A stretch of 64,000 bases of DNA from Planctomycetaceae bacterium (GTDB lineage Bacteria > Planctomycetota > Phycisphaerae > Phycisphaerales > SM1A02): contig JAIXYQ010000015.1 in the NCBI GenBank assembly GCA_027490145.1, forward strand, positions 248,001 to 312,000. Reading direction: 5' to 3'. Position numbers and translations under genes: made by a program. Below are positions 1-64,000 of the stretch, piece after piece. Positions within the stretch are counted from its first letter, which is position 1; each line of letters opens with the position of its first letter. The notes beneath the pieces were generated by a model that searched no databases, was not told where the DNA came from, and saw nothing but the letters and a program-made list of their open reading frames with translations.

Positions 1-688
1 CCCAGATTTCGATGCCGTCGTCGACGTTGTTGTAGATCTCGATGTGGTCGATGACGGTTTCCTTGCCGATGCCGCCCAGCGACAGGCCGTTGAGCTCGTT
101 GCCAAGGCCGATCACCTTGCCGCCGTAGCGGAGGCTGACGTAGGAGAAGGTGCCGCTCGAGTCGAGGTCGTCACCGCCGCCGTAGATCACGTTCGGGTCG
201 GTGGACGACGAGCCCGTCAGGCCTTCCATCTGGGCGAAGTTCGCCGCGCTGGGGGCTGCGGTGTTGGTCGACGCGGCGCCGTTGCCGTACTTGCCGACGT
301 AGGCGCGGCCCATGACCGTCAGGTTGCCCCACTCGTTCATCGCCACGCGGGCGGTACCGGTCTTGGGGTTGCCGGCCGTCCAGGTGGCGACGTCGGCCTT
401 CGACGTGAAGATGATCGGCAGGTCGTTGGTGCCGTTGGCGACGATGCGGGCGCCGCGGCAGATCGCGAGCGAACCACCGAGGTTGGTGGTGCTGGCGATC
501 ACGGTGCCGGGCTGAATGGTCAGCGTGGCGCCGGGCAGCACGTAGATCTGGGTCTGGAGGTTGTAGGTGTTGTCAGCGGTCCAGGTGGTCGAGGTCGAAA
601 TGTTCTGGCTGACCAGGACTTCGGCCGCGCTGGCGGCGCCGGCCACGAGCATGGTCGCGGCGAGGCACGAGGCGTTCATGAGCTTCAT
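1..688 (-). CDS. Secreted beta-helix-like protein, C-terminus cut off by window edge
   Basis: The reverse strand reads without a stop from an ATG at 688 to the window edge, giving 229 residues of an unfinished protein. The first ~21 residues (MKLMNASCLA.. ending AGAASA) are a signal peptide with an AxA cleavage site. The mature part has the S-T-T-W-T-A-D-N-T-Y-N-L, LPGATLTIQPGT and GTNDLPIIFTS phrases typical of secreted planctomycete and Bacteroidetes surface proteins with a right-handed parallel beta-helix, and later SLRYGG and IEIYNN-DDGIE turns that fit that fold. The start is supported by AGAAAGG about 10 nt upstream. No enzyme motif is visible, so the substrate is unknown. The tail that would show the sorting signal lies outside the window. 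Confidence 0.85.
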   Translation of the reverse strand, partial: MKLMNASCLAATMLVAGAASAAEVLVSQNISTSTTWTADNTYNLQTQIYVLPGATLTIQPGTVIASTTNLGGSLAICRGARIVANGTNDLPIIFTSKADVATWTAGNPKTGTARVAMNEWGNLTVMGRAYVGKYGNGAASTNTAAPSAANFAQMEGLTGSSSTDPNVIYGGGDDLDSSGTFSYVSLRYGGKVIGLGNELNGLSLGGIGKETVIDHIEIYNNVDDGIEIW

Positions 689-816
689 GTCAGAGACCTT
701 TCTTGGGGTTGGAAAAACGAAACGAGTGCGTCGATGGTGAACTACGAAGGGGAAATGCCTTGGCCCCTTCGGGACCGAGGCGACGACTCGGGCTTGGTTC
801 CTGCCTAGACCAGGTT

Positions 817-836
817 CCTCGGCGCCCGCACCGAGG
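817..836. other. Hairpin in the 689-1027 intergenic stretch
   Basis: CCTCGG (817-822) pairs with CCGAGG (831-836) around an 8-nt loop. It lies in the 339-bp gap between two divergent genes, so it is more likely part of the long 5' leader of the gene starting at 688 than a terminator. Apart from this and the hairpin at 1004-1024 I see no gene or clear promoter in 689-1027. Confidence 0.4.
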
Positions 837-1003
837 AGCAGAAAACTAAGTCGTGCGCGTGTTAAGTCGAGTGAGCGAGTCGTTAGGAATCCGTGTGGAT
901 GCCGGGGGCCACACCTGCCGCCACAAGCGACCACCGGGCCGATGAGCGATCAACACCGCGCCTTCGCGTTTTCTGAACGCTTCCTTCACAATGCGATCGC
1001 GCG

Positions 1004-1024
1004 GGTGGGGTAATCCTCCCCACC
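1004..1024 (+). promoter_or_regulatory. Inverted repeat abutting a start codon
   Basis: GGTGGGG (1004-1010) and CCCCACC (1018-1024) form a perfect 7-bp inverted repeat with a 7-nt AT-richer loop (TAATCCT), ending 3 nt before the ATG at 1028. It could be an operator or an mRNA hairpin covering the start region. There is no Shine-Dalgarno sequence for this gene. Confidence 0.4.
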
Positions 1025-1027
1025 TCG

Positions 1028-2068
1028 ATGACGAATCCTTGGTTCATCCTGCTGGCCTTCATTGCCGTCAACGCGCCGGCGATGGTCGCGCTGGCGCAGG
1101 ATCCGGCACCGGCGCCCATCGTGCCGCCTCCGCCGCTCACGCCATTGCCCGCGGGGAGCGGGGTTGAACCGCTTCCGCCGGATGCCGAGCCACCTGTTCC
1201 GGAAGCGCCTCCGAAGCCGACGAAGGGCAAGCCCGCTCCGCCGCCACCCGTGATCCGCCCGCCCGGCGAGGAGGGCAAGGCCAGCACCCCGCTGCCGCCC
1301 AAGGCGATTGAAGTTCCGCCAGCCGTGCAGCGTGAGGGTGATCGGCCGAGTCGGGTGTACCTGCAGACCGGGGCGGGTGTTTCGATCATTCCTGACCTGA
1401 CGCTCAAGGGATTCCCGCCGACTGACTTCGGAGCCATCAGCGAGATCGGCTTTTCTTCGGGCTCGCTCGCAACGGATGTGGGGGTCGCGTGGTCGTTGCT
1501 GGTGGGGTTCCGCCTCTCGGAGCGCGTGGCGATCGAAGTGGAGTCGGGCTACACGACCAACAACATCAGCGGGTTCTCTGGATCGACCGCTGAACTGGCC
1601 GGATCACCTCCCACCCAGGTCCCGGGCACATTCCTATCGACCCAGGACGGCACGCTGTCGATGATCCCGATCTTCTGCAACGTCTCGTGGGAGCTGCCCC
1701 TGCTCGAGAGGCGCCCGGGCCGCGACGAAAGCGGTTTGTCGCTGCGCCTCGCTGGAGGCTTCGGGGCGACCCAACTCGATCTGACCATGCAGAGGCTCTT
1801 GGTCGTGTCCACAGCGCCGGTCGATGGCCAGACCTTCGGGATTGACGGTACGAGCTGGCAGATCGCCGGGCAGTTCCGGGCCGATTTGCTCTGGAACCTC
1901 TCCTCAAACGTCGACCTCGGGGTGTCTTGGCGCCTCATGTACATGGGTGCGCCGACGTTCGATGGGATCACCTTTGCGGACAGTGCTGACTTCGAGTCTG
2001 CGGGTGATTTTGCCTTCAGCGACACCTGGGCCCAGTCGATCCAAGGGTCGCTCAACTTCCGGTTCTGA
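1028..2068 (+). CDS. Outer-membrane beta-barrel protein with proline-rich periplasmic segment
   Basis: The 346-residue product has a signal peptide (MTNPWFILLAFIAVNAPAMVALAQ), then a ~75-residue linker extremely rich in Pro (PAPAPIVPPPP, PPKPTKGKP, KPAPPPP), then from about residue 110 a beta-rich domain of alternating hydrophobic residues ending in LNFRF. A C-terminal Phe after a last amphipathic strand is the usual recognition signal for insertion by BamA. The linker could span periplasm or peptidoglycan, which is inference. It is followed 12 bp later by a shorter paralogue and is probably co-transcribed with it. The ligand or pore function is not visible. No Shine-Dalgarno; an inverted repeat sits directly before the start. 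Confidence 0.8.
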   Translation: MTNPWFILLAFIAVNAPAMVALAQDPAPAPIVPPPPLTPLPAGSGVEPLPPDAEPPVPEAPPKPTKGKPAPPPPVIRPPGEEGKASTPLPPKAIEVPPAVQREGDRPSRVYLQTGAGVSIIPDLTLKGFPPTDFGAISEIGFSSGSLATDVGVAWSLLVGFRLSERVAIEVESGYTTNNISGFSGSTAELAGSPPTQVPGTFLSTQDGTLSMIPIFCNVSWELPLLERRPGRDESGLSLRLAGGFGATQLDLTMQRLLVVSTAPVDGQTFGIDGTSWQIAGQFRADLLWNLSSNVDLGVSWRLMYMGAPTFDGITFADSADFESAGDFAFSDTWAQSIQGSLNFRF

Positions 2069-2080
2069 CGCGAGGTGACC

Positions 2081-2923
2081 ATGACCCATGTCTGCACGGC
2101 AATCTCCGTCCTCGCCACCCTCGTTGCGGCAGTCGTGGCCCAGGCCCAATCGACGGTCGGCACCGATGCGCCCCAAGCGCCCGTGCTCGCGCCGGCGTCG
2201 GCGCAGGAGTTCGCCAATCGCGTCTACATCGGGACCTCGCTCGGAGCGGCCTTCCTGCCCAAGCTGAAGGTGAGCGACGAGTTCGAGACCGAGGCGGCGT
2301 ACGGCTTGAGCGATGTCGGGCTGTCCACCGATGTCGGTGCCGCGTTCAACATCAGCCTCGGCATCCATGCCACGGAGAACCTCTCGCTCGAAGTCCAGAC
2401 GGGCTTGACGTGGGTCGGCTTCGGCGGCGCGAGCGGCGAGCTCTCCTACCTGCAGCGCGTCGGTGACCCCACGCCGAGCTTCGATGCCACGCTGTCCGGA
2501 GGCAGCGGATCGTTCCTGCAGGTGCCGGTGATGGCCAACGCCACCTGGCGCATCCCGCTCTCCAAGCGAGCCCCCGGCACGGATGACATGTCGGTCGGGT
2601 TGATCCTCGGCGGTGGCTTCGGTGCGATCAACAACGGTGCCGACATCTCGGACATCACTGTGGCGCCCATCGGCGGCGCGGTGCCCAACTACACGATGTC
2701 GATCAACGGCAACGGATGGTCCTGGGCCGCGCAGGCGCGGGTCGGGCTGGACATCGCGCTCTCAAGCCGTGTGAGCCTGGGCATCGAGTACCGGTTGATC
2801 GGACTGAATGAGGCTGACCTTGGCACGGCCGACTTCAGCGAGGACCTGGATCGCTTCACCGACATCACGATCGAGACGTTCATCGAGCAGACGATTTCGG
2901 CCACGCTCGAATTCCGCTTCTGA
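2081..2923 (+). CDS. Outer-membrane beta-barrel protein, paralogue of the preceding gene
   Basis: The 280-residue product has a signal peptide (THVCTAISVLATLVAAVVAQAQ), a short linker, and then a barrel domain that matches the upstream gene motif by motif: VYIGTSLGAAFLP against VYLQTGAGVSIIP, STDVGAAFNISLG against ATDVGVAWSLLVG, LSLEVQTGLT against VAIEVESGYT, and TLEFRF against SLNFRF at the C-terminus. It lacks the Pro-rich segment. ATG 2081 is preferred over GTG 2075 because GAGGT lies 5 nt upstream of the ATG. The pair probably arose by tandem duplication. Role unknown; porin-like or structural. Confidence 0.8.
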   Translation: MTHVCTAISVLATLVAAVVAQAQSTVGTDAPQAPVLAPASAQEFANRVYIGTSLGAAFLPKLKVSDEFETEAAYGLSDVGLSTDVGAAFNISLGIHATENLSLEVQTGLTWVGFGGASGELSYLQRVGDPTPSFDATLSGGSGSFLQVPVMANATWRIPLSKRAPGTDDMSVGLILGGGFGAINNGADISDITVAPIGGAVPNYTMSINGNGWSWAAQARVGLDIALSSRVSLGIEYRLIGLNEADLGTADFSEDLDRFTDITIETFIEQTISATLEFRF

Positions 2924-2956
2924 GAGCGGCGCCCTGAGTGACCCGCGCCAGCGCCG

Positions 2957-3970
2957 TCAATCCCGGTGCTGCTGGTGGCACGCCTTGCAACTGGCCCCGA
3001 GCAACGCCAACGAAGCGTCAGCTCGTAGGTTGAGCGCTGCACGGTCGGGCACCGATGCATCCATGGCCTCCAGGAGTCCTTCCAGGCGCGCCGCGGCGAG
3101 CCCCTCGCGCACGAGCCACTCGCGCACCGTGGCGCGCTGGGACTCAGGCACGTCCTTGAGCTGCGCATCGTCATCGAGCAGCCGGTAGAGGTCGGCCAGC
3201 CTGCCCGCATCGGCGAGCGGCGCCAGGTCAGGATGATCCGGAGGCGCTCGCCAGCCCGACTTCTGGGCAAGCTTGAGCCTGTCGTGCACCTCGTCGATCT
3301 CGACCATCGCAGCCACGAGCGAACTCGGCACCGTGCGCTCCGGGAAGTCGGCACGCGCGGCATCGATGACGGCTGCAGTGAGCGGCGCCGCCTTGGCGGT
3401 GCACTGCCAGAGCCCGGTGTAGCCGGCAGCGGTGCCCGACACCTTCATGCGCGCGGCAGCCTGCGCCGGCGTGAGCCAGCCGAGGGACACCGCGATCGCC
3501 GCGGATGCACCCGCGCTGCGGTGCTTGCCGTGATGGCAGTGGATGTAGATCGGTCTTGGCAGATCGCGCACGGCGCGGGCCAACTCGACCTTGCGCGCAT
3601 CATCGAAGCCGTCGTAGCCGATCGGCAGGTGCACGTAGCGCATACCTCGCTCGCGCGCCCGATCGAGATCAGGCAGCGCGCCATCGACTGACAGGATCGT
3701 GCGCACGCCGAGTGACTTCAGCGAGTCGAAGCCGGCGTCGCCTTCCGGTACCGAGCCGGACCACACATCGGCATGGAACGCCACGAGATTGTGCAGGCCG
3801 GGAGCATCGATGGGTGCCTTGGCATCGATGGTCGGCGGTGCGAGCGGTTCGGCTGTGACCATGCCAGCAGGTGCCGGCGATTCCGGGGGCGGTGTCGCGC
3901 CGTTGGATGGCCGGGATGCGCCGCTGACCAAGGGCGCCAAGAGACATGCGATCACCGCACGGACCAGCAT
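2957..3970 (-). CDS. Periplasmic tyrosine/dual-specificity phosphatase with C-terminal cytochrome c'-like haem motif
   Basis: The 337-residue product begins with a signal peptide (MLVRAVIACLLAPLVSGASR) and a Pro-rich linker. Residues ~55-200 resemble cysteine phosphatases: HLPIGYDGFD, then HCHHGKHRSAG with the C-X5-R signature (Cys145, Arg151). Residues ~215-337 are predicted helical and end in ASCKACHQQHRD, a CXXCH haem-c attachment motif close to the C-terminus, as in class II cytochromes c'. Together they suggest an exported, haem-linked phosphatase; the coupling is inference. ATG 3970 is chosen over an upstream in-frame ATG because it opens the signal peptide, and TACCTT (minus strand, 3977-3982) lies 6 nt before it. 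Divergent from the efflux operon. Confidence 0.75.
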   Translation of the reverse strand: MLVRAVIACLLAPLVSGASRPSNGATPPPESPAPAGMVTAEPLAPPTIDAKAPIDAPGLHNLVAFHADVWSGSVPEGDAGFDSLKSLGVRTILSVDGALPDLDRARERGMRYVHLPIGYDGFDDARKVELARAVRDLPRPIYIHCHHGKHRSAGASAAIAVSLGWLTPAQAAARMKVSGTAAGYTGLWQCTAKAAPLTAAVIDAARADFPERTVPSSLVAAMVEIDEVHDRLKLAQKSGWRAPPDHPDLAPLADAGRLADLYRLLDDDAQLKDVPESQRATVREWLVREGLAAARLEGLLEAMDASVPDRAALNLRADASLALLGASCKACHQQHRD

Positions 3971-4029
3971 TCGTGAAAGGTACCCTCGGGTCGGGTCGAC
4001 TCGGGGGCGCGGTAGGATCCCCGACCCCC

Positions 4030-5589
4030 ATGCTGCGTGCACGCCCGCCCCATCTGTTTGCGCTCTCGGCATGCCTGGCCGGCTGCATGATGGGGCCTGA
4101 TGCGCCCAGGCTGGAGCCGGCCGACGGGGGGATCGCCGACCGCGACGGCTGGTCGCCCGCAGCGCTGACCGCCGAGGAGGCCGAGGCTGCGCGCAGGGCC
4201 GCCGCGGCCTCGGGCGAGCAGGACATCGTCACTTGGTGGACCCGCTTCCAGGATCCCGTGCTCGACCGGCTCATCGCGCGCGCCGACCGCACGAACGCTG
4301 ACCTGGGCCAGGCGATTTCGCGCGTGCGCGTGGCGCAGGCGCAGCTGGGCGTCGCCGAGGCCGAGCTGTGGCCCGACATCGCGGCCGGTGCGAACTATGA
4401 CCGCATCAAGCAGAACTTCTCGCAGCTCGCCGCGCAGGGCGTCGATACGGAGCCCTATTCGGTCTGGGCGTATGGCCTTGCGATGGGCAGCTGGGAAATC
4501 GATCTCTGGGGGCGCATCCGGCGCTTGATCGAGGCAGCCAACCAGGATCTGCGCGCGGGTGTTGATGACCTTCGCGCGGCGATCGTGTCCGTGCGTGCCG
4601 GCGTGGCCACGACCTACATGGAGCTGCGCACGCTCGAGGCGCGCATGGTCGCACTCGAGTCGAGCGTGTCGGCCATGGAGCAGACGCTGGACCTGGTGTC
4701 GCGGCGGTTCGCGGCAGGCACCACCACGCAACTCGAGGTCAATCGCGCGCAGGCGAACCTGCAGGCCGAGGCGGCGCAGCTCCCCGGGCTGCGATCGTCG
4801 TACGCCCAGGCGCTCGGCCAGATGGCGCAGCTCTGCGGCACGACCGTCGATGAGGTTGCGAAGGAGCTCGGTCAGGGTGCGATTCCCGCGGCTCCGGTGG
4901 CGATCGATGCAGGGATCCCCGCGGTGCTGCTCGAGCGCCGCCCGGATCTTCGCGCCGCCGCCGAGCGGTACTCGGCCGCCGTGTCGCGCATCGGCGCGGC
5001 CGAAGCGTCGAAGTGGCCCACGCTGTCGCTCAGCGGCAACTTCTACATCTCGGCCACCGACTTCTCCGGGCTTGGCGACTGGGCCAACCGTGCCTATTCC
5101 TTCGGCCCCTCGCTGACGGTTCCCGTCTTCACCGCCGGCCGCATCGACGCACAGATCGCGTCGGCCCGCGCCCAGGCGGAACTCGCCTTCAACGCCTGGC
5201 GGAGCGTGCTCGTGCGTGCAGTGGCCGAGGTGGATTCATCGATCGCGGGTGCGGTGCTCGCGGCGGAGTCGCGTGACCGCTTTGGACGTGCGCTCCTCAG
5301 CGCGGCCGACACGGAACGCCTCGGCCGCATGCAGTATGCGCAGGGCACGATCACGCTGGACCATCTGCTCGACCTGCAGGACGAGCTGTATTCGGTCCAG
5401 GATGCGGAAGCCCAGGCTCGTGGCCTGGCCGCACAGTCCGCCGTGGCGCTCTACCGCGCGCTCGGGGGCGGATGGCAGGACGTCGCGCCGCTCCAGGACG
5501 ATCCGATGAAGGACGCCGCTTCCGCGACGGCCTCGAGCCCCGCTGGTGCAGCATCGCGCGATCCGAGCGCAGCAAGGGAATCACGATGA
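4030..5589 (+). CDS. TolC/OprM-type outer-membrane efflux lipoprotein
   Basis: The 519-residue product starts with a lipoprotein signal (LFALSACLAGC, lipid-attachment Cys near residue 18), fitting the NodT/OprM branch of TolC-like channels. The body shows the duplicated helical-hairpin pattern: DPVLDRLIARADRTNADLG, RVAQAQLGVAEAELWP, RRFAAGTTTQLEVNRAQANL, RPDLRAAAERYSAA and RIGAAEASKWPTLSLSG, then ARAQAELAFNAWRS and DRFGRALL. It is the outer-membrane exit duct of the tripartite pump encoded with the next two genes, overlapping the next start by ATGA. The start has no Shine-Dalgarno; TAGGAT (4013-4018) ends 11 nt before it. Confidence 0.93.
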   Translation: MLRARPPHLFALSACLAGCMMGPDAPRLEPADGGIADRDGWSPAALTAEEAEAARRAAAASGEQDIVTWWTRFQDPVLDRLIARADRTNADLGQAISRVRVAQAQLGVAEAELWPDIAAGANYDRIKQNFSQLAAQGVDTEPYSVWAYGLAMGSWEIDLWGRIRRLIEAANQDLRAGVDDLRAAIVSVRAGVATTYMELRTLEARMVALESSVSAMEQTLDLVSRRFAAGTTTQLEVNRAQANLQAEAAQLPGLRSSYAQALGQMAQLCGTTVDEVAKELGQGAIPAAPVAIDAGIPAVLLERRPDLRAAAERYSAAVSRIGAAEASKWPTLSLSGNFYISATDFSGLGDWANRAYSFGPSLTVPVFTAGRIDAQIASARAQAELAFNAWRSVLVRAVAEVDSSIAGAVLAAESRDRFGRALLSAADTERLGRMQYAQGTITLDHLLDLQDELYSVQDAEAQARGLAAQSAVALYRALGGGWQDVAPLQDDPMKDAASATASSPAGAASRDPSAARESR

Positions 5590-6875
5590 CCCGGACCATC
5601 CATGCGGGAGCGTTGTCGCTCGTCACGCTCCTTGCGGCCTCGTGCGGGCAGGCCCCGCAGCCCCCGGCAGCGCCGCCGATCACGGTCCGCACGATGGTGA
5701 TCGAGCCACGGGACGTACCGGTCGAGGTGACGTTCCCGGCCACGATCGACTCGCCGCGCACCGTCGAGGTCGCGGCACGCGTGCCGGGGTGGCTGCAGGC
5801 GCAGCCGATGGCCGATGGGTCGATGGTGAAGCCGGGCGATGTGCTCTACCAGGTGGATCCATCGCAGTACCGCATCCAGCTCGATGCCGCGAACGCCCGC
5901 GTGAAGCAGGCGATTGCCCAAGAGCAGGCTGCGCGCGCGCAAGCCGAGGGTGCGCAGGCAGCTCTTGTGCTCGCCCAATCGACGTTCGAGCGCAACAAGG
6001 GCCTGGTCGACAGCGGGGCGATCAGCAAGGAACGATGGGACCAAGTGACGGCCGACCTCGCCCGCTCGAAGGCGACCGCCGACCAGGCCGCCGCCGACAT
6101 CGCGCTCGCGCAGGCGAACCAAGCCAGTGCTCGCGCCGATGCGGAGAACGCGCAGCTGAAGCTCTCGTGGTGCACCGTGGCGAGCCCGATGGACGGACAG
6201 CTCGGAGCGAGCAAGGCCGACGTGGGATCGCTCGTGGGCGAGGCCAGCACGCAGGTGCTCAACACGATCGTGCAGGTCGATCCCCTGTGGGCGGGATTCA
6301 AGCCGAGCGCACGCGTGCTGCCGGCGATCGTCGGCGCGCGTGACCGCGGCACGCTGACGGCGCGCGTGGAGCTGCCCGGCGCGATCACGACCGCGCGGCC
6401 CGGCATGCCGATCGGCCTGACCGATTCGGCACCGCGCGCCGAGGGGAAGTTGGTGTTCCTCGACAACCAGGTCGGGCAGACGACCGACACGCTGCTGCTG
6501 CGGGTCGAGTTCCCCAACGGCGCTGGCCAGTTCCGACCCGGCGGCTATGCACAGGTCACGCTGGGCCTTGGCATGCAACGGGGTGCCATCGTGGTGCCCA
6601 AGAGCGCGACCTTCGCGCGCCAGACCGAGTTGCTCGTCTGGGTGCTGGGTGACGACGGCACCGTCCAGAGCGTGACGATCGATCCGCTCGCGGCCTGGAA
6701 CAACGACGTCATCGTCGAGTCCGGACTCAAGGCCGGCCAGCGGATCGTGGTCGAAGGCCTGGCGAAGCTCCGCCCGGGGATCTCGGTCAAGGACCTGGGA
6801 GCACCCGCGCCCGCCGCCACGCCCGCTGCGGCCGACGATGCCGCGCCCGCCGCCACCGGCGCATCGGGGACCTGA
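5586..6875 (+). CDS. RND efflux periplasmic adaptor (membrane fusion protein), lipoprotein
   Basis: The 429-residue product has a lipoprotein signal ending LLAASCG. Its domains are in the usual order: lipoyl half (VEVAARVPGWLQ, GSMVKPGDVLYQVDPSQY), alpha-helical hairpin (~residues 90-160, Ala/Gln/Glu rich, QAALVLAQSTFERNKGLVDSG), second lipoyl half (CTVASPMDGQLG), beta-barrel (VDPLWAGFKPS) and membrane-proximal domain. It bridges the inner-membrane pump and the TolC duct. Its ATG overlaps the stop of the TolC gene (ATGA) with AAGGGA upstream, so the genes are translationally coupled. The C-terminus is an Ala/Pro-rich tail. Confidence 0.93.
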   Translation: MTRTIHAGALSLVTLLAASCGQAPQPPAAPPITVRTMVIEPRDVPVEVTFPATIDSPRTVEVAARVPGWLQAQPMADGSMVKPGDVLYQVDPSQYRIQLDAANARVKQAIAQEQAARAQAEGAQAALVLAQSTFERNKGLVDSGAISKERWDQVTADLARSKATADQAAADIALAQANQASARADAENAQLKLSWCTVASPMDGQLGASKADVGSLVGEASTQVLNTIVQVDPLWAGFKPSARVLPAIVGARDRGTLTARVELPGAITTARPGMPIGLTDSAPRAEGKLVFLDNQVGQTTDTLLLRVEFPNGAGQFRPGGYAQVTLGLGMQRGAIVVPKSATFARQTELLVWVLGDDGTVQSVTIDPLAAWNNDVIVESGLKAGQRIVVEGLAKLRPGISVKDLGAPAPAATPAAADDAAPAATGASGT

Positions 6876-6881
6876 CGCGCC

Positions 6882-9800
6882 ATGTACCGCTTCTTCATCG
6901 AGCGACCGATCTTCTCGACGGTCATCGCCCTGGTGATGACCCTCTCGGGCGCCGTCTGCGCCTGGATCCTGCCGATCGCGCAGTACCCGTCGATCGTCCC
7001 CCCCACGGTGCAGGTGACGGCGACCTACAACGGCGCCGATGCCGCCACGGTGGCGCAGGTCGTCACCCTGCCGCTCGAGCAGCAGATCAACGGCGTCGAG
7101 GGCATGCTGTACCTGTCGTCGACCTCGACCAACGCAGGCGTCAGCACGATCACCGTGACCTTCGAGGTCGGCCATGACCTCGACATCGCCGCGGTCGACG
7201 TGCTCACGCGCGTGAACCAGGCGATCCCGATGCTGCCCGAGTCGGTGCAGCGCGTGGGCGTGAACATCGCCAAGCAGTCGACCAACCTCACCGCCGTGGT
7301 CAGCCTCGAGTCGCCCGACGGCCGCTACGACAGCTCGTTCCTCTCGAACTACGCCAACATCACCGTCGAGCCGGTCGTCGCGCGCGTCGACGGTGTGGGC
7401 AGCACGACGGTCTTCGGCCTGCAGCAGTACGCCATGCGCGTCTGGCTCGACCCGGACCGCCTGTCGCAGCTGGGGCTCTCGCCGATGGACGTCTACGCGG
7501 CGATCAAGGACCAGAACGACCAGTCGTCGCTGGGGTCGCTCGGGCTGGAGCCGTCGATCGGCAAGCCGTCGATGACCCTGTCGATCCAGGCGAAGGGGCG
7601 GCTCGTCGACCCGCAGGAGTTCGGGGACATCGTGGTGCGCGCGGAGCGCGACGGCGGGCTCGTCCGCGTGCGCGACGTGGCCGAGCTCGATCTGGGCTCG
7701 TATCAGTACACGAGCACCTCGGCGCTCAACGGCGGCCCGACCGCGACGATCGGCGTGTACCAGCTGCCGACCGCGAACGCCTTCGACGTGATCGAGTCCG
7801 TGCGGCGCGAGCTGGACCGCCTGTCGGAGCAGTTCCCGCCGGGCCTGCGCTACCGCGTGACCTACGACACCACGCTCTTCGTCGAGGCATCGCTCGACGA
7901 CCTCGTCAAGACGCTCATCGAGGCGGGCGTCCTGGTGCTGGTCACGATCTTCATCTTCCTGCAGAGCTTCCGGGCCACGCTCATCCCGATGATCGCGATC
8001 CCGGTGTCCATCATCGGCACGTTCGCGATGATGGCGATCTTCGGCTTCTCGATCAACACGCTGACGCTGCTGGGCCTCGTGCTCGCGATCGGCCTGGTCG
8101 TGGACGACTCGATCATCGTGGTGGAGAACGTCTACCGGCAGCTCGAGTCGGGGGTGAAGGATCCCCGCGAGGCGGCGGTGCGTGCGATGCAGGAGGTCGG
8201 CGGGCCGATCGTGGCCACGAGCTCGGTGCTGCTGGCGGTCTTCATCCCGGCGGCGCTCATGCCCGGCATCACGGGCCAGCTCTACAACCAGTTCGCACTG
8301 ACGATCGCGTTCTCGATCGCCTTCAGCGCGATCAACTCGCTCACCCTCTCGCCGGCGCTCTGCGCGGTCTTCCTGCGCCACGGCGAGCCCAGCACCTTCC
8401 GCCCGTTCGTGCTGTTCAACCGAGGATTCGACTGGCTCAGCGACCACTACGCGCGATTGGTCCAATGGCTCTGCCGGCACTGGTACGCGGTCGTCGCCTG
8501 CTTCCTGGTGGGCTGCTTGGGGGTCTGGCACTACTTCCGCGTGGTGCCGACCTCGTTCGTGCCCAACGAGGACCAGGGCGCGTACTTCGTGCTCTACCAG
8601 CTGCCGCCGGGGTCGAGCCTCCTGCGCACGCAGGAGGTCTCCAACCGCATCCAGGAGATCGTGCGTCGCGACGAGGCGGTGGCCGATGCCATCCAGATCA
8701 ATGGCCTGAACTTCCTCACGGGCTCGCTGTCGACCAATGCCGGCGTCGTGATCGTCACGCTGAAGCCGTGGGACGAGCGCGATCCGGCCACCGAGAACGT
8801 GCGGTCGATCATCATGCGCGCGGCCCCCGACCTGCGGTCGCTGCCCGAGGCGACCGTCCTTCCCGCGCCGCCGCCACCGATCCCGGGCCTCGGCGCCGTG
8901 GGTGGCTGGCAGCTCCAGCTCGAGGCGCTCGCGGGCCAGGACTTCGATGCGCTCGCCGAGGTCGCCGATGCGTTCCTCGCCGAGGCGGCCACGCGCCCTG
9001 AGCTCAGCGGTCTCAACACGCCGTTCACCAACGCGGTGCCCATGATCACGCTCGAGATCGACCGTACGCGCGTGTACGCGCTCGGTCTCGACATGGGCAC
9101 GGTCTTCGACACGCTCGGCACCACCATGGGCCAGGCGTTCGTCAACAACTACAACCAGTTCGGCCAGGTCTACAACGTGATGGTGCAGGCGCAGCCCGGC
9201 AGCCGCATGGATGTCCCGGACATCATGGGCCTGCGCGTGCGCAACGCCTCGGGCGAGATGGTGCCGTTCACGAGCTTCTCGCGGCCCGTGCTGAAGGCCG
9301 GCACCGACAACGCCTCGCACTACAACCTCTACAACACCGTGCAGGTGAACGGCCAGACCGCCGCCGGCTTCGGCTCGGGCGACGCGATCAAGGCGATCGA
9401 CGAGGTGGCCCAGGCCACGCTGCCCGAGGGCTTCTCGTACGAGTGGACCGGCACGACCTTCCAGGAGATCGAGGCCAGCGGCCTGGCGCCGGTCATCTTC
9501 GGCATGGCGCTCGTGGCGGTGTTCCTGCTGCTGGCCGCGCTCTACGAGAGCTGGGTGCTGCCGTTCAACGTACTGCTCGCGGTGGCGTTCGCCGTGCTGT
9601 TCGCGCTCATCGCGCTGCACTGGACCGGGCGCTCGCTCGATGTGTACGCGCAGATCGGTCTCGTCATGCTCGTCGGACTCGCCGCCAAGAACGCGATCCT
9701 CATCGTCGAGTTCGCGAAGGTGCGTGCCGACGGCGGCGAGAGCCCGCTGCAGGCGGCCAGCGAGGCATCGCGCCTGCGCCTGCGCCCGATCATGATGACG

Positions 9801-10037
9801 AGCCTGAGCTTCATCCTGGGCATCCTGCCGCTGGTGATCGCGGTGGGTGCGGGCGCCCAGAGCCGCCGGTCGATCGGCATCTCGGTCTTCGGTGGCATGC
9901 TCGGGTCCACGATCATGGACCAGCTCGTGGTGCCCACCTTCTTCTTCCTGCTGTACTCGCTTCGGATGGGTCGGGGCGGTCGAGCGCGCCCGGCAGGGGA
10001 GCCTGCCGGCCATGCCGGCAACCACCACGGGGCTTGA
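6882..10037 (+). CDS. RND-family efflux pump (HAE1 type) inner-membrane transporter
   Basis: The 1051-residue product has the full-length size and order of AcrB/MexB-type proton-driven pumps. It opens with MYRFFIERPIFSTVIALVMTL, has the porter-domain phrases LPIAQYPSIVPPTVQVTATYNGA and LPLEQQINGVEG, and carries the paired acidic residues of transmembrane helix 4 in LAIGLVVDDSIIVVEN (Asp408, Asp409) needed for proton relay. Later QIGLVMLVGLAAKNAILIVEFA and LRPIMMTSLSFILGILPL are the TM10-TM11 signatures. It lies 6 bp after the adaptor gene, completing a TolC-MFP-RND operon. Substrates cannot be told from sequence; drugs, bile-like amphiphiles or solvents are typical. Confidence 0.95.
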   Translation: MYRFFIERPIFSTVIALVMTLSGAVCAWILPIAQYPSIVPPTVQVTATYNGADAATVAQVVTLPLEQQINGVEGMLYLSSTSTNAGVSTITVTFEVGHDLDIAAVDVLTRVNQAIPMLPESVQRVGVNIAKQSTNLTAVVSLESPDGRYDSSFLSNYANITVEPVVARVDGVGSTTVFGLQQYAMRVWLDPDRLSQLGLSPMDVYAAIKDQNDQSSLGSLGLEPSIGKPSMTLSIQAKGRLVDPQEFGDIVVRAERDGGLVRVRDVAELDLGSYQYTSTSALNGGPTATIGVYQLPTANAFDVIESVRRELDRLSEQFPPGLRYRVTYDTTLFVEASLDDLVKTLIEAGVLVLVTIFIFLQSFRATLIPMIAIPVSIIGTFAMMAIFGFSINTLTLLGLVLAIGLVVDDSIIVVENVYRQLESGVKDPREAAVRAMQEVGGPIVATSSVLLAVFIPAALMPGITGQLYNQFALTIAFSIAFSAINSLTLSPALCAVFLRHGEPSTFRPFVLFNRGFDWLSDHYARLVQWLCRHWYAVVACFLVGCLGVWHYFRVVPTSFVPNEDQGAYFVLYQLPPGSSLLRTQEVSNRIQEIVRRDEAVADAIQINGLNFLTGSLSTNAGVVIVTLKPWDERDPATENVRSIIMRAAPDLRSLPEATVLPAPPPPIPGLGAVGGWQLQLEALAGQDFDALAEVADAFLAEAATRPELSGLNTPFTNAVPMITLEIDRTRVYALGLDMGTVFDTLGTTMGQAFVNNYNQFGQVYNVMVQAQPGSRMDVPDIMGLRVRNASGEMVPFTSFSRPVLKAGTDNASHYNLYNTVQVNGQTAAGFGSGDAIKAIDEVAQATLPEGFSYEWTGTTFQEIEASGLAPVIFGMALVAVFLLLAALYESWVLPFNVLLAVAFAVLFALIALHWTGRSLDVYAQIGLVMLVGLAAKNAILIVEFAKVRADGGESPLQAASEASRLRLRPIMMTSLSFILGILPLVIAVGAGAQSRRSIGISVFGGMLGSTIMDQLVVPTFFFLLYSLRMGRGGRARPAGEPAGHAGNHHGA

Positions 10038-10077
10038 TCTATCCTGCCCGGTGCGCCTTGCGCGCAGGAGGCACAGC

Positions 10078-11139
10078 ATGCACTGGTATGTCGTCGAATC
10101 GGGTCAGCCGACGGGTCCGCATGATCGAGTCGCCATCGAACGCATGGTCGCGCTCGGCCGCATCAATGCCGCGACGAAGGTCTGCGTGGTGGGCGACATC
10201 GCCTGGACGACCGCTTCGGCCGATCCGGTGATCAGCGGGTTGTTGGCCGGCCTGGCGAATGCCGGGATGACGGCCCGTGCCGACGCGGTGCTCGGTGCAT
10301 CGCATCCGCCGCTGGCCTCGAGCCCCATCCCCGAGGAGGAGTTGCCCGCGTTCACGTACGGCGGTTCGTCGCAACTCGGTCACAAGGCGTTCAAGGCCAA
10401 GTGGGGCGTGCTCGTGCTGATCGGCTTGGTCTACCTGGTGCTGTCGTACGCGCTCAGCGTTCCGGGGGTGATCGCCGGCATGCTCCGCCAGGCGGCCGAG
10501 GAGTCCGGTACGTCTGCCCCCGGCGCCCTCGGGCTCGACCTGGTGGGTGGGCTGCTGTCCATCCTGGTGGGCGGTCCGCTGCTGGCGGGCTTCATCGTCG
10601 CGGGTGCGCGCGCGGTGCGCGGCGCTGGACAGGTGTCGGACCTCTTCCTGGGCTTCCAGCGGTACGGGTCGGTCGTGCTCGCCTACTTCGTCTCGGTCCT
10701 GCTGATCGGCGTCGCGATCGTGGCTGCCGTCATCCCCGGTCTGATCCTGCTTGGCGTGGGCGTTGGCTTCGAGTTCGGGGGGAGCTCCAATGGCATGGGC
10801 GGCGTGGGTGCCCTCGGTGTGTTGCTGGCCGGTCTCGGCGCGCTGGGCGCGTCGATCTGGCTCATGCCGCGGCTCATCTTCATGGCTGCGCTCGCGGCCG
10901 ACCCCTCGCTTCCCAAGGAAGGCCTGGAGGCCACGCTTCGCCGCTCCTGGTCGCTCACGGCGGGCAAGTCGCCGGCGATGTTCGCGTTGCTGTTCGTGTA
11001 CGGCCTGATCCTTGGCGTGAGCGTGTTCCTGCTCTGCGTCGGCATGCCGTTGCTGGGGATGCCGCTCTTCGTGGCCGTCCAGGGCGCCACGTACGCCACG
11101 GTGTTCTCGGCCGGTCACCCGACCCGGATCGGGTCGTGA
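10078..11139 (+). CDS. GYF_2-domain integral membrane protein
   Basis: The 353-residue product starts with an N-terminal GYF_2-like domain (HWYVVESGQPTGPHDRVAIERMVALGRI, ~residues 2-60), a peptide-binding module common on planctomycete membrane proteins. From ~residue 110 it has about five hydrophobic segments (WGVLVLIGLVYLVLSYALSV, LLSILVGGPLLAGFIVAGA, VLAYFVSVLLIGVAIVAAVIPG, GVGALGVLLAGLGALGASI, MFALLFVYGLILGVSVFLL). The start has a strong AGGAGG 6 nt upstream. It follows the RND gene by 40 bp and may belong to the same transcript. Function unknown. Confidence 0.8.
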   Translation: MHWYVVESGQPTGPHDRVAIERMVALGRINAATKVCVVGDIAWTTASADPVISGLLAGLANAGMTARADAVLGASHPPLASSPIPEEELPAFTYGGSSQLGHKAFKAKWGVLVLIGLVYLVLSYALSVPGVIAGMLRQAAEESGTSAPGALGLDLVGGLLSILVGGPLLAGFIVAGARAVRGAGQVSDLFLGFQRYGSVVLAYFVSVLLIGVAIVAAVIPGLILLGVGVGFEFGGSSNGMGGVGALGVLLAGLGALGASIWLMPRLIFMAALAADPSLPKEGLEATLRRSWSLTAGKSPAMFALLFVYGLILGVSVFLLCVGMPLLGMPLFVAVQGATYATVFSAGHPTRIGS

Positions 11140-11217
11140 TTTCCCTTGCCTCCTGTCCGGGCGGGGCTCATCGGGGCAATCCTCGATGACATCCCGCAGC
11201 AACGGCTGATTCGACCC

Positions 11218-11799
11218 ATGGAGAGCCCCGACACCTTCGACCGTCGGCTCGCGCAGGAGCGGTTCCTGCTGGTTGGCTTCATTGCCGCTGCCTGCCGAGG
11301 CCGAGTCGCCTCGAGCGATGTCGTGGAGGATCTCGTGCAGGACACCCTCGCCATCGCCTGGACCCGTCGCGCCGAGTTCGATGGCGCCCGCGCGCTCGGA
11401 CCGTGGCTGCGCGGCATCGCGGTCAGGGTGGTCATGGGCTCGGTGCGCCGCGAGGCACGGCGCCGCCGGATCGCGATGGACGATGCCCACGAGATCGTCC
11501 GCATCGAGGGGCTCGCCGAGCGGTTCGCTGCGATCGAGGACCAGCTTGATGGGCGGCAGCTCGCCGAAGGCGTGCGTGGTTGCGTGCAGGCCTTGCCTGC
11601 CACGTTCCGCGAGGTGCTCGAGCGCCACTACGGCGGCGATCAATCGATCGCCGAGATCGCGGTCGATCTCGGGATCAGCGATGACCTGGCCAGCAAGCGT
11701 GCGATCCGCGGGCGTGCGCTCGTGGCCCGATGCCTGCGGTCCAAGGGCCTGGTGCCCGGCAGTGATGCGCCCGATGGGCGCGATGAGGAGTCATCATGA
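11218..11799 (+). CDS. ECF-type RNA polymerase sigma factor
   Basis: The 193-residue product has sigma region 2 (DVVEDLVQDTLAIAWTRRAEFDGARALGPWLRGIAVRVV) and region 4 (ALPATFREVLERHYGGDQSIAEIAVDLGISDDLASKRAIRGRALVARCL), with the linker and no region 1 or 3, so it is of the extracytoplasmic-function class. Its stop overlaps the ATG of the next gene, a single-pass membrane protein that is a candidate anti-sigma factor. It may respond to envelope stress connected with the upstream efflux genes, which is inference from position. No good Shine-Dalgarno is visible; the ATG is the first that begins a plausible region 2. Confidence 0.9.
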   Translation: MESPDTFDRRLAQERFLLVGFIAAACRGRVASSDVVEDLVQDTLAIAWTRRAEFDGARALGPWLRGIAVRVVMGSVRREARRRRIAMDDAHEIVRIEGLAERFAAIEDQLDGRQLAEGVRGCVQALPATFREVLERHYGGDQSIAEIAVDLGISDDLASKRAIRGRALVARCLRSKGLVPGSDAPDGRDEESS

Positions 11800-12887
11800 G
11801 CAGTGCATTCCCCGACCCGCACGATCCTCGGCACATCGATGATGACGTGATGCACGGTCTGATGGCTGCGCACGCCTCGGAGAGCGTGGGCGCCACCGTC
11901 GGCCGCGTCGAGCCGCGTGGGGCACGGGCCATGCGGCCGATGTCGATGGGCCCGATCGCGGCGATCCTCCTCATGGCGATCACGCTGGCCGTGCTGGTTC
12001 CGCTTGCGATCAGTCCATCCGCGGCGAGCGCGAACGACGTCATCGGTTCGGCGCAGGCCGCGCTCGCCGAGCCGGGCTCGCGCACGTACGAGATCCGCAT
12101 CACGCGGTGGGGCGGTCCGGTGGCCAGTCGGCTCATGGTGGGCGAGGTCACGCACGTGGCCGGGCCCGATCCCCGCTCGTTCGGCTACCTGGAGCTCGAT
12201 GATGCGGGCAAGCGCATCGAGTTCGGTCGCGATGCGCAGGGGTCGTGGTTCAAGGGTCCTGATGGCCAGCTTCGCCGGCGTGAGGCCAAGGCCGACGGCC
12301 GCGGCGAGGCTGCCGTCGAACGGCGCGCACAGCAGGGTGGCGACGGTCCGGGCAGCGCCGCTGCGCGTGGTCCGTCCATGCCGGTCGACTTGGATTGGAT
12401 GACGCTGGATTCCGTGCTGCCGCGCCTCAAGGACGGTTACGACCTGCAGGTCGTCGAGTATCCGCGCTGGCGCACGCTCGTCGCGCGCCGGCAGTGGATG
12501 CCCAACGGCATCGACGCAAAGGCTGCAGTCGAGCGTGCAGCATCGATCCGGCAGGGGACGCAGCCCGACGGAAGTGCGGAGCGGTCCCGCGGTGACGCCG
12601 CGGCCGCGCCGTCGCGCGCTCCGGAGCAGCGTGGTGACGATGCCGCCGGTTCGCGGCGCGTCAACCCGGACGTGCAGGCCGCCATGCGATCAGGCCTCGT
12701 GACGGGTGGTCCCTTGCGTGGTGCACCGCTGCGTGTCGAGCTGGAATTCGCACCCGATGGCCGCGTCATCGAGCGCGCGCGCATCGAACTGGATGCGCCC
12801 CGCGCGCCACGCACCATCGAGCTCCGCCTGAAGTCCCCGGGTGAGCCGGCAGCCGACGACGACATCGACCTCGGCACCTGGGAGTGA
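11796..12887 (+). CDS. Single-pass membrane protein, candidate anti-sigma partner
   Basis: The 363-residue product has a ~50-residue cytoplasmic N-terminus (HDPRHIDDDVMHGLMAAHASE), one transmembrane helix (IAAILLMAITLAVLVPLAI), and a large extracytoplasmic part with EIRITRWGGPVASRLMVGEV and SFGYLELDDAGKRIEF, which recalls LolA/RseB-like sensor domains. A low-complexity charged stretch (~residues 155-190) and another (~240-290) interrupt it. It overlaps the ECF sigma gene by ATGA, the arrangement expected for a sigma factor and its membrane-bound inhibitor. No zinc-binding HxxxCxxC motif is visible, so the anti-sigma assignment rests on context. Confidence 0.6.
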   Translation: MSSAFPDPHDPRHIDDDVMHGLMAAHASESVGATVGRVEPRGARAMRPMSMGPIAAILLMAITLAVLVPLAISPSAASANDVIGSAQAALAEPGSRTYEIRITRWGGPVASRLMVGEVTHVAGPDPRSFGYLELDDAGKRIEFGRDAQGSWFKGPDGQLRRREAKADGRGEAAVERRAQQGGDGPGSAAARGPSMPVDLDWMTLDSVLPRLKDGYDLQVVEYPRWRTLVARRQWMPNGIDAKAAVERAASIRQGTQPDGSAERSRGDAAAAPSRAPEQRGDDAAGSRRVNPDVQAAMRSGLVTGGPLRGAPLRVELEFAPDGRVIERARIELDAPRAPRTIELRLKSPGEPAADDDIDLGTWE

Positions 12888-12979
12888 TGCGCGGCTCCGG
12901 CGGTGGTCATCGAAGCACCCGCTTGATGTTCGATCCGCTGCGCCCGCACGGCCTCTGCGCCTGATCCGGCGTCGGCCTG

Positions 12980-14452
12980 CTAGCGGGCGCCCTGGGCTGC
13001 AGCCGTCCGATGCACCGACACGCCCGAGAGGCACGGGCACGCGCGGCTGTCGAGGATCTCGATGCGCACGTGCGTGGCCTTCGTCGCCGGCACGCGCACG
13101 ATGCGCTTGTGGCCGATGGTCGTGCCCTCGGCGAGCGTGATCCAGTCGCGGTGGTTGTTGCTCGGCGCGGCCGGCACGCTGATGCGGAAGCGCTTCACGC
13201 GCTGGCCGAGCGCGATGGGTTCGGCCAGCACCACGCGGTCGAACTCGCGGGACGGATCGAGCTCGATCTCCATCGACGCCGCGGTCGCACCATCCTCGGT
13301 CCCCCAGAAGGTGGCGGGATCGCCGTCGACGGCCTTGTCGGGGCCGAAGGGCTCGGGTGCGGGCTTCTCGTACGCGCCTCCCGGCGCGAACCCACGGATC
13401 GCGTCAGCGGCGGTCGGACGGCCGCGGGCCAGGTCCGTACCCGGTCCGTACGTCGCATCGATCAGCGCGCGCAGGCCAAGCACCGCCTTGGCATCGTGCT
13501 CATGGATCAGGCCCCGACGATCCACCGGGAAGTTCAGGTGGAAGTTCGCGTTGTGCCCGACGCTGCGCTCCCACAGGTCGAAGAGCTGCGCGGGGGTCTT
13601 GACCTTGTCGTCCTCGTGCGCATGGAAGAACCAGCCCGGGCGGATGGACACGTCGCACTCCGCGGGGATCCAGGACTCGCCGTCCTCGTCACCTTCGGTC
13701 AGCGACTTCTGCGGCGGCGGGTTGTCGTTGCCGATGCCGTGGCCTTCGGCCTTGAGCATGGCCCAGCAGGTGTCGCCGGCCCAGCCCTGCTCGTTGCCGA
13801 CCCACCGGATGTCGGGACCGACATCGCTGAAGATCACCGCATCGGGCTGCAGTTCGCGCACCACCGCACGGAAGCTCGGGAAGTCGTAGACCTGGCGCTT
13901 GCCGTTGGGGCCCTCGCCGCACGCGCCGTCGAACCAGACCTCGAAGATGGGACCGTACGACGAGAGCACCTCGCGCAGCTGCGAGCGGAAGATCTGGTTG
14001 TAGGGCTCGCCCGTGCCGTACTGCGGATTGTTCCGGTCCCATGGCGACAGGTAGACGCCGAACTTCAGCCCGCCTTCGCGGCAGGCATCGCTGAGCTCGC
14101 GCAGCACGTCACCCGTGCCGTTCTTCCACGGGCTTGCCTTGACCGAGTGCTCACTGAAGGCCGTGGGCCAGAGGCAGAAGCCGTCATGGTGCTTGGCGGT
14201 GATGACCACGCCCTTCATGCCGGCTTCCTTCATCACGCGCACCCACTGGCGCGCGTCGAGTGCCGTGGGCTGGAACACGTGCGCCGGCTCGTCGCCGTGG
14301 CCCCACTCGAGGTCGGTGAAGGTGTTGGGACCGAAGTGGATGAAGCCCGTGAATTCCAGGTCCTGCCAAGCGAGTTGGCGCGGAGCGGGGAGCGGGGCGA
14401 TGGGGGCGGGTGGCGGGACGGTGATGGCCATGGTGAGGAGGGCGCTGAGCAT
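12980..14452 (-). CDS. Exported alpha-L-fucosidase (GH29) with discoidin-like C-terminal domain
   Basis: The 490-residue product has a short signal peptide and the GH29 catalytic barrel: FTGFIHFGPNTFTDLEWG, GMKGVVITAKHHDGFCLWPT, GLKFGVYLSPWDRNNPQYG, and FEVWFDGACGEG, where the Asp of VWFDGA is the expected nucleophile. Residues ~345-490 (AADAIRGF, DKAVDGDPATFWGTEDG, SMEIELDPSREFDRVVLAEPIALGQRVKRFRI) form a coagulation factor 5/8 type carbohydrate-binding domain. It would release fucose from algal or mucin-like polysaccharides outside the cytoplasm. TAGCCT (minus strand, 14462-14467) ends 9 nt before the ATG and there is no Shine-Dalgarno. Confidence 0.92.
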   Translation of the reverse strand: MLSALLTMAITVPPPAPIAPLPAPRQLAWQDLEFTGFIHFGPNTFTDLEWGHGDEPAHVFQPTALDARQWVRVMKEAGMKGVVITAKHHDGFCLWPTAFSEHSVKASPWKNGTGDVLRELSDACREGGLKFGVYLSPWDRNNPQYGTGEPYNQIFRSQLREVLSSYGPIFEVWFDGACGEGPNGKRQVYDFPSFRAVVRELQPDAVIFSDVGPDIRWVGNEQGWAGDTCWAMLKAEGHGIGNDNPPPQKSLTEGDEDGESWIPAECDVSIRPGWFFHAHEDDKVKTPAQLFDLWERSVGHNANFHLNFPVDRRGLIHEHDAKAVLGLRALIDATYGPGTDLARGRPTAADAIRGFAPGGAYEKPAPEPFGPDKAVDGDPATFWGTEDGATAASMEIELDPSREFDRVVLAEPIALGQRVKRFRISVPAAPSNNHRDWITLAEGTTIGHKRIVRVPATKATHVRIEILDSRACPCLSGVSVHRTAAAQGAR

Positions 14453-14481
14453 GCCTCGCGCAGGCTAGGCGATCGCCGCGT

Positions 14482-15159
14482 TCAGCCGCGACCCCGCATG
14501 GGCCTGACCAGCACGCGCGATGCTGCGGTGGTGCTCATGCTCACCACGGCGCCTCCGTCGGGCCGGATCCGCATGACGCCGGCGCCGGGTTCGATCGCGA
14601 CGATGCGCAGCCCTGCGCCCACCTTCAGCCCGCTGGCGCGGAGGAATCGCAGCGAGTCGCCGCGTTGGTCGAGGACGCGCACCAGCCGCGCCGCATCGCC
14701 GACGCCCAGTTCCGACATCGGCATGGCCTCGGATTCCTGCAGCGCACCATCGGCGCGAGGAATCGGGTCGCCGTGAGGATCGAACGCGGGGCGGCCCAGG
14801 TGACGGTCGAGCGCATCGAGCACCAGAGGCGAGATCGCGTGCTCGAGCCGCTCGGCCTCGTCGTGCACCACCGACCAGTCGAGCCCCAGCGTGTCGACGA
14901 GGAAGGTCTCGACGAGGCGGTGCCGACGCAGGATGTCGAGGGCGGCCCGGGTTCCCCGCGCGGTCAGCCGCACGCCGCCGAACCGCTCATGGCGGGCCAG
15001 CCGGGCCGCCACGAGCTTCTTCACCATGCTCGTGGCCGAGCCGGGTGTCACCCCGAGCGACGCCGCGATCTTGCCCATCGGCGCCTCGTCGGTGGCCGCC
15101 TCGCGCTGCACGAGGTAGATGGCCTTCAGGTAGTTCTCGACCGTTTCGCTGGCGAGCAT
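14482..15159 (-). CDS. mntR: DtxR/MntR-family metal-dependent repressor
   Basis: The 225-residue product has a winged helix-turn-helix (SETVENYLKAIYLVQREA, GKIAASLGVTPGSATSMVKKL, RFGGVRLTARGTRAALDILRRHRLVETFLVDTLG), the metal-binding dimerisation domain (VVHDEAERLEHAISPLVLDALDRHLG, with the conserved E-x-x-E-H pattern) and a C-terminal FeoA/SH3-like domain (ASGLKVGAGLRIVAIEPG). It is divergent from a manganese/zinc-type uptake operon with a perfect palindrome in between, so it probably represses that operon and perhaps itself when metal is plentiful. Manganese rather than iron is inferred from the partner transporter family. TAGGCT (minus, 15167-15172) lies 7 nt before the ATG; no Shine-Dalgarno. 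Confidence 0.88.
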   Translation of the reverse strand: MLASETVENYLKAIYLVQREAATDEAPMGKIAASLGVTPGSATSMVKKLVAARLARHERFGGVRLTARGTRAALDILRRHRLVETFLVDTLGLDWSVVHDEAERLEHAISPLVLDALDRHLGRPAFDPHGDPIPRADGALQESEAMPMSELGVGDAARLVRVLDQRGDSLRFLRASGLKVGAGLRIVAIEPGAGVMRIRPDGGAVVSMSTTAASRVLVRPMRGRG

Positions 15160-15180
15160 GGGGCCAAGCCTAGCCGAGCG

Positions 15181-15209
15181 TTGACATGGAGTGATGCGCA
15201 ACCTAGAGT
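15181..15209 (+). promoter_or_regulatory. Sigma-70-like promoter of the metal uptake operon
   Basis: TTGACA (15181-15186) is followed after exactly 17 bp by TAGAGT (15204-15209). Transcription would begin around 15216, about 10 nt before the ATG at 15226, leaving no room for a Shine-Dalgarno sequence. The -10 box overlaps the palindrome at 15206-15225, which would let the repressor block polymerase. Confidence 0.7.
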
Positions 15210-15225
15210 TTGAGTCGTCAAACTC
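15206..15225. promoter_or_regulatory. Perfect 20-bp palindromic operator, probable MntR box
   Basis: GAGTTTGA (15206-15213) and TCAAACTC (15218-15225) are perfect inverted repeats around a 4-nt centre (GTCG). The site covers the -10 box and the expected transcription start and touches the ATG at 15226. Its place between a DtxR-family regulator and a metal ABC operon makes it the likely regulator binding site. Confidence 0.75.
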
Positions 15226-16206
15226 ATGTGTGCACCACCTGCCATCCTCGCCGCGGTCACCGTCGTCCTGGCCTGGTTCGTGGCCCCCCGGGCCCAGGCG
15301 GCCCCGCCGCTCAAGGTGGTCGCCACGACCGGCATGATCGCCGACACGGCCCGGGCGATCGGTGGGCCCGCGGTCTCGGTCACCGCACTGATGGGCGAGG
15401 GCGTCGATCCACACCTGTACAAGGCGTCGCCCGGCGATGTGCGCGTCATGACCGGGGCCGGGCTGCTCCTGTGGAACGGACTGCACCTGGAAGGTCGGCT
15501 CGGCGATGCCATCACCAAGCTGGGGTCGCGCGTGCCGGTCGTGTGCGTGACCGATGCGATGCCGCAGGATCGGCTGCTGCGCGCCGCGGGGGTGGATTCG
15601 GTGCCGGATCCGCATGTGTGGTTCGACCTCGAGCTGTGGGGATCGGCATGCGAGCGCATCCGCGACGCCATCATCGAGCGCGCTCCCGATGCCGCCCCCG
15701 ACGTCCGCGCCCGCTGCGCCTCGCACCTCCAGCTGCTCGACACGGCCTCGGCCCATGTCCGGTCGGTCATCGCCTCGATCCCCGCCGAGCGACGGGTGCT
15801 CGTCACGGCGCACGACGCCTTCGGCTACTTCGGCCGGGCCAACGGGCTCACGGTTCGCGGCATCCAGGGGTTGTCGACCGACAGTGAGGCGAGCCTCCGC
15901 GAGCTCAATGCGCTCATCGACCTGATCGTCGAGCGCAAGGTGCCGGCGGTCTTCATCGAGAGCAGCGTGCCGCGCAAGGCGGTCGAGGCGCTTGTCGAGG
16001 GATGCGGCGCGCGCGGCCATGCGGTGGCGATCGGGGGCGAACTGTTGAGCGATGCGATCGGTCCGGCCGGTACGGAGCAGGGCACGCACGTGGGCATGGT
16101 GGTGCACGATGCCGAGCTCATCGCGCGCGCGCTCGGCGGCACCGTGCCCGCCCGCCCCGGCGCGCTTGCGGCTTGGCTCGATGCGGCGGCGGGACGGGCG
16201 CCATGA
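15226..16206 (+). CDS. Metal ABC transporter substrate-binding protein (ZnuA/TroA family)
   Basis: The 326-residue product has a signal peptide ([25 protein letters not shown]) and the cluster A-1 metal-binding fold: [34 protein letters not shown] (ligand His), [15 protein letters not shown] (ligand His), [31 protein letters not shown] (Glu) and [17 protein letters not shown] (Asp). His, His, Glu and Asp as ligands favour manganese or zinc. It has no long His-rich loop of the kind common in zinc-specific ZnuA. It is first in a four-gene operon overlapping the ATPase gene by ATGA. Confidence 0.92.
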
Positions 16207-16970
16207 CCGAGGTTGCGCTGTCGTTCCATGGCGTGTCGGTCGCCTACCGCAGCGAGCTCGTGCTGGAGGGGATCGATGCGGCCATCCCGTCGTCGTCGCT
16301 CTGTGCCATCGTCGGCCCCAACGGCGCCGGCAAGAGCACGCTCATCAAGGCAGCCCTCGGGCTCGTTCCCCTGGCCGCCGGCAGCGTGAGCGTGCTCGGC
16401 GGCACGATCGCATCACGACGCCGTGATGTCGCCTACGTGCCGCAGCGGGAATCGGTCGATTGGGAGTTCCCGATCGGCGCGCTGGAGGTGGTCCTGATGG
16501 GCGCGTACGGCCGCCTGGGGATCTTCCGCGGTCCGGGCCGCGCCGAGCGATTGCAGGCCATGGACTGCCTCGATCAGGTGGGGCTTGCCTCCTTCGCCGA
16601 TCGGCAGATCAGCCAGCTCAGCGGGGGCCAGCAACAGCGCGTCTTCCTGGCGCGCGCACTGATGCAGGGTGCACGGCTCTTCCTGATGGACGAACCGTTC
16701 GCCGGCGTCGATGCGGTGACGGAGGATGCCATCATGCGCGTCCTCGCCGCCCTGCGCGGGCGGGGCTGCACGATCGTGGCGGTGCACCACGATCTCGCGA
16801 CCGTTCGCGACCGCTTCGATCACGTGCTGCTGCTGAACAAGCGGCTGATCGCTTCCGGGCCCGTGTCGACCACGTTCACCGGCCCGTTGCTGCAGCGGAC
16901 CTATGGTGGCCGCCTGGCCCTGATCGCCGACGCGTCGTCAGGACCCGCGCCCGGACAGGCGGGAGGCTGA
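16203..16970 (+). CDS. Metal ABC transporter ATP-binding protein
   Basis: The 255-residue product carries an intact nucleotide-binding domain: Walker [11 protein letters not shown]-loop [13 protein letters not shown], signature [15 protein letters not shown], Walker [11 protein letters not shown] and the switch His in VAVHHDL. The YVPQRxxVDWxFPI phrase is typical of the manganese/zinc-type (TroB/ZnuC/MntB) subfamily. It powers the two permeases downstream. The start overlaps the stop of the binding-protein gene, showing translational coupling. Confidence 0.95.
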
Positions 16971-16971
16971 G

Positions 16972-17913
16972 GTGCCCGAACTCCTCCGGCTGCTGTCGCT
17001 GCAGGATGCCAGCACGCGCATGGTCATGCTGAGCACCGCTTCGCTGGCCATGGCCGCCGCGTTGGTGGGTTCGCTCGCGATGCTGCGACGCCGTGCGCTC
17101 GCGGGTGATGCGGTCGCGCACGCATCGTTGCCGGGGATCTGCCTGGCGTGGTTCGTGGCGGGTGATCGAAGCCTGGCGGTGCTGCTGCTCGGTGCCCTGG
17201 TGCTCGGCCTCGCGAGCATGGCGACCATGGCGCTCGTGCAACGATGGCCCAAGGCCCGCGAGGACGCCACGACAGCCATCGCCATCAGCGGCTTCTTCGG
17301 GCTCGGCATCGTGCTCTCGCGCGTGATCCAGAACCAGCCCGGCGGCAATCGAGCCGGACTCGACGGGTTCCTCTTCGGCAAGGCGGCCACGATCGTCTCC
17401 ACCGATGCGTGGCTCGTGCTCGGCGTGGCGGTCGCGGTGGCGGCCACCGTGCTGGCCCTGCGCAAGGAGTTCGGGTTGCTGTGCTTCGACCGGGACTTCG
17501 CGGCAGGCATCGGTCGGCCCGTGCACCGACTCGATGCCATCCTGCTCGTGCTCGTGGCGCTCGTCACCGTCGCCGGGCTGCCCAGCGTGGGGGTCGTGTT
17601 GGTGGTGGCCTTGCTGGTGATTCCGCCCGCGGCCGCCCGCTGCTGGAGCGGCTCGCTCCGCACGATGCTCGCCGTGGCCGCCGTGATCGGTGCGGCCAGC
17701 GCCGTCATCGGCACGGGCCTCAGCGCCGTGCTCCCGCCTCCGGGCGGTGCGGTCGGCGGTGGTTGGCCGACAGGTCCGATGATCGTGCTCACGGCGGCAG
17801 CGCTGTTCGTCGTCAGCCTGGCGGTCGCGCCCGAACGCGGCGTGCTGGTTGCGCTCTGGCGGCACCACCGGTTGCGCGCGACGGTGCCACCGGGCCACGG
17901 GAGCACGCGATGA
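16972..17913 (+). CDS. Metal ABC transporter permease, ABC-3 family (first of two)
   Basis: The 313-residue product is highly hydrophobic, with about eight to nine transmembrane segments. The family phrases are LRRRALAGDAVAHASLPGI, ISGFFGLGIVLSRVIQNQPGGNRAGLDGFLFGKAATI and SVGVVLVVALLVIPPAAARCW. It starts with GTG 16972, with GGGAGG just upstream of the ATPase stop; no ATG fits. The C-terminus is extended compared with bacterial ZnuB. Having two different permeases (this and the next) suggests a heterodimeric channel as in the TroCD/MntCD systems, which supports manganese uptake. Confidence 0.92.
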   Translation: MPELLRLLSLQDASTRMVMLSTASLAMAAALVGSLAMLRRRALAGDAVAHASLPGICLAWFVAGDRSLAVLLLGALVLGLASMATMALVQRWPKAREDATTAIAISGFFGLGIVLSRVIQNQPGGNRAGLDGFLFGKAATIVSTDAWLVLGVAVAVAATVLALRKEFGLLCFDRDFAAGIGRPVHRLDAILLVLVALVTVAGLPSVGVVLVVALLVIPPAAARCWSGSLRTMLAVAAVIGAASAVIGTGLSAVLPPPGGAVGGGWPTGPMIVLTAAALFVVSLAVAPERGVLVALWRHHRLRATVPPGHGSTR

Positions 17914-18851
17914 TCGATCCGCCGATCACCGCCATGCCGTGGTTCACGGCCGACGACGCCTGGATGCTGGCCACGGCGGTCCTGGCCAGCGTCTCCTGCG
18001 GACTCGTGGGCTGCTGGCTGGTGCTGCGACGGCTCTCCCTGCTGGGTGATGCGATCAGCCATGCCGTGCTGCCGGGCATCGCCGGCGCCTTCCTGCTGAC
18101 GGGCACGCGCGATGTGCTGCCGATGCTGCTGGGTGCGACGATCATCGGCATCGCGACGGCCTTCATCTCGTCGGCCCTCGGCCGTTGGGGTCGCGTGGAC
18201 CGCGACGCTGCGATGGGAGTCACCTTCACGTCACTCTTCGCCCTGGGCGTGGTGATGATGTCGTTGGCGGCGCGTCAGGTCGACCTCGATCCGGGCTGCG
18301 TCCTCCACGGTCTGCTCGAGTTCGTGCCCTTCGACACCGTGGCGTTGCTCGGCGTGCAGGTCCCTCGAGCCGCTGCCTGGCTCGGTGGGGCACTCATGGT
18401 GGATGTGGTCCTGATGCTCGCGTTCCTCAAGCACCTGCGTGCCACGAGCTTCGATCCCGCGCACGCGGCGAGCGTCGGTCTGCGCGTGAGCCTGGTGCAC
18501 CTTGGCCTGATGGCCACGGTCGCGGCCAACACGGTCGTGGCCTTCGAGGCCGTGGGCTCGATCCTGGTGGTGGCCATGCTCGTGGCGCCGGGAGCGACGG
18601 CCCGGCTCTGGACCGATCGACTGGGGTCGATGCTCTGGCTCGCGGCCGGCATCGCCGCAGCGACCGCCATCGTCGGCACGCTCGCCGCCATCGGGTTCAA
18701 CACGTCGGCCGCCGGCATGATCGCCACCGTGTCGATGGTGGGCTACGTCGGCTCCGTGGCGGCCGTTGCGGCAGGACGTACGGTGCGCCGCACGATGCCG
18801 CATGCATCGACGCCGCTCACGATGCAGCAGCCACGATCCGATCGACCGTGA
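17910..18851 (+). CDS. Metal ABC transporter permease, ABC-3 family (second of two)
   Basis: The 313-residue product is a paralogue of the previous permease, with LVLRRLSLLGDAISHAVLPGIAGAF, TSLFALGVVMMSLAARQVDLDPGCVLHGLLEFV and FEAVGSILVVAMLVAPGATARLW. The Asp-Leu-Asp-x-x-Cys-Val-Leu-x-Gly phrase is usual in TroD/MntD-type subunits. The ATG overlaps the stop of the first permease gene (ATGA). The last 35 bp run into the 3' end of the convergent transketolase gene, so the two transcripts are antisense to each other over their ends. Confidence 0.92.
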   Translation: MIDPPITAMPWFTADDAWMLATAVLASVSCGLVGCWLVLRRLSLLGDAISHAVLPGIAGAFLLTGTRDVLPMLLGATIIGIATAFISSALGRWGRVDRDAAMGVTFTSLFALGVVMMSLAARQVDLDPGCVLHGLLEFVPFDTVALLGVQVPRAAAWLGGALMVDVVLMLAFLKHLRATSFDPAHAASVGLRVSLVHLGLMATVAANTVVAFEAVGSILVVAMLVAPGATARLWTDRLGSMLWLAAGIAAATAIVGTLAAIGFNTSAAGMIATVSMVGYVGSVAAVAAGRTVRRTMPHASTPLTMQQPRSDRP

Positions 18852-20892
18852 TGCCGTAGTGGGCGTAGAGGGCGGGAGCCGGTGCACTGGCACCGAAGGC
18901 ATCGATGCCCACGAACACGCCGTCGTTGCCGATCCAGCGGTCCCAGCCGAGGCTCGAACCGGCCTCGACGGCCACGCGGCGCGTGATCGCCCTGGGCAGC
19001 ACGCTCTCGCGGTACGCGGCATCCTGTGCGGCGAAGACCGTCGTGCATGGCATGCTCACCACGCGCGTGGGGCACCCCGCAGCCTCGAGCCGCTCGGCAG
19101 CCTGCAGGCACAGGTGCAGTTCGGTGCCGGTGCCGATCAGGATCACCTTGGGTGCTGCGCTCGCTTCGCGCAGGATGTAGGCGCCACGGGCACAGCCCGC
19201 GGCCGGGGCGAGCGTGCTGCGGTCGAGCGTGGGGATGTCCTGTCTTGACAGCACGAGCATCGATGGTCCATGCGTGGCGAGCATCGCCTGGCGCCAGCAC
19301 TCGGTGACTTCGTTCGCGTCGCCCGGGCGCCAGACCTGCAGGTGCGGCATCGCGCGCAGGCTCGCCAACTGTTCGACCGGTTGGTGGGTGGGGCCGTCCT
19401 CGCCCAGGCCGATCGAGTCGTGGGTGAAGATCCAGATGACGGGCAGCTCCATCAGCGCGCCGAGCCGGATCGCAGGGCGTGCGTAGTCGGTGAAGCAGAA
19501 GAAGCTCGCGCCGTACGAGCGGAGCCCCGACAGCGCCATGCCGTTGCAGGCCGCTGCCATGCCGAACTCCCGCACGCCGAAGTGGACGTTGCGACCACCC
19601 GGCGTGTGCGACTGCATGCCGGGCTCGCCGTCGATGAGCGTCTTCGTGCTCGGCGCCAGGTCGGCGGATCCACCGACGAGCCATGGCACGGCCTTCGCCA
19701 CCGCATTCAGCACCTTGCCGCCGCTGGCGCGCGTGGCCATGCCCTTGGGATCGGAGGGGAACACGGGCAGCGCGGCGTCCCATCCGGCGGGAAGCGTGCG
19801 CTGCATGATGCAGTCGAGTTCCGCGGCCAGGGCAGGGTGCTGGGCGCGGTAGGCGGCGAAGCGGGCCTTCCAGGCTGCATGCGCCGAACGCCCACGCGCG
19901 CCGAACACGCCATCCATGCGCTCGCGCACCTCGCCCGGCACCAGGAACTGCGCGTCCTCGGGCCATCCGTACACGCGCTTGGTCGCCTTGATCTCGTCGT
20001 CACCGAGCGGTTCGCCGTGGGCTGCGTGCGAGTCCTGCTTCTTCGGGCTGCCCCAGCCGATGTGCGTGTCGACGATGATCAGCGTGGGGCGATCCACGCA
20101 GGCCCGTGCAGCCGTGAACGCGACCTCCAACGATGGCAGGTCATTCGCATCGGCCACGTGCAGCACGTTCCATCCATGGCCTTCGAACCGACGTCGCACG
20201 TCCTCGCTGAACGCCAGGTCGGTGTGTCCCTCGATCGTGATGCGGTTGCTGTCATAGATCCAGCACAGGTTGCCGAGCTTGAGGTGGCCGGCCATCGATG
20301 CCGCCTCGGCGCTCACGCCCTCCATCAGGCAGCCATCGCCGCAGATGGCCCACACGCGGTGCGCGATCAGTTCGAACTCGGGCCGGTTGAACCGGGACGC
20401 CAGCCAGCGCTCGGCCATGGCCATGCCCACGCTCGTCGCGATGCCCTGTCCCAGCGGCCCCGTCGTGACCTCGACGCCACCGGTCATGCCGAACTCCGGA
20501 TGGCCCGGCGTTCGGCTGCCCAGCTGGCGGAACGCCTTGATCTGGTCCAGCGACACGGCGTCCTCGCCGGTGGGCTGCCCGTGGCGGTCGAGCTGCTTCA
20601 CGCCCGCCAGGTGCAGCAGCGAGTACAGCAGCATCGAGGCATGGCCATTCGAAAGTACGAAGCGATCCCGATTGATCCAATCCGGGTGATCGGGGTCGAA
20701 GGTCAAGGCATCCTGGAACAGCGCCCAGCCCACCGGAGCCAGGCCCATCGGTGCACCGGGGTGACCCGACCTGGCCTTCTGGACGCCGTCCATGGAGAGC
20801 GTGCGGATCGTGTTGATCGCGAGGGCATCGATCGCAGGGACCGAGGCGGGGGTGCCGGCCTTGACGGTGTCGAGCAGCATGGAGGTCATCAT
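18817..20892 (-). CDS. tkt: Transketolase
   Basis: The 691-residue product has the full family length. The thiamine-diphosphate domain shows SGHPGAPMGLAPVGWALF, FVLSNGHASMLLYSLLHLAG, GPLGQGIATSVGMAMAE and WAICGDGCLMEGVSAEAASMAGHLKLGNLCWIYDSN (GDG...N motif). The pyrimidine domain shows HFGVREFGMAAACNGMALSG, SFFCFTDYARPAIRLGALMELPVIWIFTHDSIGLGEDGPTHQPVEQLASLRA. It exchanges two-carbon units between sugar phosphates in the cytoplasmic pentose phosphate pathway. ATG 20892 or the next ATG (20889) could start it; TACAGT lies 14 nt upstream and no Shine-Dalgarno is visible. It overlaps the convergent permease gene by 35 bp. Confidence 0.95.
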   Translation of the reverse strand: MMTSMLLDTVKAGTPASVPAIDALAINTIRTLSMDGVQKARSGHPGAPMGLAPVGWALFQDALTFDPDHPDWINRDRFVLSNGHASMLLYSLLHLAGVKQLDRHGQPTGEDAVSLDQIKAFRQLGSRTPGHPEFGMTGGVEVTTGPLGQGIATSVGMAMAERWLASRFNRPEFELIAHRVWAICGDGCLMEGVSAEAASMAGHLKLGNLCWIYDSNRITIEGHTDLAFSEDVRRRFEGHGWNVLHVADANDLPSLEVAFTAARACVDRPTLIIVDTHIGWGSPKKQDSHAAHGEPLGDDEIKATKRVYGWPEDAQFLVPGEVRERMDGVFGARGRSAHAAWKARFAAYRAQHPALAAELDCIMQRTLPAGWDAALPVFPSDPKGMATRASGGKVLNAVAKAVPWLVGGSADLAPSTKTLIDGEPGMQSHTPGGRNVHFGVREFGMAAACNGMALSGLRSYGASFFCFTDYARPAIRLGALMELPVIWIFTHDSIGLGEDGPTHQPVEQLASLRAMPHLQVWRPGDANEVTECWRQAMLATHGPSMLVLSRQDIPTLDRSTLAPAAGCARGAYILREASAAPKVILIGTGTELHLCLQAAERLEAAGCPTRVVSMPCTTVFAAQDAAYRESVLPRAITRRVAVEAGSSLGWDRWIGNDGVFVGIDAFGASAPAPALYAHYGITVDRIVAAAS

Positions 20893-20927
20893 GGTGGTCT
20901 GGGTGCACTGTACGCCGCGTCCTGCTG

Positions 20928-20958
20928 TTGACGCGGTGGAGCGATGCGCGTCTACTGT
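20928..20958 (+). promoter_or_regulatory. Leaderless-type promoter of the helix-turn-helix regulator
   Basis: TTGACG (20928-20933), a 19-bp spacer and TACTGT (20953-20958) end only 4 nt before the ATG at 20963, so transcription would start at or within a few bases of the start codon. Confidence 0.55.
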
Positions 20959-20962
20959 CCGG

Positions 20963-21655
20963 ATGAGCCGCCTGAAGACCTTGGCGATCACGAGCCCCAA
21001 GGCGTGGGTCACCATGACGGCCCCGGTTCGGCTTGAGATGCTCGAGGCGCTGCGGTTGCTGGGGCCATGCGCGATCGCGGACATCGCCAGCATGCTGGAT
21101 CGGCCTGCCGACGCGCTCTATCGCCACATGGACAAGCTCGTGCGCCTGGGTGCGGTGCGCGAGCTGGAGCAGCGGAAGGTCGGTCGTCGCCTCGAGCGGA
21201 CCTACGACGTCGTGGCCGACCACATCCAACCGGGGTTCCGTGACGGCGGCAGCAAGGCTGCGAACCAGGCGTACGACCACACCGTGAAGGTGATCTGCAA
21301 GATCGCCGGACGCGCGAGCCGCGACGCCGCCCAGAGCGGCCAACTCAAGTTCAGCGCCGAGGCGCGCACGCTGGCGGCGATGGTGCACCATGGTTGGCTT
21401 ACGCCAGCCGAGTTCGCGCGGGCGCGTGGGCTCATCGTTGAGTTGCAGGCGCTCCTGGGAGCCGGGCGCCGTCGCCCCGACGCACGGCTCTACGTCATCG
21501 CGTCCATGCTGCTACCGGTGGTCCGCAAGCGCGGCGCCCGGCGTGCGCGGGTTGGGGCCTCGTCATCCAGCAGTGTGGTGGGCGTGGCCCCGGCAGCATC
21601 GGCCGGCCGCTCGGTCCGAAGTCCACGATCGACTCCTTCGCGGCGCGCCACGTGA
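20963..21655 (+). CDS. Winged helix-turn-helix transcriptional regulator (ArsR-like)
   Basis: The 230-residue product has an N-terminal ArsR-like winged helix (AWVTMTAPVRLEMLEALRLLGPCAIADIASMLDRPADALYRHMDKLVRLGAVRELEQRKVGRRLERTYDVV, ~residues 15-85). The rest is helical and of unknown role, ending in a Ser/Arg-rich tail after ~residue 190. No metal-binding cysteine pair is visible, so it is unlikely to be a metal sensor. It is divergent from transketolase with a 70-bp gap. The leaderless-type promoter decides the start at 20963. Confidence 0.8.
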   Translation: MSRLKTLAITSPKAWVTMTAPVRLEMLEALRLLGPCAIADIASMLDRPADALYRHMDKLVRLGAVRELEQRKVGRRLERTYDVVADHIQPGFRDGGSKAANQAYDHTVKVICKIAGRASRDAAQSGQLKFSAEARTLAAMVHHGWLTPAEFARARGLIVELQALLGAGRRRPDARLYVIASMLLPVVRKRGARRARVGASSSSSVVGVAPAASAGRSVRSPRSTPSRRAT

Positions 21656-21705
21656 GCGCGGACATCGGACGGACCACGCATCGCCGCACGATGCCGTCAT
21701 GGATC

Positions 21706-23208
21706 TCAGCCCACCACGGACTGGGGACCCCGGAAGAACCCACCTGGATCCACACGGCGCTTCGTGGCTTGGAGACGCGGATAGTTCGAGCCCCAGTAGT
21801 GCGTCGGGAATTCGGCAGGGGTGAGGTCCTCGTCGGCGTAGTTGCAGTACCCGCCTGACCCGCCTTGGACCAATCGAGGAGCGATGTCGGCGTAGGCCCC
21901 GCGGAGCCAGGCTCGATTGGCCTCGATGGAGCGCGGTGTCGGTGACTGGACGTAGCCCAGGTACTGCACCTCGAGGCGGGCGGCACGATGATGGAATGCC
22001 GTGGCTTGCGGCGCAACGTCGGACACGGCACCACCGAGCGTCAGGAAGTTGATCGTGGCGTAGTCGCTGGCAGTCAACACCGGCGAAGCGAGTCGATCCA
22101 GGATCCATGCCCGGATCGCGGCTCCGGTTCCGACCGGTGGCGCGCCGAACACCATCGAGGATTTGGCTCGATAGTGCTCGCGTGTTGGGACGGCGGTCGG
22201 GTCGCACGCCGGGGACTCGGCTTCATAGCCGTAGCCCAGGCCCGGCGTGGAAGGAATGCCGGCCGACCCCGTGAGCATGGATTGTGCCGCCAAGGCGTCG
22301 GTCATCGTGGCACGTGACCACAGCAGACCGATGCACTGCGGCACGGCCAGTGCGGCCGCTGGTCGGTTGAAGACCACACCAGCCGAGGCATGGCGCGGCA
22401 ACCGCCCATCGGCGGCGGCTTCGTGCATCAGCTGCAGCACGTCGTCCGCTGCCGAGAGTGGCCAGTACCAGAGCAGCACCTGGAGCGGGGAGTACGGCAC
22501 GGCTTCCACGGTGAGATCGACGGCGACCCCGAAGCTGCCTCCACCGCCGCCGCGCAATGCCCAGAAGAGATCCGCGTCGTCGTCGGGCGATGCGGTGACG
22601 ATCGAACCATCGGCGAGCACGACCCTCGCGGATCGAACCCGGTCGCAGGTGAGGCCGTGGGCGCGCTGGAGGTAACCGAAGCCGCCACCCTGTGCGATGC
22701 CGCCGAAGCCCACGGTCTCGCAGCTGCCGCAGGGGATGGTCCAGTTCCCGTTGCACCGCAGGTCGCCGTAGACCTTCTGCAGCTGCGTGCCGCTGCCGAT
22801 CCGGAACATCGCGCCCCCGAGGGACTGGACGCCACCCATCGAGGCAAGGTCAAGCACGATCCCATCACCACCGGAAGCGACGATGTACGAGTGCCCTCCT
22901 GAGCGGATCGCCAAGCGGACCCCCGCGGTGCGCGAAAAGTCGATCGTTCGCTGGATGTCGGCGATCGACGCCGGACGCACGATCAGGGAAGGTCGTGGGT
23001 CGAAGCGGCGGTTGTAGACCAGCCGCGCTGTGTCGTACGGGGCATCCGAGGGAAGGATGGTGGTGCCGTCGAGCGAGGATCGGAACCGGGCGAGTGACGG
23101 ACTGCCGATGGTCGCGCCGGGGCAATCACCGGCAAGCGCGCTGCCAGTGGCACCGAGCCCGGCAACCATGCCGCCGGATCGAAGCAGGAACTCCCGGCGA
23201 TCGATCAT
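21706..23208 (-). CDS. Tat-exported FAD-linked oxidase (berberine-bridge-enzyme type)
   Basis: The 500-residue product starts MIDRREFLLRSGG, a twin-arginine-like motif followed by a hydrophobic stretch, so it is probably exported folded. It has the PCMH-type FAD domain with VRLAIRSGGHSYIVAS, whose His is the usual 8-alpha-histidyl flavin link, and IPCGSCETVGFGGIAQGGGFGYL, whose Cys is the usual 6-S-cysteinyl link, so FAD may be bound twice. The C-terminus has a BBE-type YCNYADEDLTPAEFPTHYWGSNYPRLQATKRRVDPGGFFRG. Such enzymes oxidise sugars, alcohols or alkaloids with oxygen; the substrate here is unknown. TACACT lies 6 nt before the ATG. Confidence 0.88.
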   Translation of the reverse strand: MIDRREFLLRSGGMVAGLGATGSALAGDCPGATIGSPSLARFRSSLDGTTILPSDAPYDTARLVYNRRFDPRPSLIVRPASIADIQRTIDFSRTAGVRLAIRSGGHSYIVASGGDGIVLDLASMGGVQSLGGAMFRIGSGTQLQKVYGDLRCNGNWTIPCGSCETVGFGGIAQGGGFGYLQRAHGLTCDRVRSARVVLADGSIVTASPDDDADLFWALRGGGGGSFGVAVDLTVEAVPYSPLQVLLWYWPLSAADDVLQLMHEAAADGRLPRHASAGVVFNRPAAALAVPQCIGLLWSRATMTDALAAQSMLTGSAGIPSTPGLGYGYEAESPACDPTAVPTREHYRAKSSMVFGAPPVGTGAAIRAWILDRLASPVLTASDYATINFLTLGGAVSDVAPQATAFHHRAARLEVQYLGYVQSPTPRSIEANRAWLRGAYADIAPRLVQGGSGGYCNYADEDLTPAEFPTHYWGSNYPRLQATKRRVDPGGFFRGPQSVVG

Positions 23209-23214
23209 CCTTCG

Positions 23215-23242
23215 AGTGTAGGAGCGAAGCCTCTCGATGCAA
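23215..23242 (-). promoter_or_regulatory. Leaderless-type promoter of the flavoprotein gene
   Basis: On the minus strand TTGCAT (23237-23242), a 16-bp spacer and TACACT (23215-23220) are followed after 6 nt by the ATG at 23208. There is no Shine-Dalgarno. Confidence 0.55.
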
Positions 23243-23250
23243 GCCCAGTC

Positions 23251-23278
23251 TTGCCTTTGAATGGGGATCACCTACCCT
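23251..23278 (+). promoter_or_regulatory. Leaderless-type promoter of the lectin-like gene
   Basis: TTGCCT (23251-23256), a 16-bp spacer and TACCCT (23273-23278) are followed after 6 nt by the ATG at 23285. This points to 23285 rather than the in-frame ATG at 23261, which would lie upstream of the -10 box. Confidence 0.55.
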
Positions 23279-23284
23279 GTGTGG

Positions 23285-24058
23285 ATGCTCTGCCACACCC
23301 TCGCGATCGTGAGTGCCTGCGCTGCTGCCGGGAGCGACGGTTGGCCCTCGTTCACGTTCGCGACGTCGACGTGGCCGATCGAGGCTGGCGGCAACGGAAG
23401 GACCTACGCGGTGGTCCTGGTGCAGGCGCCATGGTCCTGGCACGCCGCCCGCGAGTTCGCGCTGGCCGCCGGAGGTGATCTCGCTCCGGCGGCGTCGAAC
23501 GCCGAGCTGTCGTTCCTGATTGAGCTTGCACGGTCGGCATCGGCCTTCGAGTGCATCGGACCCTGGATCGGCGGGCATCGATCGCCCTCGGGCCAATGGG
23601 CCTGGACCGATGGAACGGCGTTCAAGGGATTCGCCTGGTCGCCTGGTCGGCCCGCGCAATCGGAACTTCTGGAAGCGGCGCTGTGCCTGGTCGGCGATGG
23701 ATCCCCCGATGGCACATGGACCGATGCGCTTCCCGGGTCCGACGGCGGTGCCGCCGTGTCGGGCGCCTTGCTGCGTTGGGGATCGTTCGACGACTGTGAT
23801 GCGGATGGCGTCCCGGATGCCCTCGAGATCCTCGCCGATCCATCGCTCGATGTCGATTGGGATGGGTCCCTCGATGCGTGCCCGCCGATCGTGTCCGAGG
23901 ACCTGAACGAGGATGGTCGCGTGAATGGCATCGATCTCGGCGTGTTGCTCTCGGCATGGGGGCCGGTCGTCGGCGGCCCCATCCGTGCGGACATCAACGC
24001 GGATGGTGTGGTCGACGGAGCAGACTTCAGCAGGCTTCTCGCTGGGTGGACCGGCTGA
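23285..24058 (+). CDS. Secreted C-type-lectin-like protein with dockerin-like tail
   Basis: The 257-residue product has a short signal peptide (MLCHTLAIVSACAAA), then a C-type-lectin-like fold: YAVVLVQAPWSWHAAREFALAAGGDLAPAASNAELSFL, IGPWIGGHRSPSGQWAWTDGTAFKGFAWSPGRP and LCLVGDGSPDGTWTDALP. It ends in two dockerin-like calcium loops, DLNEDGRVNGIDLGVLLSAWG and DINADGVVDGADFSRLLAGW. The lectin fold may bind a carbohydrate but need not. The tail links it to the other dockerin-tailed exported proteins of this window. The start is set by the leaderless-type promoter. Confidence 0.82.
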   Translation: MLCHTLAIVSACAAAGSDGWPSFTFATSTWPIEAGGNGRTYAVVLVQAPWSWHAAREFALAAGGDLAPAASNAELSFLIELARSASAFECIGPWIGGHRSPSGQWAWTDGTAFKGFAWSPGRPAQSELLEAALCLVGDGSPDGTWTDALPGSDGGAAVSGALLRWGSFDDCDADGVPDALEILADPSLDVDWDGSLDACPPIVSEDLNEDGRVNGIDLGVLLSAWGPVVGGPIRADINADGVVDGADFSRLLAGWTG

Positions 24059-24131
24059 CCGCGGGCTGCAGGTTCCCACTGACCACCTCGGTCACGTCTC
24101 GAAGGGTGGACCCTCCATGGCGCTGCTGCAG

Positions 24132-27056
24132 TCAGCGGCAGCGCATGACGCCGTCACGATCGATCGTCCAGATGCCGTCGTCGTCGCTCCACATGCAGTC
24201 GAGCGCTGCATTCGACACGCGGATCGCCAGCACCTGATCGAGCGTTGCTGCATCGAGGATGCGGAGCGTGCCATCGGCGCCTCCCACGATGACCCGCGCG
24301 CCGTCCGCGCTACCGGCGATCGAGGCGGCACGGCTGCGCTGCGTGCGTGAACTGCCGATGACGGTTCCGTCCCGATCGAGCCTCGCGATCAGTCCATCGC
24401 GCCCGCCCGCAAGGATCATGCCGCCGGGTCCTGCACCGACGGCCGCGCACTGCTGACCGATCGGCCGGGTCCATGCCACGGTTCCATCGCCGAGCCTCAG
24501 GGCTGCACAGCCGTGCACGCGCGATGCGACCAGGACCAGTCCAAGGCCATCCTGCATGGCCAGCATCGGGATGCCTGCCACCTCGGAAGCAGCATCGGTG
24601 ACCAGTGCGGTGGTGGCCCAACGCACCGTGCCACGCGCTGCGTCGATGCACACGATGGCTCCGTCGTCGCGGAGCGCGCAGAGGTCTTCACCGTTTGGCT
24701 GCGAGGCGAGCAGCGTGAACCGCCCGAGCTCTCGGCCGATCGGCAGCGGCGTGCCATCGCGGCGGGCTCCGTCGATCGAACCATCCGGATCGATCCACGC
24801 GGTCCAGTCCGTCGACATGATGGTCCGGCGCCGATCGGTGCGGATGCCGATCCACCGATCGATGGCCCCCGGGTCAAGACGCCTGAGTCCGCCCTGGCTG
24901 CCGATCCACAGACCGCCATGTGCATGAAGCAGTGACCAGACCATGTCCGGACTTCCGGGCATGACGTGCGGTGCTCCTGTCGCAAGGTCCCACGTGACGA
25001 GCAGCCCGTCGGCACCGGCCGAGATCGCGCGCGTCGACGACAGTCCCTCGATCGACCAGACGTTGTCGTGGTGCATCCGCCCGGTCCACGCCGGCGCTTC
25101 CGATCCATGGTGATACAGGCGCACCGTTCGATCCCAACCACCGACCAGCATGGTCGCGCCGTCGGGTGAGCTCCACGCTGCACTTTGTCGCGCATCCGGG
25201 CACGCGAGCGTCCGGCTCCGAGTCCACGTCGCGCCATCGATCACGACGGCCCCGCGGTGGCCCACGGCCAGGAGGCCGTGATCGCCGGCTCGACGCACGG
25301 CACGAACTTCGCCGATGCCCAGCTCGATCGGCGCTGCAACCGGCGTTCCCTGCACATCGGTGCGGTGGAGTCGTGTGGTGAGGACTGCGAGCGTCCCGTC
25401 CTCCAGGAAGATCGGTACCCCGCCGGTCTCGCCCTCATGCGCGGGCCACGATCGGTGGATGCGGCCGGTCGCTGCCTCCACCACCGAGACGCCCTCGGCG
25501 ACATGGCCGCAGGCGATCCATGCTCCATCACGCGAGGTGGCAAGACCGTTGGTCGTCGCCAGCGGCAGCGCGATCGTCCAGGCGCGCTCCGATCCGTTCC
25601 ATCGACTGAGCGACCACTCCGGACCATCGTCCCCGGGTTGCTTCGCCGATGAGCCGGCCATCCATGTGCCATCGGGAGCGGACGCGAGCGCGTACCAATC
25701 ACCGGGAGCGACGTCGACGCCGCGCAGCATGGCCGTGCGACGGAGGAGGGCGGCTTCCTCGGAGTGGTCATCACCCAGGGTCATGAGTGCGCGGTCGAGC
25801 GCGAGCTGGTCCGATGCATCGACTGCACTCGCCGCAGCACTGAGGTTGGCGAGGCGCGCCTGTTCGCGTGCATCGTTGGCCGAGCGCCACGAGATCACCG
25901 TGGCGGCGAGCAGCGCGGCACCGACGATCGACGCCGCCGTCCAGGACCGCCAGTGCCGTCGTGCCGAGCGGAGGGCACGCTCGATCGGTGCCTGCTGCTC
26001 GATCAGCACCGGCCGCCCTGCCAAGTGGTCACGCAGATCCTGCGCGAGCAGGGCCATGCTGGAGTGCCGGCGTGCGGGTTCCGCGTCGATCGCCTTCGCC
26101 ACGATGCGGTCCAGGTCGCCCCGAAACCGACGGTCGAGTGTCGCCAGCCGTGCGGGCTTCTCGTTCGCGATCCGGTGCAGCGCCTGCGTGATCGACAGCC
26201 CATCGAGCGCACGCATGGGTCGGCCCGCAAGGAGCCCGTACAGGATCGTGCCCAGGCCGAACACATCGGCGCGGACATCGGCGACCGTGCCGGGCTGCAG
26301 GCACTCGGGCGCGATCGACGCCAGGCTTCCGACGATGCGGTCGCCCAGCATGGCGACGGAGCGCTCGTGACCGGGGCCGTCGCGCCGCGCCAGCCCGAAG
26401 TCGATGATCCGCGCAGAACCGTCGGCGCGCAGCAGGACGTTCGCTGGCTTCAGGTCACGGTGGATGATGCCTTTCGCGTGCGCGTGCGCCAGGGCATCGG
26501 CGACCTCGGCGACGAGTGCGACCTTGGCCTCGATCGACCAGCCTGCGACCGAGTCGGGGGCGAGCGGCCTGGCCTCCACGACAAGCTCCATGGCCATCCA
26601 TGGTCGGAAGGTCCCCGCGTGGTGCCACACGCCGACCTCGTACAGGCGCGCGATGCCCGGGTGTTCAAGCTGGGCGAGCATCGAGGCCTCGCGTCGCTGT
26701 TCGAATGCCTCGGCGTGCGAACAGGGCCACAGCAGCTTGATGGCGACCTCGCGTGCAGGCTGGACCTGGCGCGCGCGGAAGACCTGACCGCTCGTGCCTT
26801 CGCCAAGCGGCTCCAGCAACTCAAACCCCTCGAGGCGAGTCCCCGTGAGTCCGTCGGCAACCCCGGCGGGCTCGCGCGGTCCTGGAGTGGAGGCCTCTTC
26901 GAGCGTGCGGTCGGCATCGATCAGGTCGCGGGCGGCCCGCACGGTCGTGGCGTCGAAGGCCCCGACGGCGTCCCGCTCGCGGCCGTCGAGCAGCAGGTCA
27001 AAGCACGCCTGCACGGCGTCGAGGGTCGGAGGCTGCTGGTCGCCGGAGTTCGCCAT
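24132..27056 (-). CDS. Membrane Ser/Thr protein kinase with C-terminal beta-propeller sensor
   Basis: The 974-residue product has a cytoplasmic kinase domain (~residues 78-340): GEGTSGQVFRA, catalytic VAIKLL (Lys107), HRDLKPANVLL, DFGLARR, and APECLQPGTVADVRADVFGLGTILYGLLAGRP. The residues needed for catalysis are present. One transmembrane helix (WTAASIVGAALLAATVISW, ~390) is followed by an outside part of ~550 residues with WD40/PQQ-like blades (LATSRDGAWIACGHVAEGVSVVEAATGRI, ILAGGRDGLIARLDRDG, VIVGGADGTLRILDAATLDQVLAI). It pairs divergently with an ECF sigma gene, a common planctomycete arrangement in which the kinase may modulate the sigma factor. AGGA lies just before the ATG. Confidence 0.92.
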   Translation of the reverse strand: MANSGDQQPPTLDAVQACFDLLLDGRERDAVGAFDATTVRAARDLIDADRTLEEASTPGPREPAGVADGLTGTRLEGFELLEPLGEGTSGQVFRARQVQPAREVAIKLLWPCSHAEAFEQRREASMLAQLEHPGIARLYEVGVWHHAGTFRPWMAMELVVEARPLAPDSVAGWSIEAKVALVAEVADALAHAHAKGIIHRDLKPANVLLRADGSARIIDFGLARRDGPGHERSVAMLGDRIVGSLASIAPECLQPGTVADVRADVFGLGTILYGLLAGRPMRALDGLSITQALHRIANEKPARLATLDRRFRGDLDRIVAKAIDAEPARRHSSMALLAQDLRDHLAGRPVLIEQQAPIERALRSARRHWRSWTAASIVGAALLAATVISWRSANDAREQARLANLSAAASAVDASDQLALDRALMTLGDDHSEEAALLRRTAMLRGVDVAPGDWYALASAPDGTWMAGSSAKQPGDDGPEWSLSRWNGSERAWTIALPLATTNGLATSRDGAWIACGHVAEGVSVVEAATGRIHRSWPAHEGETGGVPIFLEDGTLAVLTTRLHRTDVQGTPVAAPIELGIGEVRAVRRAGDHGLLAVGHRGAVVIDGATWTRSRTLACPDARQSAAWSSPDGATMLVGGWDRTVRLYHHGSEAPAWTGRMHHDNVWSIEGLSSTRAISAGADGLLVTWDLATGAPHVMPGSPDMVWSLLHAHGGLWIGSQGGLRRLDPGAIDRWIGIRTDRRRTIMSTDWTAWIDPDGSIDGARRDGTPLPIGRELGRFTLLASQPNGEDLCALRDDGAIVCIDAARGTVRWATTALVTDAASEVAGIPMLAMQDGLGLVLVASRVHGCAALRLGDGTVAWTRPIGQQCAAVGAGPGGMILAGGRDGLIARLDRDGTVIGSSRTQRSRAASIAGSADGARVIVGGADGTLRILDAATLDQVLAIRVSNAALDCMWSDDDGIWTIDRDGVMRCR

Positions 27057-27166
27057 GATCCTGCCGGTCGACGATACCGTGGCCGAAGGCTGCCCCCTCA
27101 GGCGCGGCGTGACGCTTGGACAGGACCGCGACGGGAGCCGTGCCACCTTCGCAGCAGGAGCGACGA

Positions 27167-27811
27167 TTGGACGGATTCATCCCACCAGAAGGACGGCATG
27201 CACTCGTGGAGGAGTTGCTTCGGCGCCACCACGCCGGCGACGACGGGGCGCTTGAGGCACTCTGGCGCGAGATCTACGCCGAGGTGCACCGCATGGCCCG
27301 CGCCATGCTGGCGCGCGAAGGTCCGCGGCGACCCATCGACACCACGGTCCTCGTGCATGAGCTCTATCTCAAGATGGGTGGCGCGTCCTTCGAGAATCGC
27401 GCCCACCTGTTCGGGTCGCTCGTCCGCATGATGGGGCAGGTCGTCACCGATGCCGCCCGACGGCGTTCTCGCAGCCGGCGGCGCGAGGAAGCCGTGGCGG
27501 TCGCTGCCGATGCCCTGACGCTGGATCCGGCGCCGCTGGGCATCCACGCCGATGCAGGTGGACGTGCCGGGGCATCGGCGATCAAGGCGCTGGACCGGCT
27601 TGATGCGTTGGCTCCGCGCCCCGCGGCGGTGGCCTGGCTTCGATTCGTCGGCGGATTGTCCGTCGAGCAGGTGGCGACCTGCCTCGGCATTTCAGAACGC
27701 ACCGTCAAGAGCGATTGGGCGTTTGCCCGCGCGTGGTTGCATCGCGAACTCACATCCCAGGGGCTTCGGCCGCGTCATGGCAGGCCAGAAGGAGAGCACG
27801 ATGAAGGTTGA
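27167..27811 (+). CDS. ECF sigma factor (kinase-associated type)
   Basis: The 214-residue product has region 2 (LVEELLRRHHAGDDGALEALWREIYAEVHRMARAMLARE, DTTVLVHELYLKMGGASFENRAHLFGSLVRMMGQVVTDAARRR) and region 4 (VAWLRFVGGLSVEQVATCLGISERTVKSDWAFARAWLHREL). The phrase T-x-L-V-H-E-x-Y-L-K and F-x-x-R-A-H-x-F belong to the ECF group common in Planctomycetes and Acidobacteria beside Ser/Thr kinases. TTG 27167 is chosen because CAGGAG lies 6 nt upstream; an in-frame TTG at 27116 has no ribosome site. Divergent from the kinase gene. Confidence 0.9.
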   Translation: MDGFIPPEGRHALVEELLRRHHAGDDGALEALWREIYAEVHRMARAMLAREGPRRPIDTTVLVHELYLKMGGASFENRAHLFGSLVRMMGQVVTDAARRRSRSRRREEAVAVAADALTLDPAPLGIHADAGGRAGASAIKALDRLDALAPRPAAVAWLRFVGGLSVEQVATCLGISERTVKSDWAFARAWLHRELTSQGLRPRHGRPEGEHDEG

Positions 27812-28007
27812 GGTGAAAACTCCGTCCGTACCCGTCGATCAGGAGCGCTGGCAGCGCGTGCATGCCTTGTTCGATCGGCTTCGGCAGGTCGAGCGCAGTG
27901 CGTGGCACGCGCAGCTCCACGCCGCGGCGCCCGACGATCCGGCCCTGGCGTATGAGGTCCTGTCGTTGCTCGTGGCGAACGAGTCGGTCGTCGCGTCGCA
28001 AGCCTAG
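27801..28007 (+). CDS. Small protein resembling the N-terminal cap of planctomycete Ser/Thr kinases
   Basis: The 68-residue product overlaps the end of the sigma gene and has a strong AGAAGGAGA before its ATG. Its sequence (ERWQRVHALFDRLRQVERSAWHAQLHAA, DDPALAYEVLSLLVANES) matches the W-x-x-V-x-x-L-F ... D-P-x-L-x-x-E-V-x-S-L-L pattern that usually precedes the kinase domain in sigma-linked kinases of Planctomycetes and Acidobacteria. Here it stops after the cap, with no kinase downstream. It may be a remnant of a lost kinase or a functional sigma-binding peptide. Both are inference. Confidence 0.7.
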   Translation: MKVEVKTPSVPVDQERWQRVHALFDRLRQVERSAWHAQLHAAAPDDPALAYEVLSLLVANESVVASQA

Positions 28008-28113
28008 CCGGGACAAGGGCTTGCGATCATTGCCCCTTGGAGCGGCCCGTGGCGCTTGTGCCTAGGCAGCGCGTGCGGACGCGCGGCGTCGTGTCTTCAC
28101 CAGGAGAAAGTCC

Positions 28114-30630
28114 ATGTCGTTGAGCCCTTCCGTTGGTGCGCGTCCGCGCGCGTGTGCCGTTCTCGCTGCCCTGCTCATGGGGTCTGTAGCACACGCGCAG
28201 TGTCCGACCGTGATCCGTGTGCCGCAGGATGCGGCAACCATCGATGCAGCGGTCGCACAGGTGTGCGCGGGCACGACTGCCGAGATCGTGGTTGGGCCAG
28301 GCACGTGGGGCGCCGCCATCACTTCGCCTGCCGGGTCATCGATCATCGTGCGGGGTTCGGGGAGTTCGTCGACCATCATCATGCCGGCCATGGCGGGTGG
28401 CGGTTTCGTGGCCAATGCCGACTTCTCCAAGCCGGTCCGGTTCAAGGACTGCACGCTCAATGGCGGCAACGGTGACCATCGCTCCACGTCGTTCGACCAC
28501 TGTGTGGTGCAGAACTGCTCGGCGATCTTCTTCCCGGAGGGTGCATCGGTCGTCGACTCGTCCTTCGTCAACTGTGGTGCGCCCCTCTATGGCGTGCTCT
28601 ACATGCAGGAGCAGTCCCTGGTGGCACGTTGCACGTTCGAGCAGTGCACGCGCGGCATCACGATGTGGGGCGACGGCGGTCCGCAGGACCAGATCGTCGA
28701 GGACTGCACCTTCACGGCGTGCAGCGATTTCGCCATTTTCGTCCGCAGCTCGTGCTGCAGTTTCGGCGCCAACCGATCGCGCATCGACGGATGCTCGTTC
28801 AACAACACCACCGGCGGCAGCGGGACGGGCATCGTGTTCGCCGCGAGCCAGGCTCAGGGTGCCCAGACGCCGCGGCTGACCATCGTTGACTGCACGTTCC
28901 GGGGCATGGGTACGACGGCCGCGGGCTCGGCCGGCGGTGCCATCCGCATCGGCAGCGGGTCATATGCGGCGCCAGCATCCAACACCTCCGTCACGGGCTG
29001 TACGTTCACCGGGTGCCGGGCGGGTACGGGCGGTGCGATCTACCTGTCCCGGAACCAGCCCTTGACGCTGGCAGGCTGCACCTTCACGGGAAACTCCGCG
29101 ACGGCAGGCTCCGGCGGCGCGTTGGCCGTCCAGCCCGAGGGCAACCTGCCGCAGTTCTCGGCGTCCCAGTGCACCTTCGTGGGCAACACTGCCTCGGGCG
29201 ATGCCGGGGCCATCAAGCTGACGGCGTTGTCCGGCGGGGCCTCGATCACGGGCTGCACGTTCCAGTCCAATTCGGCCGCGGGCTACGGCGGCGCGATGAA
29301 TGTCGATCGCATCGGGGCGACGCTGGGCTCCTGCCTGTTCGAGGGCAACGTGTCGACTGGCTCCCATGTGCTTCGGCTGTCAGGATCGGGCAGCAGCGTC
29401 GTCATGACGGATTGTTCCATCCGCCCCGAGGAGGGCTCGCAGAGCAGTGGCTCGCCCGCCTTCGAGGTGGTTGCGCCGGCCGCGATGTCGCTGGCCACCA
29501 CCACCATCTGCGGCAGTGGCGTGCCGGCCTGGCTGGGCACGGTGACCGACGCCGGCGGGAACTGCATCGTGGAGTCGTGCGCCGACGGTGACGGCAACGG
29601 CACGCCCGATGCATGCCAGGTGGTGAGCGTTCCCGGCGACTACGCCACGATCCAGGCAGCCATCGATGCAACGCCCAAGGGCGAGTTCCGGACCGTGTCC
29701 CTGGCGCCCGGCACGTACGCGGGGCCGGTCCAGTTCCGCGGCAAGTCGGTCCTCGTACGCGGTGCGGGCGCGGGAGTGACGGTGCTGCAGGGCTCCGGCG
29801 GCACGCGGTCGTCGGTCGTGCGCTTCAACGGCGGCGAATCGTCCTTCGCCGGCCTCGAGGCACTGACCGTGCGCGGAGGCTCGACCGGTACGCCGTTCCC
29901 GACCAACCCGTCGGCACTCGTGGGTGGTGGCGTGTTCGGCTACGAGTCCGCGGCGAGCATCCGCGACTGCATCATCGAAGGCAATGCCTCCGGATTCGGC
30001 GGCGGCGCCTACCTCTGGCAGTGCACGGGATCGATCACGGGCACCACGATTCGACAGAACAGCGCGACGGCTGACGGTGGTGGCCTGCAGATCTACGGTG
30101 GCCAGGTGTCGGTCGTCGATTCGACGGTCACCGCGAACTACGCCAACAGCCGTGGTGGCGGCCTGCACCTGGTGTCCGGCCAGCCCTCCATGACGCGCGT
30201 CTCGGTCATCGACAACGACTCCAACAACGTCGCGGGCGGCATCTCCTGGGTGCCCGTGGGAGCCCCGATGCTCGTGCTCAACGATTGCACGGTGACCGGC
30301 AACGTGGCCAACGTCGCAGAAGGTGGCATCAGCAGCGTGGATGACGGCGGGGGAGTCAAGCTCACGCTGAATGGGACCCGTGTCTGCTCGAACGTCCCCG
30401 TGCCGAACGTGGCGGGCGGCTACGTCGCCGATGCGTCGAGCGAGGTGTGCGACTGCATCGCGGACGTCACGCTTGATGGCGTGGTCAATGGGGTAGACCT
30501 TGCGGGCCTGCTCAGCGCGTGGGGCACCGACGGCGGGCCGACCCCGCGCGCCGACTGCAACCGCGACGGCACCGTCGACGGTGCTGACCTCGGCATCGTG
30601 CTAGGTGGTTGGGGAACCTGCCCCGAGTGA
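28114..30630 (+). CDS. Secreted double beta-helix protein with dockerin-like tail
   Basis: The 838-residue product has a signal peptide ending AHAQ and two right-handed beta-helix (pectate-lyase-like) halves, each starting with a similar cap: IRVPQDAATIDAAVAQV and VSVPGDYATIQAAIDATPKG. The helix coils are recognisable by repeated GCTFTG, CTFVGNTAS, GGGAYLWQC and TVTANYANS turns. It ends with dockerin-like loops VTLDGVVNGVDLAGLLSAWG and DCNRDGTVDGADLGIVLGGWG. No catalytic residues could be assigned; it may be a carbohydrate-binding or adhesive surface protein. AGGAGA precedes the ATG. Its last 30 bp overlap the convergent ribokinase gene. Confidence 0.88.
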   Translation: MSLSPSVGARPRACAVLAALLMGSVAHAQCPTVIRVPQDAATIDAAVAQVCAGTTAEIVVGPGTWGAAITSPAGSSIIVRGSGSSSTIIMPAMAGGGFVANADFSKPVRFKDCTLNGGNGDHRSTSFDHCVVQNCSAIFFPEGASVVDSSFVNCGAPLYGVLYMQEQSLVARCTFEQCTRGITMWGDGGPQDQIVEDCTFTACSDFAIFVRSSCCSFGANRSRIDGCSFNNTTGGSGTGIVFAASQAQGAQTPRLTIVDCTFRGMGTTAAGSAGGAIRIGSGSYAAPASNTSVTGCTFTGCRAGTGGAIYLSRNQPLTLAGCTFTGNSATAGSGGALAVQPEGNLPQFSASQCTFVGNTASGDAGAIKLTALSGGASITGCTFQSNSAAGYGGAMNVDRIGATLGSCLFEGNVSTGSHVLRLSGSGSSVVMTDCSIRPEEGSQSSGSPAFEVVAPAAMSLATTTICGSGVPAWLGTVTDAGGNCIVESCADGDGNGTPDACQVVSVPGDYATIQAAIDATPKGEFRTVSLAPGTYAGPVQFRGKSVLVRGAGAGVTVLQGSGGTRSSVVRFNGGESSFAGLEALTVRGGSTGTPFPTNPSALVGGGVFGYESAASIRDCIIEGNASGFGGGAYLWQCTGSITGTTIRQNSATADGGGLQIYGGQVSVVDSTVTANYANSRGGGLHLVSGQPSMTRVSVIDNDSNNVAGGISWVPVGAPMLVLNDCTVTGNVANVAEGGISSVDDGGGVKLTLNGTRVCSNVPVPNVAGGYVADASSEVCDCIADVTLDGVVNGVDLAGLLSAWGTDGGPTPRADCNRDGTVDGADLGIVLGGWGTCPE

Positions 30631-31518
30631 GCGCACCAACGCCTCGATCGCCTCGCGCGACGGGATCGACGGGATGGCCCCGGAAATCGTGGCGGCGATC
30701 GCGCCCGCGGCATTGGCACGCGCCAGCGCATCGGGCCAGGCCATGCCTTCACTGCGCAGGGCCGAGAGGGCGCCGACGAACGCATCACCGCACCCCACGG
30801 TGTCGATGACCTGCACCGACAGCGCCGCTCCCCGGAGCACCACGCCGTCGACGCGCGCGATCCAGCCGGCCGCACCCAGCGTGAGCACCAGGTCCAGCTG
30901 CGGCCATGCATCGCAGAGTTGCCTGAACGCCGCGTGAGGTTCGTCGTTGGACGCGAGCGCCATCGCCTCGGTCTCGTTGACCAGCAGGCAGTCGACCAGC
31001 GACAGGTCGACCGCCCGCACACGGTCGTCCATCGGCGCAGCATTGAGCCACACGCGCAGACCATGGCGGGTCGCGTTGGCCACCGCATGCGCGAGCCCGC
31101 TGCATTCGTTCTGCACGAGCAGGATCCCGCCCGGCGCGGCGCCGTCGAGGAACGCGTCGATCGCCGTCTCCGTGAGCCGCGTGTTGGCCTCCGGGGCGAT
31201 GACGATGGCGTTCATGCCGTGGTCATCCACCATCACCGCGGCCGAGCCCGACATCCGATCGTCCGTCGTGACCGCCGAGGCATCGATACCGGCGCGCAGG
31301 AGTTCATCGACGATGAATCGCCCGTCCGCACCCGTACGGCCGAGCATGCGTACGCGTGCACCGCAGCGTGCGGCAGCCACGGCCTGGTTCGCGCCCTTGC
31401 CGCCGGGCAGGATGGTCGCCGATCGTGCGGTGACCGTCTCGCCGGCACGCGGCAACGTGGCCACGCGGAGCACGCGATCCACCATGAGCGATCCGATCAC
31501 GTGCACCGGCTCGGGCAT
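30601..31518 (-). CDS. rbsK: Ribokinase-like PfkB carbohydrate kinase
   Basis: The 305-residue product has the PfkB signatures: N-terminal GGKGANQAVAAARCGARVRMLGRTGADGRF and C-terminal DTVGCGDAFVGALSALRSEGM, where the Asp of GCGDAF is the catalytic base. The length and the IVIAPEANTRLT and LLVNETEAMAL phrases fit ribokinase. It would phosphorylate ribose or a related sugar, feeding the pentose phosphate pathway that also uses transketolase. The minus-strand TAGCCT (31525-31530) lies 6 nt before the ATG; the -10 box of the divergent gene overlaps it by 2 bp. Confidence 0.88.
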   Translation of the reverse strand: MPEPVHVIGSLMVDRVLRVATLPRAGETVTARSATILPGGKGANQAVAAARCGARVRMLGRTGADGRFIVDELLRAGIDASAVTTDDRMSGSAAVMVDDHGMNAIVIAPEANTRLTETAIDAFLDGAAPGGILLVQNECSGLAHAVANATRHGLRVWLNAAPMDDRVRAVDLSLVDCLLVNETEAMALASNDEPHAAFRQLCDAWPQLDLVLTLGAAGWIARVDGVVLRGAALSVQVIDTVGCGDAFVGALSALRSEGMAWPDALARANAAGAIAATISGAIPSIPSREAIEALVRSLGAGSPTT

Positions 31519-31541
31519 CGCCTCAGGCTACCTTGCACGGC

Positions 31542-33977
31542 ATGATCTCCACCGGTGCCGTGGTCGTGCTCTCGCTGCTCATCGGCGCCGTCGACGGTCC
31601 CTCGGCGCCTGCCCCGACCGTGCCCGGGTTGTCGAAGCCGGTCGCCGTCGCCTACGACGCCTTCGACGTTCCCACGATCACGGCAGCCAACGAGAACGAC
31701 GCCGCTCGCGCGCTCGGCTTCGCCCACGCGACCGATCGCTTCGCGCAGATGGACATGATGCGTCGCTTCGCTGCGGGCGAGACCGCGGAGCTGCTTGGGC
31801 CCGGTGCCGTGCAGGCCGATCTCGACCGACGCGCACTCCGTGGCCGTGAGGTCGCGCGGGCCTGTGTCGAGCGGCTCGATGCACGCAAGCGCGCGATCCT
31901 CGACGCCTACGTGCAGGGCGTGAACTCAGGCATCGATGCACTGCCGGCATTGCCCCTCGAGCACATGCTGCTCGGCATCACGCCGCAGCCGTGGCAGCCC
32001 GAGGACTGTGCGTTGGTCTACCTGTCGATGTTCCATGCCCTGGCCCGCACCGGCCGCGCCGATGCGGTCTACGCCGAGGCGTTCGAGCGTCTGCCGGTTC
32101 CGGTCCTCGACTTCATCGGCTCGCCGCTCTCGCGCATGGATTGCCCCGTGCTGCCTGATTCGTCGACGCCGCAGATGCCGCCCATTCCCGGTGCCGACTC
32201 GATCGACCTGCGTGGCATCGATCGCGCACTGCTCGAGCCGCCGGTGAAGCCGGCCAAGGACGCCGCACCGGGGAAGAACCAGGGTGGTGGCAAGAAAGCC
32301 AAGCGCCCGACGTCCGATGTGCCGGTGTCCATGCATGGCTGGACCGACGCGCTCCATGAAGTCTGGGAGGAGCGCGCCGCGCTTGCCGGAAGCAATGGCT
32401 GGGTCGTCGCCGGCTCGCGCACGAAGGATGGCCGCGCGATCCTCGCGAACGATCCGCATCTCATGATCACCGCGCCGATCCTGTGGTACCGCTGCCGACT
32501 GGAGTGGCCCGGCGTGGAGTGGACCGGGCTCTCGATCCCGGGAGTGCCCGGCATCGTGATCGGAGGCAACGGCCATGTCGCGGTCGGCTTCACGAACACG
32601 ACCGGGGATTTCGAGGACATCGCGCTGATCGACGTCGATCCCGACGATCCCGGGCGCTACCTGCTCCCCGGCGGCGGCAGCGAACCGTTCGGGTCGGTCG
32701 AGCACACGGTGCTCGTGCGCGGGAAGGACCCTGAGCGCGTCGTGCAGCGGACCACGCGATGGGGCACGGTGACCGGCGAGCTCCGATGCACGGATGGCGT
32801 GGTGCGGCCCTTCGTCACGCTCTGGATCGGTGCGCGCCCGGAGGCGATCAACTTCGAGATCCTCGACATGGCGCAGGTGCGCAACGTGGGTGACGCGGTC
32901 GACCTGCTGTCCCGGTGGTACGGACCGAGCCAGAACGCCATGCTTGCGGATCGCGCCGGCGACATCGCGTGGGTCGTGACGGGTTGGATCCCCGATCGTC
33001 GTGGGCACGATCCGCGTCGACTGTGGCGACCGGCCGTCGATGGCGATCCCTGGCAGGGGCCGATCGATCCCGCGCTTCGCCCCAAGCTCGTGCGACCGGC
33101 GTCAGGGGTGATCGTGACGGCCAATCACCGCACGGTGCCGATCGAGCAGTGCGCCGTGCTCGGTCACTACTGGGCGAATCCGGAGCGGGCGCATCGGATC
33201 CATGCACTGCTGGCCGAGGATGGACCGCTGGACGAGTCGCGGATGCTCGCCATGCAGCTCGACACCGAACTCATCGGGCTCGAGGCCTATCGCGCGCTCG
33301 CCCTGGCCACTCTTGAGGGAGCGACCGATCCGGGCCAACTCGCCCAACGCGACGTCATTGCAGCGTGGAATGGCCGCGCCGACGCCGACCAACCGGCGGT
33401 GGCGCTCCTCTCGGCGTTCCAGCGTTCGATCGAGCGCCGCTTCGCGGCGATGCTGGTGGCGTGGATGCGCCGGCAGGCGGGACAGCCACTGCCGGGGCTC
33501 GAGATCCGCGCCGTGCACGACGAACCCTGGCTGCGCATCCTGGAGAACAAGCCGGGCAACTGGCTGCCGTCGGGCTACGCGGACTGGAACGACTTCCTTC
33601 GAGCGGCCCTCGTTGAAGCCGCGACCAAGGAGCCCGGTGTCGAACCATGGGGCGAGCGCAATCGTGCGCGATTCGCCAGTCCGGTGGCCGAGGCCGTGCC
33701 CGCGTTCATGAAGCCGACCGTGACGCTCGACGATGGGCCGCAGCCCGGGCACGGACGTGCCGTGCGCGTGCAGACGCCGCGGGCGGCGGCGAGCGCGCGG
33801 TACATCGTGAGCCCCGGACATGAGGAGGACGGGATCCTCCAGACCCCCGGTGGCCAATCGGGTGACCCGCGTTCGCCGCACTACCGGAGCCTGCACCAAG
33901 CGTGGCGGGTCGGTGAGCGCACACCGCTCAAGCCGGGGCCCTCCGCGCGGTCAGTCGTGCTCGATGTGGTGAAGTGA
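31542..33977 (+). CDS. Penicillin acylase family Ntn-hydrolase precursor, exported
   Basis: The 811-residue product has a signal peptide (MISTGAVVVLSLLIGAVDG), an alpha chain with VAVAYDAFDVPTITAANENDAARALGFAHATDRFAQMDMMRR, a spacer with Lys/Gly-rich PGKNQGGGKKAKR, and a beta chain that would begin at the Ser of LAGSNGWVVAGSRTKDGRAILANDPHL after self-cleavage. The Asn in FTNTTGDFEDI and other beta-chain residues fit the family. Such enzymes cleave amide bonds of penicillins, acyl-homoserine lactones or other N-acyl compounds; the substrate is unknown. TACCTT (31529-31534) lies 7 nt before ATG 31542, so an upstream TTG is not used. Confidence 0.9.
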   Translation: MISTGAVVVLSLLIGAVDGPSAPAPTVPGLSKPVAVAYDAFDVPTITAANENDAARALGFAHATDRFAQMDMMRRFAAGETAELLGPGAVQADLDRRALRGREVARACVERLDARKRAILDAYVQGVNSGIDALPALPLEHMLLGITPQPWQPEDCALVYLSMFHALARTGRADAVYAEAFERLPVPVLDFIGSPLSRMDCPVLPDSSTPQMPPIPGADSIDLRGIDRALLEPPVKPAKDAAPGKNQGGGKKAKRPTSDVPVSMHGWTDALHEVWEERAALAGSNGWVVAGSRTKDGRAILANDPHLMITAPILWYRCRLEWPGVEWTGLSIPGVPGIVIGGNGHVAVGFTNTTGDFEDIALIDVDPDDPGRYLLPGGGSEPFGSVEHTVLVRGKDPERVVQRTTRWGTVTGELRCTDGVVRPFVTLWIGARPEAINFEILDMAQVRNVGDAVDLLSRWYGPSQNAMLADRAGDIAWVVTGWIPDRRGHDPRRLWRPAVDGDPWQGPIDPALRPKLVRPASGVIVTANHRTVPIEQCAVLGHYWANPERAHRIHALLAEDGPLDESRMLAMQLDTELIGLEAYRALALATLEGATDPGQLAQRDVIAAWNGRADADQPAVALLSAFQRSIERRFAAMLVAWMRRQAGQPLPGLEIRAVHDEPWLRILENKPGNWLPSGYADWNDFLRAALVEAATKEPGVEPWGERNRARFASPVAEAVPAFMKPTVTLDDGPQPGHGRAVRVQTPRAAASARYIVSPGHEEDGILQTPGGQSGDPRSPHYRSLHQAWRVGERTPLKPGPSARSVVLDVVK

Positions 33978-34051
33978 GCGGGAGCGCTGGTTGCCCGACG
34001 CGCTCGGATGCGGGTGCTGTCGTGGATTCGCGCCCCCCGCGATGCGACCGT

Positions 34052-34546
34052 TCAGTTCCGCCCGCGATCCGGTGCGCGGTAGCTCTCGCGCGGCGACGTG
34101 ACGTGCGCGGCGCGGTCGGTGGGCTTCAGGCCGTTGTCCTGTGCGGCGGCGCGGAAGATCTCGAACGTCGTGTTGCTCAGGAACCGCGAGATGTCCTTCT
34201 GCATGCCGACGAGGCTGTCGTGCAGCGCGCAGGGATCGCCCGTTCCGCACACGCCACCGCCGAAAGGGCAGATGTGGCTGTGGTTCTCGCGCTCGAAGAG
34301 CATGTGCACCTGCTTGAGCGTGATTTCGGCTGGGGGGCGGGCGAGGGCGTACCCGCCGCCGGGGCCAGGAGAGCCAGAGACGAGGCCGGCTTGCGAGAGC
34401 GTCGACAGGATCTTGGCCACCATCGGTGCCGGCAGTCCGCGTTGTTCGGCGATCTGAATCGCAGAAAGACGGGTGGTGCCGTTGTCCCACACTTCGGCCA
34501 GACGGCTCAGGGCCCCGATCGCGCGTTCAGTTTGCTTGCCGTACAT
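34052..34546 (-). CDS. Rrf2-family regulator with three-cysteine Fe-S motif
   Basis: The 164-residue product has the Rrf2 winged helix (RAIGALSRLAEVWDNGTTRLSAIQIAEQRGLPAPMVAKILSTLSQAGLVSGSPGPGGGYALARPPAEITLKQVHMLFE) and a cysteine triad in HICPFGGGVCGTGDPCALH (C-X6-C-X5-C), as in IscR/NsrR-like regulators that bind an iron-sulphur cluster. It probably senses nitric oxide, oxygen or iron-sulphur status. The start has a strong AAGGAGG. A TATACT -10 box (minus, 34683-34688) would give a ~130-nt leader. No suf or isc genes are adjacent, so its targets are unknown. Confidence 0.9.
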   Translation of the reverse strand: MYGKQTERAIGALSRLAEVWDNGTTRLSAIQIAEQRGLPAPMVAKILSTLSQAGLVSGSPGPGGGYALARPPAEITLKQVHMLFERENHSHICPFGGGVCGTGDPCALHDSLVGMQKDISRFLSNTTFEIFRAAAQDNGLKPTDRAAHVTSPRESYRAPDRGRN

Positions 34547-34724
34547 GGGTCCTCCTTCGATGACTCCCGGACTGCGCGGCCAGGCTGGCCGCGGATCGTG
34601 TGGACGATCCTCGATTGGATCCCCCGAACTCGGAGCAGGATTCCGGGTCGTTGAACAATCGTGTCCACGCGGAACGGAATCAAGTATACGGATGTCAGGA
34701 ATACCCCCGAAACCGTGAAACGCG

Positions 34725-34765
34725 TCACCCCAGCGCATCCTCCGGTGGAGCACGCACTGGGGTGA
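34725..34765 (-). terminator. Long hairpin 3' of the PEP-CTERM-like gene
   Basis: TCACCCCAG (34725-34733) pairs with CTGGGGTGA (34757-34765), with a second short hairpin (CTCC-GGT-GGAG) inside. It begins 20 nt past the stop of the gene ending at 34786 and is the likely terminator, though the following minus-strand sequence is only modestly T-rich. Confidence 0.6.
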
Positions 34766-34785
34766 CGGAGTGTGGGGCGTTGAAC

Positions 34786-35325
34786 TCAGGCCCGTCGACG
34801 CCGCGCGCCGATGCCTGCCGCGAGGCCCATCAGCGCCATGGCGCCGGGTGCCGGCACGTAACTGAACGTCATGTCGATGCGTCCGCCACCGCTGATGAAG
34901 GTGTTGCCGTTCATGCGGACCAGCAGCACGCCGTTTTCGAAGTTCAGGTCCGCCTGGGTGAACCCGTCCACCGACGTCACGCCGACCAAGCTGAAGGAGT
35001 CGATGATGACATCCTGCGGCAGTGTGACGCGGAGGGTCTGGGTACCTCCCAAGGTGAGCTGTGGGACGCCCGACACGTCGGACTGGATCGTGAGTGAGTT
35101 TTCGTTCAGGTCAACGCTGAACGCTGCGTAGCCGCCGATTTCGGGCGTGAACGCGCGGTAGTACTCAGGCAGCAGCGCGCTGCACAGGGCGTTCCGATCG
35201 TCGATGACGACGCCGTTGCGGATCCAGGCGAAATTTGAAACGGATCCGACGATGGCGGCTTGAGCACCGGCGGTGACAACGAGGGACGTTGCCACCACGA
35301 GCATCGCTCGTGGGAATGAAACCAT
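34786..35325 (-). CDS. Exported PEP-CTERM-like protein of unknown function
   Basis: The 179-residue product has a signal peptide (FPRAMLVVATSLVVTAGAQA), a beta-rich middle (GGYAAFSVDLNENSLTIQSDVSGVPQL, IDSFSLVGVTSVDGFTQADLNFENGVLLVRMNGN) and a PEP-CTERM-like sorting tail: VPAPGA, a hydrophobic helix (MALMGLAAGIG) and ARRRRA. This tail is cut by an exosortase-type enzyme in other bacteria. Its function is unknown. GAGAGGA precedes the ATG. Confidence 0.82.
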   Translation of the reverse strand: MVSFPRAMLVVATSLVVTAGAQAAIVGSVSNFAWIRNGVVIDDRNALCSALLPEYYRAFTPEIGGYAAFSVDLNENSLTIQSDVSGVPQLTLGGTQTLRVTLPQDVIIDSFSLVGVTSVDGFTQADLNFENGVLLVRMNGNTFISGGGRIDMTFSYVPAPGAMALMGLAAGIGARRRRA

Positions 35326-35424
35326 GCTTTTCCTCTCTCGAACGGGATGGATGGAGGTGCCCCGCGAACAACTCGGGAGACGTCTCATGGTGCCACGGAT
35401 GCAGGCTTGTGCAAGCGCAAGTCC

Positions 35425-35640
35425 ATGGCGCACAACGACTTGAAAGGGAAACTCGCCAAAGGTGCTCTGGCCATGGTTTCTGCCGGACCGGTCGGCCAAC
35501 TGGCCCCATCCACGGTTCGAATCCGCTGCGCCCCCGAACCCGAACCCAATTCGCTACGTTGGCCCGCGACACCGTCCGCACTCGGACCGACCCGCCATGA
35601 ACACTGCCTCCCATGCCTCGACCCAAGCCCTATTGGATGA
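35425..35640 (+). CDS. Possible small peptide gene ahead of the ABC secretion pair
   Basis: A 71-codon frame opens at ATG 35425 (MAHNDLKGKLAKGALAMVSA..) and overlaps the first 44 bp of the ABC gene in another frame. The N-terminal part is Lys/Leu/Gly/Ala rich, which would suit an exported peptide leader, but there is no clear Shine-Dalgarno and the overlap region is constrained by the ABC gene. A 12-bp palindrome (GCTTGTGCAAGC, 35405-35416) lies just upstream. It may be chance. The rest of 35326-35596 holds no other gene I can support. Confidence 0.2.
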   Translation: MAHNDLKGKLAKGALAMVSAGPVGQLAPSTVRIRCAPEPEPNSLRWPATPSALGPTRHEHCLPCLDPSPIG

Positions 35641-37750
35641 GTTGGGGCGTCAACTTGGTGGGGTTGGTGGCGCAGTCGATGCCCAGACGCCGCCCTCCAC
35701 GGTGCTCGATCCGTCCCAGCCGCACGGCGGACCGCTGGGCGATCTTGAGTCGATCGCTCGCAGCCGGGGATTGGCTTGTTGGCTCCGGCGCATGCGGGTG
35801 GTCGACGCCGTCTGGTTGGCGTCCACGGAAACCCCGATCGTCGGTTGGGATGCCCAGCGCGAACGATGGCTGCTCATCCGCCGTCACGGCCTGCTCCGTC
35901 CACGCGTCTGGACGAGCGACGCCCCGGATGACGATGCTTTGCCGGTCTCGCGATCGGAACTGGCGTCGTGGTTGGGGGCATCAAGTCCCAACGATGAAGT
36001 GGATCTGGCGATCCTGCACTTGGAGCGCCCCGCCGAAGGCGTCGCCGGCACGGCCCACCCTGAGGAACACGCAGGGCACGTTGGCCACCCGCAGATTTCG
36101 CCCATCCGCAGGCTGTTGGCGCTCATGCGGCCCGAGGGGCCTGAACTCTGGAGCATCGTGGTCTTCAGTGCGATCACGGGCTTGCTGTATCTGGCGTTGC
36201 CGCTGGCGATCAGCGCCTTCGTCAGCAACCTGAGCTTCGGTGCGCAGAGCGGACCGTTCCTGCAGGGCCTGATCGCGCTGGCCGTCGTCCTGTTGGCGTG
36301 CCTGGCGGTGGCCGCCTTGCTCCGGGGGCTTCAATACGTGGTCGCCGAAGTCATCCAGCGCCGCATCTTCGTGCGCTTGGCCGCTGACCTCTCGCGCAGA
36401 CTCCCGCGGGTCGACCTGAAGTCCCTCGATGGCGTGCATGCTCCTGAATTGGTGAATCGCTTCCTCGACGTCGTGACCGTCCAGAAGAGCACCAGCATGA
36501 TCCTGCTGAACGGGATCAATCTCGTGCTCAGCGCGGCCATCGGCCTGACGGTCCTGGCGTTCTACCACCCGTTCCTGCTTGCGTTCTCGATCTTCGTGGT
36601 CCTCGCCGTGGCCGGCATCGTGCTCGTCCTGGGGCGGGGCGCCGTGCGCACGGGCGTGCACGAGTCCCGCTGCAAGTACGAGGTCGTCGGTTGGATGGAG
36701 GAACTCGCGCGGCATCCCCGCACCTTCATGGTCGGAGCCGGCCTGCCGTTCGCCCATGCGCGTGCCGACGGACTGATGCGCGACTACCTCGGCGCCAGGC
36801 GCGAGCACTTCCGAGTGCTGATCCGCCAGATCGGTGCGCTCCTGGCGCTCGAGGCCATTGCGTCCACGCTGCTGCTCGTGCTCGGCGGCTGGCTCGTCCT
36901 CAACCAACAGCTCACGCTCGGCCAGCTCGTGGCGAGCGAGATCATCGTCTCGGCCATCGTGGCTTCGATCTCCAAGCTCGGCAAGCAGTTCGAGGCCTGG
37001 TACGACGCCGTGGCCGCCGTGGACAAGCTCGGCTACCTCGTGGACCTGCCGATCGAACGGCGCGGTGGGCAGGTGGCCCCGGCCGGGACCTCAGGGTCTG
37101 CGATCGTGGCCCGTGGTCTCGTGTGCAGCAGGCCGGCGTCGCGCGGGGCCATGGATCCGGTCGATCTCACGGTGGTGCCCGGGGAGCGCGTTGCCCTGCT
37201 CGGTTCGCGTGGGACCGAGTCCGGCGTCGTGCTCGAGTGCATGCTCGGCCTCAGGCAACAGCAGTCCGGCGACCTGTCGATCGACGGGCTCGATGTCCGC
37301 TCGTGGGATCTGTCGGTGCTGCGGGCCAGGGCGATGCTCCTGCGCCCGGGCGAGATCATGACGGGCTCGATCGCCGACAACCTCGCCTTGGGCGATCCGG
37401 CCATCGATGACCGTCGCATGCTGCAGGCCCTCGACGAGGTCGGCCTGCTCGGCGTGGTGCGCAGCCTGCCGCTTGGGCTCCGTACCCCGGTGGTCACCGG
37501 CGGCTTCCCGCTGTCCGAGAGCGAGTCCGATCGGCTGCTTGCGGCGCGCGCCATCGTGCAGCGACCGTCGCTGCTGCTCATCGATGGTCTGCTCGATGGG
37601 CACGAAGGAACCCGCGAGACCCTCGCGGCAGCGCTGCTTGCGGACCATCGTCCCTGGACGGCGGTGATCGCCACCACGGATCCTCGCGTTGCGGCCCGCG
37701 CCCAGCGCGCCATCGACGTGCACCATGCCCAGGACACCACCCATGCATGA
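35597..37750 (+). CDS. ABC transporter permease/ATPase fusion with degenerate nucleotide-binding domain
   Basis: The 717-residue product has a ~160-residue cytoplasmic N-domain, a six-helix transmembrane domain (~185-470; GPELWSIVVFSAITGLLYLALPL, QYVVAEVIQRRIFVRLAADLSRRLPRVDL), and a C-terminal domain with the length and layout of an ABC ATPase. All catalytic motifs are altered. At the P-loop it reads ALLGSRGTESGVV where GxxGxGKST is needed (~535-543); the signature is LSESESD instead of LSGGQ; Walker B ends IDGLLD without the catalytic Glu; the switch His is Thr (VIATTDPR). The frame is intact, so it is not simple decay. With the HlyD-like partner it resembles a type I secretion unit that cannot hydrolyse ATP alone. 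Confidence 0.85.
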   Translation: MNTASHASTQALLDELGRQLGGVGGAVDAQTPPSTVLDPSQPHGGPLGDLESIARSRGLACWLRRMRVVDAVWLASTETPIVGWDAQRERWLLIRRHGLLRPRVWTSDAPDDDALPVSRSELASWLGASSPNDEVDLAILHLERPAEGVAGTAHPEEHAGHVGHPQISPIRRLLALMRPEGPELWSIVVFSAITGLLYLALPLAISAFVSNLSFGAQSGPFLQGLIALAVVLLACLAVAALLRGLQYVVAEVIQRRIFVRLAADLSRRLPRVDLKSLDGVHAPELVNRFLDVVTVQKSTSMILLNGINLVLSAAIGLTVLAFYHPFLLAFSIFVVLAVAGIVLVLGRGAVRTGVHESRCKYEVVGWMEELARHPRTFMVGAGLPFAHARADGLMRDYLGARREHFRVLIRQIGALLALEAIASTLLLVLGGWLVLNQQLTLGQLVASEIIVSAIVASISKLGKQFEAWYDAVAAVDKLGYLVDLPIERRGGQVAPAGTSGSAIVARGLVCSRPASRGAMDPVDLTVVPGERVALLGSRGTESGVVLECMLGLRQQQSGDLSIDGLDVRSWDLSVLRARAMLLRPGEIMTGSIADNLALGDPAIDDRRMLQALDEVGLLGVVRSLPLGLRTPVVTGGFPLSESESDRLLAARAIVQRPSLLLIDGLLDGHEGTRETLAAALLADHRPWTAVIATTDPRVAARAQRAIDVHHAQDTTHA

Positions 37751-39002
37751 TGACCCCATGCCGCTCGAGCCGCCGCCGATGCCCGTGCTCGCGATGGCGG
37801 GCAATGCCCGGCGATCGCGCCTCCTGGCTCGCTTCCTCGCGTTGCTGTCGGTCCTGCTCGTCCTGTCGCTGGTCGTCGTACCGTGGCAGCAGTCGGTGCG
37901 GGGCAGCGGCCGCGTGATCGCGTTCAACCCGCTCGACCGCCGTGCCAACATCGAGGCGCCGGTCGAGGGGCGCGTCCGACGCCTGAACGTCGTCGAGAAC
38001 CAGGCGGTTCGTCAGGGCGACGTGATCGCCGAGATCCAGGACAACGACCCCAACCTGCTGCTGAACCTGCGGCTGCAGCACGATGCCGCCATCGCACGCA
38101 AGGCGGCCGCCCAGCAACGCATCGTCGACCTCGACCTGCAGATCGAGAGCCAGGAGCTGGCCAAGCCGCAGGCCGTCGATGCCGCACAGCAGCGCGTGAA
38201 TGCCGAGCAGTTCGTGGTCGAGACCAACGACATCAACGCGCGTCGCATGGAGCAACTGCTCTCCACCGGTGACATCTCGCGTCGCGACTGGGAACTCACC
38301 AAGCTGGCGCTCGACAGCGCCCGGGCGAACCTCGCCGCGGCCAAGGCCGTGCTCGAGCGCACGGCGCGGGATTACGACGCCACGATCTCCAGCACCAAGG
38401 CCAGCCGTGGCCTCGCGGAGGCCGATCTCGCCGCGGCCACGCGTGACATCGCGGCGATCGACATCCAGATCAGCAAGAGCGAACAGCAGGTCGTGCTCGC
38501 TCCGCGCGACGGCATCGTGCTGAACGTGGCCGCGACCGAGGGCGCCTACCTCAAGCCGGGGTCGCCGATCTGCGTGCTCATCCCGCAGACCGAGGAGCGT
38601 TTCGTGGAGGCGTGGATCGACGGCATGGACATGCCGCTCATTGCGCCGAGCGGCAGCGAGGGCGACTCGGGCGTGGGCAGTCGTGTCCGCCTTCAGTTCG
38701 AAGGCTGGCCGGCGGTGCAGTTCGTCGGATGGCCGAGCGTGGCCGTGGGAACCTTCGGCGGCGAGGTGATGTCGATCGATGCAGTCGACGATGGCGCGGG
38801 CAGGTTCCGCATCGTGATCCGTCCCGACCCCGAGGATACCCCGTGGCCGGGTACCCAGTACCTGCGCCAGGGAGTTCGCGTGAAGGCGTGGGTCCTCCTG
38901 CGCACGGTGCCGCTCTGGCAGGAAGTCTGGCGACAGCTCAATGGCTTCCCGCCGGTGGTGGCACCGAAGGAGCCCGCGGCCAAGAAGGACCCCGAGGCCT
39001 GA
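37743..39002 (+). CDS. HlyD-family membrane fusion protein
   Basis: The 419-residue product has a cytoplasmic tail, one transmembrane helix (FLALLSVLLVLSLVVVPW), a lipoyl half-domain (GRVIAFNPLDRRANIEAPVEGRVRRLNVVENQAVRQGDVIAEIQDNDPNL), a long coiled-coil hairpin (~residues 105-235) and a second lipoyl half (VVLAPRDGIVLNVAATEGAYLKPGSPICVLIP). It should span the periplasm and link the ABC protein to an outer-membrane channel. No TolC gene is adjacent; the TolC homologue at 4030 is a possible partner. The ATG at 37743 overlaps the ABC gene end by 8 bp, so the two are coupled. Confidence 0.9.
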   Translation: MHDDPMPLEPPPMPVLAMAGNARRSRLLARFLALLSVLLVLSLVVVPWQQSVRGSGRVIAFNPLDRRANIEAPVEGRVRRLNVVENQAVRQGDVIAEIQDNDPNLLLNLRLQHDAAIARKAAAQQRIVDLDLQIESQELAKPQAVDAAQQRVNAEQFVVETNDINARRMEQLLSTGDISRRDWELTKLALDSARANLAAAKAVLERTARDYDATISSTKASRGLAEADLAAATRDIAAIDIQISKSEQQVVLAPRDGIVLNVAATEGAYLKPGSPICVLIPQTEERFVEAWIDGMDMPLIAPSGSEGDSGVGSRVRLQFEGWPAVQFVGWPSVAVGTFGGEVMSIDAVDDGAGRFRIVIRPDPEDTPWPGTQYLRQGVRVKAWVLLRTVPLWQEVWRQLNGFPPVVAPKEPAAKKDPEA

Positions 39003-39020
39003 CCGGGACGACGGCAGGCT

Positions 39021-39866
39021 TCAGTGCCTGGCCGGTCCCTGTGGGTCGAAGATGAACTTCTCGGTGTTCCAGTCGCCGTCCGGCGTCGCCGGATCGCGGC
39101 TGCCCTGCGCGTTGGTCGTGACCTCGCGATTCAGCGCCCATTCCGCGTGGCCATCGGCAAAGAGCAGGTGACCGCCCTCGAAGTGCCGCGCGGCCAGCCG
39201 CTTCCAGCTGCATTGGGAACGGTCGAGGTTCCGCGTGTAGTGGGGATCGTTGACGGGCAACTCATCCGGCCGTCCCCTGAGTTCGACCATCAGCACCGTT
39301 CGGTCCGCCTTGCTGATGTGAGCGTGGCTCATCAGCGTGCGGTTGGTCTCGGGCAGGCCGAGCTTGGTCAGGAACGTGTTGTTGAGCCGAATGTTCATGA
39401 CGTAGCTGAACCAGAACTGGCGCTTGACGCCACCCACGCCGCTCTCGCCGAATTCCCACGGTGTTCCTGACTCACTCGTGGCTGATGGATCCGCCCAGAC
39501 GGTGTTCGGCTCCGACCAACTCGCAACGTCGCGTTGCTCGCGGTACGCATCGTCGACCAGGTCTGCGTAGCGATCCGAGTCGACGAGCGGCCCGAGCGCA
39601 TTCGCCCAGAAGTTCGGTTCCGCGAGGTTGTTCGCGATGCCGGCGATGTTCTTCTCGCCCTCCCACGGAATGCGGTCCTTCCGCTGCGCCGCGAAGGTCC
39701 CGAACGCCGCGCCGAAACTGCGCATGTTCGAGACGCTCCGCGTGGCCCGAGCGGACGAGGTGATCATGCCGATGGCGGGAATCAGGAGCCCCAGCAGGAT
39801 GACCACGATCCCGATCACGACCAGGATCTCGATGAGCGTGAAGCCGCGCCGATGGGTGGTTCCCAT
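39021..39866 (-). CDS. Type II secretion pseudopilin-like protein with H-X9-DG motif
   Basis: The 281-residue product starts with a short basic leader, then RGFTLIEILVVIGIVVILLGLLIPAIG, the prepilin peptidase cleavage motif (G|FTLIE) and hydrophobic helix. The C-terminal third has RHFEGGHLLFADGHAEW, the H-X9-DG motif of the large planctomycete family of prepilin-like proteins. It is probably processed by a prepilin peptidase and assembled at the inner membrane. The role of the family is unknown. The start is fixed by a leaderless-type promoter and by the position of the cleavage motif. Confidence 0.9.
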   Translation of the reverse strand: MGTTHRRGFTLIEILVVIGIVVILLGLLIPAIGMITSSARATRSVSNMRSFGAAFGTFAAQRKDRIPWEGEKNIAGIANNLAEPNFWANALGPLVDSDRYADLVDDAYREQRDVASWSEPNTVWADPSATSESGTPWEFGESGVGGVKRQFWFSYVMNIRLNNTFLTKLGLPETNRTLMSHAHISKADRTVLMVELRGRPDELPVNDPHYTRNLDRSQCSWKRLAARHFEGGHLLFADGHAEWALNREVTTNAQGSRDPATPDGDWNTEKFIFDPQGPARH

Positions 39867-39873
39867 GCTGTTC

Positions 39874-39901
39874 AGCGTAATGGTTGGCGGGGTTGGGTCA
39901 A
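39874..39901 (-). promoter_or_regulatory. Leaderless-type promoter of the pseudopilin gene
   Basis: On the minus strand TTGACC (39896-39901), a 16-bp spacer and TACGCT (39874-39879) are followed after 7 nt by the ATG at 39866. No Shine-Dalgarno. Confidence 0.6.
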
Positions 39902-39966
39902 CCATGCGGACGGGCTTCCGGCTGGGGGATGGGCCCGGGAACTCGCGACGAAGGTGCACCCGGAGC

Positions 39967-39994
39967 TTGGACCGGTCCTGATCGGGGTTAGAGT
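39967..39994 (+). promoter_or_regulatory. Leaderless-type promoter of the dockerin-tailed protein at 40002
   Basis: TTGGAC (39967-39972), a 16-bp spacer and TAGAGT (39989-39994) are followed after 7 nt by the ATG at 40002. No Shine-Dalgarno. Confidence 0.6.
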
Positions 39995-40001
39995 TTCCGT
40001 C

Positions 40002-41801
40002 ATGAAGCACACCACCCTCGCGGGCGTCCTGACGGGTTCCGGGCTGGCCCTGGTCCTCGGCCAGATGCACTCCGAAGCCAAGCCGATGTTCCTCGTGCCG
40101 CCGTCGAACTCGTGCGCGACGGCGACGGCGCTGTCGCTGGGCGATCACGCCTTCGACACCACATCGGCGACCGTGAACCTGTCGGTGCCCAGCAGCTCGT
40201 GCTCCGGCGCGCACACGCTCTACAAGTCCGCGTACTGGACGTTCACGCCGCCCACCACGGGCAACTACGTCTTCTCGACCTGCACCGGCACGAGCTGGGA
40301 CACCCGGTTGGTCATCCTGAATTCCTGCAACACGTCCAACGGCGTGGTCGCGTGCAACGACGATGCGTGCAACTACCAGAGCACGGTGACCGCGACGCTG
40401 AACGCGGGCACGGCGTACGTCATCGTCGTCGGCGGCTACGGCAGCGGTGACGCAGGGGCCGGCAGCCTGAACGTGGCGTCGGGCGGCTCGGGCGGTGGCG
40501 GCGGCGGTGGCGGATCCGGGAGCCCCGACGTGATTGTGGGTGCGATCCCTGACATCTCCAAGTACGGCGCGGGTTCGATCAACGGCGTGAGCTACATGGC
40601 GTACGCCATCGGGACGACGAGCTGCAACATCGGCAACGCGCAGCTCGAGTGGTTCGCAAGCCCCGACAGTCGCCACCCGTTCATCCCGATGAACATGTAC
40701 CGCCTCAAGGGCGGCAAGATCGAGCAGATCGGCATGAGCTGGGGCAAGCACGGATTCACGGCGCTGCAGGGCACCCTCTGCGGCAGCTGCCAGGCGTCGA
40801 GCACCGGCAACTACCTGGGCATCGGTTGCTCCGACCCGTACTCGTCAGGCCTCAACGGCGGCCAGTCCGGACTGGGGACGAGGACGGAAGTCAACGCCCA
40901 CACGGGGACCTTCCCCGGCACCTACAACGTCGGCATGCCGCCTGCGCCGTCGACCTATGGTCGGCGCCTGGCGGTGAAGGCCAGCGACCTCGACCCGGCG
41001 CAGAATGCCGGTGCGACCTACTTCGTCGAGGGGCACTACATCCATCCCCAGGATGCGGCCGCCAACAACGACAACAACAACGCGTCGTACCGCCAGGTCA
41101 CCGTCGGCGCGCTGTCCAGCGGTGCGTACACGCTCACGCTGACCGGCGCGACCATCCAGCAGAAGGCTGCGATCGAGGCGTGGAAGACCAGCGACCCGAC
41201 CGTGACCCAGTCGTACGCCGACGCGACCGGCGACGGCCGCTTCATCGTGTCGAGCAAGGCCACCGACCTCGGCAACGGGCAGTGGCGCTACCAGTACGCG
41301 GTCCACAACCTGAACTCGCACCGCTCCGGCCGCTCGTTCTCCGTGCCGGTGCCGGCGGGCGCGACCGTCTCCAACATCGGCTTCAAGGACATCGACTACC
41401 ACTCGGGTGACGCGTACGCGGCGACCGACTGGACCCACTCGCTGTCCGGCGGCAGTGTCACCTGGACCGGTGGCGACTACGCCGTGAGCCAGAACGGCAA
41501 TGCGCTGCGCTTCGCGACGCTCTACAACTTCTGGTTCGATGCGAACGTCGCGCCGGCGAATGCGAACGCGACGATCGGGCTCTTCCGTCCCGGCGCGGCC
41601 GGCGATCCGAACTCCGTCACGGCCTCGATCCAGGCACCGAGCGCGCCGTCGAACCCCTCGGACCTCAACGATGATGGCGTGGTCGACGGCGCCGACCTTG
41701 GGATCCTGCTCGGGGCATGGGGCACGGGTGCCGGTGACATCAACGGCGATGGCACGACCGATGGTGCCGACCTGGGCATCCTCCTCGGCGCTTGGGGCTG
41801 A
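40002..41801 (+). CDS. Large secreted protein with PPC-like domain, glycine linker and dockerin-like tail
   Basis: The 599-residue product has a signal peptide (MKHTTLAGVLTGSGLALVLG). Residues ~30-155 resemble a bacterial pre-peptidase C-terminal type beta-sandwich (AYWTFTPPTTGNYVFSTCTGTSWDTRLVILNSC, ATLNAGTAYVIVVGGYG). A Gly/Ser linker (~160-176) leads to a ~370-residue domain with ISKYGAGSINGVSYMAYAIGTTSCNIG, FVEGHYIHPQDAAANND and YQYAVHNLNSHRSGRSFSVPVPAG, which I do not recognise as a known enzyme. It ends in dockerin-like DLNDDGVVDGADLGILLGAWG and DINGDGTTDGADLGILLGAWG. Divergent from the pseudopilin gene, with both starts leaderless-type. A UUCG hairpin follows. Confidence 0.85.
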   Translation: MKHTTLAGVLTGSGLALVLGQMHSEAKPMFLVPPSNSCATATALSLGDHAFDTTSATVNLSVPSSSCSGAHTLYKSAYWTFTPPTTGNYVFSTCTGTSWDTRLVILNSCNTSNGVVACNDDACNYQSTVTATLNAGTAYVIVVGGYGSGDAGAGSLNVASGGSGGGGGGGGSGSPDVIVGAIPDISKYGAGSINGVSYMAYAIGTTSCNIGNAQLEWFASPDSRHPFIPMNMYRLKGGKIEQIGMSWGKHGFTALQGTLCGSCQASSTGNYLGIGCSDPYSSGLNGGQSGLGTRTEVNAHTGTFPGTYNVGMPPAPSTYGRRLAVKASDLDPAQNAGATYFVEGHYIHPQDAAANNDNNNASYRQVTVGALSSGAYTLTLTGATIQQKAAIEAWKTSDPTVTQSYADATGDGRFIVSSKATDLGNGQWRYQYAVHNLNSHRSGRSFSVPVPAGATVSNIGFKDIDYHSGDAYAATDWTHSLSGGSVTWTGGDYAVSQNGNALRFATLYNFWFDANVAPANANATIGLFRPGAAGDPNSVTASIQAPSAPSNPSDLNDDGVVDGADLGILLGAWGTGAGDINGDGTTDGADLGILLGAWG

Positions 41802-41828
41802 TCCCCGCTCGACATCCAGCACGATCCG

Positions 41829-41854
41829 CGCGGGCGTCCTTCGGGGCGCCCGCG
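41829..41854 (+). terminator. UUCG hairpin terminator, copy 1 of 3
   Basis: An 11-bp GC stem (one G-T wobble) with a TTCG loop, 27 nt after the stop at 41801. The same element follows two further genes at 45828 and 49725. The tail has few T residues. Confidence 0.7.
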
Positions 41855-41933
41855 TTGCGTTGGGGGGTGAATCTTGACCAAGCGCACACGGTGACCCAAT
41901 CGGATCTTGGCGAACGCGGGGCATCGTTCCGGC

Positions 41934-43814
41934 ATGAGCCCCGCAGCTCCAACCGTCGTGCTCCTGAGCATTGCGTTCCCCGCCCTCTGCCACGACGGGA
42001 TCGAAGAGCATGGTCGTCGCGACCGGCTGCCGTGGTTCTCGGTGCAGACGCAGCAGGAGCGGATCTACGGTCTCGGCGGCGAGGCCCGCCGGGCCGATGA
42101 GCGACCGCTGGCTGCCTTCTCGTTGCTCGCGGACCAGTTCACCGTGATCGGCATCCCCGATACGCAGAACTACTCGAGCGACTTCCCGCAGATCTTCACG
42201 GCCCAGACCAACTGGGTCGTGACCCAGCGCAACGAGCTCGACATCCGCTTCGTCTCACACTACGGCGACATCGTCAACAATGCGGACCAGGTCTTCCAGT
42301 GGGAGAATGCCGACACGTCGATGCGGATCCTGGATGACTCCGGCCTGCCGTACGGCGTCTGCCCGGGCAATCACGACATCACGCCCAGTGGTGGGTCGGG
42401 CCAGCCATTCATCCCGCAGGAGTACCTGGCGCGTTTCGGACCGTCGCGCTTCGCGGGCGACTCGTTCTACCGCGGCGCCAGCCCGAGCGGGCTGAGCAGC
42501 TACCAATACTTCACCGCGGGGGGAGTCGATTTCCTGGCGCTTCACCTGGCGTGCGACATGCCGATCGCCGAGCTTGCCTGGGCGCAAGGCATCCTCGACT
42601 CGAACAAGCGCCGATGCGTCATGGTGACCACGCATCGTTACCTCCAGGACGCGGAGGACTACACCGCCGGGGTGCCGGTGGTGCCGTCTGGTCGGTATCC
42701 CTCGATCTGGTACGGCGTCGAAGGGACCTATCACCCGCAGGGCATCCAGAGCGACGAAGCCTGGGCATGGTTCTTCCGCAAGAACACCAACATCTTCCTG
42801 ATCAATTGCGGCCACTTCCACGAGGAGTACCGACAGGTCAGCACCAATGTCGCCGGCAAGCCCGTCCATGAGGTGCTCGCGGACTACCAGGATGATCCCA
42901 ACGGCGGTGACGGCTGGCTGCGCATCATGAAGTTCGACACGGTCAGCGGCACGATCGACGTGGACTCGTACTCGCCCACGCTCCAGGCCGTCCGCACGGC
43001 CGACGAGAGCGACTTCAACCTGTCGGTCGACTTCCGCTCGTATCGCCTCCCGCCCGATCGCGGCTTCAAGGCGTTCCAGCAGGGGGTCGGTGGGTATGAG
43101 GGCACCCAGGACACTTGGGTCAGCCAGCAGAACCCGAACACCAGCTACGGAAACAACGACACGCGCGTGTCGGACGATGACACCGCCAATTCGATCTTCA
43201 CGGACTACCGTGGCCAGGCACTCGTGCGCTTTGATGGCGTCATCGGGGCCAACCAAGTGCCCGCCGGAAGCACCATCACCAACGCGACGCTCGTGATCGA
43301 TGTCCCGGACGACATCGACACGCCGTTCTACAACCCGTCGTTCTTCGTGCATCCGGTCATCCGCAACTGGAACGAGTCGTCGACCTGGAACTCGCTCTCG
43401 GGCGGCCTCACCGTGGGGCCGGACCTCGCGCCGGCGGTCGGTTCCTTCCTCGGCGACAGCGTGCCCAACGGCGACTCGATGCGTCGCATCAACGTGACGG
43501 CCACCGTGCAGGCGTGGGCCAACGGCGCCCCGAACTTCGGGTTCGCCATCCTCCCTGAGATCATCAGTGGCAACGACGACGGCATCGAGATCCGCTCGAG
43601 CGAGAACGGCAACACGATCCTGCGGCCGCGGCTCGAAATCACGTACGCGGTCGTCCCGACCGGCGGCCCCGACCTCGACGGCAACGGCGTGGTCGACGGT
43701 TCTGACCTTGCGATCCTGCTCGGTTCCTGGGGCGGCACGGGCAGCGCGGACCTCGACGGCAACGGCGTGGTCGATGGCGGGGACCTGGCCCAGATGCTCG
43801 GCAGCTGGGGCTGA
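41934..43814 (+). CDS. Secreted calcineurin-like metallophosphoesterase with DNRLRE domain and dockerin-like tail
   Basis: The 626-residue product has a signal peptide (MSPAAPTVVLLSIAFPALC), then a metallophosphoesterase domain with IGIPDTQNY, HYGDIVNNADQ, CPGNHDITP, VMVTTHRY and NCGHFHEEY, which supply the two-metal ligands. Residues ~380-560 form a DNRLRE-type beta domain (GTQDTWVSQQNPNTSYGNND, ALVRFDGVIGANQVPAGSTITNATLVIDV). Two dockerin-like loops end the protein (GPDLDGNGVVDGSDLAILLGSWG and DLDGNGVVDGGDLAQMLGSWG). It probably acts on phosphate esters outside the cell. The start at 41934 opens the signal peptide; CATCGT is a poor -10 box 6 nt upstream. Confidence 0.9.
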   Translation: MSPAAPTVVLLSIAFPALCHDGIEEHGRRDRLPWFSVQTQQERIYGLGGEARRADERPLAAFSLLADQFTVIGIPDTQNYSSDFPQIFTAQTNWVVTQRNELDIRFVSHYGDIVNNADQVFQWENADTSMRILDDSGLPYGVCPGNHDITPSGGSGQPFIPQEYLARFGPSRFAGDSFYRGASPSGLSSYQYFTAGGVDFLALHLACDMPIAELAWAQGILDSNKRRCVMVTTHRYLQDAEDYTAGVPVVPSGRYPSIWYGVEGTYHPQGIQSDEAWAWFFRKNTNIFLINCGHFHEEYRQVSTNVAGKPVHEVLADYQDDPNGGDGWLRIMKFDTVSGTIDVDSYSPTLQAVRTADESDFNLSVDFRSYRLPPDRGFKAFQQGVGGYEGTQDTWVSQQNPNTSYGNNDTRVSDDDTANSIFTDYRGQALVRFDGVIGANQVPAGSTITNATLVIDVPDDIDTPFYNPSFFVHPVIRNWNESSTWNSLSGGLTVGPDLAPAVGSFLGDSVPNGDSMRRINVTATVQAWANGAPNFGFAILPEIISGNDDGIEIRSSENGNTILRPRLEITYAVVPTGGPDLDGNGVVDGSDLAILLGSWGGTGSADLDGNGVVDGGDLAQMLGSWG

Positions 43815-43842
43815 TCCGGGGCCCCTGCGCTCCGGGCCCAAT

Positions 43843-43859
43843 GTGAGCCGAACGCTCAC
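43843..43859. promoter_or_regulatory. Inverted repeat upstream of the PhoD-like gene
   Basis: GTGAGC (43843-43848) and GCTCAC (43854-43859) flank 5 nt, 28 nt past the stop of the upstream gene and about 90 nt before the next start. It could be an operator or part of a terminator. Confidence 0.3.
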
Positions 43860-43948
43860 GACTCGCTGACAGAACGGCATCACGATCCTTGCGATCGGTG
43901 CGAAGACTCTCCGGTCCAGTCTTCACGCACCCCGATCCAGGAGTCTCC

Positions 43949-45799
43949 ATGATCCGTCTTGCCCTGTCGTCCACCTCGTGCCTCGCGCTGTCGAGCGCCG
44001 CCCTCGCCGGCGGCCTGCAGCCGACCATCTCCGTCGGTGATGTCATCGGCGGCCAGGCCGTCGTCATCGTCCGCCCGTCGGCCGGCATCGGTCCAGTCAC
44101 CGTCGAGGTGGCCCGCGATGCCGCGTTCGGCGACATCGTGACCTCGTCCTCGCTGACCGTCGGCAACGCGCTCGTTCCCGGCAAGGTCCTCGTGGACGGC
44201 CTGGCGCCCGGTCAGTACTTCGCCCGCGTGGTCGACGGCTCGGCCACCCGCACCGCCGCCTTCACCATGCGCGCGACCTCCATCCTCGGAGCCGACGCCA
44301 GTGAAGGCGTCCGCTTCGGCGTCACGGGTGATTGGCGCGGCGACGTCGGCCTGTTCACCGCGGTCGGCAACGCCGATGAGCGTGGCCTCGAGTTCTTCGT
44401 GAAGCTCGGTGACACGATCTACGGTGATGTCGCCAGCCCGGCCGTTCCCAACGGCCCCGCGGCCACCCTGGACGAGTTCCGCGCGAAGCACATCGAGAAC
44501 TACTCGCCGAGCTACGGCATCGATCCCTGGGGCGACCTCTCGTCGGCGATGCCGACCTTCGCCATGATCGATGACCACGAAGTGACCAACAACTTCTGCG
44601 GCGGCGCCTTCGACGCCGTGAACGGTTGGTACAACCAGGGCAGCCTCTACGTGAACGGCCTGCAGGCTTTCGTCGAGCACAACCCGATGGTCGAGCGCAC
44701 CTGGCCGATCACCGGCAACGCTGCCTACGACGCCCGCATGGCCGGTCGTCCCGATCTCTACCGCTCATTCGCCTGGGGTGAGGATGCCGCCGTCTTCATG
44801 ATCGACGCGCGCAGCTTCCGTGACCAGAACCTCGCGCCCGTGGTGAACCCGTTCGACCCGGCCGAGGTCGGTGCCTTCCTGCAGGCGAGCTTCAACCCCA
44901 CGCGCACCATGCTCGGTGCGCCTCAGGTGCAGCGCCTGCTCACCGATCTCGCCCAGGCCCAGGCCCGCGGCGTGACGTGGAAGTTCCTCATGACCTCGAT
45001 GCCGTTCCAGAACTTCGGCCCGCTCGAGGGCCAGGACCGCTGGGAAGGCTACGCGGCTGAGCGCGCGTTCATCATGCAGCAGGCCGCGGCACTCGGCATC
45101 ACGAACCTCGTCTTCGTGACCGCCGACTTCCACGGCACCATCGTCAACGACATCACCGTGCCCAACCCCTCGAACCCGTTCCAGCAGCTCTACACGGGTG
45201 CGTTCGAGATCATCACCGGCTCGGTCGCGTACTCGGCCCCGGCCGGCCCGACCTTCGCCCAGCTGGGACTTGCCACGGGTGCGATCAACGCCCAGCAGTA
45301 CGCGTACTACCAGTCGCTCCCGAATCCGGCGAAGGACGTGTTCGTGCAGCAGTTGCTCGACCAGGTGATCAGCGGCTACGGCTACTCGCCGACGGGGATC
45401 CAGGATCCCTCGATCGATGCCACCTTCACCGTGGGCGGTCCGGTCGCCGTGCACCACTACGGCTGGACGGAGTTCGACGTCGATGCGCAGTCCAAGGACC
45501 TGACGCTGACCACCTACGGCGTCGACTGGTACTCGCCGGCGGAAGTCATCGCCGATCCGCAGGCGATCATCGCCCGTCCGATCAGCGTGCGCCAGAAGTT
45601 CACCGTGAAGGCCCGCGGCCTCCCGGCGTGCCCGGGTGACATCAACGGCGACCGCGTCGTCGACGGTGCCGATCTTGGTGCGATGCTCGAGTCGTGGGGG
45701 GCCTGCGCGGGCGCCTGCGCAGCTGACCTCAACGGCAGCGGTGCGGTCGACGGCGACGACCTTGCCGTGCTGCTCGCGGGTTGGGGCGGCGACTGCTGA
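43949..45799 (+). CDS. Secreted PhoD-like alkaline phosphatase with dockerin-like tail
   Basis: The 616-residue product has a signal peptide (SSTSCLALSSAALAGG), a Fn3-like N-terminal segment, and a PhoD-like metallophosphatase domain: RFGVTGDWRG, FFVKLGDTIYGDV, PTFAMIDDHEVTNNFCGG, RSFAWGEDAAVFMIDARSFRD and FVTADFHGTIVND. Two dockerin-like loops close it (DINGDRVVDGADLGAMLESWG and DLNGSGAVDGDDLAVLLAGWG), with extra Cys residues around them. Such enzymes release phosphate from organic esters outside the cytoplasm, often with Ca and Fe. AGGAG lies 6 nt before the ATG. Confidence 0.9.
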   Translation: MIRLALSSTSCLALSSAALAGGLQPTISVGDVIGGQAVVIVRPSAGIGPVTVEVARDAAFGDIVTSSSLTVGNALVPGKVLVDGLAPGQYFARVVDGSATRTAAFTMRATSILGADASEGVRFGVTGDWRGDVGLFTAVGNADERGLEFFVKLGDTIYGDVASPAVPNGPAATLDEFRAKHIENYSPSYGIDPWGDLSSAMPTFAMIDDHEVTNNFCGGAFDAVNGWYNQGSLYVNGLQAFVEHNPMVERTWPITGNAAYDARMAGRPDLYRSFAWGEDAAVFMIDARSFRDQNLAPVVNPFDPAEVGAFLQASFNPTRTMLGAPQVQRLLTDLAQAQARGVTWKFLMTSMPFQNFGPLEGQDRWEGYAAERAFIMQQAAALGITNLVFVTADFHGTIVNDITVPNPSNPFQQLYTGAFEIITGSVAYSAPAGPTFAQLGLATGAINAQQYAYYQSLPNPAKDVFVQQLLDQVISGYGYSPTGIQDPSIDATFTVGGPVAVHHYGWTEFDVDAQSKDLTLTTYGVDWYSPAEVIADPQAIIARPISVRQKFTVKARGLPACPGDINGDRVVDGADLGAMLESWGACAGACAADLNGSGAVDGDDLAVLLAGWGGDC

Positions 45800-45827
45800 A
45801 CCTTTTCCATCGGTCCTGATGGCACGG

Positions 45828-45853
45828 CGCGGGCGCCCTTCGGGGCGCCCGCG
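45828..45853 (+). terminator. UUCG hairpin terminator, copy 2 of 3
   Basis: A perfect 11-bp stem with TTCG loop, 28 nt after the stop at 45799. It matches the copy at 41829 except for one base in the stem. Confidence 0.7.
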
Positions 45854-45969
45854 TTGGTTTGGCGGCAAGCGGAGAGATCGTGCTGTCGACCGAGGGGTCC
45901 TCACGATTCCCTGTCGTGATCTTGACGGAATGCTTGCAGGGGACGAAGACCTTGCCGAGGGAGACCACC

Positions 45970-48909
45970 ATGATCCACATAGCCCTCGCACTCGCAGCCG
46001 TCGGCGGTACGCCCGGCATCACGCTCGAATTCCTCGGTCGAACCCCCTCAGGCGGCTACGACGTCTCGGCAGCCGAGGTGGTGGCCTACGACCCAGCGAC
46101 GCAGCGGGCCTTCGTCGTCAATGCGTTGGCCAACGCCGTCGACCTCGTCGACCTCGCCGATCCAGCGGCGCCTGCGCGGATCGGTTCGGTCTCGCTCCTG
46201 CCGTTCGGCGGTGGACTGCAGAGCGTGGCGGTCAGCAACGGGCTCGTCGCGCTGGCAGTGGAGGCGACCCCCAAGACCGATCCAGGCAAGGTGGTCTTCA
46301 TGAGCACCTCGGGCACGATCCTCACCGCCGTCACCGTCGGCGCGCTGCCCGACCACGTCTGCTTCACGCCGGATGGCACGCGACTGGTGGTCTGCAACGA
46401 GGGCGAGCCCGACCTGTCATACGCCGTCGATCCCGAAGGATCGATCTCGATCATCGATGTCAGCGGCGCCACCATCGACCAGTCGGATGTCGTCACCCTT
46501 GGCTTCAACGGTCTCCCACCAGGTGCGATCGACCGCTCCATCGTGGCCTTCGGCGCAAACTCCCCGACGCTCGCACAGGACCTTGAGCCTGAATACGCCT
46601 CCATCGCCCCGGATTCGCTCTCGGCCGTCGTGACGCTGCAGGAGCACAGCGCCGTGGCGTTCGTCGATCTCACGGTGCCGGCCATCACATCGATCCGTGC
46701 ACTGGGATACAAGGACCACGCTGCAGGAGTTCCGGGCCTCGTCACGGCAACGCTCTCCGGAGTGCCATCACTGGGCACCACGGCCGCGGGCCAATCGATC
46801 CAGCTGGGAGGCTTCAGCGGCCTGTGGCTGGACTCGATCAACCCCGTCAGCGGCGTGATCACCTTCCTGGCCAACACCGATCGCGGCCCGAACTGCGAGC
46901 CCGTCAACGTCGATGGTGACCCGGCGCTGGAACGGCCGTTCCCGCTTCCGGGTTTCCAGCCGCGAATCTGCACGCTGACCTACGACCCCGCCACCAACGC
47001 CCTCGCGCTGGTCGGCGAGATCCTGCTGCGAAAGCCCGACGGATCGCCGCTGACGGGCCTTCCGAACGTCCAAGGCCAATCAGCCGGTCTCGCCAACACC
47101 GACGAGCAGCCCTGCGACCTCTTCGGCCAGCCGCTGGCACTCGACCCGCTCGGCGCGGACCTTGAGGGCATCGTGCGGACGGGCGACGGCTCGCTCTGGC
47201 TCTGCGACGAGTACCGGCCCTCGCTCTACCGCTTCGATGCGACCGGCCTGATGCTGGCGCGGTACGTGCCACAGGGCGCGAACGAGTTCGGCAGCACGGT
47301 GGGTACTGAGGTGTTCCCCGCCGTCTATGCGCAACGTCGGGACAATCGTGGCTTCGAGGCGATCGCCACGTGGAACAACCGCCTGTACTGCTTCGTCCAG
47401 AGTCCGCTCGACAATCCCGATGTCGCCAACGATGCGAACTCCAAGGCATCGCGAAACATCCGCATCGCCGTGTTCGACCCGGCCACCGAGTCGGTGGTCG
47501 CCGAGTACCTCTACGTGCTCGAGGGCGGGGCCAGCGACAAGATCGGCGACGCCTGCGCGTACGCCCCGGGCCGATTCCTCGTGATCGAGCGTGACAGTGC
47601 GGTCGGCCCATCGAGCCTCAAGAAGATCTTCGAGATCGATCTTGCCGGCGCCACCGACCTCACCACGCTGTCGCCCGCGATCGCCGGTCCCGGCGGGACG
47701 CTCGACACGATGACTCCCGCGCAACTCGCGGCGGCGGGCATCGTGCCCGTCACGAAGTCCATGCGCGTCGACCTCGCTTCGGTCGGCTATGCGGCGATCG
47801 GCGACAAGGTCGAGGGCCTCGCCATGCGCGATCGCTCGACGCTGTTCGTGCTGAACGACAACGATTTCCAGATGCAGGGCACGTTCGACCCATCGACCGG
47901 CCTGCTCACCCCGAATCCGGCGCCGGTGGAGTCCGTACTCGGTGTGATCACCTTCTCAGGGAACGGGCTCGACCCGACCGACCAGGACGGCGGCAACATC
48001 ATCCGGTCGTGGCCGGTCTTCGGCGCCTACATGCCGGATGCGGTGGCGAGCTTCGCCGCAGCCGGACAGGACTACTTCATCACGGCCAATGAGGGTGACG
48101 CCCGGGAGTGGGGGAGCTTCACCGACGGCACGCCCGTGAGCACGCTGACGGTGGTGCTCGATCCGCAGGTCTTCCCCGGCCGCGCCTGGCTCAAGGGCAA
48201 CGCCCGGCTCGGCCGCCTGCAGGTCCGCAAGGACCTCGGCGACCTCGATGGCGACGGTGACTACGACCGCCTCGTGGCGTTCGGTGCGCGGAGTTTCTCG
48301 ATCTGGAACTCGCAGGGGGGGCTCGTCTGGGACTCCAACGACCAGCTCGAGCAGATCACGGCAGCCCGCTTCCCGGCGAACTTCAACTGCAGCAACACCA
48401 ACAACTCGCGCGACAACCGCAGCCGCCAGAAGGGACCGGAGCCGGAGGGGGTGACGGTCGGCGTCGTGGCGGGCAGGCAGTTCATGTTCGGCTGCCTCGA
48501 ACGAGTCGGCGGGGTGATCGCCTGGAACATCGAGGACCCCTCGGCACCCGTCTTCCAGGACTACATCAACCCGCGCGACTTCACGCAACTGCCCTTCCAA
48601 GGCAACGCGGGCGACTTGGGATCCGAGGGGTTGGCCTTCGTCCGGGCGGAGAACTCGCCCAACGGCAAGCCGCTGCTCCTGGTGGCGAATGAGGTCAGTG
48701 GAACGCTCTCGGTGCTCCAGGTCAATGCAACCTGCTCCGCAGCGGGTGACCTGAACGGGGACTGTGCCATCGACGGCAACGACCTCGCGGTCCTGTTGGG
48801 ATCCTGGGGATCCTGCCCAGCGGGCAAGGCCTGTCAGGCCGACCTCGACGGCAACGGCGTGGTCGATGGCGGGGACCTGGCCCAGATGCTGGGCAGTTGG
48901 GGGCAGTGA
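45970..48909 (+). CDS. Secreted choice-of-anchor-I protein with inserted phytase-like domain and dockerin-like tail
   Basis: The 979-residue product has a short signal peptide (MIHIALALAAVGG). Residues ~15-265 follow the choice-of-anchor I propeller (GGYDVSAAEVVAYDPATQRAFVVNALANAVDLVDL, GALPDHVCFTPDGTRLVVCNEGEPDLSYAVDPEGSISIID, EHSAVAFVDL). Residues ~270-665 match the esterase-like activity of phytase family (LANTDRGPNCEPVNVDGD, ADLEGIVRTGDGSLWLCDEYRPSLYRF, NRGFEAIATWNNRLYCFVQSPLDNP, ALIGDKVEGLAM-like). The first fold resumes at SWPVFGAYMPDAVASFAAAGQDYFITANEGDAREWGSF. Dockerin-like tail at the end. GAGGGAGA precedes the ATG. Probably a phosphate-releasing enzyme. Confidence 0.88.
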   Translation: MIHIALALAAVGGTPGITLEFLGRTPSGGYDVSAAEVVAYDPATQRAFVVNALANAVDLVDLADPAAPARIGSVSLLPFGGGLQSVAVSNGLVALAVEATPKTDPGKVVFMSTSGTILTAVTVGALPDHVCFTPDGTRLVVCNEGEPDLSYAVDPEGSISIIDVSGATIDQSDVVTLGFNGLPPGAIDRSIVAFGANSPTLAQDLEPEYASIAPDSLSAVVTLQEHSAVAFVDLTVPAITSIRALGYKDHAAGVPGLVTATLSGVPSLGTTAAGQSIQLGGFSGLWLDSINPVSGVITFLANTDRGPNCEPVNVDGDPALERPFPLPGFQPRICTLTYDPATNALALVGEILLRKPDGSPLTGLPNVQGQSAGLANTDEQPCDLFGQPLALDPLGADLEGIVRTGDGSLWLCDEYRPSLYRFDATGLMLARYVPQGANEFGSTVGTEVFPAVYAQRRDNRGFEAIATWNNRLYCFVQSPLDNPDVANDANSKASRNIRIAVFDPATESVVAEYLYVLEGGASDKIGDACAYAPGRFLVIERDSAVGPSSLKKIFEIDLAGATDLTTLSPAIAGPGGTLDTMTPAQLAAAGIVPVTKSMRVDLASVGYAAIGDKVEGLAMRDRSTLFVLNDNDFQMQGTFDPSTGLLTPNPAPVESVLGVITFSGNGLDPTDQDGGNIIRSWPVFGAYMPDAVASFAAAGQDYFITANEGDAREWGSFTDGTPVSTLTVVLDPQVFPGRAWLKGNARLGRLQVRKDLGDLDGDGDYDRLVAFGARSFSIWNSQGGLVWDSNDQLEQITAARFPANFNCSNTNNSRDNRSRQKGPEPEGVTVGVVAGRQFMFGCLERVGGVIAWNIEDPSAPVFQDYINPRDFTQLPFQGNAGDLGSEGLAFVRAENSPNGKPLLLVANEVSGTLSVLQVNATCSAAGDLNGDCAIDGNDLAVLLGSWGSCPAGKACQADLDGNGVVDGGDLAQMLGSWGQ

Positions 48910-49041
48910 TCCTTACAGAGTCTTGACACTCGCTGAACGCACGGACAGCGGATTTGAGGCATCTTGGTCTCCGGAGACGGTTGAGGGCCCCCGTTTCGGG
49001 GTGAGTCCAGGTTCATTCCCTTCCCCTCACGGAGTCCCCTC

Positions 49042-49689
49042 ATGAAGTCTGCCCTGATCGTCGCCGGCCTCGTCGCCGCTGTTGCATCGCCCGCCCTCGC
49101 CAGCATCCGCATCACCGAAGTGATGAGCTCGAGCAATGGTCTCGGCGCTCCCACCCCGGACTGGATCGAAGTGACCAACTACGGCTCGTCGGCCGTCAGC
49201 CTCGCGGGCTGGCGCTTCGATGACGGCTCCTTCAACTTCGCGGTCTCGGCTGCCCTGAACGGCATCTCGTCGATCGGTGCCGGCGAGAGCGTCATCTTCA
49301 TCGAGTCGGCCGGCGGGGCGGGCATCGCCGGCTTCCGCAGCCACTGGGGCGGCCTCTCCGGCATCCAGGTCGGCTCCTACTCGGGCTCGGGCCTGAGTCT
49401 CTCGTCGGGTGGCGACGGCGCCTGCCTGTTCGACTCGACCAACGCGATCCTGAGCCAGGTCAGCTTCGGCGCTGCGACGTCGGGCTCGTCGTTCTTCTAT
49501 GGATGGAACGCCGGCAGCCTTGACCCCGCCTACACCGGCGTGGTCAGCACGGTCGGCACCATCGGCACCCAGGTCGGCTTCACCTCGACCGGTGACACCG
49601 GCTCGCTCGGCACCGCCATTGGCGTGCCCGCCCCCGGCGCGCTCGCGCTGCTGGCCGTCGCCGGCCTCGCTGGCCGCCGCTCGCGCTGA
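49042..49689 (+). CDS. Exported lamin-tail-domain protein with PEP-CTERM-like tail
   Basis: The 215-residue product has a signal peptide (MKSALIVAGLVAAVASPALA) and a lamin-tail-like Ig fold (SIRITEVMSSSNGLGAPTPDWIEVTNYGSSAVSLAGWRFDDGS), a domain often found on secreted nucleases and surface proteins but here alone. It ends in a PEP-CTERM-like tail: VPAPGA, LALLAVAGLA and GRRSR. No catalytic domain is present. GGAG lies ~7 nt before the ATG. A UUCG-type hairpin follows. Confidence 0.88.
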   Translation: MKSALIVAGLVAAVASPALASIRITEVMSSSNGLGAPTPDWIEVTNYGSSAVSLAGWRFDDGSFNFAVSAALNGISSIGAGESVIFIESAGGAGIAGFRSHWGGLSGIQVGSYSGSGLSLSSGGDGACLFDSTNAILSQVSFGAATSGSSFFYGWNAGSLDPAYTGVVSTVGTIGTQVGFTSTGDTGSLGTAIGVPAPGALALLAVAGLAGRRSR

Positions 49690-49724
49690 ACCCCGGCTCT
49701 TGCCGGACCACAGTGACTCATCAC

Positions 49725-49752
49725 GCGCGGGCGCCCCTCGGGGCGCCCGCGC
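49725..49752 (+). terminator. UUCG-family hairpin terminator, copy 3 of 3
   Basis: A 12-bp perfect stem with a CTCG loop, 35 nt after the stop at 49689. It is the same element as at 41829 and 45828. Confidence 0.7.
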
Positions 49753-49842
49753 TGCGTTGGGTGAACGCCGATGCATTGCTGCCGCCCGTGCCCGACCCGG
49801 TCAGTCACGAGGCTGTCGTTGCCGGGCGACCGACAACCTGCG

Positions 49843-51816
49843 ATGCTCCGCTCTATGGTCGTCTTCGTCGCCGTCGTCTCAGCACTGTTCGCCGTCCATC
49901 ACCCAACTCCTGCAGCTCACCCTGAGCAGACGACGACCGTGTTCGTGGCGCGCGAGGTCGTGACCATGGATGCGGGCTGGCCCACGGCCACCTGCGTCGC
50001 CGTCCAGGATGGACGCATCATCTCGGTGGGCCGCACGCTGGAGGACCTCAAACCCTGGATGCAGGCCAGCTCGGCCGGCACGGTGACCATCGACGAGACC
50101 TTCAAGGACAAGGTGCTCGTACCCGGCTTCATCGAGGCACACGGCCATCCGCTCGTCGGTGCGATCGCCCTCGCGCAGCCGTGCCTCTCCAACATCCCCG
50201 TGCCCAATCCATACGGTGCGGCGTTCCCCGGGGTGAAGGACCTCGATGCGGTGCGCTCGGCCATCAGGTCGCACCTCGATGCAACCAAGGGATCGAAGGA
50301 CCCCACGCTCTTCTGGGGCTACGACGTGATCGCCATGGGTCGGCACCTGGATGCCGCCTGGCTTGATGCGATCGAGGCGACGCGACCGGTCATCGTGTGG
50401 GATGCCTCCGAGCACTTCGTCTACGCCAACACCGCGGTGATGGCCAAGCGGGGCGTCACGAAGGACGCGCTCGCCGTGACCGGAGTCATGGCGGGCGCGG
50501 ATGGCGCTCCCAACGGCCAGTTCCTCGGCACGACCGCGGCGACCTGGTTCTTGGCGCCGATGATCCAGTCACTGCTCTCGCCCGAGCGGCTGCCGGGGAT
50601 CATGCAGTACCTGGTCGACCTGGGATGGCGCAACGGCGTCACCACCACGAGCGAGATGGCTCTTGGCCAGGTCGCCGGCATCGAGCGCGAGTCCGCACTC
50701 TTCCGTGCGTTCTTCCACGATGCTCGCGTGCCGCTGCGGTGCGTGGCGGTCTCGTCGGCAACGGCGGTCCGGACCCCCGATGGCGGGGCAGACACCGCGC
50801 GCCTGCGCGTGCTCGAGGAGTCGAGCGATGACAAGCTCATCTTCCGCGGCGTGAAGTTCTTCGCCGACGACGCGTTCCTGCCGCTGGGGATGGCCGTCGA
50901 GAACCCCGGCTACACCGATGGCCGCAAGGGACTCTGGATCACCAAGCCGGGCGAGCTGGTCGATGCCTACCGGCCCTGGTGGGATGCGGGGTTCCAGATC
51001 CACACGCACACCAACGGCAACGCGGGCGTGGACGCGGTCGTCGCTGCACTGCGCGCCCTCCAGCAGGAGCGGCCCCGGTTCGACCATCGCTTCACGATCC
51101 AGCACTACGGCATGTCGACGCCTGAGAACGCGCGCCATCTCGCATCACTGCAGGGCATGGCCAGCGTGAACCCGTACTACCTGCACAACCGAGCCGATCT
51201 CAACGTGCCCTATCTGGGAACGGATCGCGCCGAGCTCTCGTCGCGACTGGGCACGCTGGTCGGTGCCGGTGTGGTCACGGCCATGCACACCGACACGCCG
51301 GTCTCGCCGCCGATTCCCCTGGAAAGCATGTGGATCGCGGTGAATCGCATCGGTCGCTTCAGCGGCAAGGTGCTCGGCCCTGCGGAGCGCATCACGCCGA
51401 TGCAGGCGCTGAGGATGGTCACGATCGACGCCGCGTACACGCTCGGCGTCGAGGACCGCATCGGCAGCATTCGAACGGGGAAGCTCGCTGACTTCACGGT
51501 GCTCGACCGCAGCCCACTCGAGGTGGATCCCATGGCGATCCGGGACATCCCGGTGTGGGGCATCGTCGTGGGTGGCGTGAAGCACCCGGTCGCGGACATC
51601 ACGCCGCGCCCGGCCGTGAAGGCAGCGGCGTGGGGCACGGAGCCGATGGCGCCGCAGCGTGCTCCGCGCGCCTTCGGTGGCCGCTATGCCAACGCAGCTG
51701 CGCTTGAGGATCCACAGGCACTGTCACAGCATCTGGCGAGCTGCTCGATGGAGTTCTGGCGCACGATGGCGCGCGAGCAGGGGCCGCTGGTGCTGGCCAC
51801 GCCGACAGTGGAGTGA
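49843..51816 (+). CDS. Exported amidohydrolase (YtcJ-like, amidohydrolase 3 family)
   Basis: The 657-residue product has a signal peptide (MLRSMVVFVAVVSALFAVHH) and the family beginning VFVAREVVTMDAGWPTATCVAVQDGRIISVG. The metal site motif is GFIEAHGHPL. Further on come WDASEHFVYANTAVM, FFADDAFLPLGMAVENPGY, FQIHTHTNGNAGVDAVVAAL, MHTDTPVSPPIPLESMW and AYTLGVEDRIGSIRTGKLADFTVLDRSP. It probably hydrolyses an amide or cyclic amide; substrate unknown. ATG 49843 is chosen because it gives a basic residue before the hydrophobic stretch; ATG 49855 is 7 nt past a weak GATGCT box and is also possible. Confidence 0.87.
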   Translation: MLRSMVVFVAVVSALFAVHHPTPAAHPEQTTTVFVAREVVTMDAGWPTATCVAVQDGRIISVGRTLEDLKPWMQASSAGTVTIDETFKDKVLVPGFIEAHGHPLVGAIALAQPCLSNIPVPNPYGAAFPGVKDLDAVRSAIRSHLDATKGSKDPTLFWGYDVIAMGRHLDAAWLDAIEATRPVIVWDASEHFVYANTAVMAKRGVTKDALAVTGVMAGADGAPNGQFLGTTAATWFLAPMIQSLLSPERLPGIMQYLVDLGWRNGVTTTSEMALGQVAGIERESALFRAFFHDARVPLRCVAVSSATAVRTPDGGADTARLRVLEESSDDKLIFRGVKFFADDAFLPLGMAVENPGYTDGRKGLWITKPGELVDAYRPWWDAGFQIHTHTNGNAGVDAVVAALRALQQERPRFDHRFTIQHYGMSTPENARHLASLQGMASVNPYYLHNRADLNVPYLGTDRAELSSRLGTLVGAGVVTAMHTDTPVSPPIPLESMWIAVNRIGRFSGKVLGPAERITPMQALRMVTIDAAYTLGVEDRIGSIRTGKLADFTVLDRSPLEVDPMAIRDIPVWGIVVGGVKHPVADITPRPAVKAAAWGTEPMAPQRAPRAFGGRYANAAALEDPQALSQHLASCSMEFWRTMAREQGPLVLATPTVE

Positions 51817-51860
51817 GGTCGACACCAAGCAGCGGGGCGGCATGACCTCATGCGCCCGTG

Positions 51861-51896
51861 GTGGCGTACACAGTGGCGTACAGGGTGGCGTAGCAG
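51861..51896. repeat. Three 12-bp tandem repeats at the left edge of the island
   Basis: GTGGCGTA occurs at 51861, 51873 and 51885, each followed by four variable bases, giving an exact 12-bp period. They lie 44 bp after the last high-G+C chromosomal gene. Such arrays can be arm sites for a recombinase or iterons. A single TGGCGTA recurs just beyond the integrase at 62920. Confidence 0.5.
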
Positions 51897-51953
51897 GCCG
51901 TCGCGCCCCATCGCACGCTCTCGCGACGATCGACGCTAACCCCAGAAACGCTG

Positions 51954-51991
51954 CGTGGTTGCGCGAGTCCTTGCGAGACCCTGCAACCACG
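51954..51991. repeat. Inverted repeat in the gene-poor stretch 51817-52253
   Basis: CGTGGTTGC (51954-51962) and GCAACCACG (51983-51991) are perfect 9-bp inverted repeats around 20 nt. The 437-bp stretch otherwise holds only the 12-bp repeats and a 34-codon frame with a ribosome site. It may contain the attachment site of the island. Confidence 0.4.
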
Positions 51992-52103
51992 TGCGAAACC
52001 GACGAATGGGCGATGGGGGCTCATTGACAACCTCGGAAAACGCAGGCAAAACCACCAAGTCATCGAAGACGTGGTGCCAACAGTGGTGGCAGGCAGGAGC
52101 GTA

Positions 52104-52208
52104 ATGCCCCCGTCAGTCGTGGATCTTGCTGACCGCCTCTCATCCCAGCCTGCGAGGGTTCGTGAGATTCTGTGGTTGCTGCTGACGGTGCTTGAGGGTT
52201 CGGATTGA
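52104..52208 (+). CDS. Possible small protein (34 residues)
   Basis: A short frame starting MPPSVVDLADRLSSQ and ending LLLTVLEGSD has a good CAGGAG 6 nt before its ATG. It has a hydrophobic helix-like second half. The reading frame is also open upstream of the ATG, so it could instead be the end of a longer decayed gene. No family is recognised. Confidence 0.3.
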   Translation: MPPSVVDLADRLSSQPARVREILWLLLTVLEGSD

Positions 52209-52253
52209 CCGTGTTTGAGTCCCCGAAGCAAACGTATGCGGGTCATTGAGTTC

Positions 52254-52478
52254 CTACTGCCGTTGCGCGCTAAAACGTCCCCAGTTATCCAACACAGCGC
52301 AACTGGTGTGGACATCCGCGTGGGATGCCCAAGTCGCCAAAATCTGTCGGAGGATGCTGGCTCTGTTGGTGAACCGCGCTGTGGCAAGGGCATCCACTTG
52401 CCGCAAAATTTCGGCTGGAAGTCGAAGCGAGACTTGGGTGTGCTGGAATCGTGATTGTGGCGGAGTGAATTCGTTCAT
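52254..52478 (-). CDS. Ribbon-helix-helix DNA-binding protein
   Basis: The 74-residue product contains a ribbon-helix-helix unit: HTQVSLRLPAEILRQVDALATARFTNRASILRQILATW (one strand with alternating Gln/Ser/Arg, then two helices). Such proteins are autorepressors, partners of toxins or copy-number regulators. It is the last of three tiny genes on the minus strand, 10 bp after the 29-residue gene. Lower G+C than the chromosome. Given the nearby Rep-like gene it may control replication or expression of the element, which is inference. Confidence 0.7.
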   Translation of the reverse strand: MNEFTPPQSRFQHTQVSLRLPAEILRQVDALATARFTNRASILRQILATWASHADVHTSCAVLDNWGRFSAQRQ

Positions 52479-52488
52479 CGATTGAGAC

Positions 52489-52578
52489 TCATTTCTTCAG
52501 TGCGTTTACGAGATCTTGAAGTGCCTTCGTGAGAGCCTGTATTGCTTTGAGTGCAGCGGGAGATAGGTCATGCTGCAT
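52489..52578 (-). CDS. 29-residue amphipathic peptide
   Basis: The frame starts MQHDLSPAALKAIQALTK and ends in a Leu/Val/Lys-rich stretch with KK at the C-terminus. It would form one amphipathic helix with Ile, Leu and Val spaced three to four apart. Its ATG overlaps the stop of the upstream 55-residue gene (4-nt shift), so translation is probably coupled. Possible roles are a toxin-like membrane peptide or a helical adaptor; neither is shown. Below the usual size cut-off for gene finders. Confidence 0.45.
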   Translation of the reverse strand: MQHDLSPAALKAIQALTKALQDLVNALKK

Positions 52579-52735
52579 CGTGGTCGCCCTCCACTTCAGA
52601 GACTGCGGTAAGCGAGTCCAGCAGAGTGGGTTCTCCGCGTAGGGCACGACTCGTTTCAAGTATTCGGGTGAGCAGCCGACCTGTTTCGGTGCTGCTCAAT
52701 TCTTCGCGGGTGGCGGAATTTTTGCTGTCGATCAT
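52568..52735 (-). CDS. Small hypothetical protein (55 residues)
   Basis: The product (MIDSKNSATREELSSTETGRLL..) has a strong CAGGAG 6 nt before its ATG. It is polar and helical in the middle (TGRLLTRILETSRALRGE) and acidic at the end. It is the first of three minus-strand mini-genes and is divergent from the Rep-like gene at 52903. No family is recognised. Confidence 0.55.
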   Translation of the reverse strand: MIDSKNSATREELSSTETGRLLTRILETSRALRGEPTLLDSLTAVSEVEGDHDAA

Positions 52736-52902
52736 GCGGCGCTCCTGTGATGTGCCGCGCCACCCCATTTCGAAAGGGGTTTCTGCGCGACAGTGTGGTG
52801 GTCAGATCTATCTAGGCGCGACCGCCGCGCTCCCTACCGATCTTGCAGAGTGAAATATGGTTTTTCCTCATGTGTGGCGAGTCGTGGTCGCTACATACGA
52901 GG

Positions 52903-53379
52903 ATGAGAACGATCCCCTACAACTTCAAAGTCCACGACCACTACCGCGAGTGGGTTTCTACTGTTCCGTGGAACCATGGCGTAACAATTCAACCTGGCAA
53001 TCCGCGATACGCCGCCGATGACATGGAGTGCTTGGCGGACATGAGCATCACCAGTCTCGGTAAGACCGTGCGTGTACGAAACGGGCTGTGGATTTGCTTT
53101 ATTCGTGAGCAGTCACGCGACAGGCGCTTGTGGCATCTTCACGGACTAGTCCACCTGAAGTCGCGGAAACGGGCTTCGTGGCTCCTGCGGCAGGGCGAGA
53201 GCCGACTGCTGGAGGTCTGCCGCGAGTTCGCGGAGGCGCGTGGCGGTGGTGCAGGAGATCCGTCTGTTCACCTGTTCACCGAAGGATCAGCAGGTGTGGC
53301 GAAGTGGATGGACTACATGAACAAGGAAACGTTTCGGGACACGAACAGTGATCGCTGGCTGTTTGGTCGCCCACAGTAA
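52903..53379 (+). CDS. Candidate HUH endonuclease (Rep-like)
   Basis: The 158-residue product shows the three motifs of single-strand HUH nucleases in order: a hydrophobic T strand (WNHGVTIQPG), the HUH motif in RLWHLHGLVHL, and a catalytic Tyr helix in AKWMDYMNKETF (Y-x-x-K). This is the layout of rolling-circle replication initiators and small relaxases, which nick DNA and stay attached through the Tyr. A long hairpin begins 7 nt after the stop and could be its target. Start: ATG 52903 has GAGG directly before it; in-frame ATG 52870 is also possible. Lower G+C than the chromosome. Confidence 0.6.
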   Translation: MRTIPYNFKVHDHYREWVSTVPWNHGVTIQPGNPRYAADDMECLADMSITSLGKTVRVRNGLWICFIREQSRDRRLWHLHGLVHLKSRKRASWLLRQGESRLLEVCREFAEARGGGAGDPSVHLFTEGSAGVAKWMDYMNKETFRDTNSDRWLFGRPQ

Positions 53380-53385
53380 CTGCAT

Positions 53386-53429
53386 TCGCGGCTGTGGCGG
53401 CACTGTCCCGCCTCAAACAACAGCCGCGA
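53386..53429. repeat. Long nested hairpin after the Rep-like gene
   Basis: TCGCGGCTGT (53386-53395) pairs perfectly with ACAGCCGCGA (53420-53429). Inside, GGCGG (53396-53400) pairs with CCGCC (53408-53412) around a CACTGTC loop, extending the stem with a 7-nt bulge. It could be a nick-site cruciform for the HUH protein or a strong terminator; no T-run follows on the plus strand. Confidence 0.6.
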
Positions 53430-53465
53430 GTCAGGGTCGAAAGTTGGCAGGACTCCACTGGGAGC

Positions 53466-53520
53466 CTGTCTTGATTGTTTTTGTGGTGATGACAGGCAGT
53501 GATCACTAGGACGGATTTGA
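53466..53520. repeat. 55-bp repeat, copy 1, after the gene at 53550-54089
   Basis: This stretch is 48/55 identical to 54107-54161. It contains GCCTGTC/GACAGGC inverted arms (53464-53470, 53491-53497) and the palindrome GTGATCAC. It lies 29 bp beyond the 3' end of the minus-strand gene. Confidence 0.65.
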
Positions 53521-53549
53521 GGATTCGAAAGGAAGTGTCCTGGGGCACA

Positions 53550-54089
53550 CTACAACTCAAGTATCACAATCTCTGTTGCTATCCGCTCGCCCTCCGAGAG
53601 GTTTAGTAGCGGTAGTTCAGCAATCATGAAACACTTGATCTTCGAAATCTCCGACTCCGCAGTCTCAACTTTGATTCTCCCCTCGTTCCCCCAGCGCCGA
53701 ATGATGCCGACTGACTTGCCAAGCACCCCGTCTCGTAACACCGCGCCGTATGGAACATCATCCACCTCACAAAGTGCGTGGACGAAGAAGCGAACAGCGA
53801 GCATATGAAATCCCTGGCGCCCCTTTGTGACTGTATAGACCTTATGAATCTCCCACTGAAGTTTCTTACTCATTTGGGGGTGCAGTCGCCTTGAATCAAG
53901 CCCCAAGTCAAAGAGTGCCCCCGATACCCGTGCGGCGAACAGTGCTTGGGGGTGATTGCGAACCGTGATGTAAATCAGCCAGCACAGGGCGAGTACAGCA
54001 TCAACGATGAGCATCTGCCAGTAGCGCAGTCCGCCCACCAGTAGTGCTGTGTTCAGGGCAATTACACCAACTAGAAATCCCCACCGCAT
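53550..54089 (-). CDS. Hypothetical membrane protein flanked by direct repeats
   Basis: The 179-residue product has two N-terminal transmembrane helices (WGFLVGVIALNTALLVGGL and MLIVDAVLALCWLIYITV) and a soluble part with HKVYTVTKGRQGFHMLAVRFFVHAL and KCFMIAELPLLNLSEGERIATEIVIL. No family is recognised. The gene lies between two copies of a 55-bp repeat, each just past the 3' end of a gene. ATG 54089 is chosen because TATCCT (minus, 54098-54103) lies 8 nt upstream; a GTG at 54107 is the alternative. Low G+C codon use compared with the chromosome. Confidence 0.65.
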   Translation of the reverse strand: MRWGFLVGVIALNTALLVGGLRYWQMLIVDAVLALCWLIYITVRNHPQALFAARVSGALFDLGLDSRRLHPQMSKKLQWEIHKVYTVTKGRQGFHMLAVRFFVHALCEVDDVPYGAVLRDGVLGKSVGIIRRWGNEGRIKVETAESEISKIKCFMIAELPLLNLSEGERIATEIVILEL

Positions 54090-54106
54090 TGGGGGAGAGG
54101 ATAGCA

Positions 54107-54161
54107 CTGTCCTGATCGTCTTTGCGGTGATGAAAGGCAGTGATCACTTGAACGGATTTGA
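54107..54161. repeat. 55-bp repeat, copy 2, after the gene at 54177-54929
   Basis: This is the second copy of the repeat at 53466-53520 (7 mismatches in 55). It lies 15 bp beyond the 3' end of the next minus-strand gene and directly upstream of the gene starting at 54089. Confidence 0.65.
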
Positions 54162-54176
54162 TGCGGCATCAACTCC

Positions 54177-54929
54177 TCAGTTGCTCCCAGGCTTTTCTGG
54201 ATCCGCTTCGATACCCAAAGTGGGGTTTCCGTCAGAATCAGTTGCTATGCGGATCCGCTCCTCGCCCTTCTGATCCAGAAGCGTGATGCCTGCGACACCG
54301 GCTGAATAGGTTTCCATCTCGACCCGATCCTTGCCTTCCCGGTCCAAAAGCGTGATGCCTGCGACACCGCTTGAACGGGTTTCCATCTCGACCCGAGGCT
54401 TGCCTTCCTGATCCAAAATCGTGATGCCTGCACTAAGGTCTGGAATGTCACGAACAATGACCCGCGATTGTCCCTCTTGATCGAGGATAGTGATGCCTGC
54501 CATGCCGAATTGATCGGTATTCATTCCAACTCGCACTTTGCCTCCCTGATCCGCCATGATGAGGAATGCATTTCCTTCGGGATCTGTCCCCGATGCGACT
54601 CGGAGTTCACCCTTCTCATCAAGCACCGTGATGCCTGCCACTCCGTCGTCCATCATCGCCAATTTGATTCGCAGTCGTCCTTCCGTGTCCAAGATGCAAA
54701 CACAAGCCGCCTCATCATTCATGCCAATCTGGATCCGATCACGCCCTTCACTATCCGTGACGTGAAGCCCAGAACAGTGCAGCGTGCCGAACACCGCATT
54801 CGGCGTTTCATTATCTGGTGGATTGACTGCCGAGTGCATTGCCCCGTCGCGTCGTAGCCGCTCGACCTGGTCGCGGAGTGATTGCACTTCTGCCTCCAGG
54901 ATTGCCAGTCGCTCTTCTATTGCGCTCAT
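54177..54929 (-). CDS. Coiled-coil plus 23-residue beta-repeat protein
   Basis: The 250-residue product has an N-terminal coiled coil (MSAIEERLAILEAEVQSLRDQVERLRRD) and then tandem repeats with the pattern G-V-A-G-I-T-L-L-D-x-E-G-K-x-R-V-E-M-E-T, about eight copies diverging towards the N-terminus. The last copies repeat at DNA level too: 54280-54348 and 54349-54417 are near-identical 69-bp units. This looks like a trimeric beta-helical or phage-fibre-like stalk, which is inference. GGAG lies 8 nt before the ATG. Confidence 0.7.
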   Translation of the reverse strand: MSAIEERLAILEAEVQSLRDQVERLRRDGAMHSAVNPPDNETPNAVFGTLHCSGLHVTDSEGRDRIQIGMNDEAACVCILDTEGRLRIKLAMMDDGVAGITVLDEKGELRVASGTDPEGNAFLIMADQGGKVRVGMNTDQFGMAGITILDQEGQSRVIVRDIPDLSAGITILDQEGKPRVEMETRSSGVAGITLLDREGKDRVEMETYSAGVAGITLLDQKGEERIRIATDSDGNPTLGIEADPEKPGSN

Positions 54930-55086
54930 GCTCAGTCTCCGTGCGAGAAGGGGTTTGTAGTAGGGTAGTGCAGTCGACTTAGCGTCGGAGGAGTGGGAGT
55001 CGTGCTCACGCTTTCGAGAGCGTGCATGGTCGGGCTGCGCTTTAGAGCCGAATCGGGCTAAACCAAAAGGTTGGGTGCGGATTGGT

Positions 55087-55644
55087 TCAGTTGAGTCTTC
55101 TGTAGATTCCAACCAAGACCATCGCCAGCCCGCCGACAATCGCCCCCACAAACACCTTGTAGTAAGAGGTGGCGATTGCTGCTGAAGCGGCAGTTGCAAG
55201 CACGCCGATCAGGGCGACTGCCATGCCAGTCAACATCAACTTTGGTGCACCGCGATACTGCTCTGCCACGACATTTGATCGGTATGCGGCGACTGCCGCT
55301 TCAGCGTGCTCACGGCTGATTCCATTGGCAATCAGTTTACGGACAGTCTTCTCCGCCTTGAGTCCGTCCCGAATCCAAGATTCTGCCTCCTGAATCGCGT
55401 CATCGCGCTGTCGTTCGGTCAGTCCTGAAAACGGACCCTCCGTTACGAGGGTAGTGTTCCACAAGAAGACTCGCATCGCAGCCGCTGATTGAGTCGGAGA
55501 CAAGCCGTCTGCCAGCAGTCGCTGCATTGCTCCTTCTGGCGAACACCCCTCCGCTGTCCATGTTCTGATTTTCATCAGCGTGGCTTGAATCTCGCGGTCC
55601 GTCATCCCCGCGAAGGGACCGATTTTGTGAACCGTATCGTCCAT
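55087..55644 (-). CDS. Two-repeat protein with C-terminal membrane anchor
   Basis: The 185-residue product contains an internal duplication of ~55 residues: IGPFAGMTDREIQATLMKIRTWTAEGCSPEGAMQRLLADGLSPTQSAAAM and EGPFSGLTERQRDDAIQEAESWIRDGLKAEKTVRKLIANGISREHAEAAV. Two transmembrane helices follow (LMLTGMAVALIGVLATAASAAIA and VFVGAIVGGLAMVLVGIY). The helical repeats would face the cytoplasm. No family is recognised. AAGGG lies 9 nt before ATG 55644; the frame is open upstream but the extra part looks non-coding. Confidence 0.65.
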   Translation of the reverse strand: MDDTVHKIGPFAGMTDREIQATLMKIRTWTAEGCSPEGAMQRLLADGLSPTQSAAAMRVFLWNTTLVTEGPFSGLTERQRDDAIQEAESWIRDGLKAEKTVRKLIANGISREHAEAAVAAYRSNVVAEQYRGAPKLMLTGMAVALIGVLATAASAAIATSYYKVFVGAIVGGLAMVLVGIYRRLN

Positions 55645-55830
55645 TGCGTATTGCCCTTCAGGACTATTCAGGGGAGCGATCGATTGGAATTGTAAGTCAG
55701 CGAAAGCCTTTGTAGCCCCCCGAGGTCGCCCTGTGTTTTTCCTACGAGTATCATTCAGTGTACTGGCGCGTGGTTGACGCGCTTGCTGGATAGAGGGTCT
55801 CTTTTTCGATACAGATACTGGGGACAATGC

Positions 55831-56256
55831 ATGGGTCGGTCGATCTCCGCATCTCTTCGTGATGGACTTATCGCAAAGCACCATGAGCGGTCTGGATTGT
55901 TGCCAAGTCCCTCGCAACAGGCTGGCTACGCGAAGGTAGGGTCGCAGTTTGAGAAGTTCGTGTTTCAGGCAAGCACGGTTAGGGATCTCGATAGATGTCG
56001 ACAGATCATCTGTGCAAACATTCCCGCCGCCTGTAGCCAGCACTCGCTTGACGAGACATTTGTTCGCGCAGAATTGGAGGGAGTACTAATGGCATTTCCA
56101 GATGAGCAACTCTGGTTGTTCTATCAACAAGTACTTCTACATCACGAAACTTCTCCAACACCAGTCGCGCCAAGTGCGGGCGGATGCCTGTTCCCGTTTG
56201 CGTTGGCTGTATCAGGGCTTTCGGCGGTAGCGGCGGTTGGATATGGCTTGGTGTAG
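55831..56256 (+). CDS. Hypothetical protein with C-terminal hydrophobic helix
   Basis: The 141-residue product has a helical middle (ASTVRDLDRCRQIICANIPAACSQHSLDETFVRAELEGVLMAFPDEQLWLFYQQVLL) and a C-terminal hydrophobic segment (GGCLFPFALAVSGLSAVAAVGYG). The residue composition is protein-like, but the start is uncertain and no ribosome site is seen. Divergent from the two-repeat protein. No family is recognised. Confidence 0.45.
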   Translation: MGRSISASLRDGLIAKHHERSGLLPSPSQQAGYAKVGSQFEKFVFQASTVRDLDRCRQIICANIPAACSQHSLDETFVRAELEGVLMAFPDEQLWLFYQQVLLHHETSPTPVAPSAGGCLFPFALAVSGLSAVAAVGYGLV

Positions 56257-56279
56257 GGTCGGCAGTCCAGGTGCGCGCA

Positions 56280-56669
56280 TCAACACCCCTTACGAAGCCA
56301 GCGCGCCATTTCGCCGTCAACAGCGGATTCAATCAGCGCAGCCAGCGTTGCCCCTTGCGGCACACCTGCGGCAATTGCTTCCCGTCGCGCCCTTTCGCCA
56401 GCCAGCCGTGCCGACTGAATCATGGCAGCCGACAATGACTGGAACTGATCCAACTGGTCTTCAGTAAACAGGGAACCGTTCCAGTCGGGTGACGCGGTGA
56501 GTTCCGCAGCCTGCTGCCGTCCCTCTGCGGCAAACTGGGCAATGACGGCATCCCACGCGCCTTCATAGGCTTCGCCCTCGTCTGCGCCGCGTTCCTGAAG
56601 GCTGGCGAACTCACGGCGGAATGTGGTGATGTCGGGGGTGGACTTGGGGGGCTTGCGTTGGTTGGTCAT
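56280..56669 (-). CDS. Hypothetical soluble protein
   Basis: The 129-residue product is helical and Ala/Glu/Gln rich (TFRREFASLQERGADEGEAYEGAWDAVIAQFAAEGRQQAAEL, FTEDQLDQFQSLSAAMIQSARLAGERARREAIAAG). AGGAG lies 8 nt before its ATG. It is divergent from the nuclease-helicase gene (98-bp gap) and might be related to it in regulation or function, but no family is recognised. Confidence 0.6.
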   Translation of the reverse strand: MTNQRKPPKSTPDITTFRREFASLQERGADEGEAYEGAWDAVIAQFAAEGRQQAAELTASPDWNGSLFTEDQLDQFQSLSAAMIQSARLAGERARREAIAAGVPQGATLAALIESAVDGEMARWLRKGC

Positions 56670-56767
56670 TGGCGAGGCTCCTGTGTGGTTAGGGTGGGCT
56701 GATCCGCTCCCTGTTTATGTAGGGGCGTTGGTGTGAGCCATCGTTGGTGACGAAGTAATCTGCGGTG

Positions 56768-59700
56768 ATGCGTGATTCGGGGATCGTTGCCAAGTCGCAG
56801 TCGTGGGAGCAGTTCCGCTCCGCAGTCGCCGCGCTTGCGACCACCAAAGCGAAGGGCGATGCCTTTGAGGGGTTGTGTGTCGCCTTCCTTCGCACCGACC
56901 CCCGCTATGTGGCTGAACTGAAATCGGTCTGGCTCCGCCACGAAGTCCCTGCCGAGATCGCCAAGCGGCTGAACCTGCCCTCATCGGACGAGGGGATTGA
57001 CGGCATCGCCCAGACGCACGGCGGCGAGTTCTGGTCGCTCCAGTGCAAGTTCCTGTCGAACCACAAGGCGACCCTGACGAAGAACGCGCTTGACGGCTTC
57101 GCACACCTGTCCTTCACCCATTGCAAGGAGATCACGAAAGCACTCGTCCTGCACACTTCGTCAGCCCCGATCCGCAAGCACAAACTGCTTGGTGTGTCCG
57201 AGATCGGGTTGCGGGAGTTCGAGGGGCTAGACGAAGCGGCATGGGCGGCTATTCGGGTCGCTGCCTCCTCCACCAGCCCCCGTGCCGTCATCCACAAGCC
57301 GCGCCAGCCGCGACCGCATCAGGAAGCCGCTGTCGCAGCGGTCACCGCCCACCTACAGACCCATGATCGTGGTCGGGTGCTGATGGCGTGTGGCTCTGGC
57401 AAGAGCCTGGTCGGGTTTTGGGTGCAGGCTGCGATGGGGGCAAAGCAGGTGGTCGTTGCCGTGCCGAGCCTGTCCCTTCTCAATCAGACCCTGAAGGAGT
57501 GGGCAACGGAGTGGGCGGCACGGGGTGAACGGGTTCGCTACACGGCGGTCTGCGGTGACGAGTCGGCAGCGGATATTGGTGACTCGTTTGTTGAACACGC
57601 CCACGAACTAGGGATCGACACCTACACGGACGAGGCTCGGATCGCGGAACGGTTGAAGGCTCTTCGCGGCGAACACCATGTGGTGTTCACGACCTACCAG
57701 AGCAGCCATCGTCTTGCCGCCGCTGTGAAGGCGGCGAAGCACGCGTTCGATCTCGGGATCCTTGACGAGGCACACAAGACGGTCGGCGAGCGGGGCGGGC
57801 GATTCACCACGCTGCTCCATCCGAAAGTTCCCATCCGTAAGCGAATCGCCATGACTGCTACGGAGCGGGTGCTGAAGGGTTCCGATGACCGCGTGCTGTC
57901 GATGGATGACCCGAAGGTGTATGGCGAGGTCGCGTTCTCCTACACCTTCAAGGCAGCCATCGCGGACGGTGTGATCTGTGACTACAAGGTGATCACGCTT
58001 GCCGTCTCCGAGTCACGGATGCGGGAACTCATTTCCGCGAACGCGCACCTTCGCTTGCACGCGAGGGGGAAAGAGGACAGGCTCCGCCTTGCACAAGACT
58101 TGGCGGCAGGCGAACTGCTGGCGAAGGCGAACAGCGAACACGGGGTGCGCCACGCCATCTCGTTCCATCGGAGCATCGCTGCGGCTTCGGCGTTCGCAGA
58201 TCAATGGGAGTCTGTGGATCGGATGGTGAAGCGGCGTGTTCACAGCACGGCATTCCATGTGTCAAGCAAAGTTCCGACTGGGCGGCGAGTGGAACTGCTG
58301 CGTGAGTTCCGTGAGTCGCCCAGTGCGGTCATCACGAACGCCCGCTGCCTCACGGAAGGCGTGGATGTCCCGAATGTAGATGCGGTGCTGTTCGCGGATC
58401 CTCGCCGCAGCACCATCGACATCGTGCAGGCTGTGGGTCGCACGCTACGCACTAACCCGAAGAATCCCGACAAGATTGGCTATGTGCTGCTGCCCGTACT
58501 GGTAGAAGACGGACAGACGGTAGACGAGTTCTTGGAAAGCAGCGCGTTCAAGGAGGTGGGTCGCGTGCTTGCGGTGCTGTCAACACACGATGAGCGGATC
58601 GCGGAGGAGTTTCGCACCGTTGAGGGTGGTGGAAAGCACAACACCCGTGAATCTCGCATCGTGTTCGGCGGAGATGTGCCTGTCGGCGTTCGGTTGAGCG
58701 CGGAGGAGTTCGCGGAGCGATGTGGTGCGCGGGTGTGGCAGCGGGTTGCGCGGGCGAACTGGCGACCGTTTGAGGACGCACGGGAGTTCGCACGCTCTTT
58801 GAAACTCACGTGCGGACGCGAATGGCGACTCTACTGCGATGGCATGATGGCGGGACACAGACCCAAGCCAGCGGACATTCCATCCGCTCCTTGGTCAACC
58901 TACGCGGGCAAGGGATGGGCAGGTGATGGCGATTGGCTTGGCACTTTCACCATCGCTCCAATGCGTCGTGTCTACCGCCCCTATAAGGAAGCCGAGCGAT
59001 TTGCTGTGGAATTGAGACTCACAGGACAGAGGCAATGGCAGGCTTGGTGTAGAGGTGAAATCCCGAGTTTGCCCGACCGCCCGTCAGATATTCCTACGAA
59101 TCCCCAAACTACCTACCGTGGCAAAGGCTGGAAGAACTGGGGTATCTGGTTCGGAACGAATGAGGTTGCGACATATCTGAGGGAGTACAGATCGTTTGAG
59201 GCTGCACGGGAGTTTGCGCGCTCTTTGAGGCTTCGTGGTCAAGCAGAGTGGTACGCATTTGCGGCAGGCAAACTCAAGGGGCATGGGGTACTACCAAAGG
59301 ACATACCTTCGTCGCCGCACCAGCAGTACAAGGGTAAGGGCTGGTTGGGCTACGGCGATTGGTTGGGCACAGGGGCGGTTGCGCCCTCCCTCAGGCGGTA
59401 TCGCCCCTTTGCGGCTGCCCGAGACTTCGTGCGGAGCCTTGGGCTTCGGTCATCAACCGAATGGCAGCCTTACTGCCAAGGCAAACTCCCAGATTTGCCG
59501 CCTTTGCCTGCAGACATTCCATCAAATCCGCAGGTGGTGTACGCAAATGATGGATGGGAGGGTCACTCCAACTGGATAGGAAGTAAGCGAGTGCCCTATT
59601 CCAAGCGTGCATACAGATCGTTCGTAGATGCGAGAGAGTTTGCGAGGAGTCTCGGTCTGAAGTCGAAGGACGATTGGATTGGGTTTGTCCGTGGTGGCAG

Positions 59701-59833
59701 GAGTGGAATCTCTCGGCTGCCCGTGGATGTACCAGCAGATCCCCGTTACTACTACGCGGACACGGGCTGGCTCGGCTGGTCGGATTGGCTTGGAAATGGT
59801 CGTAAGCCTCGAAGCGACTCCCCGAAGAGGTGA
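56768..59833 (+). CDS. Restriction-type nuclease / SF2 helicase fusion with five C-terminal repeats
   Basis: The 1021-residue product has an N-terminal PD-(D/E)XK nuclease domain of the Mrr type (GDAFEGLCVAFL, EGIDGIA..LQCKF; Glu34, Asp78, Gln92, Lys94). Residues ~175-600 are an SF2 helicase: ACGSGKSLVG (Walker A), DEAHKT, MTATER and QAVGRTLR. From ~663 to the end there are five ~70-residue repeats (YRPF-x-x-AR-x-FARSLGL-x-x-x-x-W ... DIPSNP-x-x-x-Y-x-x-KGW-x-x-x-DWLG), which I recognise as the phage-integrase repeat unit type. It is probably a single-gene anti-phage restriction enzyme. ATG 56768 follows TAATCT (56756-56761) by 6 nt, so it is leaderless-type. Confidence 0.85.
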   Translation: MRDSGIVAKSQSWEQFRSAVAALATTKAKGDAFEGLCVAFLRTDPRYVAELKSVWLRHEVPAEIAKRLNLPSSDEGIDGIAQTHGGEFWSLQCKFLSNHKATLTKNALDGFAHLSFTHCKEITKALVLHTSSAPIRKHKLLGVSEIGLREFEGLDEAAWAAIRVAASSTSPRAVIHKPRQPRPHQEAAVAAVTAHLQTHDRGRVLMACGSGKSLVGFWVQAAMGAKQVVVAVPSLSLLNQTLKEWATEWAARGERVRYTAVCGDESAADIGDSFVEHAHELGIDTYTDEARIAERLKALRGEHHVVFTTYQSSHRLAAAVKAAKHAFDLGILDEAHKTVGERGGRFTTLLHPKVPIRKRIAMTATERVLKGSDDRVLSMDDPKVYGEVAFSYTFKAAIADGVICDYKVITLAVSESRMRELISANAHLRLHARGKEDRLRLAQDLAAGELLAKANSEHGVRHAISFHRSIAAASAFADQWESVDRMVKRRVHSTAFHVSSKVPTGRRVELLREFRESPSAVITNARCLTEGVDVPNVDAVLFADPRRSTIDIVQAVGRTLRTNPKNPDKIGYVLLPVLVEDGQTVDEFLESSAFKEVGRVLAVLSTHDERIAEEFRTVEGGGKHNTRESRIVFGGDVPVGVRLSAEEFAERCGARVWQRVARANWRPFEDAREFARSLKLTCGREWRLYCDGMMAGHRPKPADIPSAPWSTYAGKGWAGDGDWLGTFTIAPMRRVYRPYKEAERFAVELRLTGQRQWQAWCRGEIPSLPDRPSDIPTNPQTTYRGKGWKNWGIWFGTNEVATYLREYRSFEAAREFARSLRLRGQAEWYAFAAGKLKGHGVLPKDIPSSPHQQYKGKGWLGYGDWLGTGAVAPSLRRYRPFAAARDFVRSLGLRSSTEWQPYCQGKLPDLPPLPADIPSNPQVVYANDGWEGHSNWIGSKRVPYSKRAYRSFVDAREFARSLGLKSKDDWIGFVRGGRSGISRLPVDVPADPRYYYADTGWLGWSDWLGNGRKPRSDSPKR

Positions 59834-59866
59834 GCGTGGTGTACGCCGATTGCGGGTAGACAAGAA

Positions 59867-59892
59867 ACACCCCGCCATCGCTGACGGGGTGT
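59867..59892. terminator. Bidirectional terminator between convergent genes
   Basis: ACACCCCG (59867-59874) pairs with CGGGGTGT (59885-59892) around a 10-nt loop. On the minus strand it is followed by TTTCTTG, fitting a rho-independent terminator for the gene ending at 59949; it can also stop the helicase transcript. Confidence 0.65.
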
Positions 59893-59948
59893 GGTGCGCC
59901 TGACCCATTCAGGGCGTGGGGTTCAGCGTCTCCGTCTGCTCCGTGCGG

Positions 59949-60725
59949 TCAGGGAGTCACTTCCCATGAGGCTAGAACGAGGCAGAGATCCGCTCCGTCA
60001 ACCTGACCATCGCGGTTGATGTCGGCGGCAAGAGGAGGGGCTGGCTTCTCGTAGCCGATGTTCTCGAACCAGATGTCGAGACCGAAGTTTCCAGAGATCC
60101 CCTCAACCTGATAGTGAACTTCGGCGATTAGATCGAGGTCTCCATCAATGTCGATATCCCGCCAGCCTTTCGCCCTGACAAAGATCTCTCGCAGATTCGC
60201 CCCGACCATTTGGCGGATTTGGTCGCCCATCGTGGCGGTACCTTCCAGCACGCTGTTTCGCCAGACCACCGTATGGGACGGCTGAATTTCAGTTGTGCTT
60301 CGGTAGAGAATCGTTCCGCCAATAGGTTGAGTCCAGGAGGCAACAAAGATCCCGATCTCTGAGGAGCCGTCATAGTCCCAACTGTTCGCGTATGCGGTGT
60401 CGAAGTACTCGTTCACGCCATCCGCGTTCACATCTGCCGCTCCAAGCGGCAACTTTCCAATCTGGTTCGGAACACCGTTGGTTCCACCAACGCAAACCTG
60501 TAGGCGGCGAGGGACTGGGTTGAACCATTCCTGCGGTTCAGTCTGGCAACCGCCTCCGAGGATCTGCGCGTGTGGGATTACCTGCGGCACCTCCTCCTGC
60601 ATGGAGTGAGCCTGCGACCCACTTGGCATCACGGGCGGCTGCTTGCCAGCGGTTCCCTGTGAGCCTGCGGCGTAGGCAAGCGATCCAACAACGGTGAGCG
60701 AGGCAATGATGGCTGGTGTCTTCAT
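59949..60725 (-). CDS. Secreted dockerin-tailed protein carried on the island
   Basis: The 258-residue product has a signal peptide (MKTPAIIASLTVVGSLAYAAG), a linker, and a domain with GGCQTEPQEWFNPVPRRLQVCVGG, KLPLGAADVNADGVNEYFDTAYANSWDYDG and WRDIDIDGDLDLIAEVHYQVEGISGNFGLDIWFENIGYE, which includes Asp-rich calcium-like loops of the VCBS/FG-GAP style. It ends in a dockerin-like loop (DINRDGQVDGADLCLVLASW). Function unknown. GGAGAC lies 6 nt before the ATG. The upstream 85 bp are duplicated at 61513-61597. Confidence 0.78.
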   Translation of the reverse strand: MKTPAIIASLTVVGSLAYAAGSQGTAGKQPPVMPSGSQAHSMQEEVPQVIPHAQILGGGCQTEPQEWFNPVPRRLQVCVGGTNGVPNQIGKLPLGAADVNADGVNEYFDTAYANSWDYDGSSEIGIFVASWTQPIGGTILYRSTTEIQPSHTVVWRNSVLEGTATMGDQIRQMVGANLREIFVRAKGWRDIDIDGDLDLIAEVHYQVEGISGNFGLDIWFENIGYEKPAPPLAADINRDGQVDGADLCLVLASWEVTP

Positions 60726-60773
60726 GGTGTGTCTCCGTGAGCGTGGGGTAGTGCCGTATGGCTCCCCGAGCGG
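60689..60773. repeat. 85-bp duplicated gene start, copy 1
   Basis: This stretch, covering the upstream leader, ribosome site and first ~12 codons of the gene starting at 60725, is 71/85 identical to 61513-61597. It spreads the same expression and export signals over two genes. Confidence 0.7.
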
Positions 60774-60793
60774 TGCTGAGTGAATCCTGCCGA

Positions 60794-61396
60794 CTACTTC
60801 CTGCCTCTGTTGTGTGCGGTCAAGCCCGCGAGGGCGAAGAGCGGAGCGGCGGCGGGGGTTGGAATAGACACGACAAGATTGTCCATGATCACCCCATTGC
60901 CATGGATGATGATCTGGTTGAACCCTCCCGCAACACTGAACTGCAAACTGCGGAGCGAGCCGTTGAGACCCTCTAGGGATTGGTAGATGGTCTGGGAAAC
61001 CGAAGTTGTCGTGTCAATGAATGTGAAGGACACCAAACCTGGAGTAGTTGCATTCCAAACACAGGAGAAGTCACCCGCGAAGTAATCCCACTCGTATCCC
61101 TCATTGAATACGATAAAGGTCTGTTCATTGAAAAAGTTGTTCGTTAGCGCGCCACTAACCGCGATCATCCCGTTGGCGTTGTGATCAAGGAAGCCGCTGT
61201 AAACAACGAGTGATTCGTAGGCGTCCATTGTTCGAATGTCAGCAGCACCGCCGAAACAGCCCACAAGCCAAGTAGAATAGTTGTACTGGGTCTGGGTATT
61301 GAAGTCTTCGTGGCGAGTTGTGAAGTCGGCGGATGCCGAGCCGACGACGAGGGGGGTGAGCGCAAGCGCGACAACGAGGTGTGGAATCAAATTCAT
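60794..61396 (-). CDS. Exported protein with PEP-CTERM-like tail, on the island
   Basis: The 200-residue product has a signal peptide (MNLIPHLVVALALTPLVVGSASA), a beta-rich domain (NYSTWLVGCFGGAADIRTMDAYESLVVYSGFLD, FTFIDTTTSVSQTIYQSLEG, FNQIIIHGNGVIMDNLVVS) and a PEP-CTERM-like tail (IPTPAAAPLFALAGL, then R-G-R-K). The frame continues upstream without a stop to ATG 61549, which lies in the duplicated leader with GGAGAC before it; that start would bury the signal peptide 51 residues in. I prefer 61396, which has no ribosome site. Confidence 0.65.
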   Translation of the reverse strand: MNLIPHLVVALALTPLVVGSASADFTTRHEDFNTQTQYNYSTWLVGCFGGAADIRTMDAYESLVVYSGFLDHNANGMIAVSGALTNNFFNEQTFIVFNEGYEWDYFAGDFSCVWNATTPGLVSFTFIDTTTSVSQTIYQSLEGLNGSLRSLQFSVAGGFNQIIIHGNGVIMDNLVVSIPTPAAAPLFALAGLTAHNRGRK

Positions 61397-61512
61397 GTTG
61401 GAGTTCGGCGTTTTAGCGGCAGCATCGGCACGCATTGCCGACGCTTTAAAGACTGCTGATACTTGGCTGTACACGTCTGTGTGGCTCGGGGCGAACAGAC
61501 GCAGCGACCTAT

Positions 61513-61597
61513 CAACGGCGAGCGAGGTGATTGCGAGTGGTGTCTTCATGGTGCGTCTCCGAGAGCGGGGGGTAATGCCGTATGGTTCCCTGAGCGG
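61513..61597. repeat. 85-bp duplicated gene start, copy 2, and gene-poor stretch 61397-61804
   Basis: This copy carries a ribosome site and ATG (61549) with 12 codons like those of the gene at 60725, but the frame then runs through ~38 unremarkable codons into the next gene. It looks like the remains of a gene start whose body was replaced. The rest of 61397-61804 is AT-rich towards the integrase and holds no other gene I can support. Confidence 0.6.
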
Positions 61598-61804
61598 GTC
61601 TGTGAGGTCGTAGTCCACTTTGGAAGCCCCTACAGAATGCTCCATCGGCTCTCTTGCGCCAGTAGGGGGTGAAAGGAAGAGCCGTGGGGCGCGGCGTTCG
61701 TGGGGCGATCTGGCGCGGTGCGGGATAGCGGAGCATCATTACTGATAACCTTGTACACAACATATTAGAAGAACAATTCTAGAAACAGATGGTACGATTG
61801 GGGC

Positions 61805-62866
61805 ATGGACAGCAAGAGCCTTGCCCGAGCCTCCACGCCTGCCGCCCCGATTGCCCTCCAGCAGGGTCGCAGCCTCTCCGATAGCGACCTCGCTGCCCTT
61901 GCCGCGAGCAGCCCTGCTGCCGCCTACGTGCGTTCGCTGACAACGGATGCGGGTCGCGCCTCAACCATTCAAGCCATCTCCCTTGCTGCTGATCATCTCG
62001 CTCCCCAGTTTCTGCCTCTCAGTCGTGGCAGGGGTCGGGGTGGGAACGGCGCGTTGAGGTTCACGCTGGCGTGCACGCTGCCCTGGCACACGCTGCAAGC
62101 GGATCGCCTCGCGGAACTCCGTGCCTCCCTTGTGCGTTCGGGTGCTGCCGCAGCCACCACGAACAAGGTTCTCGCCGCCGTAAAGGGGGTCTTGCAGCAA
62201 TGCTGGCAGCAGGGATCCCTTGACGGAGACTCGTTTGCCCGTGCGAGGGCAAGCCTGAAGTCAGTTCGAGGCTCCACGCTGCCGAAGGGCAGGCATCTTC
62301 CAAAGGTAGAGGTCGCAAGGCTGTTCCGAGCCATCTCGAAGACCCCGAACCCCGCTGCTGCCCGCGATGCCGCCCTTCTCGCCCTTCTGTGCATCGGGCT
62401 ACGCCGTGCCGAGGTCGCGGGGCTGCGGGTCACGGACTACGACCGTGCCAACGGCAGACTCGTGGTGCGCGGGAAGGGTGGCAAGGAACGCGCCGTGTGG
62501 CTCACCAACGGCGCGAAGTCGGCGGTTGAAGACTGGCTGGAGATTCGTGGAGAAGCAGTCAGCGAGTGGCTGCTTCTCCAGGTGAACAAGGGCGGCAAGA
62601 TCGTGCCTGCTGGCATCACGCCGCAGTCCGTGTATGCGGCGCTACTCAAGAGGGCAGAGCAGGCAGGGCTCGGTGTCTCTCCCCATGATTTTCGGCGCAC
62701 CTTCATCGGGGAAGCCCTGACCGCAGGGGTGGATGTGGTGACCGTGCAGCACCTTGCAGGGCACGCATCGCCTACGACTACGGCGCGTTACGACAGGCGC
62801 GGCGATGAGATCAAGAAGAGCGCGATGGCTGTGGTGAGTGTGCCGTATCTGCCGAGTGCGGTCTGA
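61805..62866 (+). CDS. Tyrosine recombinase (integrase)
   Basis: The 353-residue product has a ~170-residue N-terminal core-binding part and a catalytic domain with all key residues: GLRRAEVAGLRVTDYD (Arg), GKGGKERAVWL (Lys), SPHDFRRTFIGEAL (H-x-x-R), VQHLAGHASPTTTARYDRRG (His and nucleophile Tyr). It should cut and rejoin DNA at the island's attachment sites. Upstream is an AT-rich stretch and TACGAT (61793-61798), 6 nt before the ATG, so the start is leaderless-type. It lies at the right end of the island, next to repeats at 62884-62925. Confidence 0.92.
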   Translation: MDSKSLARASTPAAPIALQQGRSLSDSDLAALAASSPAAAYVRSLTTDAGRASTIQAISLAADHLAPQFLPLSRGRGRGGNGALRFTLACTLPWHTLQADRLAELRASLVRSGAAAATTNKVLAAVKGVLQQCWQQGSLDGDSFARARASLKSVRGSTLPKGRHLPKVEVARLFRAISKTPNPAAARDAALLALLCIGLRRAEVAGLRVTDYDRANGRLVVRGKGGKERAVWLTNGAKSAVEDWLEIRGEAVSEWLLLQVNKGGKIVPAGITPQSVYAALLKRAEQAGLGVSPHDFRRTFIGEALTAGVDVVTVQHLAGHASPTTTARYDRRGDEIKKSAMAVVSVPYLPSAV

Positions 62867-62883
62867 TCGCTGCGACCCCAGAC

Positions 62884-62925
62884 CTGGACAACTTCTGGAC
62901 AACGCCAGCAGCCAGCGTCTGGCGT
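62884..62925. other. Attachment-site-like repeats just past the integrase
   Basis: CTGGACAAC occurs twice (62884-62892, 62895-62903), followed by a 7-bp inverted repeat ACGCCAG / CTGGCGT (62902-62908, 62919-62925) with a 10-bp spacer. This lies 18 bp after the integrase stop, a usual position for an attachment core. The remainder of 62867-63152 has no supported gene. Confidence 0.35.
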
Positions 62926-63152
62926 ATCCAGTGCGACCACTCGGTCGCGCCATTCACTTCTCATCAGCGAAGAATCTCGGGGCTTCCGCCTGCTCATGAC
63001 TTGCGCCGATGGGGGGGCGAAAGTCGCTTCGTCTTGGCGGCATGGGTGTGGTAGGTAAGCGAGAAGTGGACGGGCTTCGTTAGTTGCCTTCCGCCATGGT
63101 CGCGTGGAAGTCTGCTGTCGTGCTGCTATCCTCAAACCGAGGATTCCCCACC

Positions 63153-63572
63153 ATGAACGCCACGAAGGCTCACGGAATCGCACGGATTGTCTGGTGGGTC
63201 ATTGCAGTCTTCTTGGTCACTGCTTGCAGCAAGGCTGCATCTGGAACCGCCCCGAAGTGGGTAGGCGGTTTGGTGATTGTGTGGTTCCTGATTGGAGCGT
63301 CTTTCTCTATCTCGCGGACATCGCAATCCCCGCTGGCAATCCAGTTTCGTTGGGTCTTCGGCGTTGCAGCGGTGCTCGCGTTTCTCTCCTTCGGCTCGAA
63401 CGGCTCCTATGAGGACTGGAGCGGCGAGATGGTGTACTTGGGAGACGAGGACGAGGGATCCCACCCGAAGCCCGCCCATGCGCCAGGTCGTGCCTTGTTG
63501 GTGTTCGCCCGAGTTGCGATTGGCTGCTCAATCGGGGTTGTGGCGGCACGGTTGATCGGATCGCGCAAGTAG
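63153..63572 (+). CDS. Hypothetical integral membrane protein
   Basis: The 139-residue product has four hydrophobic segments (IARIVWWVIAVFLVTACS, WVGGLVIVWFLIGASFSI, FRWVFGVAAVLAFLSFGS and ALLVFARVAIGCSIGVVAARLIG) and a short acidic loop (EMVYLGDEDEGSHPKPAH) between the last two. No family is recognised. GAGG lies ~10 nt before ATG 63153. Confidence 0.6.
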   Translation: MNATKAHGIARIVWWVIAVFLVTACSKAASGTAPKWVGGLVIVWFLIGASFSISRTSQSPLAIQFRWVFGVAAVLAFLSFGSNGSYEDWSGEMVYLGDEDEGSHPKPAHAPGRALLVFARVAIGCSIGVVAARLIGSRK

Positions 63573-63830
63573 CCGACTCGCAGGGAAGGTTGGGGATCCG
63601 CGAGTTGAAGGAACAGGGCTAGAGCCTTCGGGCGATTGCTTCCATGCGTTATGCGGAGGGCATCCCTTCTTGGGGCGGGAAGGCGTGGTCTTTCGGGGCA
63701 GCGGCACGCCTAGCAAAGCGGTTCAAGACGGTGTGAGTTTGGATCGGCTTGATCGGACCGCGACTACCACCCCAATATCTGAGGCGAACGATGTAAATAT
63801 TGAAATGGAATGGATTTACGCCCATGCCCC

Positions 63831-63859
63831 TTGACAAAGTAGGTCTCATAACCTATACT
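63831..63859 (+). promoter_or_regulatory. Near-consensus sigma-70 promoter
   Basis: TTGACA (63831-63836), a 17-bp spacer and TATACT (63854-63859) make the strongest canonical promoter in the window. It drives transcription out of the right end, with a ~90-nt leader before the frame at 63953. The gap 63573-63952 holds no other gene I can support. Confidence 0.75.
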
Positions 63860-63952
63860 GGTCAGGTGATTCAAAGGGGCAATTGCCACGTTGGTTTGTC
63901 CCCGAGAACGTCTCAACAAAGGAGATCGGGTTTCTGACTCGTAGGCAAAGTT

Positions 63953-64000
63953 ATGAAGATTGATTGGACACAAGGCAACGATGGATCGGGTACGAAGCGG
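63953..64000 (+). CDS. Start of a gene cut by the window end
   Basis: Sixteen codons (MKIDWTQGNDGSGTKR) follow ATG 63953, with AGG 8-10 nt upstream and the strong promoter at 63831. Too short to identify. Confidence 0.4.
   Translation, partial: MKIDWTQGNDGSGTKR

What the first reader, a model, noticed from the sequence alone, without database searches (positions are those of the whole stretch)
56768..59833. Single-gene nuclease-helicase with five integrase-type repeats: candidate new defence protein
A PD-(D/E)XK Mrr-like nuclease is fused to an SF2 helicase and, where related helicases carry helicase-associated (HA) repeats, this one carries five repeats of the phage-integrase repeat-unit type. 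All nuclease and helicase motifs are intact. It lies on an integrase-bearing island with its own leaderless-type promoter and a small divergent partner gene. No methylase is present, so it would act as a modification-dependent or self-sufficient restriction enzyme.
Basis: partly seen in the sequence, partly recalled or inferred. Interest (0 to 1): 0.72.

Follow-up and report, generated by a model that had tools for sequence, protein, structure and literature searches.

The report
Repeat-guided nuclease-helicase on mobile island
This gene encodes one protein that joins a DNA-cutting domain, a DNA motor and five copies of a module otherwise found in DNA-integrating enzymes; it sits on a mobile island, its relatives sit among the cargo of phage-satellite-like elements, and it is most likely an anti-virus DNA cutter built like a restriction enzyme but with a different target-reading part.

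Summary
Window 56768-59833 encodes an intact 1021-aa protein: Mrr-type nuclease, SF2 helicase, five 71-aa repeats. Pfam's INT_rpt model does not match the repeats directly, but profile comparison and an intermediate protein tie them to the INT_rpt arrays of gamma-mobile-trio VPA1269 integrases. They are not HA repeats.

The core resembles type ISP restriction enzymes (LlaGI, LlaBIII), but coupler, methylase and ISP specificity domain are absent, and the helicase branches outside the type ISP clade. It joins a well-supported clade with a second planctomycete-type protein (nine repeats) and six proteins on AT-rich viral contigs. On at least three of those contigs the gene lies near a tyrosine integrase or a replication ATPase; one copy lies beside a PADLOC phage-defence candidate.

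Its own host is a 13.5-kb island in tRNA-Val(CAC); att repeats and an empty site in a sister species were found. Best reading: a methylase-free restriction-like defence nuclease whose repeat array reads DNA. Motor, nuclease, island and family are shown by homology; DNA reading and defence are inferred. The promoter and 'partner gene' claims are unsupported. New variant of a known kind.

The parts
56768..59833 (+). Mrr-type nuclease + SF2 helicase + 5 INT_rpt-like repeats, 1021 aa
   Evidence: open frame; Pfam; LlaBIII in PDB E 2.8e-55
56852..57163 (+). Mrr-type PD-(D/E)XK nuclease domain (aa 29-132; E34, D78, Q92-x-K94)
   Evidence: Pfam Mrr_cat_2; motif positions; aligned with LlaBIII
57290..58603 (+). 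SF2 helicase core (aa 175-612), all motifs intact
   Evidence: Pfam ResIII and Helicase_C; LlaBIII/LlaGI alignment; motifs
58604..58759 (+). linker between helicase and array (aa 613-664)
   Evidence: alignment of relatives
58760..58972 (+). repeat 1 (aa 665-735)
58973..59185 (+). repeat 2 (aa 736-806)
59186..59398 (+). repeat 3 (aa 807-877)
59399..59611 (+). repeat 4 (aa 878-948)
59612..59830 (+). repeat 5 (aa 949-1021)
52005..52019 (.). left attachment repeat of the island; its partner is at window-frame 65524-65538, beyond the window, in the 3' end of tRNA-Val(CAC)
   Evidence: 15-bp exact repeat; tRNA; empty site in sister species L088
61805..62866 (+). tyrosine recombinase of the island (XerC-like)
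   Evidence: PF00589 E 3.3e-25; phrog_1 integrase
56280..56669 (-). divergent 129-aa ORF, function unknown, no relatives found; membership in a system with the nuclease is unproven

Best explanation
A single-chain, methylase-free, restriction-like defence nuclease carried as cargo by a tRNA-integrated mobile element. Proposed order of events: (1) the C-terminal array of five INT_rpt modules binds incoming phage or plasmid DNA (inferred); (2) the SF2 motor hydrolyses ATP and moves along double-stranded DNA as the homologous motor of type ISP enzymes does (inferred from homology; motifs intact); (3) the N-terminal Mrr-type nuclease cuts when the motor is halted or meets another complex (inferred from LlaGI/LlaBIII). 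Self-DNA is spared without a methylase either because the composite site read by five modules is rare, because two converging complexes are needed, or because the array prefers modified or unusual DNA; the data do not choose between these. Shown here: domain order, intact motifs, island borders, empty site, the clade with viral-contig proteins, and their cargo position. Not shown: DNA binding, cutting, protection.
For: Nuclease-helicase core homologous to LlaBIII (E 2.8e-55) and LlaGI (1.7e-43); best PADLOC match is the front half of type IIG/ISP enzymes (304 bits, profile 17-650 of 1646). Six viral-contig proteins of the same Mrr-SF2-INT_rpt layout form a 100%-supported clade with this protein and L024. 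In those contigs the gene lies behind a shared left border (divergent ~150-aa gene, small lipoprotein-like gene); the genes between border and nuclease differ between contigs, and two related contigs have other genes at that border. Neighbours include a 310-aa protein matching PADLOC PDC-S02 at 1.3e-147, a Cas4-like PD-(D/E)XK protein, and integrases. Phage satellites are known to carry antiviral hotspots (PMC9122126, abstract; PMC10803314). INT_rpt-like arrays recur with DNA-acting enzymes: tyrosine recombinases, an HNH-type phage endonuclease, SF2 helicases, which fits a DNA-targeting role. The array is basic (pI 9.9). The island is mobile and absent from a sister species.
Against: No phenotype or biochemistry. 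Within the island no known defence gene was found. TtrA (SLP2), a helicase-HA relative, is linked to conjugation, not defence (PMC8743542). L107-L109 relatives lack the nuclease. The other planctomycete-type relative (L024) has no integrase or known defence gene in the 8 kb seen downstream, and its upstream side is missing. Stand-alone repeat genes sit in ordinary chromosomal settings. No solved structure resembles the repeat pair, so DNA binding rests on context alone.
Confidence: 0.6

Rival explanations
1. Transfer or replication helicase of the mobile element. The motor and repeats act on the element's own DNA during excision, replication or transfer, as proposed for TtrA of linear Streptomyces plasmids; the nuclease processes element DNA.
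For: TtrA of SLP2 is a helicase-HA relative required for conjugation (PMC8743542); HA relatives are abundant on plasmids; the repeats occur in recombinases; the island carries a possible HUH-type replication ORF.
Against: TtrA lacks the Mrr nuclease and is only 30% identical; the clade members are present in some elements and replaced by unrelated genes at the same border in others; L024 was found without a visible integrase.
Confidence: 0.15
2. Homing-type or competition nuclease. The array directs the nuclease to a specific site in rival elements or empty attachment sites, favouring spread of the island rather than protecting the cell.
For: The same repeats follow an HNH-type endonuclease in a 485-kb phage; no methylase; mobile location; GIY-YIG-like ORFs, judged by eye, occupy the same border in related element L170.
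Against: An ATP-driven motor is unusual for homing enzymes; the island is inserted at a tRNA by its own integrase, so homing is not needed for insertion.
Confidence: 0.12
3. Damage- or structure-sensing abortive system. The helicase detects replicating or broken phage DNA rather than a sequence and releases a general nuclease, as in Hachiman; the repeats only hold DNA.
For: A nuclease-helicase pair without methylase has such a precedent (PMC12278908, abstract); modelled repeats behave as separate beads rather than a rigid reader (pTM 0.30).
Against: The core is far closer to type ISP enzymes than to any Hachiman model; variable repeat number (5 here, 9 in L024) suggests a changing target reader.
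Confidence: 0.13

Closest known systems
Type ISP restriction-modification enzymes (LlaGI, LlaBIII)
   Same: Mrr-type nuclease followed by SF2 motor in one chain; 30-36% identical core
   Different: No ISP_coupler (PF22240), methylase or Type_ISP_C (PF18135); repeats instead; helicase outside the ISP clade
Mrr-SF2-HA proteins of actinobacterial plasmids (Rhodococcus WP_064689746.1)
   Same: Same order: nuclease, helicase, C-terminal repeat array; 35% identity over aa 16-615
   Different: Eight HA repeats; no sequence relation between HA and these repeats
TtrA (SLP2, Streptomyces lividans)
   Same: Related SF2 core with a repeat array
   Different: No nuclease, HA repeats, role in conjugation (PMC8743542)
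VPA1269-family proteins of gamma-mobile-trio elements (INT_rpt + Integrase_2)
   Same: Homologous repeat arrays
   Different: Repeats belong to a recombinase, not a nuclease-motor
PADLOC PbeA
   Same: Related helicase (76.6 bits)
   Different: Match confined to the helicase; not followed further

Membership tests
Type ISP restriction-modification enzyme | Mrr-type nuclease + SF2 motor in one chain | tested here: met
Type ISP restriction-modification enzyme | ISP coupler domain | tested here: not met
   PF22240 found in type ISP plasmid proteins L092-L094 and L098, not in P0001
Type ISP restriction-modification enzyme | adenine methyltransferase and specificity domain | tested here: not met
   PF18135 and N6_Mtase absent from P0001, present in ISP relatives
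Type ISP restriction-modification enzyme | helicase groups within the ISP clade | tested here: not met
   ISP clade 100% without this protein; non-ISP branch 93% in the larger tree
Mrr-SF2-HA helicase | HA (PF03457) repeats | tested here: not met
   no HA match; hhalign to one protein's HA repeats probability 0.3
INT_rpt (PF14882) repeat family | match to the Pfam model above cut-off | tested here: not met
   no match at E<=10
INT_rpt (PF14882) repeat family | homology to repeats of INT_rpt-positive proteins | tested here: met
   hhalign 99.1, E 1e-18; intermediate L063
Mrr-SF2-INT_rpt family defined here | same architecture and common clade | tested here: met
   seven viral loci and L024 (nuclease end of L024 not sequenced); clade 100%
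anti-phage defence system | protection against phage | not testable with these tools
   context only
Type IV (modification-dependent) restriction enzyme | cleaves only modified DNA | not testable with these tools
   no modified-base-reading domain recognised

The most novel reading that the evidence does not exclude
INT_rpt arrays are a general modular DNA-reading domain. The number and variable residues of the 71-aa units (positions 19-20, 23, 46, 54 and 56 are among the most variable in P0001 and L024) set the DNA target, and the array has been attached in turn to recombinases, an HNH endonuclease, helicases and this nuclease-motor, so that specificity changes by gain, loss or change of units.
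Probability: 0.15. Interest if true: 0.85.

Novelty: new variant of a known kind. Interest (0 to 1): 0.6.

Why it matters
If right, restriction-like enzymes exist in which the methylase and target-recognition half is replaced by a tandem array shared with mobile-element recombinases. That would give a new way to discriminate foreign DNA without methylation, and a repeat family with no solved structural relative found here whose DNA code could be tested directly. The viral-contig relatives also point to satellite-like elements as carriers.

Tried and rejected
Direct Pfam INT_rpt assignment: no match and none in 392 phylum genomes, so homology was shown by profile comparison instead. HA homology of the repeats: none seen, but only one protein's HA repeats were used. 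First scans of viral contigs with the whole protein and with P0001/L024 found nothing; a scan with helicase motifs V-VI did. Repeat alignment A1 could not be used for a contig scan. Tiled overlapping repeats misaligned, so non-overlapping pairs were folded. Foldseek against PDB: nothing. A tree with distant RadD-like outgroups had a very long outgroup branch and was redone without them; the script's 'ISP monophyletic False' line there came from the rooting (one ISP sequence next to the root), the branch separating ISP from non-ISP has support 93. Promoter scan: nothing. Relatives of the divergent ORF: none in 20 related genomes or in plasmids.

Full report
CHECK OF THE OBSERVATION. The frame 56768-59833 is open and encodes 1021 aa. 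Pfam finds Mrr_cat_2, ResIII and Helicase_C, and the catalytic motifs are intact. The last 357 residues are five units of 71 aa in exact register, with 28-54% amino-acid and 39-53% DNA identity to one another. Pfam's INT_rpt model does not match them. They are nevertheless related to that family: a profile of these repeats aligned with the INT_rpt repeats of two VPA1269 proteins of gamma-mobile-trio elements (which Pfam does recognise) gives probability 99.1 and E 1e-18. A third protein, L063, is matched strongly by the repeat model and passes the Pfam cut-off. The same test against the HA repeats of one Rhodococcus protein gives nothing.

THE ISLAND. GC falls from about 68% to 55-61% between roughly 52.0 and 65.6 kb in window coordinates, the right end lying beyond the window. 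A tRNA-Val(CAC) gene lies at 65526-65599, and a 15-bp exact repeat of its 3' end occurs at 52005-52019. In a species of the same genus (G007, locus L088) the left and right flanks are contiguous across an intact tRNA gene: an empty site. The island is therefore an integrated element of about 13.5 kb. It carries two tyrosine recombinases, 61805-62866 and 64162-65580. An ORF at 52843-53379 has HLHGLVH and YMNK motifs that, by eye, resemble an HUH replication protein; no profile supports this. No methylase was seen among the island proteins scanned.

RELATIVES. The nuclease-helicase core matches LlaBIII and LlaGI in the PDB and the first 650 positions of PADLOC's 1646-position type IIG restriction profile. 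Plasmid relatives fall into three kinds: type ISP enzymes with coupler and specificity domains; an Mrr-SF2-HA protein; and SF2-HA helicases without nuclease, including TtrA of SLP2. TtrA is linked to conjugation (PMC8743542). The window protein has none of the ISP-specific domains and its helicase lies outside the ISP clade. In genomes the architecture is rare: none in 150 relatives, and in 392 phylum genomes the repeats occur in 12 but not in this combination outside the window genome. One relative, L024, shows 58% identity over the part that can be aligned, and nine repeats; its 5' end is off the contig.

A scan of viral contigs with helicase motifs V-VI gave 57 loci. Seven encode Mrr-SF2-INT_rpt, and three encode SF2-INT_rpt without Mrr; Pfam independently confirms Mrr_cat_2 and helicase in L112 and a weak INT_rpt hit in L107. 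In a tree of the helicase core, P0001, L024 and six of the viral proteins form a clade with 100% support; the SF2-INT_rpt group joins at 99%. So the window protein belongs to a family of its own, found on AT-rich (about 30% GC) viral contigs as well as in planctomycete-type genomes.

CONTEXT OF THE VIRAL HOMOLOGUES. Several contigs share a border: a divergent gene of about 150 aa and a small lipoprotein-like gene, then a stretch that differs between contigs, then the nuclease-helicase; L114 and L116 have an integrase next to it, and L120 has an AAA ATPase gene upstream. Two related contigs that share the border (L166, L170) have unrelated genes there instead; L166 also has a gene that by eye resembles a small terminase subunit. 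The variable genes include a 310-aa protein matching PADLOC PDC-S02 at 1.3e-147 and Cas4-like and other PD-(D/E)XK proteins. This resembles the accessory-gene hotspots of phage satellites, where defence systems were demonstrated (PMC10803314; PMC9122126, abstract only). That these contigs are satellites is an inference.

THE REPEATS. They also follow an HNH-type endonuclease in a 485-kb phage, precede a helicase in a complete planctomycete-type genome, precede recombinase domains, and occur alone. A model of two repeats folds with confidence (pLDDT 88.9, pTM 0.60) as four short helices per unit and has no PDB match. Among viral models the hits are one 309-aa protein, the same length as the Xanthomonas phage XacN1 protein found by sequence, and SF2 helicases of giant viruses (best E 0.029 with the pair, 1.1e-3 with five repeats). 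Five repeats give pTM 0.30, so their mutual arrangement is not predicted. DNA binding is inferred from the recurring partners and the basic charge, not shown.

MECHANISM. The best-supported proposal is a restriction-like nuclease-motor with a repeat array in place of methylase and specificity domain. Type ISP enzymes cut after two translocating complexes meet (PMC4666363); the same is plausible here. How self-DNA is spared is open.

LIMITS. No experiment; the two proteins closest to each other come from draft genomes; the alignment of distant helicases is moderate; island cargo annotation is poor; the HA comparison used one protein.

Noticed in passing
L027 4218-5996 (LR745208.1, 485-kb uncultured phage): An HNH-type endonuclease carries five INT_rpt-like repeats at its C-terminus, a possible homing enzyme with an array reader.
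   Followed up: partly
L072 5219-7756 (G497): SF2/SNF2-like helicase with three repeats at its N-terminus, followed by a RecD-like helicase gene.
   Followed up: partly
L064 5721-6368 and L068 5215-5865: A stand-alone three-repeat gene lies at the same chromosomal place in two genomes of one family, near genes that look like gltX and a D-Ala-D-Ala carboxypeptidase.
   Followed up: no
BFVD A0A1V0SLK7, A0A2H4UVX6, A0A481YT28, A0A3G4ZSX7: Fold search with the repeats alone returns SF2 helicases of giant viruses; they may carry this repeat or HA repeats of a similar fold.
   Followed up: no
L117, L121, L126, L136, L158, L161 (viral contigs): A separate group of Mrr-SF2 proteins of about 945 aa with a different, unidentified C-terminal part.
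   Followed up: no
window 52843-53379: ORF with HLHGLVH and YMNK motifs that may be an HUH replication protein of the island; no profile match.
   Followed up: partly
window 54177-55199: 340-aa protein with repeated GITILDQEGK-type segments of about 20-25 aa, probably a beta-structured repeat protein.
   Followed up: no
L107-L109 (viral contigs of 58-206 kb): SF2-INT_rpt helicases without nuclease, near genes that by eye look like a clamp-loader ATPase, a UV-damage endonuclease and a macro-domain protein.
   Followed up: no
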